A DNA stretch of 23,127 nt from a virus. This document shows, piece by piece, positions 1-23,127 of the stretch. The notes beneath the pieces were generated by a model. That model ran no database searches. It was not told where the DNA came from and saw only the letters and a list, made by a program, of their open reading frames with translations. The position numbers and the translations under genes were made by a program. Position 1 is the first letter of the stretch. Each line of letters starts with the position of its first letter. Location of the stretch: positions 1 through 23,127 of the IMG/VR virus record IMGVR_UViG_3300029263_001017; one strand, written 5' to 3'.

Positions 1-2
1 GG

Positions 3-56
3 TACGAATCAATTGAAATCGCACCCGAAAGCAAAAAAGATTGGATATCGTTATGA
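3..56 (+). CDS. C-terminal end of an upstream gene, 5' part outside the window
   Basis: The frame starting at base 3 reads YESIEIAPESKKDWISL and stops at TGA (54-56). The stop overlaps the ATG of the next gene as ATGA (53-56), a typical phage translational-coupling junction, which is the main reason to believe this frame. Too little is present to name the protein. It is probably the first visible member of a short + strand operon with the two small genes that follow. Confidence 0.5.
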   Translation, partial: YESIEIAPESKKDWISL

Positions 57-298
57 CGAAGTACACTCAGAACTGGATGCACTCCTCCGATGTAAAGAGA
101 GACAAAATCTTGAGCTGTTTAATTTTCGGTTCAACAGGTTTACTGATGCTCGTTTATCTCGGCCTTGTTCTCTATGTTGTCCATGGTGCAAGCTCATATT
201 TGACAAAATCTATTACACAACCCCCACGGGATTCGAAAGGCTGGTATACTGATGAAAACATTTACTCTTCTACAAGAAGTAATCCATACACCAACTAA
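53..298 (+). CDS. Small single-pass membrane protein, hypothetical
   Basis: Encodes 81 residues starting MTKYTQNWMHSSDVKRDK. Residues of about 20-45 form one strongly hydrophobic stretch (ILSCLIFGSTGLLMLVYLGL and onward), flanked by charged residues at the N side and a polar C-terminal tail, so a single transmembrane helix is likely. I chose the ATG at 53 over a TTG at 41 because it makes an ATGA overlap with the upstream stop. The 3' end overlaps the next gene by 47 bases, longer than usual but seen in phages. No family is recognised; it could be a small inner-membrane protein expressed during infection. Confidence 0.6.
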   Translation: MTKYTQNWMHSSDVKRDKILSCLIFGSTGLLMLVYLGLVLYVVHGASSYLTKSITQPPRDSKGWYTDENIYSSTRSNPYTN

Positions 299-458
299 AC
301 AAAAAGCTACCGTTACAGCAACTAAGATAGACCGAGAAGGTAATCATCTAGTTGAAGTTAAATATGAAAATGGTACTACAGGATGGGCTAGAGCAGAAGC
401 TCTGTCTTCGTTCATCCAAGACAATGTTGATCACACTGGCAAATTTCTTTCTGATTGA
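252..458 (+). CDS. Small hypothetical protein, SH3-like beta character
   Basis: Encodes 68 residues, MKTFTLLQEVIHTPTKQK at the start. Alternating hydrophobic and charged residues in ATVTATKIDREGNHLVEV and KYENGTTGWARAEAL suggest a small beta-barrel of the SH3 or KOW kind; this is inference from pattern only. A GAAAGG (235-240) lies 11 bases upstream of the ATG and could be its ribosome binding site. It overlaps the preceding membrane-protein gene by 47 bases in another frame and ends 5 bases before the tRNA. Function unknown. Confidence 0.6.
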   Translation: MKTFTLLQEVIHTPTKQKATVTATKIDREGNHLVEVKYENGTTGWARAEALSSFIQDNVDHTGKFLSD

Positions 459-463
459 TACAT

Positions 464-548
464 GGCTCTGTGGCGGAATCGGCAGACGCAACGGACTTAA
501 AATCCGTCGAGGGTAAACCTCATGGGGGTTCGAGTCCCCCCGGAGCTA
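464..548 (+). tRNA. tRNA-Leu (anticodon UAA)
   Basis: An 85-nt cloverleaf can be folded by eye. Acceptor arms are GGCTCTG (464-470) and CGGAGCT (541-547), with G-U pairs, and A548 is the discriminator. The D-region TGGCGGAATCGGCAGACGC is typical of leucine tRNAs. The anticodon stem ACGGA/TCCGT (491-495, 503-507) encloses the loop CTTAAAA with anticodon TAA at 498-500. A long variable arm and a T arm with GTTCGAGTC follow, as expected for a class II tRNA. CCA is not encoded. It would read UUA (and UUG) codons, which are common in the AT-rich late genes here. Confidence 0.95.
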
Positions 549-555
549 TTATAGT

Positions 556-1740
556 TTAATTGAAATATCCTGAAGAAGTGTTACTAATTTGATTAGTACC
601 AGTGCCAGTGCTGTTAGAGAATTTCCCCGAATATATGTAATCAAACGACCCTGTAATTCTGAGAGCACCCAAACCATCAACAATTACATTACTTGATGTG
701 TAATATAATTGATTTGGTGTATTGTTATTTGGTATAAAGAAAACTGTTTTCTTGAGTAAAGTTCCATCAGAAACAGAATAAATTCCATTATCAACATAAG
801 TAGCACCATTCTGGACAGCTTGCTCTGTAAATCCAAATGCAAGATTAGTGTCAACGTCAACAACAAAAATATACATCACTCCACGAGAGAGTATGAGTGA
901 TCTATTGATTACACCATCAATTGTTAGAGTGGCCTTACCATCAACAAGAGAAGAACTAACTCTATGCACCACAGCACTTATTTGTTGCATTGAATATGGT
1001 GACGTTGTAGGATAAACTCGTCTACTATGATTAAGAATAACTTCTGAACCCTTTAGGTTTTCTAATGTAGCAGGGTCTGTTGGTTTGAATTGGATTTGTT
1101 CCCGAGAAAAGCCATCAAGTGAAATTCCATTTATTGTATATCTACCAACATTTTCTGGTGTTGAAAAATCTACATAATCACCAATCTGAAAATTATTACC
1201 AACAAAGCTAGTTGTATTACTGGTATAATAGTTTAGGAGTATTTTTGGATCTAATGTTGCACCAGTTAATCCTACTGCACTAGTTATTTGTGGTACAGTT
1301 TCGAAAAAATCTGGGTAATACAAATTAGTTTCTATTGTACTTCCTATTGCGGATAAAGTTCCCAATATTTTATAGTTGCTGTAATTGTTCAATGTAATTG
1401 ACGCAGACAAATCTGCGTCATAACTATTACTCGAATCTTTATAAAAGGCATTAGTTAGTGTGAATCCGGTGGAGAACGTACCACCGACAGAATTCATCGA
1501 ACCAAATAATATATCAAGAAATTCTTTATCCTTTGTACTTTGAATATCACTATAATCAAGTAATATTGTAGTACCCTCAATCAAAACAGATGGTTTAGAA
1601 CTCATGTTTTGATTTACTATTACAAGATCATCTTTAGAATCTACAAATTCTAAACCATAGAATGCAGCAGTTCCTAGATCCTGAATAAAGAAATCTGTTG
1701 AAGAAGATGATGTAGTAGATGATCCACTTACATAGGCCAT
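556..1740 (-). CDS. Putative virion structural or fibre-type protein
   Basis: Encodes 394 residues, rich in Ser, Thr, Asn and beta-branched residues with almost no Cys, a composition typical of phage fibre, decoration or other virion surface proteins. The N-terminus has a Ser/Thr run (residues 5-15, GSSTTSSSSTD). The C-terminal third has repeated short beta-type segments and ends in a Ser/Thr/Asn-rich tail. No named family is recognised. It lies 6 bases downstream of another structural gene on the same strand, so both are probably co-transcribed from the late promoter near 2712-2719. No strong Shine-Dalgarno is visible before its ATG, so coupling to the upstream gene is plausible. Its 3' end converges on the tRNA gene. 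Confidence 0.7.
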   Translation of the reverse strand: MAYVSGSSTTSSSSTDFFIQDLGTAAFYGLEFVDSKDDLVIVNQNMSSKPSVLIEGTTILLDYSDIQSTKDKEFLDILFGSMNSVGGTFSTGFTLTNAFYKDSSNSYDADLSASITLNNYSNYKILGTLSAIGSTIETNLYYPDFFETVPQITSAVGLTGATLDPKILLNYYTSNTTSFVGNNFQIGDYVDFSTPENVGRYTINGISLDGFSREQIQFKPTDPATLENLKGSEVILNHSRRVYPTTSPYSMQQISAVVHRVSSSLVDGKATLTIDGVINRSLILSRGVMYIFVVDVDTNLAFGFTEQAVQNGATYVDNGIYSVSDGTLLKKTVFFIPNNNTPNQLYYTSSNVIVDGLGALRITGSFDYIYSGKFSNSTGTGTNQISNTSSGYFN

Positions 1741-1746
1741 ATTAGA

Positions 1747-2688
1747 TCAAGATCCAAGGTATGAGATTAATTGTCCGGTGGCTCCACCAACAACATTCAC
1801 TAGATTGAGGTTATTTATCTCTAAGTAGCAAGATTCACCTGCAAGTAGAGGATATCCATTTGTTGTACCAAGAGGATTAAATGTGTGACCAATGTATACT
1901 ACAGAAGTATTTGTAGAAACTGCTCTAAGTTTAACGCCACTACCAAGGGGAGCAACAGGGAACTGTCTACCGGTGGAAAGTACGTTTATTTGACCGTTAG
2001 TGAATCCAGAAGGTTGTGCGATAGTGTTAATATTAATTGGTTGGAGAGTTGCTCCTACTGGAGTTGCAAAACTGCCGTCACCAGCAACCTTGAGTATTCC
2101 GTTATTTGTTACTCCTACGGTCGCTGATAGAGATACGACTGCGGTGAATCCAGCGTTAACAACAGCAACTTTCAACGCATCACCAGAAATACCCACTGCT
2201 GCACCAGTGGATCCACCAGCACCCGCGAAGATCTTCGCTGCGGGGAAGGTTATACCATTATGACCTACAATTTCCAAAGTTCCGCCTTGAATTTTAACAG
2301 TGTCTCGGCTGGATTTAAGTCCGGCTATAATACCACCAGTCACAGATAAATTAAGTGCCGTGATACCTACTTCACCCTGTACAGTTATTCCACCACCTGC
2401 ACTTGTTCCAGCAACTCGTAGATATTTGTTTCCAGAATTGACTATACCGAATTCACCTGATGGTCCCACTAAACCACTAACTGTAATGGCAACTGAACTG
2501 CCTTTTACTTCTATAGGTAATGGGTTTGTATCCGATACACGGATTGCCGCACCAGAGTTGCCATATGCAATCTTTTGAAGGGGGATATGAGCGTCTGCGA
2601 GGTTTACTCCGCTGGTTCCAAAGTCTGTGGCAAGGTTAGCGGTGTTACCCACTGTTTGTACAATGATATTTGATCCGGTATCTGGCAT
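1747..2688 (-). CDS. Putative virion structural protein (decoration or tail surface type)
   Basis: Encodes 313 residues, starting MPDTGSNIIVQTVGNTANLA. The middle is Gly/Val/Ala-rich with short repeated beta-type motifs (residues about 75-230). The last ~90 residues follow a pattern I know from many phage virion proteins: a segment like GVKLRAVSTNTSVVYIG, then GYPLLAGESCYLEI, then a closing GQLISYLGS. That domain is usually attached to capsid or tail surface structures. AGGAGA (minus strand, 2699-2704) lies 10 bases before the ATG, and a TATAAATT late-promoter-like box lies just upstream. It is the first gene of a two-gene minus-strand unit. The exact location in the virion cannot be told from sequence. 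Confidence 0.7.
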   Translation of the reverse strand: MPDTGSNIIVQTVGNTANLATDFGTSGVNLADAHIPLQKIAYGNSGAAIRVSDTNPLPIEVKGSSVAITVSGLVGPSGEFGIVNSGNKYLRVAGTSAGGGITVQGEVGITALNLSVTGGIIAGLKSSRDTVKIQGGTLEIVGHNGITFPAAKIFAGAGGSTGAAVGISGDALKVAVVNAGFTAVVSLSATVGVTNNGILKVAGDGSFATPVGATLQPININTIAQPSGFTNGQINVLSTGRQFPVAPLGSGVKLRAVSTNTSVVYIGHTFNPLGTTNGYPLLAGESCYLEINNLNLVNVVGGATGQLISYLGS

Positions 2689-2711
2689 TTTTAGTTAGTC
2701 TCCTATGAACT

Positions 2712-2719
2712 AATTTATA
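2712..2719 (-). promoter_or_regulatory. T4-type late promoter for the minus-strand structural genes
   Basis: On the minus strand this reads TATAAATT, one base from the T4 late promoter box TATAAATA. Transcription would start about 6-7 bases downstream, just ahead of the AGGAGA ribosome binding site of the 313-residue gene. The phage encodes gp33, the coactivator that acts at such promoters in T4. The area is AT-rich, so a chance match is possible. Confidence 0.45.
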
Positions 2720-2728
2720 TATAAGGGT

Positions 2729-2756
2729 TTGACAGACAGCATATATAAGGTATAAT
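2729..2756 (+). promoter_or_regulatory. Consensus sigma-70 promoter driving gp33-gp32
   Basis: TTGACA (2729-2734) and TATAAT (2751-2756) are both perfect consensus hexamers, separated by 16 bases. The start site would fall near 2763, only a few bases before the AGGAG of gene 33, giving a very short leader. This implies transcription by unmodified host polymerase, that is early or middle expression, in contrast to the late box on the opposite strand in the same ~90-base divergent gap. Confidence 0.8.
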
Positions 2757-2779
2757 ATGTATTCAACAGGAGAAACACA

Positions 2780-3007
2780 TTGATTCTAAGCGACGAAGAA
2801 AAAAAAGGCTTTTCCAGGAAAGTTGAGAACATTGTTCAAGATAGGGGTGGAACTTACCTAGAAGCCGTGATAGAATTGTGTGAGAAGCATGAGATTGAAC
2901 CGGGTATTGTAGCTAAGTCATTATCCAAGCCCATCATTGAAAAGCTCAAAGTAGAAGGTCAAGACCTCAATATCCTGCCCAGACAAGAAGTACAACTACC
3001 GATCTAA
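2780..3007 (+). CDS. 33: Late-transcription coactivator gp33
   Basis: Encodes 75 residues. In T4, gp33 bridges host RNA polymerase (beta flap) and the gp45 sliding clamp so that gp55-polymerase fires late promoters. The protein begins MILSDEEKKGFSRKVENIV and continues with GGTYLEAVIELCEKHEIEP, a pattern I recognise from the short gp33 coactivators of marine T4-like phages, which are smaller than T4 gp33 (112 aa). The start is a TTG at 2780: no in-frame ATG exists upstream or later, and AGGAG (2768-2772) sits 7 bases before it. It directly precedes gene 32, whereas T4 has gene 59 (helicase loader) between 33 and 32; gene 59 is not at this position. Confidence 0.8.
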   Translation: MILSDEEKKGFSRKVENIVQDRGGTYLEAVIELCEKHEIEPGIVAKSLSKPIIEKLKVEGQDLNILPRQEVQLPI

Positions 3008-3009
3008 GC

Positions 3010-3026
3010 ACAGGGGAGTTCCCTGT
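3010..3026 (+). terminator. Hairpin between gp33 and gp32, possible attenuator
   Basis: ACAGGG (3010-3015) pairs perfectly with CCCTGT (3021-3026) around a 5-base loop GAGTT, followed by TATTTTATT. It resembles a weak intrinsic terminator or attenuator just after the gene 33 stop. It could instead be part of the gp32 leader structure: the loop GAGT is complementary to ACTC (3063-3066) next to the gp32 start. Confidence 0.5.
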
Positions 3027-3039
3027 TATTTTATTAAGG

Positions 3040-3056
3040 CCGAGGTAGATCCTCGG
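3040..3056 (+). promoter_or_regulatory. Leader hairpin just upstream of gene 32
   Basis: CCGAGG (3040-3045) pairs perfectly with CCTCGG (3051-3056) around the loop TAGAT. The 3' arm runs into GGGGA (3055-3059), the best Shine-Dalgarno candidate for gene 32, so part of the ribosome binding site is sequestered. T4 gp32 represses its own translation by binding a structured leader; this hairpin pair may play the same role here (inference). Confidence 0.45.
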
Positions 3057-3070
3057 GGAAAGACTCTAAC

Positions 3071-3943
3071 ATGAGCGATTTTGCAGATTTTAAGCGTAAG
3101 TCCCGTTCCAGTTCCAATCTTGATGAACTTTCAAAGAAGATTCAAGCAACATCAGAAAAGAAGTCCTATAAGGATGATCGATTCTGGAGACCTGAGTTGG
3201 ATAAAGCAAGTAATGGTTATGCCGTTATTCGTTTCCTTCCAGCACCTCCCAATGAAGATCTTCCTTGGGCAAAGCTCTACACACACGGATTCCAAGCTCA
3301 GGGTGGGTGGTTCATCGAGAACTCTCGTACAACCTTTGGTGAGAAGGATCCCGTTTCAGAGATGAATTCAGAACTCTGGAACAGTGGTACTGAAGCCGAT
3401 AAGGATATTGCTAGAGCGCGTAAGCGTAAGCTCCAGTACATCTCCAACATTCTGGTGATCAGTGATCCTGCTAATCCACAGAATGAAGGTAAGATCTTCC
3501 TCTACAAGTTTGGTAAGAAGATCTTCGACAAGATTCAGGAAGCAATGGAACCTGAATTCGCTGATGAAAAGGCAGTCAATCCCTTTGAACTCTGGGATGG
3601 TGCCAACTTCAAGCTCAAGGTTCGTAAGATCTCTGGCTTCATCAACTATGATAAGTCCGAGTTTGACTCACCTAGTGCTCTGTTCGATGGTGATGATGTC
3701 CAGCTTGAAGAGCTTTGGAAGAAGCAGTACTCGCTCACAGCGTTCACTGATCCTTCTAACTTCAAGTCGTATGACGAGCTTAAGCAGCGTCTTATGGATG
3801 TTGTTGGTGATGATATCCGTTCTAACGATGGAACGAGCGCACCGACCATTCAGGAGACCTCAGACACACTTGAGAGTAAGTCTGAAAGCGTTGCAGAAGA
3901 GACTGATGCTCTTGACTACTTTGAGAGACTCGCTAAGGATTAA
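3071..3943 (+). CDS. 32: Single-stranded DNA-binding protein gp32
   Basis: Encodes 290 residues (T4 gp32 is 301). gp32 coats ssDNA cooperatively in replication, recombination and repair. The N-terminal basic KRKS (residues 8-11) matches the motif used for cooperative binding. The core has FWRPELDKASNGYAVIRFLP and ILVISDPANPQNEGKIF, both clear gp32 signatures. The C-terminal ~60 residues are acidic and Ser/Thr-rich, as in the T4 tail that recruits partners. T4 holds zinc with one His and three Cys; here the His is kept (H72) but the Cys positions read Ser85, Asp93 and Ser96, so the zinc site is lost. Codon use is unlike the neighbours: by my count 28 of 29 Lys are AAG and no Leu is TTA. The stop shares TTAA with the convergent gene. 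Confidence 0.95.
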   Translation: MSDFADFKRKSRSSSNLDELSKKIQATSEKKSYKDDRFWRPELDKASNGYAVIRFLPAPPNEDLPWAKLYTHGFQAQGGWFIENSRTTFGEKDPVSEMNSELWNSGTEADKDIARARKRKLQYISNILVISDPANPQNEGKIFLYKFGKKIFDKIQEAMEPEFADEKAVNPFELWDGANFKLKVRKISGFINYDKSEFDSPSALFDGDDVQLEELWKKQYSLTAFTDPSNFKSYDELKQRLMDVVGDDIRSNDGTSAPTIQETSDTLESKSESVAEETDALDYFERLAKD

Positions 3944-4416
3944 GCGTATCCATAGGGGTTGCCTCTGGTTCTCAGATCATTATTTCCCCGCAAATTTGAT
4001 ACCCCGTTAGATGCACGAGGAGTTGTTCCGCCAGGTTCGGTGGGCAACTCCTCTGTGTCTACTTCAGATGGGAATCCGAGAGAATCTACATCAAATAAGT
4101 CACTATCCTTGACTGGGGTGCTGTCATTGTATTCTGATAATGGTTGTCCGCCCATCATATCAGTCTTAATCTCTTGATAGGCTTGATTTGATGAGATGAC
4201 CGCAGACTCTAATGCAGAGACATCTTGTATGTTGGGTTGATATGCTAGAGTTTCCTCTTCGAGACTTGGACCAAGAGAAGAATAGAAGTTAGGTGTGACC
4301 ATCGGAGTCCTATCAGACATTAAATCAGAAAAAGACACCACAGGATCTATAGCCAAATTAGCTGCGGCACTTTTAAGATCAACATTTTCTTCTTCTTCGA
4401 CTTTCTTTTTATCCAT
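3940..4416 (-). CDS. Acidic hypothetical protein after gp26
   Basis: Encodes 158 residues with a highly charged N-terminus (MDKKKVEEEENVDLKSAA) and a long acidic, Ser/Pro-rich, probably disordered body. The C-terminus turns basic and polar (NNDLRTRGNPYGYA). No family is recognised. Its ATG overlaps the stop of the gp26 frameshift extension as TAATG, with AAAGGG (minus strand, 4425-4430) 8 bases upstream, so it is translated with the tail-assembly genes. Its stop overlaps the gp32 stop in a shared palindromic TTAA. In many tailed phages the tape measure follows the frameshifted chaperones; this protein is far too small to be one, so the tape measure must lie elsewhere. Confidence 0.7.
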   Translation of the reverse strand: MDKKKVEEEENVDLKSAAANLAIDPVVSFSDLMSDRTPMVTPNFYSSLGPSLEEETLAYQPNIQDVSALESAVISSNQAYQEIKTDMMGGQPLSEYNDSTPVKDSDLFDVDSLGFPSEVDTEELPTEPGGTTPRASNGVSNLRGNNDLRTRGNPYGYA

Positions 4417-4616
4417 TATCCTATCCCTTTAGATGCCATTTTTTGTTGTGTTTTCATATTTTGATCTTTTATAAAATCATTGAGCATACCAATATATACT
4501 TTTCTTTCCCATGGTATCATATTTTCTAACTCGGATAAGTTATACCCGTGCATCTGCATCAATTGAAAATTTAGATAATAAAAACTTGGCAGATTTACAT
4601 GGCAAAAAGTAAGATA
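4416..4616 (-). CDS. gp26 C-terminal extension reached by -1 frameshift (gp51-like position)
   Basis: In the -1 frame relative to gp26, an open reading frame continues for 66 codons from 4616 to the TAA at 4418-4416. It reads YLTFCHVNLPSFYYLNFQLM, then ENMIPWERKVYIGML and a basic tail ending ASKGIG. This looks like real protein: aromatic and hydrophobic pattern, then a PWER-type motif followed by a helix, resembling the C-terminal segments of tape-measure chaperone frameshift products in other tailed phages (from memory, not searched). It has no start codon with a ribosome binding site; internal ATGs (LMQM) lack any Shine-Dalgarno. A slip at the T7 run would make a 274-residue gp26 fusion. 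Alternatives are a separate gene 51 homologue with a cryptic start, or a homopolymer sequencing error in a single fused gene. Confidence 0.7.
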   Translation of the reverse strand, partial: YLTFCHVNLPSFYYLNFQLMQMHGYNLSELENMIPWERKVYIGMLNDFIKDQNMKTQQKMASKGIG

Positions 4617-5239
4617 AAAAAATCCTCTGCGCTACTTAACTTGATCCGTCGCGTGGTGTCATTTGTAGTGTAATCAATAACATACAGGTAATGATATAGA
4701 GTTTTAATTTTATCTCGTATTTCATTATTCAGACTAACAGGAAACGAGTCTATTATTTCTTGTTTTTCATTATCAGAAATGCTATCAAAATCAATTTTTT
4801 CTTCCATTGTCTCAACAGAACTTATTGCAGAAATTGTTTCAGAAAAGTCTGAGGGCATTTTGATATGTACAATCAGATCTCCTGATTTTATTGCACTTTC
4901 TTTGCATGTGCCAATTAGTTCTACATCAGTGATATCTACGTCTATCTCAATCTTTTCATTTGTTTTTGGGCAATTGAAGGAAGTTTTAAATTTTTCCCCG
5001 ATAGATTTTTTCCTGAGTTCTAAAATTAAATGGATTATGTCAGTTTCTGACAAATCTCTCATTTTCATATTAGTCTTATTTTCTAGAATTTTTAGTAGAG
5101 TATTGTAACCATCTTTATTGCTTCCGGTTTCCTTTGCAGCAATAATATTTTTTTCTTCTTTTACTATGATGGGAGTGAACTCAACTGTTGTGTTCTTGAC
5201 GGGTAACTTTGTTGTATAAACTGGCAAATCTATTTTCAT
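4595..5239 (-). CDS. 26: Baseplate hub assembly protein gp26 (T4_baseplate family)
   Basis: Encodes 214 residues (T4 gp26 is 208). gp26 is needed for T4 baseplate hub assembly and may act as a tail or tape-measure chaperone. The N-terminal TVEFTPIIVKEEKNIIAAKE corresponds to a conserved block of that family, followed by LLKILENKTNMKMRDLSETD and LILELRKKSIGE, which are also typical. AGGA lies just before the ATG, and the start follows the upstream stop by 2 bases. The last in-frame residues are AEDFFILLFAM; the two Phe codons form part of a T7 slippery run from which a longer fusion product could arise. Its place downstream of a tube-fold protein gene fits a tail assembly unit. Confidence 0.8.
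   Translation of the reverse strand: MKIDLPVYTTKLPVKNTTVEFTPIIVKEEKNIIAAKETGSNKDGYNTLLKILENKTNMKMRDLSETDIIHLILELRKKSIGEKFKTSFNCPKTNEKIEIDVDITDVELIGTCKESAIKSGDLIVHIKMPSDFSETISAISSVETMEEKIDFDSISDNEKQEIIDSFPVSLNNEIRDKIKTLYHYLYVIDYTTNDTTRRIKLSSAEDFFILLFAM
4616..4622 (-). promoter_or_regulatory. T TTT TTT slippery heptamer for -1 frameshifting
   Basis: The minus strand reads GAT TTT TTT ATC in the gp26 frame. This is a perfect X XXY YYZ heptamer of seven T residues in which both Phe tRNAs can re-pair after a one-base backward slip. It lies 18 bases before the gp26 stop codon, exactly where the -1 frame opens into a further 66 codons. I see no strong stem-loop or pseudoknot downstream, so frameshifting could be modest; transcriptional slippage on T7 is an alternative. 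Confidence 0.65.
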
Positions 5240-5241
5240 AA

Positions 5242-5829
5242 TTATGTTCCTATTGCACCACCGGACCCACTACTGGTTCCGATAAGTTGTCCTTTAGCTT
5301 CCAGATCAAAAGCTCTATACACAAACTGCACACTGAATACCATGGGAGCAAAGTCTTCCACAGGTTTCAATTCAATTGGATACAGAACTCGTGGGTAAAC
5401 TTCATAGAAGATCCACTTAATATTATTATTATCACCATTGACAATTTCAAGTTGATTACCCGACACTCTTTCCTTGTAATAAGCTTGTGGTCCTTGGGGT
5501 TGTACTACGGCATTGCACCATTTATTCATCACATCAAACATAGAATTCTCAACCTCATTTTCCATATAAAATGTAACAAATAACTGTTGATTCCAGTCTT
5601 TTCGCATAGGAAAGGTTTTAATATTTCCACCAACACCAAGTTCTTTGGTAGTGGCTATATCCCAGCCCGGAACTCTTGCGGCAAATACAGGTATGAAATT
5701 GTTTGTGTAATTGAAGATACCAGTATTAATAGACAGGTTAACATGGAATCTATTATGCTTCATCAGTCCACTACTATAAAGACCATTGTCCTTGATGAGA
5801 TTGTCTACATTTGTTCCTTCTAGAGTCAT
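5242..5829 (-). CDS. Tail-tube-fold protein (gp19 paralogue, gp54-like)
   Basis: Encodes 195 residues. Aligned by eye to the T4 tail tube protein gp19, the pattern matches along the whole length: HNRFHVNLSI at the first strand, FAARVPGW, then KTFPMRKDWNQQLFVTFYME, a MFDVMNKW helix, VYPRVLYPIELKP and the last strand MVFSVQFVYRAFD. It ends in a flexible Gly/Ser tail. T4 has tube-fold proteins that cap the hub (gp48, gp54). Since gp48 is encoded nearby at 6312, this may be the gp54-type tube initiator, or an additional hub protein; the major tube gene normally lies near the sheath gene. ATGA overlap with gp4 upstream shows co-translation. Confidence 0.6.
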   Translation of the reverse strand: MTLEGTNVDNLIKDNGLYSSGLMKHNRFHVNLSINTGIFNYTNNFIPVFAARVPGWDIATTKELGVGGNIKTFPMRKDWNQQLFVTFYMENEVENSMFDVMNKWCNAVVQPQGPQAYYKERVSGNQLEIVNGDNNNIKWIFYEVYPRVLYPIELKPVEDFAPMVFSVQFVYRAFDLEAKGQLIGTSSGSGGAIGT

Positions 5830-6275
5830 TTTAGTTGGTTCCCTTTAAAAAGTTCGTTTTCGGTTAGAATAGTAAATTCCCATTCGTTATCATTACAAAC
5901 TTTTTTTGCCGCTTTCCACTTTGCTTCATTTACGGCATACGTCTTCATATTTAGGTCGTAGGTCTTGGTTTTTCTCTTTTTAATTGTCGGTGGTTTTGTC
6001 TGCTTATATGGCTTGACTTCAATCAAAAAAGTTTTAATTTCACCAGTCTTTGTTTTAATTTCCGCGAGAAAATCGGGGTAATACCGATGCATTTTATTAT
6101 CAACGGGGGATAGGTACGGAATCACCACTTCTTCACTTGCCCAACGGAGCACGTTTATATTTTTATCTAGATACTTACACATTTTTCTTTCCCATGTAGA
6201 TCTACAGACAATTTTGGTTGGATTGCCAATATATTTAGAGCTATTCTCTGGAATGTACTTCGTTTTATATGCCAT
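5826..6275 (-). CDS. 4: Head completion nuclease gp4
   Basis: Encodes 149 residues (T4 gp4 is 150). gp4 acts after packaging to complete heads. The sequence matches T4 gp4 well: MAYKTKYIPENSSKYIGNP, RSTWERK, then IPYLSPVDNKMHRYYPDF, FLIEVKPYKQTKPP and WKAAKKVCNDNEWEFTILTE. The E of WERK, the D of YYPDF and the IEVK triad fit a TnsA/restriction-type nuclease core (E...PD...ExK). I chose the ATG at 6275 because it yields the MAY start seen in T4; an in-frame ATG at 6284 would add three residues. No Shine-Dalgarno is visible, suggesting a leaderless or weakly initiated mRNA. It is first in its minus-strand unit and divergent from gp48. Confidence 0.85.
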   Translation of the reverse strand: MAYKTKYIPENSSKYIGNPTKIVCRSTWERKMCKYLDKNINVLRWASEEVVIPYLSPVDNKMHRYYPDFLAEIKTKTGEIKTFLIEVKPYKQTKPPTIKKRKTKTYDLNMKTYAVNEAKWKAAKKVCNDNEWEFTILTENELFKGNQLK

Positions 6276-6281
6276 AGCATA

Positions 6282-6291
6282 CATATATATG
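6282..6291. promoter_or_regulatory. Palindromic CATATATATG in the gp4/gp48 divergent gap
   Basis: The gap between gp4 and gp48 is only about 36 bases and must hold, or lie next to, start signals for both directions. CATATATATG is a perfect 10-base palindrome here. Its TATATAT core could serve as a degenerate late-type box read either way, though it does not match TATAAATA well. AT richness makes chance possible. Confidence 0.25.
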
Positions 6292-6311
6292 AATGGAAAC
6301 AGGAGTAAGCC

Positions 6312-7142
6312 ATGACAATAAATTTAAGTTGGGGATATTCAGACGGATCATCAGAAGCACCATATTATTTGGTGTTTAATTGCTATAGATACCCAAGAAC
6401 ATCTAGAGAAAGAGGTAATCTTAGTAATGCAGAACTCAGGATTACTCTTCCGGGTGTTAGATTGACTAGGGGTACTGCTCACAGATATTCTGAAGATGCT
6501 CCGATGATGGAAAACGTCCAACAAGCACTAGGCACAATTAATCCAGCTTTCGACCCAGGCAATATGGATAATCAGAGTATCGGGGAAGTTCTCAGTAATG
6601 TAGAAAAAGCTGTATCTGATGGAAACAAAAGATTCCAGAAAGACGCATTTGGTCAAATTGCATCTAAATTAGGTAGATTAGAGCTACTTACCACAGAAGC
6701 AGGATTTCTTGGTTCATCAAAACGAAAGTATAATTTTAGTTGGAATTTAAAATCTACCTCAAATAATGCAAACACGAATATAGCAAAAAACATCGGAGAG
6801 CATTTTGAACGATTCTCGATGCCTGTTGTTGGTGGATTTGCTTCTGAAGGTGATATTGCGCAAGCCAGTAGGATGAGACCACCTAACGTATGGACTATAA
6901 GTGCTATAAATGAATTCGGTGATAATGAAGCAGAAACAACCAGACTGTGGTTAGGTAGACCAAAAGTATGTGTTCTACTCAACGTGATGCACGCCCTAGA
7001 CACCCAATCCTTTATAGCTGGTGTGGGTGGACCATTTTCATATTTCTTGGGTGCTAACTTTGTAGAATTGGAAAATGTATTCAATTACAATGGCGATATA
7101 AAAAGTAGATCTGAATACTTTAATGCTTTAGGTGGTGCATAA
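6312..7142 (+). CDS. 48: Baseplate tail tube cap protein gp48-like
   Basis: Encodes 276 residues (T4 gp48 is 364). gp48 sits on the hub and, with gp54, starts tail tube assembly. The N-terminus is followed by YYLVFNCYRYP and a beta-type block LRITLPGVRLTRGTAHRYSE. The second half has KYNFSWNLKS, RPPNVWTISAIN and a closing ENVFNYNGDIKSRSEYFN, a pattern I associate with tail-cap proteins of T4-like phages. AGGAGT (6300-6305) lies before the ATG. It heads the main + strand baseplate operon and its TAATG junction couples it to gp53. The family match is by eye, and a gp54 assignment is possible. Confidence 0.65.
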   Translation: MTINLSWGYSDGSSEAPYYLVFNCYRYPRTSRERGNLSNAELRITLPGVRLTRGTAHRYSEDAPMMENVQQALGTINPAFDPGNMDNQSIGEVLSNVEKAVSDGNKRFQKDAFGQIASKLGRLELLTTEAGFLGSSKRKYNFSWNLKSTSNNANTNIAKNIGEHFERFSMPVVGGFASEGDIAQASRMRPPNVWTISAINEFGDNEAETTRLWLGRPKVCVLLNVMHALDTQSFIAGVGGPFSYFLGANFVELENVFNYNGDIKSRSEYFNALGGA

Positions 7143-8167
7143 TGACATACTTTGATTTTTTCAGCAATACAACATATAATTTTCCAAATGGTATTAATAA
7201 AAATGTAAAAAATATTTTTACTAGACCTACAATTAATAATGTATATTCCGATAAAATTGAATTGGGTGAAAACCAAAGTCCAGATCAGTTATCAATTTCT
7301 TTATATGAAAATCCAGATCTATTTTATATTAATTTATTGAGTAATAACATAATATCTGATGATTACTGGCCAGTTTCAGGTGAAGAATTCAGTGAAAGTC
7401 TCTCCTCTGACTTTGCTGGTTATTCCTTCCATATATTGGAAGAGCCAGCCGATAAACCTAATAGAGGGGATCTTTTTGTACTGAAGTCTGACTTCGATAA
7501 TTTTATTCCAGATGAAGATGATTCATTAAAGGATACTCTGACATATGGAATTGTAGAATCGTGGAATCCATCTTACAGAAAACTGTGGATAAAAAATTAT
7601 TCTATTGGATCGACAGGTGCTCAAACCGCCGACAGTATATTTAAAGAAAATAATAGATTTTATCTTTTCAAAAAGACTATTGATGGTTCATATGAAAATG
7701 ATGGTAGTCAGATACAAGTCACAAATATTAGTGGTGATAATAATGCTTTTGCCTTAGATCCAAATTATCCCGGCAATTCTGGTGATGAATTTACAATGAA
7801 AAGGGTTTCCGAGTTTCAAAATTCAGTAAGTCATTTTGAAACTCTAGATGGTGCCGTACAGCTAAACCCACACACTAAAAATATAGTCTTCCTTGGCGAA
7901 AACTTTTCATACAACCTATATGATTTTGCTGGAACAACATATAACTCTGGTAATACAAATAGTTCTTGTTCTTTATTAGAAGGATACATTTTATCAGCGA
8001 ACGGACAAACTGGCACAAATAATAGACCATACACAACGCAACAAAGAATAACTACTATGCGTGATGTGGCACTTGAGAATAATACCAACCTAAAGACCAT
8101 AGATGTTTTACCCAAATCATCTATAGGTAATATTATTGAAAATATAAAGAGGAACTTTAATGGCTAA
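7142..8167 (+). CDS. 53: Baseplate wedge protein gp53
   Basis: Encodes 341 residues (T4 gp53 is 196). gp53 joins the wedge to the hub during baseplate assembly. The N-terminal YFDFFSNTTYNF, KNIFTRP and DQLSISLYENPDLFYINLLS match the T4 pattern (FTFFDP, DIFRN, EELANAIYGNPQLYWVLLMC). The C-terminal LKTIDVLPKSSIGNIIENIK matches the closing T4 helix. The extra ~145 residues lie in the middle and look beta-rich, probably an added exposed domain. The start shares an A with the gp48 stop (TAATG), and the 3' end overlaps the next gene by 8 bases. Confidence 0.88.
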   Translation: MTYFDFFSNTTYNFPNGINKNVKNIFTRPTINNVYSDKIELGENQSPDQLSISLYENPDLFYINLLSNNIISDDYWPVSGEEFSESLSSDFAGYSFHILEEPADKPNRGDLFVLKSDFDNFIPDEDDSLKDTLTYGIVESWNPSYRKLWIKNYSIGSTGAQTADSIFKENNRFYLFKKTIDGSYENDGSQIQVTNISGDNNAFALDPNYPGNSGDEFTMKRVSEFQNSVSHFETLDGAVQLNPHTKNIVFLGENFSYNLYDFAGTTYNSGNTNSSCSLLEGYILSANGQTGTNNRPYTTQQRITTMRDVALENNTNLKTIDVLPKSSIGNIIENIKRNFNG

Positions 8168-10760
8168 TAATGATATTGTTTTTAAAGAAATTTCATTAAG
8201 ATTACCGGGAGAAGACTACGTTAATATTATTGATCAGTTCCAATCTTCTAGTACGTTTGGTGGTATGTCAATTGACGAGGGACTTTTTGATAATGGGATA
8301 AGCGGTTTTATTATACTTAATGATCCAGATCCAACTAACAATAGTGCCAATTTACCATCAATAACAACATTAGCAAAAACTGGTGCAATGATTCGGTTTT
8401 CTTTTAGTACCCAAATCGGAACCTCAATTGAAACCAATATTCGAGAATTAGAATTTTACGTTTATAGTGTTTCTATAGTTTCAGACATATCTCCCGGTAT
8501 AGCAAAATTGGGATCTTCTCAGTCAGTATCATATCGTCTTGAATTTTCTTCATATGAAAGCACGGCGATAAATTATGAAACAGTAGATGTATTCCCAGAA
8601 AACGCAGACTACGTTGGAACTATCAGTGAGTTTGTTGATGAGTTAGCATCACCTGATAAGTTGGGAATTCTTGGTCCATCACCAGAAGAAGATGATAGTG
8701 GCAATATTATAAGGAATACTACACAAGTACCACCAGAAATATTCACAACATATAATGGTGTTTGGTTTAAAAGAAAACAGTCACTATATCCATGGGGAAA
8801 AGAAAAGACTGTACCAAGTTTAAGTACTTTAATATCAGCCTCTTTGAATTATGCAATCCCAGCTATAGGACAACAAATTAATGTGGATGGAGAGATCGTT
8901 GATCGGGGAATTCCACATGATAAAAACTTATCTTATGTTTTTTATCAATCTCTACCACAAGGTAGATGGAAATTGGTTCCAATTGGTGGTGAAATTGAAG
9001 AAGAAAACACCGAAGCGGCAAGTTTATATAAGCGAGGATATGTAGACGGTAGTGAAAATGATGGTTATCACACATATAGATTTACTATGGATGAAACCCA
9101 AATAAAACGAATAGAAATGTTCAAACTTATAAAAGACACTGATAGATTAGAACTAGAGGAGGCTGGTGTATTTGGATCTTCGTATAGATTGATAGAGCCA
9201 AATTATAGAGGAATTTATAATGGAATAGTAGCAGATGGAACAGGGGACAATGATGAATCAGAAGTCCACGAAAATTCTATAACAGGCACAAAAAATAATT
9301 TATACTACCATGATGCCATGAGTATTGCTTCTCACCTTAAACAAGAAGAGGTTGTATATTCATATAATGAATTCTTTTCTGGTGGGGAGGAAGATGTATC
9401 CAATCCTCTTCTTGGTAAATCACCATTAGAAGGAAGAGAAAATCCATCCTTTAGTTCTATAACAGACACGGTATATGGATATTTTGATTCGTCCTACTTA
9501 TATAAACCATTCACAACTAAAAATGATGATTACTCCAGTGCAAGAGGTTCTAAACATATGTGGCAAACTATGTTTGACATGTGTGATCTACCCCTAATAA
9601 CAAATGAAACTACAGGTGAAATTGGCATTGATAGTATCATTAAAGCTAGAGATGAAAACAAAAGGGGTAGACTGGCATATAGTGTTCTGTCAGATCTGAA
9701 GGAGCAATGGAACAGGTATAGACACTCTGTTTGTTGTGACAGTGCTGAGGGTGGAGAAAAATTCCTAGCCATGCTTGTAGGTGCGACATCAAGTTACCCT
9801 CTTGGTGAAGAAGAAGATGTTGACAGAAATCATGTACCATTTGCCATAACTGGTGGTGTCACTGTCGAAAATCTCTACAGATATTCATTTGTAGAAGTTG
9901 ATGTGTGGCCTAGAGTTCTTGTACCTGAAGGTGCAACTGCGGGGTCATTTGGTATAACAGGAGCAGCTCTTGATGGTGTCACATTCAGTGATTACGATAC
10001 CTTTACATACTATGATTATATTTCACAGAAAGATATAAATCCTTCCACTGGTGAGAGAGAGATATACATCGGAGGCAATTCTGCTGGAACAGAGGGATTG
10101 ACTCTTACGTTTGGACTTACTCAAGCCGCCGAAGGACAAGATTATGCAATAAATCAAGAACAAGAGTTTTTCGTAATTCCTGTTGATGGAGGTAGACGTG
10201 GACTATTTACAGCATACAACACAAATGAATTGGTCAATAATATAGCGTTTACTGGCGCAGGAATAAACATGAAAGGGTTTAACTATCCGAGTGGGTTTAA
10301 CTTGATGCCTATTGGTGGAATGACCAGTGGACAGGGTGGAGAATCTGATACATCGACAACATTTATTCCTCCAACTTACATGGGATCTGTTGTTGAAATG
10401 TCTAGCATTAACAACCAATTAGTGAATATCAAAACTAATACAGACGCTGCGGTTATTGAATATACTCCACCAGAGGGTGTTGTTGAGAGTGGTCCGGATG
10501 CCGTAGTCGGAATACTCAACAATATAATGGGTACTAAGAATCTTCCCAGTACGTTTGCAGGTGCTAGTGCTGAACTATTATACATCAATCCTAGTAGTGG
10601 AGAGATCAAAGAATTTGATCGAGATGATATCGAGGAACGCCCCAAAATTACAGACGATGCAAAACCACAGCCAGTAAGTGGATCTCCACTAGAAAAATCA
10701 CAAACAACAGTTTATCTGTTTAGTTCAGAAAACGATCATGATGGAAGGTGTTCAACATGA
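8160..10760 (+). CDS. Large baseplate hub protein (gp27-like N-terminus)
   Basis: Encodes 866 residues, more than twice T4 gp27 (391). The N-terminal domain has SGFIILNDPDPTN (48-60), FYVYSVSIVSD (99-109) and VSYRLEFSSYES (123-134), the order seen in phage hub proteins: a short beta domain with an xPDPx-type turn, then the strand pair before a conserved LxFxSxE-like motif. The middle (about 430-560) has MWQTMFDMCDLPLITNETTG and helical content of the hub kind. No lysozyme domain is visible, unlike T4 gp5. It ends in an acidic polar tail. The following gene supplies a hub-like C-terminal domain, so one ancestral hub may be split in two. An 8-nt overlap at the start and ATGA at the end indicate coupling. 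Confidence 0.6.
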   Translation: MANNDIVFKEISLRLPGEDYVNIIDQFQSSSTFGGMSIDEGLFDNGISGFIILNDPDPTNNSANLPSITTLAKTGAMIRFSFSTQIGTSIETNIRELEFYVYSVSIVSDISPGIAKLGSSQSVSYRLEFSSYESTAINYETVDVFPENADYVGTISEFVDELASPDKLGILGPSPEEDDSGNIIRNTTQVPPEIFTTYNGVWFKRKQSLYPWGKEKTVPSLSTLISASLNYAIPAIGQQINVDGEIVDRGIPHDKNLSYVFYQSLPQGRWKLVPIGGEIEEENTEAASLYKRGYVDGSENDGYHTYRFTMDETQIKRIEMFKLIKDTDRLELEEAGVFGSSYRLIEPNYRGIYNGIVADGTGDNDESEVHENSITGTKNNLYYHDAMSIASHLKQEEVVYSYNEFFSGGEEDVSNPLLGKSPLEGRENPSFSSITDTVYGYFDSSYLYKPFTTKNDDYSSARGSKHMWQTMFDMCDLPLITNETTGEIGIDSIIKARDENKRGRLAYSVLSDLKEQWNRYRHSVCCDSAEGGEKFLAMLVGATSSYPLGEEEDVDRNHVPFAITGGVTVENLYRYSFVEVDVWPRVLVPEGATAGSFGITGAALDGVTFSDYDTFTYYDYISQKDINPSTGEREIYIGGNSAGTEGLTLTFGLTQAAEGQDYAINQEQEFFVIPVDGGRRGLFTAYNTNELVNNIAFTGAGINMKGFNYPSGFNLMPIGGMTSGQGGESDTSTTFIPPTYMGSVVEMSSINNQLVNIKTNTDAAVIEYTPPEGVVESGPDAVVGILNNIMGTKNLPSTFAGASAELLYINPSSGEIKEFDRDDIEERPKITDDAKPQPVSGSPLEKSQTTVYLFSSENDHDGRCST

Positions 10761-11419
10761 CCACAAATAGTTCAGATTATCCTAATATAAGGACTAGCGT
10801 ACCTAAAAAAATAGGATCTGCTCACGAAGAAAGTATAGTCATTGACAGAGAGTTTTTTGATTGTGTAAACATCAATGGTCCTGTTGATAATAGTGGATGT
10901 ACCACTGAAAATTCTTTATGTAATTGTCCCTGTACGGGTGGTTCAAGTAACGCATCAGCGGTGCCACTATTCAGGGAACCTACAGACACTGAAATGGCTT
11001 TTGCTAAATCACAAATAGCAGGATGTAACTCTGATGATGATTACAACGGTTACTTTGTACTTGATCCGGAGGCCCTAGAAAGTAACTGTGGCGTCCAATG
11101 TCATGGAAAATACTACTACAGCACTTTCAAGGCATCAAGAACGTATTCGACATTTTGGGATACACCAAAGAAGGCTCCTCTTTACAGGAATGGTTTAATA
11201 AACCTATATACTGCACAGCAAGCTGTTTGCATAGTTCCCGGAAATTTAAATCTTCGAGTTGGTGAATTTATCAACATCCCAAGTGATGGTAGCCCTTTGT
11301 CAGAAAAATATTCCGGTTGCTGGTTAATAGCAAGTATTCGTCATGCAATTGCATCCTTACAAAATTACAAGATGATAATAACATTAATACGAGATTCAAA
11401 AATACCTGAGCCAGAATAA
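10757..11419 (+). CDS. Cys-rich hub C-terminal partner protein
   Basis: Encodes 220 residues from the ATG at 10757, which makes an ATGA overlap with the preceding stop and has AAGG at 10745-10748; a GTG at 10748 would add three residues. The last ~75 residues read APLYRNGLINLYTAQQAVCI, NLRVGEFINI and SGCWLIASIRHAI, then a strand ending ITLIRDS. This is the layout of the final domain of phage hub proteins (GpD/gp27 type), where a strand pair ends in a LxRD motif. The N-terminal ~115 residues are unusual: Cys at 36, 48, 55, 57, 59, 90, 111 and 115, including CNCPC and CGVQCH, which suggests metal binding. The role is probably completing the hub with the 866-residue protein. Confidence 0.5.
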   Translation: MTTNSSDYPNIRTSVPKKIGSAHEESIVIDREFFDCVNINGPVDNSGCTTENSLCNCPCTGGSSNASAVPLFREPTDTEMAFAKSQIAGCNSDDDYNGYFVLDPEALESNCGVQCHGKYYYSTFKASRTYSTFWDTPKKAPLYRNGLINLYTAQQAVCIVPGNLNLRVGEFINIPSDGSPLSEKYSGCWLIASIRHAIASLQNYKMIITLIRDSKIPEPE

Positions 11420-11808
11420 TGAGTAAATACAAAGATTTAAATTTAGATTTAGATACTACCTTATCAGGAGATATCGCTGTTACTACAGATAACAGATCAA
11501 TTACACAGTCACTGACAAATATTATTCTCACCAAAGTAGGAGAGAGACCATTTTCTTCTTCTAATGTAGGGGTTGGTATAGAGAGTTTGTTTTATACCAT
11601 GTCAAATGTAAGATCACCAGAAATTATAGATTTAAAACAGACGACAAAAGAAAAGATAAATAGATATGAACCAAGAGTCACATTCAATGACATGAAAATT
11701 AGCAATGATGATTATATTGAATCAGGTAAAATTACATTGAACATATCTTACACAATTAAAGCTTCAAATTTGGGTGACAATTTAAGACTTGTCATAGGAG
11801 AAAACTAA
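11419..11808 (+). CDS. 25: Baseplate wedge protein gp25
   Basis: Encodes 129 residues (T4 gp25 is 132). gp25 is a wedge subunit of the inner baseplate, related to lysozyme-like GPW/gp25 proteins of contractile systems. The family pattern is clear: DLDTTLSGDIAVTTDNRSIT at the N side, then KVGERPFSSSNVGVGIESLF, the RYEPRVTF region with the EPR motif, and a closing beta pair. It starts on a TAATG overlap with the Cys-rich gene and ends one base before gp6. Confidence 0.93.
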   Translation: MSKYKDLNLDLDTTLSGDIAVTTDNRSITQSLTNIILTKVGERPFSSSNVGVGIESLFYTMSNVRSPEIIDLKQTTKEKINRYEPRVTFNDMKISNDDYIESGKITLNISYTIKASNLGDNLRLVIGEN

Positions 11809-11809
11809 A

Positions 11810-13501
11810 ATGGCTAATATTCCAATACAATTAGGAAGTTTGGATTTTGATGAAATTAAAAATAATTTAAAATCCTTTCTTCAAAACTCAGATAACAATC
11901 TAGACATTGATTTTGATGGATCGATAGCAAACACCATAGTCGATCTTTTGTCATATAATACAATGTACTACGCATTTTATTCAAACATGCTTATGAATGA
12001 GTCATTTATGGACTCAGCACAAAGAGTAGAAAGTTTGGTTTCACTGTCAAAACCTTTGGGATATAGTATATCACATAAAAATGGATCATCTGTTGTTCTT
12101 ACATTAAAAAATACTGGTCTAACAACTACCAATATTACTTCTTATACATCAACTATTACGGGAATAAATAATGGTGTCAATTATTCATTTACTTACGTAA
12201 ATCCACTAAATGATATTGATACACAAACTAATATTATTGCTCCAAATGAATCAAAATCTTTTCGATTTTATCAAACATCTTCTAGAGTTATAAACGCCCC
12301 TGTAACAGTTGATTATACGAACCAAAAATTTAGTATAAACAATAAAAATATTGATCCTAGAACATTAACCGTTAATGTCTCTGAAAGTGATGGGATAAGG
12401 GAATATACCCGAATTAGCAATACTAATTCTAGTCTATCAACATCTAGTCGAGTATATTACTTAGAATCGACAAATTCGGGATATACAATATATTTTGGTT
12501 CACCAACAAATACATCGGGTTATTCTAGTGGTAGAGGTGTGGGTGAAACTGAAATAGTATATGTTTCTTATCTCACAAGTTCTGGTTCGGGTGGTAACGG
12601 TAGCACAAGTTTTTCAGGTCTACGTAACTCTACAAATATAGAAAATTCGTCTGCCGTATCATCCGGTGGATATAATACAGCAAATATTGATCTAATTAAA
12701 TTTGCTGCACCAAGAAATTTTGTTGGTGGCGGTAGATTGATTAGTATAACCGATTACGAAGTAGCTATTCTTAATACTGGTCTTTTATCAGTTGGATTTA
12801 ATCCAAGAAATAATATTTCAGTTTATAGTAGTTCAAGTTCTGCTGATAAAACAAGTGGTAGAATATTATTTTCCATGTTTGATGCAACACTAAACGGTGG
12901 TGCTGGTGCAGTTATTTCTGAAAAAAGTTCTATTCCAAATGAAATAACTAAAAACTTTGCGGAAGAGGTTCTGGTGGGACTAACATTCGAATACAGAGAA
13001 CCACTTGAAGTTGATATTACATTTTCATCAAACGAACCAGAACAAAGCTTTACTAGTTTGTATCAAAAAGGATTCAATCAAACATTCAGCACTAATTTAA
13101 ATTCCTCTCTTATTGGTGTAGAAACAACAAAAATTCCAGATAAACAAAAATTCACAATAGGCAATGAATCAGGAATAGAATCTGGTGGATCACCTGAAAT
13201 TTCTGGAAGATTCGATTTTAAAAATACTATTGATTCCACAACATCCGGAACAACATTTGTAATGTCATACAAAACACTGGGATCGAGTGATAATTCAATA
13301 GCAACTATATCCGGAGGTCTAATTAAGAATGGGGTATTGGGTGTTACTCTTAGTTCAGATTTCGTAACACAAGGTAAATTTATATTGGACCCATTAAAGT
13401 TTGAATCTGTTGAAGGAATCACACTAAACTTTTCCACTTCCAAAGATATTATAATCAAAGATGAACTTATAGTGAACCCCAAAATAGTAGGATCTGGTTG
13501 A
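11810..13501 (+). CDS. 6: Baseplate wedge protein gp6
   Basis: Encodes 563 residues (T4 gp6 is 660). gp6 forms the inner ring of the wedge and belongs to the baseplate-J superfamily. The N-terminal region is diagnostic: SLDFDEIKNNLKSFLQ, DIDFDGSIANTIVDLLSYNT, MNESFMDSAQRVESLVSLSK and PLGYSISHKNGSSV. The central part holds J-type beta sequence with APRNFVGGGRLISITDYEVA, and the C-terminal third is Ser/Thr/Gly-rich beta. Adjacent to gp25 on one transcript, as in T4-like clusters. The stop overlaps the next ATG as TGATG. Confidence 0.93.
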   Translation: MANIPIQLGSLDFDEIKNNLKSFLQNSDNNLDIDFDGSIANTIVDLLSYNTMYYAFYSNMLMNESFMDSAQRVESLVSLSKPLGYSISHKNGSSVVLTLKNTGLTTTNITSYTSTITGINNGVNYSFTYVNPLNDIDTQTNIIAPNESKSFRFYQTSSRVINAPVTVDYTNQKFSINNKNIDPRTLTVNVSESDGIREYTRISNTNSSLSTSSRVYYLESTNSGYTIYFGSPTNTSGYSSGRGVGETEIVYVSYLTSSGSGGNGSTSFSGLRNSTNIENSSAVSSGGYNTANIDLIKFAAPRNFVGGGRLISITDYEVAILNTGLLSVGFNPRNNISVYSSSSSADKTSGRILFSMFDATLNGGAGAVISEKSSIPNEITKNFAEEVLVGLTFEYREPLEVDITFSSNEPEQSFTSLYQKGFNQTFSTNLNSSLIGVETTKIPDKQKFTIGNESGIESGGSPEISGRFDFKNTIDSTTSGTTFVMSYKTLGSSDNSIATISGGLIKNGVLGVTLSSDFVTQGKFILDPLKFESVEGITLNFSTSKDIIIKDELIVNPKIVGSG

Positions 13502-14628
13502 TGGTATTAATCCCGACATATTACTCATTTGGTTTTGATGGTGGTTCGTCTGGAACTGGTAATCGATTAAATGCAATATCGGCTAAAGTAGCCATAGAAT
13601 TCCCGCAGTATACAATTTCACCAGCAAGACGTATTAATCGGAAAAGAACCAGAGGAGGACGGAGAAATTTAGATACTCAACAACCTGCTAGATTTGTAAT
13701 TGATGTACAAAAACCATCCCGTGGAGGACCCGGATTTGCTGATCGTCCTGATAGCGAATTTGGAGTTGGTGTTGGTCCCGATTCTGGTGTCGGTAGTGGT
13801 TCTGTTGCTCCCGGCCGACCACCAACTTCTTCTGGTCCTAGCTTTGGTTCTGGTAATTTTAATAATGATAATTCTAGTGTTGCTCCCGGTAGACCGAGCA
13901 CAGGTCGTCCTAAACCTAAACCATCATCGATAGACACTATAATATTTGAGCGACCGGAACCGGACGAACCAAATCTGGCTGGACCAAGAAATCCAGATTC
14001 TAGACCCAAACCTGATGATGACATTAATATTGATGTAACTATTGGTCCCGGATCTGGTATTGGTGGTAGACCTATCGATGGACGACCTAAACCTGATGTT
14101 GATAATGGTTTTGGTCTTGGTTTCGATCCCAATAATGATAATAGTGTTTCTATTGATGGAAGACCAATTATCGATGATAGACCCTCTGTTGGTATTGGTC
14201 CCCGTGATCCCGGTACTCAGGCTCCCGGTAGACCCGGCATTGGACCCGGTATTGGTGTTGGTCCAGATATTCCAAATCCCGGTACTGGTGTTGACGGCCG
14301 ACCTACTTCTGGTCCTAACTTTGGTTATGGTCCCGGTATCATCCCACCGGCCGGTAGGCCTGCACCAAATAGACCCATACCACCAAATGAGAAACCTGAT
14401 CTAGATTCTGGTCTCGGAGTTATAACTATAATAGATGATCCCGCAGAAGATCCAAGACCCGGAAAAGGTAATGAAGGTATTGATTCTGGAGCAAACTCAG
14501 AAACAGGTGAAAACAGTCCTGCGGGCACAATTCAAACTCAGTTTGGTTTTGTGTTCCCATCAAAATATAGAGTAAACGTAGTATCACAACTACCAAGCTG
14601 GTTGGGGAAGCGAAACCGAAATGCCTAA
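13501..14628 (+). CDS. Gly/Pro/Asp/Arg-rich disordered baseplate-cluster protein
   Basis: Encodes 375 residues from ATG 13501 (TGATG overlap with the gp6 stop; AGGA at 13489-13492). Residues about 75-320 are low-complexity: APGRP occurs three times, DGRP three times, plus many PGSG, GVGPD and RPKPD-type units. The two ends are ordinary: an N-terminal ~60 residues with RRINRKRTRGGRRN and a C-terminal QFGFVFPSKYRVNVVSQLPS. So it looks like two short folded ends joined by a long flexible or polyglycine-II-like linker. No family is recognised. Lying between gp6 and a gp7-like gene, it is probably a virion protein. Codons in the repeats vary (GGT CCC, GGT CCT, GGA), so the repetition is old at the protein level. 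Confidence 0.75.
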   Translation: MVLIPTYYSFGFDGGSSGTGNRLNAISAKVAIEFPQYTISPARRINRKRTRGGRRNLDTQQPARFVIDVQKPSRGGPGFADRPDSEFGVGVGPDSGVGSGSVAPGRPPTSSGPSFGSGNFNNDNSSVAPGRPSTGRPKPKPSSIDTIIFERPEPDEPNLAGPRNPDSRPKPDDDINIDVTIGPGSGIGGRPIDGRPKPDVDNGFGLGFDPNNDNSVSIDGRPIIDDRPSVGIGPRDPGTQAPGRPGIGPGIGVGPDIPNPGTGVDGRPTSGPNFGYGPGIIPPAGRPAPNRPIPPNEKPDLDSGLGVITIIDDPAEDPRPGKGNEGIDSGANSETGENSPAGTIQTQFGFVFPSKYRVNVVSQLPSWLGKRNRNA

Positions 14629-15547
14629 CGTAAATCTAGCACAATTATTTCAAACATATTACAATTGGCTATATTCTCCAAATGGAAGTCTCTATATTTT
14701 AGATAACCATTTCGAAAAATTAAAAGATCTTGATAATTGTCCACCCGAATTAACATCAGGTCTACTTAGTAATTATTTACCTGACTCTAGATATCTTATT
14801 GATGGGATGAATGTAATTTCTCTCATTATTACAGCATCAAATATAAGAAACTTTTTAAATAAAGTCCAGAGTAGATTTTGTGATACAAAAGGAACTGCTG
14901 GATCTATTCAGTATTTTTGTAATACTTTATTGGGGGCATCAAATACAGAAGTAAATTATACTAGTTCAAATGTAGCTGAGGTAATTTTGTATTTTCAAGA
15001 TATACCTAGAATTGACATTTCATTTTTAGAAAATTATATTTCTCTTCATATACTTCCAATTGGTTTAGATATTGACGTGTCAATAGCTTCTACTAATGAA
15101 AAAATGTCTAGTGCTGAATTAAGATCTGGTGATGGTAGTGGTAGATCACAGCTTGAGAGACCTAATAAACGTATACCAGAATTTAATAATTGGGAAATAG
15201 TTAATTTTGGTGAGGGAGCTTATGATGGAACAGATATAAAAGAAGAAATAAGTATTATCGGTAATTATTTCCCATACGGTCTACTGTCTACAACAAGCAT
15301 AGCATCAACAGCAGGTTGCTCTGGTTCAACCTTACATAATGGAATAAGTGGCGGAGCTACTGGTAACAGAAATAACCTAACAACGTATGCTTTTCCTGAT
15401 TGGTCTACAGCAGTTAAGATAGCTGGTTCATCGTTCGGATTACTAAATATAAATGACTTTACATTTTTAAGTGCCGCTTCTGGGAATACTTCCCCGAATG
15501 ACGGTAGAGAAATATCTGGATTCTGTCCCATAGGAGGCTACGCTTAA
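14621..15547 (+). CDS. Putative baseplate wedge protein, gp7-like position
   Basis: Encodes 308 residues. The N-terminus (LAQLFQTYYNWLYSPNGSLY and DNHFEKLKDLDNCPPELTSG) resembles a recurring module of phage structural proteins: YYxWL followed by D-D-D-type Tyr/Leu helices and a short D-P spacer, seen at the N-terminus of wedge proteins in many T4-like phages. Residues 85-145 contain FLNKVQSRFCDTKGTAGSIQ and ILYFQDIPRIDISFLENYIS. It lies between gp6 and gp8, exactly where T4 has gp7, but is much shorter than T4 gp7 (about 1,032 aa). The name gp7 is therefore positional. An 8-nt overlap with the upstream gene and TAATG with gp8 show coupling. Confidence 0.5.
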   Translation: MPNVNLAQLFQTYYNWLYSPNGSLYILDNHFEKLKDLDNCPPELTSGLLSNYLPDSRYLIDGMNVISLIITASNIRNFLNKVQSRFCDTKGTAGSIQYFCNTLLGASNTEVNYTSSNVAEVILYFQDIPRIDISFLENYISLHILPIGLDIDVSIASTNEKMSSAELRSGDGSGRSQLERPNKRIPEFNNWEIVNFGEGAYDGTDIKEEISIIGNYFPYGLLSTTSIASTAGCSGSTLHNGISGGATGNRNNLTTYAFPDWSTAVKIAGSSFGLLNINDFTFLSAASGNTSPNDGREISGFCPIGGYA

Positions 15548-17439
15548 TGGTTACCGCAATAAGAAAAATTCTAAACACTGGAACTAATAAATTTGAAAAT
15601 GCCGTCAATCAAATGACAGAGCTTATTTATTCTGGTAATCAATATGTTTCATTAAATTCAAATACCTTCGCAGAGCTACCACAAAACGATCTACAAAGTC
15701 TAAATGAATTTTGGTTGTCTGCCTGCTACTTCCAGAGAATAACCAGAGATAATTATAGATTGTGTTTTCCCAGAAGAGACTGGGAAAAATCAACTGTATA
15801 TGATCGATACGATCCAGAAAAAATACCGGAGCTGCAAAATTGTTTTATATTTGACCCATTCATTGGTGATGGTGTACTATTCCTTTGTGTAGGAAACAAT
15901 GAATCAAACAGAACTGATATTAAAACAGCTTCGGTCCTTAGACCAAGCTCTGGGTTTGTTAATGTAAGAGATATACCAACAACAGTAATAGAAAAAGATG
16001 ATGGTTATAGTTGGATTGCTTTAGCACAAAGCGATAATAGATTTACTGACAGTAACTGGATATCACTAGAGGTCAGAGATCGATTAAGTTTCTTTAGTGC
16101 GGATGAAGGACAGTTTGTAAATGATGGCGTAAGTCTTGATGCTTTTAAGAATGCAATATCATCTCCGTTTAGTGCTGGTAGAACAGGACCGGCTAGATTT
16201 TATGGTGTAGACAATCTATACGACAAAACAAATGCCGCCGAAGTAACAGCAGGACTACCAGTATTCGATATCGATATAATGAAAAGATTTGATGTCTTCC
16301 AATTTCAGCAGTCATTGAGAGATAGTGGCATAAATACTCAAACTAGATTTGGTGTAGTTGGAGCAACGACCGGGACTCTACCGGATAGCATAAATCCTAT
16401 TGGAATTGATGAACAAATTATCAATTCACCATTCTCCGACTCAAGTCCTGTTGGTTGGTATAATCAAAAAATTCAAAATTGGAAAGAAAAAGCCGGTTCT
16501 GTTGAAATGGTTTATATTGATCCAACAGCAGGAAACCTCGCAGAATCAGACTTTACAGTATCTGGAATAACTGCACCTAACATTCAGGTTAAGGGAAATG
16601 GTACTCCACCTAGTGTTGAATTTGATTTAAGAAAAATAAAGAGTGATACTTGGTATATCAATGGAGTCAAGATCAGTAAGGATCTTTCTTCTGGTGAACG
16701 TATTGTTGGAAAGGATAACACGCAGGTAGAATTTGTAGTCAATAATACAAATAATAATTACGGGTTTGAAAATGCTTTAAAGGCACTAATTACACCATAC
16801 AACGGGTTATTAACTGAGCAGAATCTATATGGTCCAGTAATCCCAGTAAATGCCTTTATGATGAGTGTTACAATGAAAGAATCGGATATTGAAAAAACAC
16901 TTAGAATTGGAGCGTATGCAGGAGACACACCATCATCCTTTGACTCATACGCATTAATTAGTGAACCGACTAACTTCAGTAATAATAGAGAACTCGGTCT
17001 TGATCTTCCACCAAACACAAAGGATCTAAAACGGAATGTAGTGTACGCACTGTTAACATTTACATCAGGTAAAAGACCTACCGTTGGAAATAAAATATAT
17101 GCTACTTCTCCAGCTCTTAGCGCAAAAACTGGACAAGTATCTTTGTTGCGAGGAGACGTGATTGGTATCATACAGGCTGTTGATATAGCCAATACAATTC
17201 CCGGACCTACAACAGCAGATATCTTGTTCACAACCACAAACAGAGAAGCATTTACTACTGGTGCAACGGTATTTGTTGAAGAATCTGGTGGATCGTTTTC
17301 GGCAGTTGTTACAGCAAAGGGTAATCCACAAGTTAAAGAATTATCAGGAACAGTTACACATATAGGAAACTCCAATTTCACGCTAAGTGGAACCACCGCA
17401 GACAAGCGTGTTTCAATCAAATACATAACAAGGGTATAG
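15547..17439 (+). CDS. 8: Baseplate wedge protein gp8-like
   Basis: Encodes 630 residues (T4 gp8 is 334). gp8 is part of the T4 wedge. The N-terminal half has YDRYDPEKIPE, VLFLCVGNNESN and DGYSWIALAQSDNRF, matching the gp8 pattern of a (V/L)YxCxxN segment followed by DGYxWxxL. The rest, from about residue 300, is beta-rich and contains further domains not present in T4 gp8. The start is on a TAATG junction with the gp7-like gene. The stop TAG lies inside TAGGA, which serves as the Shine-Dalgarno of the next gene. Confidence 0.65.
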   Translation: MVTAIRKILNTGTNKFENAVNQMTELIYSGNQYVSLNSNTFAELPQNDLQSLNEFWLSACYFQRITRDNYRLCFPRRDWEKSTVYDRYDPEKIPELQNCFIFDPFIGDGVLFLCVGNNESNRTDIKTASVLRPSSGFVNVRDIPTTVIEKDDGYSWIALAQSDNRFTDSNWISLEVRDRLSFFSADEGQFVNDGVSLDAFKNAISSPFSAGRTGPARFYGVDNLYDKTNAAEVTAGLPVFDIDIMKRFDVFQFQQSLRDSGINTQTRFGVVGATTGTLPDSINPIGIDEQIINSPFSDSSPVGWYNQKIQNWKEKAGSVEMVYIDPTAGNLAESDFTVSGITAPNIQVKGNGTPPSVEFDLRKIKSDTWYINGVKISKDLSSGERIVGKDNTQVEFVVNNTNNNYGFENALKALITPYNGLLTEQNLYGPVIPVNAFMMSVTMKESDIEKTLRIGAYAGDTPSSFDSYALISEPTNFSNNRELGLDLPPNTKDLKRNVVYALLTFTSGKRPTVGNKIYATSPALSAKTGQVSLLRGDVIGIIQAVDIANTIPGPTTADILFTTTNREAFTTGATVFVEESGGSFSAVVTAKGNPQVKELSGTVTHIGNSNFTLSGTTADKRVSIKYITRV

Positions 17440-17449
17440 GAAAAAACAA

Positions 17450-18121
17450 ATGGGCGTAGAAGACAACGAATTTCAAATAGCAAATCTAAATGCAAACACT
17501 TCATTCTTTGATTGGTTTACAAAAACTAACGATGAAATTTTTGCTAAACTTAATAAACTTGAAGTTTACAACATCGATATACAAGGATCTGGTGTCCAAG
17601 GTATAAGTGCTGCACTAGGAAATTCTGCTGCTTCTAATGCAACGGCAGGATTTTTACGTCTTGGTCTTGCAGATACCGTGCCTCATGGTATTACCCTACA
17701 GGGAGATCTTGTCGTAACTGGCTCGACAGATTTTGTTTATACAACTCCGGTCGGAGCAACTACCCCAAATATTGGTACAGGTGGTTTTGTCTGTATTAGC
17801 TCTGCTGGTGGAGTTACCCATACTAACGTTTCCAATGCAGGTGTAACAACAACGCCATTCCATAAGAATGAAACTATAGGTATTGTTCAGTCAATATCAG
17901 GTAATACGGTTAGAGTTGCGAATAGGGGAATTTACGACGAATTTGTAGGACTAACCACAGGACAACTCTATTATCTTGATCCAACTGTTAAGGGTGGATA
18001 TACATTCAACAGACCAACTGTTAGTGGAGAGACTGTAAAACCAGTATTCTTATCTCTGACTCAAACCTCTGGTATACTTCAAATTGGAGCATCAGATGTG
18101 ATTGGTTCTACATTCGCGTAG
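17450..18121 (+). CDS. Virion or tail fibre-type structural protein
   Basis: Encodes 223 residues. The N-terminus has FFDWFTKTNDEIFAKLNKL followed by VYNIDIQGSGVQG; the FxxWxxxTNxxIxxKLNxL pattern recurs at the start of fibre or baseplate peripheral proteins in marine T4-like phages. The body is Gly/Thr/Val-rich beta, and the last ~60 residues (LYYLDPTVKGGYT, PVFLSLTQTSGILQIG) form a typical closing beta sandwich for a surface protein. TAGGA (17437-17441) lies 8 bases upstream and overlaps the gp8 stop. It could be a gp9/gp10-type or short-fibre part; the exact role is not shown. Confidence 0.6.
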   Translation: MGVEDNEFQIANLNANTSFFDWFTKTNDEIFAKLNKLEVYNIDIQGSGVQGISAALGNSAASNATAGFLRLGLADTVPHGITLQGDLVVTGSTDFVYTTPVGATTPNIGTGGFVCISSAGGVTHTNVSNAGVTTTPFHKNETIGIVQSISGNTVRVANRGIYDEFVGLTTGQLYYLDPTVKGGYTFNRPTVSGETVKPVFLSLTQTSGILQIGASDVIGSTFA

Positions 18122-18122
18122 T

Positions 18123-18629
18123 ATGTCTTTGCATAGAAAAAAATGTAATTGTAATTGTGGTAAAAAAGCTTTTGTTCCGGAATCTTTAAAAAGAAAAAGT
18201 AAAAATATAATGCACAATCCATTCACTATGGTACAGTCATTTGCAAAATCACTTGCTTCCAGAGGACTAAAAAATAACAAGGCAGATACTGCCACAAAAC
18301 AACTAAGAACACTAAGTTGCTTTGGTGATAAATCAATTGGTGGACATTTACCTAGATGTCAACATCTAACTAAAAGTAGCCATCACCCCGGAAAATTTTA
18401 CTGTGGGGGATGTGGATGTGGGGATAGAAAAGCCACATGGTTACATGCAAACGGGGAGGAATATTCTAAATTAGATTACCCTAAATTAGAATGTCCCCTT
18501 AAGATGCCAGGATTTACCAATTATGAAATTAGTGAAAATAAAGAAAATATGAGAAAAAACATAATAGAAAATTATGATATCAAAAAACTAGTGAAAATTA
18601 CGGTATCTTCACCTTCACCTCCAATTTGA
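18123..18629 (+). CDS. Cys-rich protein, putative metal-binding
   Basis: Encodes 168 residues starting MSLHRKKCNCNCGKKAF. Nine Cys are grouped: C8, C10, C12 (CxCxC), C66, C79 with H81, C94, C97, C99 (CxxCxC) and C124, a spacing fit for zinc or iron-sulfur binding. After the last group come DYPKLECPLKMPGFTNYE, a motif I recall from small proteins next to neck genes in marine T4-like phages. The C-terminal 40 residues are basic and charged. I chose ATG 18123, one base after the previous stop; a TTG at 18102 is less likely. It lies between a fibre-type gene and gp13, an unusual spot for a metal protein. Function unknown. Confidence 0.65.
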   Translation: MSLHRKKCNCNCGKKAFVPESLKRKSKNIMHNPFTMVQSFAKSLASRGLKNNKADTATKQLRTLSCFGDKSIGGHLPRCQHLTKSSHHPGKFYCGGCGCGDRKATWLHANGEEYSKLDYPKLECPLKMPGFTNYEISENKENMRKNIIENYDIKKLVKITVSSPSPPI

Positions 18630-18673
18630 TATTTTAGATCTCAAAATACCCTAAATAACTAAGAGGTGTAAAT

Positions 18674-19483
18674 ATGTCAAATCCAAATTCAAGAGAAACC
18701 CTTATTGATTATGCTCTTAGAAGACTCGGTGCTCCCGTTGTCGAGATAAATGTAGACTATAAGCAAGCAGAAGAGCGTCTTGATGATGCTCTAGAGTATT
18801 TTTCAGAACGTCACTTTGATGGTGTTGAGAGATGTATTTTTGCGTATCAACTTACTGAAGATGATATTAATAATCAATACATTTCCACATCTAAAATACA
18901 AAAAGCCCTGGGATTTGGAGACGCTCCCGGTCCAACCGGTAAGGATCTTTTATCGATTGTTCGGGTATTCAAATTTGGTGCTCTTGCAAATCAAAACATG
19001 TTTGACATTCGCTACCAATTAGCCCTAACAGATTACTTCGGAATTAACCGTGGTCTGGGGATGGCTAGTTCAATGGGCTTGGCTGGATATGACAGCACCA
19101 TGAGGTACATCAGTATGGTCGAGCAATTCTTTAATCCAGAGCATGTGATACACTTTAGTAAGGTTACTGATAGACTTATAATGGATACAGATTTAACTAA
19201 GGATTGTTCTCCGGGTCAATTTGTTGTAATCGAGGGATATGCAACATTAAATCCAAACAACTACCCAAAGATCTTTAATGATCGTTACCTCAAAGAGTAT
19301 GTAACTGCACTGATCAAAAGACAGTGGGGAGCAAACTTATCAAAATTTGATGGTGTTCAGATGCCGGGTGGTGTTACACTGCGTGGTGGTCAGCTATATC
19401 AAGAAGGATCGGCAGAAGTTGCAGCCCTCGAACAACGAATGCAATCCGAATACGAACTTCCACCACACTTTATAACGGGATAA
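18674..19483 (+). CDS. 13: Neck protein gp13
   Basis: Encodes 269 residues (T4 gp13 is 309). gp13 and gp14 form the neck that closes the head and receives the tail. The N-terminal ETLIDYALRRLGAPVVEINV and QAEERLDDALEYFSERHFDG are the standard gp13 opening. MASSMGLAGYDSTMRYISMV, YATLNPNNYPKIFNDRYLKE and YVTALIKRQWGANLSKFDGV are also conserved. The start has GAGGTG (18663-18668) upstream. The 44-base gap before it, containing CTAAATAACTAAG, is the largest in this stretch and could hold a late promoter, weakly supported. Confidence 0.93.
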   Translation: MSNPNSRETLIDYALRRLGAPVVEINVDYKQAEERLDDALEYFSERHFDGVERCIFAYQLTEDDINNQYISTSKIQKALGFGDAPGPTGKDLLSIVRVFKFGALANQNMFDIRYQLALTDYFGINRGLGMASSMGLAGYDSTMRYISMVEQFFNPEHVIHFSKVTDRLIMDTDLTKDCSPGQFVVIEGYATLNPNNYPKIFNDRYLKEYVTALIKRQWGANLSKFDGVQMPGGVTLRGGQLYQEGSAEVAALEQRMQSEYELPPHFITG

Positions 19484-19484
19484 T

Positions 19485-20426
19485 ATGGCACAAAATCCAT
19501 ACATCAGGGATGTTAATAATGAACAGAATCTTTTAGAGGATCTGAATGCCGAGTTTATTCGTGCTCTCGGAAGAAACTGTTATTACATCCCAAGAACACT
19601 GAACGAATATGATCCAATCTATGGTGAAGACACTAGGTCATCATTTGATAGGGCATATCTCATTGAGATGTATATGGAAAATCCACAATCATTTGGTGGT
19701 GATGGTGATATCATTGGTAAGTTTGGAATTGATCTTAGGGATAAAGCCACCTTTAGAGTTGCAACAAGAACATTTGAGAGAGAAGTAACAAAAAAAGATT
19801 CTGAAATTATCCGTCCCCGTGAAGGAGATTTGATTTACTTCGTTTTATCTGATTCACTTTTTGAAATAACCTTTGTAGAACATGAAAATCCACTATACCA
19901 ATTAGGTAATCTATACTCATTCCTTTGCTTTAGTGAATTATTTGCATATAACAATGAATCGTTTAACACTGGAATATGTGAAATTGATGAATGTTTTGCA
20001 CGACAGATAAAGGAACTGTCTCAAACAATCACTGTTGGAGTAGCCACAGGAACACCCAATACTATATCAGAGTATTTTGAAGGTGAAACCATATTCCAAG
20101 TTGGTGGTACATATGGAACCTTTACCACCATAGATCAAGCAACTGCCACAGCAGAAGTTATAAATTGGAATAGCGAAACCAATACACTTATTATTGGAAA
20201 CGTATCTGGATCCTTTGTTACATCAGATGATACTTCTGCCATAAAGGGTGTAGAAAGTAATGCAGAAAGATTTGCTGGATCTACCGGAAACGGAGACTTC
20301 TTCAGCCAGATAAACAATGAGGACGATACACTTCAGGGTGACAATGAAGAGATTCAACTCGAATCAGAAAAGGATGATTTGATTGACTTTTCAAGCACAG
20401 ACCCATTTTCGGGAGGTAATTTCTAA
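19485..20426 (+). CDS. 14: Neck protein gp14
   Basis: Encodes 313 residues (T4 gp14 is 256). It is a head-tail neck protein partnered with gp13. The N-terminal LLEDLNAEFIRALGRNCYYI and PRTLNEYDPIYGEDTRSSFD are the gp14 signature, with RAYLIEMYMENPQSFGGDGD and IRPREGDLIYF following. A C-terminal region (about 175-313) with acidic, Ser/Thr-rich sequence is longer than in T4. It starts one base after the gp13 stop and ends on TAATG with gp15, so gp13, gp14 and gp15 are co-translated. Confidence 0.93.
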   Translation: MAQNPYIRDVNNEQNLLEDLNAEFIRALGRNCYYIPRTLNEYDPIYGEDTRSSFDRAYLIEMYMENPQSFGGDGDIIGKFGIDLRDKATFRVATRTFEREVTKKDSEIIRPREGDLIYFVLSDSLFEITFVEHENPLYQLGNLYSFLCFSELFAYNNESFNTGICEIDECFARQIKELSQTITVGVATGTPNTISEYFEGETIFQVGGTYGTFTTIDQATATAEVINWNSETNTLIIGNVSGSFVTSDDTSAIKGVESNAERFAGSTGNGDFFSQINNEDDTLQGDNEEIQLESEKDDLIDFSSTDPFSGGNF

Positions 20427-22711
20427 TGTTCAATTATCACAACACTGAATCATTAAGAAAATTAGTAGTTGGTTTTGGTAACCTTTTTAATGATATGTAC
20501 ATTGGTAAATATAATAAAAACAATACTCTAATAGAAAAAGATAGAGTTCCTTTAACATATGGACCAAAAGAAAAGTTTATAAGAAGAATCAAAGAAGTCA
20601 GTACAATTTCTGATGTTACGAGATCTAGAATCACCCTCCCACGTATGGGGTTTGAAATGTTGGGTATGAGCTATGATCCAACAAGAAAGGCTAATAAACT
20701 AAGAAAAACTGGTGGTACAATTACGAACGGAGCACAGGCATATAATTACTCTGAAGTTCCATATCTCGTAAACTTTGGACTATATACATTCACCCGCAAT
20801 ATAGAAGAAAATTTACAGTTAGTCGAACAAATTCTACCAATATTTGCACCCGAATTCATCATATCAATGAACTTCAATGATTTAAATAAGAAAGTAAATG
20901 TTCCTATTATTCTAACAAGTTCGGGAATTTCCGAAATCTATGAGGGAGATTTTTCAGAAACCCGCAGTATTACAACAACTTTTAGTTTCATAGCAAAGAC
21001 ATACGTCTATGGAGAAATAAAGGAACAAGGTGTTATAGAAAATGCAGAACTTCGTATGTTTGAGGGTGATTTTGAGCCAGATAATGATCCAGAATCTGAT
21101 TTAGATCAAGATAGTGGAACACCGGGTTTTGGTGGTGGAACACCGATTCCAAAACCCCCACCAGCAGTTAAACCTACAAACGCTATAGGTATTAGAGAAA
21201 TAAAAGAACCAGTCGGTATTGGTAGCGGAACAGTTGATACTATATCAACAGGACCATTTGCAGTATCCGGATATTATCCATTATACACTACGGCTTCTGG
21301 TGCAGTAGCGGCGAGTCCATTCCCGAGGCTAGTAAGAGACGGAGAAACTACTGTTGGTTATCACACACATACATTAGAAAAAACCATATACTACATGCCC
21401 AATGGTTTGGTCATGAACAAGACCCAGTTCCATGGTAATTATCCAGACCTCCAGCCAGGTCCAGAGATTGTTGATCCTGATGCTGATGGTCAACCATTAG
21501 AACCATTAGTTAGACTTGGTGCTGCTGGTGGTAATAGACCAAGAAGACCTGAAGACATAATCTCGGGATCAATAAAATCTATACTTATTATAACCCAAGG
21601 CGCTCAGGATCCACTAGGTATCATAGACAACCGAGATGGTCACCTAACTGAAGAAGAATGGGTAGACGACTTTCTGTTTAATTCAGACAAAAGAATTGCA
21701 GAGGGTATCAAGGATTATCTGAAAGGGACAGATAGAGGTGGGGCGCTGAGGAGCACATATCTTAATGAAAGGACCACAGGTTATATCCAATTGGATATTG
21801 AAACTCCAATGAACTTAGGATTAGTTCGTTATTATGATTCGACTCCGGAGAGAAAAGAATTATCAGAAAAATTTGCAAGGGGTATCATACTTAGAATAAA
21901 TGCCTGGCGTGAAGTTCTGCCAAATGCTAAATTTGGTGTCTGGCGATTCGGAGGTGGTATTAGTCAAGACGACCGTGCAATTATAACCAACTCCGCACTA
22001 ATTCCAAATCACTATACTAATATGATAGCACTATCTCAAGTTCAATTTCAAGGAAAAAGTTTATTCGAGTCAGTGGATTTTCTGAGTCCGTCTCTTTTCC
22101 AAGAACTTGATAGAGATGATAGTGTGGAAGGTTCGCAGTATGATGACGATGATGGCAGAATATTTGCAGGTGCAAGAACTGATAGCATAAAACAAACGTG
22201 TGATGGAATAAGAGAAGCAAATGGTGATATTAATCATACTACGCCTGTTATTCCAATTATGACTCGGGGATTAATCCCGGGCTACCTTGAAACTAGCTTC
22301 AATGTATATGATGGTCCATGGGCAGGTGAAAAGAATGCGGCCGAAATGTATTATCTGAAAGATTTTGCAGATCATTTTTGTATGTGGTATCCAGAAAATT
22401 CCGCGCCTGGAAACCAAACACTGGAACAATTTGATGATGTTCCATCAACAAGAGAACCAATTCAGCCAGATGAAGTAGGTCTGACTGATGAAGAAAGATT
22501 GCTGCTAGAAGTACAAAAGATACACATCCGAGAAACTGGTGGTGGAACCGTAACACCAAAACCCGGTGGAACCGTAACACCAAAACCCGGTGGAACTGAT
22601 GGTGAAATAGTACCAGAACCGGGTGTACCAGAACCGGGTGAAACTGATGATGACTCTGGTAATGACCCACCACCACCACCAGGCCCTGAAAGTTCATATC
22701 CGGGTTATTAG
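20426..22711 (+). CDS. 15: Tail sheath terminator gp15 fused to a large C-terminal extension
   Basis: Encodes 761 residues; T4 gp15 is 272. gp15 caps the sheath and tail tube and binds the neck. Residues 1-215 match gp15: FNYHNTESLRKLVVGFGNLF, DRVPLTYGPKEKFIRRI, RITLPRMGFEMLGMSYDPTR and the final FIAKTYVYGEI. A flexible acidic linker (215-250) follows. Residues 255-345 contain FAVSGYYPLYTTASGAV and YHTHTLEKTIYYMPNG, a His-rich small beta domain. Residues 380-660 look like a TIM barrel: TTGYIQLDIET (450-460), KFGVWRFGG (502-510), SVDFLSPSLFQ (549-559), TPVIPIMTRG (606-615) and FCMWYPENSA (651-660), which suggests a glycosidase-like fold. The last ~60 residues are Pro/Gly repeats. It is followed by gp16 with AAGG between. 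Confidence 0.85.
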   Translation: MFNYHNTESLRKLVVGFGNLFNDMYIGKYNKNNTLIEKDRVPLTYGPKEKFIRRIKEVSTISDVTRSRITLPRMGFEMLGMSYDPTRKANKLRKTGGTITNGAQAYNYSEVPYLVNFGLYTFTRNIEENLQLVEQILPIFAPEFIISMNFNDLNKKVNVPIILTSSGISEIYEGDFSETRSITTTFSFIAKTYVYGEIKEQGVIENAELRMFEGDFEPDNDPESDLDQDSGTPGFGGGTPIPKPPPAVKPTNAIGIREIKEPVGIGSGTVDTISTGPFAVSGYYPLYTTASGAVAASPFPRLVRDGETTVGYHTHTLEKTIYYMPNGLVMNKTQFHGNYPDLQPGPEIVDPDADGQPLEPLVRLGAAGGNRPRRPEDIISGSIKSILIITQGAQDPLGIIDNRDGHLTEEEWVDDFLFNSDKRIAEGIKDYLKGTDRGGALRSTYLNERTTGYIQLDIETPMNLGLVRYYDSTPERKELSEKFARGIILRINAWREVLPNAKFGVWRFGGGISQDDRAIITNSALIPNHYTNMIALSQVQFQGKSLFESVDFLSPSLFQELDRDDSVEGSQYDDDDGRIFAGARTDSIKQTCDGIREANGDINHTTPVIPIMTRGLIPGYLETSFNVYDGPWAGEKNAAEMYYLKDFADHFCMWYPENSAPGNQTLEQFDDVPSTREPIQPDEVGLTDEERLLLEVQKIHIRETGGGTVTPKPGGTVTPKPGGTDGEIVPEPGVPEPGETDDDSGNDPPPPPGPESSYPGY
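22541..22588 (+). repeat. Perfect 24-base tandem repeat in the gp15 tail
   Basis: GGTGGAACCGTAACACCAAA plus ACCC is repeated exactly twice in tandem (22541-22564, 22565-22588), with a third partial copy GGTGGAAC. It encodes GGTVTPKP twice. Base-perfect identity, unlike the varied codons of the upstream Gly/Pro-rich gene, suggests recent duplication and possible length variation. Confidence 0.9.
22611..22640 (+). repeat. Perfect 15-base tandem repeat in the gp15 tail
   Basis: TACCAGAACCGGGTG occurs twice in tandem (22611-22625 and 22626-22640), encoding a VPEPG-type unit twice. It lies in the same Pro/Gly-rich linker as the 24-base repeat. Confidence 0.85.
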
Positions 22712-22722
22712 AAAGGTAAATA

Positions 22723-23127
22723 ATGAGTGATAAAATTTCGGAAGCTCTAGACACTTCATTCGAAGCAAAGAAACCAGAAGAAGTCAAAAAAGATCTAATG
22801 CAAAGTAGAAAAGAAGTAAAGGTGGACATGGATGACTCAGAAAAAGACTACAACAAAATACGTACAAATCTTTACGAACTTCTTGGTGATGGTAAGGAGG
22901 CGATAGATGGCATACTTAAAGTGGCTTCTGAGGGAGATGCGCCAAGGGCATATGAAGTCGTCGCCACACTGCTTAAAACGGTGGCTGATATAAACAAGGA
23001 TCTTATGGATCTACATAAGCAGGTCAAGGATGTGAATAAAGACGAGACCGTACATAACCATAATACAACCAACGCGATCTACGTTGGGTCTACCTCCGAG
23101 CTACAGGATCTAATCAACCCTGACAGA
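22723..23127 (+). CDS. 16: Terminase small subunit gp16 (3' end outside the window)
   Basis: The ATG at 22723 opens 135 codons with no stop before the window ends; T4 gp16 is 164 residues, so about 80% may be present. gp16 recognises DNA and regulates the large terminase gp17 in packaging. The N-terminus is MSDKISEALDTSFEAKKPEE. Then come YNKIRTNLYELLGDGKEAID, ASEGDAPRAYEVVATLLKTV and DINKDLMDLHKQVKDVNKDE, the helical coiled-coil core typical of T4-type small terminases. AAGG (22713-22716) is 6 bases before the ATG. Gene 17 is expected next. Confidence 0.88.
   Translation, partial: MSDKISEALDTSFEAKKPEEVKKDLMQSRKEVKVDMDDSEKDYNKIRTNLYELLGDGKEAIDGILKVASEGDAPRAYEVVATLLKTVADINKDLMDLHKQVKDVNKDETVHNHNTTNAIYVGSTSELQDLINPDR

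Follow-up and report, generated by a model that had tools for sequence, protein, structure and literature searches.

The window, a 23,127-nucleotide stretch of viral DNA, very probably contains a gene from which programmed −1 frameshifting yields two tail-assembly chaperones, one short and one fused, as judged by comparing its sequence with those of its relatives. The short form (TAC-N, 214 aa) is a gp26-like protein, here called gp26, encoded on the minus strand at 4595-5239 and recognised from PF12322, phrog_150 and an AlphaFold2 model. The two frames, the heptamer and its conservation, and the homology of the proteins are direct observations. The minus-strand 3′ end of gp26 reads GAT TTT TTT ATC TTA CTT TTT GCC ATG TAA, in which the slippery heptamer T_TTT_TTT (4616-4622, minus strand), of the X_XXY_YYZ form, is in phase for a −1 slip and separated by 18 bases from the gp26 stop codon; our re-reading, at 4622-4616, agrees with the original prediction. 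From the heptamer, the −1 frame is open to a TAA at 4418-4416 and encodes FF followed by 66 more codons. This extension (TAC-C, the cyanophage ‘gp51’) occupies 4416-4622 on the minus strand, including the two slip-site Phe codons and the TAA, and the six gp26 codons past the heptamer (4598-4615, minus strand) are also read in the −1 frame. Translating both frames predicted products of 214 aa (short form) and 274 aa (fusion); the 66-codon extension and the two product lengths that had been claimed were both recovered on recomputation. The TAA of the extension was also said to overlap the next ATG, and it does so by one base (TAATG).

In this AT-rich window, the T7 run is unremarkable by chance (8 seven-T matches found vs. 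about 18 expected), and its significance therefore rests on conservation of its phase and position among relatives. We collected IMG/VR loci through the extension protein alone, not through gp26; the first query contained both slip-site Phe residues, and the second was a pattern far downstream. T_TTT_TTN was present at the same junction in 107/108 IMG/VR loci before any filtering. At the sole locus without it (L105:1870-1910), ATTCATC stands there, upstream of an intact extension; this is probably an assembly or recombination break, and the locus was excluded from the kept junctions. The IMG/VR loci and named phages together gave 114 distinct junctions, all of which carry T_TTT_TTN (85 TTTTTTC, 26 TTTTTTT, 2 TTTTTTA and 1 TTTTTTG). 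In 93 of these 114, gp26 terminates one codon past the slip site; in the window's clade, it terminates six to eight codons past it.

A further indication of slipping comes from the bases that the heptamer shares with ordinary gp26 codons. The codon preceding the first Phe ends in T at every one of the 114 junctions (AGT, GAT, AAT, TCT or GCT, for Ser, Asp, Asn or Ala), and the first slip-site Phe codon is TTT in 114/114, compared with 75% elsewhere. With rows treated as independent, the chance of the invariant wobble T is about 1e-24 and that of the invariant TTT about 1e-14; over 14 lineages below 60% identity, the same two probabilities are about 3e-3 and 2e-2. Because the wobble T is decoded in the ordinary frame before any slip, no protein product requires it, and among the explanations considered only a slip accounts for its invariance.

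Constraint within the window's clade pointed the same way. Across 16 distinct members, AGC GCA GAG GAT TTT TTT was almost invariant, with a heterozygosity of 0.02 compared with about 0.50 for other conserved codons, and in the overlap (4598-4615) nucleotide heterozygosity was lowered at all codon positions. In extension codons 9-20, which separate the gp26 stop from the earliest ATG of the extension, variation was 0.27, 0.14 and 0.39 at −1-frame positions one, two and three. Variation here follows the −1 frame, and the stretch before the first ATG thus looks translated, though no ATG could start it. The original prediction had proposed aligning relatives and testing for synonymous constraint at the junction; the alignment showed the T-run and the extension conserved, and the last six pre-slip codons proved almost frozen in the window's clade.

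We also examined the extension as a protein. The 68-residue extension matched phrog_634, ‘baseplate hub assembly catalyst’ (E 7e-21), in the profile search that had been suggested for it. It also matched phrog_150 at positions 231-277, and gp26 matched the same family at positions 9-236 (E 3e-27), so one known family spans both frames. A tblastn search with the extension matched 494 phage records, predominantly from phages of Synechococcus and Prochlorococcus; among the matches listed, the alignments begin at residue 1, which is the slip site. In our model, the extension is predicted to be all-helical. In the public annotation of loci L002-L013 and L016-L018, the extension is either missing or entered as a gene of its own (‘baseplate hub assembly catalyst’) whose start varies, and most of the annotated extension starts in those records are probably wrong.

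These annotations correspond to a second reading, in which a small gene of its own (gp51) encodes the extension and is translated from its own start codon or by reinitiation after the gp26 stop. Annotators assign it a start of its own in many records, most databases annotate it in this way, and in 55/114 distinct junctions an ATG is found at extension codon 6, just beyond the gp26 stop. However, the annotated starts vary between records and some records annotate none, and sequence conservation already sets in at the heptamer, before any of these starts. In the window, as originally claimed, the extension has no start codon with a ribosome binding site: its first ATG is codon 22, without a Shine-Dalgarno-like sequence, and the duplex energy before it is +3.0 kcal/mol, compared with −5.1 before gp26 and −4.6 before the gene that follows. 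The GGAGG found in relatives, 9-10 nt before the slip site, is too distant from the ATG to serve it, and reinitiation leaves the invariant wobble T unexplained. We consider a separate gene very unlikely. An independent start for the extension was also tried as a candidate feature and rejected, as it has neither a Shine-Dalgarno sequence nor a conserved start.

Still less probable is transcriptional slippage at the T run, in which some transcripts of a mixed mRNA population would encode the fusion. Runs of seven Ts in the window and of eight in one relative would suit this reading, but 88/114 distinct junctions have six Ts only, a length at which polymerase slippage would not be efficient; a longer run is not maintained, and the constraint falls on the phase of the heptamer. 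Finally, although homopolymers are error-prone in single contigs, a miscounted run (six or eight Ts in reality, giving one continuous frame), which had been named as grounds for refutation, is scarcely credible, since cultured phages and metagenomes of independent origin all have this two-frame layout and stop codon, and most relatives have T6C and no long homopolymer.

For the preferred reading, programmed frameshifting, the stimulatory signals are less documented than the slip site: GGAGG and a hairpin in many Kyanoviridae-type relatives, and AGCGCAGAGGA in the window's clade. Such elements, whether an upstream Shine-Dalgarno-like sequence or a downstream structure, often accompany programmed frameshifts without being indispensable. 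About 70/97 relatives outside this clade have a GGAGG or GAGGG whose end lies 9-10 nt upstream of the heptamer. Anti-Shine-Dalgarno pairing there far exceeded that expected from synonymous resampling (0/100 resamples as strong), and the Glu codon there is GAG in 70/85, compared with a background of 27%. Downstream of the heptamer, half of these other relatives beat shuffled sequences by two standard deviations in folding. In a P-SSM2-like subset, a hairpin begins about 5 bases past the heptamer; single sequences fold strongly, and covariation in the hairpin was greater than in shuffled and slid controls, mostly from one stem position (U-A, A-U, G-C). RNAalifold returned no consensus hairpin over 52 ATG-type relatives, and the hairpin is thus claimed for a subset only.

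The window's clade showed no convincing downstream RNA structure (mean z of 0.5 and −0.3). It has no GGAGG at 9-10 nt, and a GAGG lies just 1 nt from the slip site. The only candidate stimulator in this clade is AGCGCAGAGGA (4623-4633, minus strand), which abuts the heptamer on its upstream side and is near-invariant: it is identical in 15/16 clade members, and the remaining one has C for A. One possibility, which we regard as doubtful, is that the window's clade swapped the GGAGG and hairpin of cyanophage-type relatives for this 11-nt element touching the slip site. If true, AGCGCAGAGGA would represent a kind of frameshift signal not yet described. Lineage-specific stimulators of this kind are open to direct test.

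The gp26 protein itself belongs to PF12322, T4_baseplate (E 3e-27; 96.1 bits, curated cut-off 24.5), and its AlphaFold2 model has a mean pLDDT of 91. Among viral models, its matches were for the most part baseplate hub proteins of T4 type (gp26/gp51). In the PDB, a plain Foldseek search with the gp26 model gave no significant match. We realigned the gp26 model to Foldseek's top chains, of which 993 were ranked. Residues 1-82 of the model aligned with Bacillus subtilis YqbN (3klu, Z 6.4, rank 1 of 993), which we take to be a phage tail chaperone relative, and with the HK97 tail assembly chaperone gp13 (2ob9, Z 5.3, rank 4), although Z scores of 5-6 are modest and those below 8 may reflect common arrangements. 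In these models, gp26 therefore bears a weak resemblance to YqbN and the HK97 tail chaperone, confined to about 80 N-terminal residues of the gp26 model; unlike in the HK97 gp13 and YqbN matches, gp26 has about 130 further residues lying outside them.

We compared both frames with T4 genes 26 and 51. The fusion profile matched T4 gp26 at positions 10-238, ending at an FF motif (RGLKEFFELL), and T4 gp51 at positions 23-281. The extension profile matched gp51 of T4, Aeromonas phage 25 and Proteus phage PM2, and no gp26. In a sequence search of the PDB, both profiles returned chance matches only. T4 gp26 and gp51 both match PF12322, and T4 gp51 also matches phrog_634; the gp51 proteins of T4, Aeromonas and Proteus are thus fusion-like proteins in a single frame. 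In other words, T4 gp26 is homologous to the short form and T4 gp51 to the whole fusion, but the T4 genes are separate, lie on opposite strands and have no slippery heptamer, with GAG TTC TTT at the equivalent place in T4 gp26. From these profile matches, T4 encodes its short and long forms as two genes, which would take the place of frameshifting; the suggestion that T4 gp26/gp51-type proteins share the slip mechanism therefore does not hold for T4. A short form and a C-terminally extended form with a common N-terminal part, predicted here from one gene, are realised in T4 as two. The abstract of the 2022 study by Vladimirov et al. is said to propose genes 26 and 51 as T4's two forms, and reportedly also proposes frameshifting in several T4-like groups. 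Vibrio phage EniLVp02 (L013:1990-2190), listed as Straboviridae, has the frameshift arrangement GAT TTT TTC GTC TGA; T4, Aeromonas 25 and Proteus PM2, of the same family, use the two-gene form.

All through the window's clade, a gp4 head-completion-like gene (phrog_218), a tail-tube-like gene and the chaperone gene follow one another in this order (window 5242-6284, minus strand). The tail-tube-like protein (5242-5829, minus strand), encoded upstream of the chaperone gene, matched the phrog_45 tail tube family with E 5e-6. On the other side, a fast-evolving 158-aa protein (3940-4416, minus strand), whose start overlaps the stop of the extension, is acidic and gave no Pfam match; its relatives, of about 150-240 aa, were found only within the window's clade among the loci compared. 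This ORF occupies the tape measure position of lambda-type phages. Tail-assembly chaperone genes usually lie between tail tube and tape measure genes, though this is no defining trait. No tape measure gene was recognised adjoining the chaperone gene in the window's clade; at another locus (L044), a 924-aa ORF at 3422 is possibly a tape measure gene in that position.

We infer the slipping itself, its efficiency and the chaperone role from these comparisons, as follows. Most ribosomes would read gp26 to its stop and produce the short form, TAC-N. Some would slip back by one base at U_UUU_UUU, the two Phe tRNAs pairing again with UUU UUU, and would then read 66 codons in the −1 frame to give the long, fused form, TAC-NC. 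If these proteins act as lambda gpG/gpGT do, the tape measure would be coated by the N-terminal part and tail tube subunits would be brought in by the C-terminal helical domain, with neither chaperone form retained in the virion. The two systems, compared by arrangement, are alike in having a −1 slip near the 3′ end of the short chaperone gene that fuses a C-terminal domain; they differ in the T-rich slip site found here and, in the window's clade, in that no tape measure gene was recognised immediately downstream. T4 needs gp51 for assembly, and its particle lacks the protein; gp51 and gp26 both figure as chaperones of hub assembly (PMC3004832).

It seems that the main point was already published, in a paper on the tail-assembly chaperones found in T4-like phages (Vladimirov, Gautam, Davidson 2022; doi 10.1016/j.virol.2021.11.003). 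In later papers, this work is credited with a poly-T slip site in T4-like TAC-N genes (PMC12846349) and with the finding that some T4-like phages have one short and one fused gene (PMC10885494). A 2016 recoding review describes G-T type frameshifting as conserved in long-tailed phages ‘except T4’ (PMC5009743). The locus resembles the T4-like chaperones, as these later papers cite them, in its short and long forms and poly-T slip site, and the window's clade differs from them in its T7 run, in having six codons from slip to stop rather than one, and in having no upstream GGAGG or hairpin. Since slipping in T4-like phages is already published, the locus is a well-supported new example and not a new phenomenon. 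Comparative evidence strongly favours the frameshift originally predicted, but not its sharing by T4, and the idea is not new. What is peculiar to the window's clade is the upstream candidate element, AGCGCAGAGGA.

Database entries continue to show a pair of distinct baseplate genes whose start codons are arbitrary. The locus and its relatives indicate that much of the T4 superfamily carries a frameshift signal, and that the T4 ‘hub subunit’ gp26 and ‘hub assembly catalyst’ gp51 would be the counterparts of two products made from one frameshifted gene.
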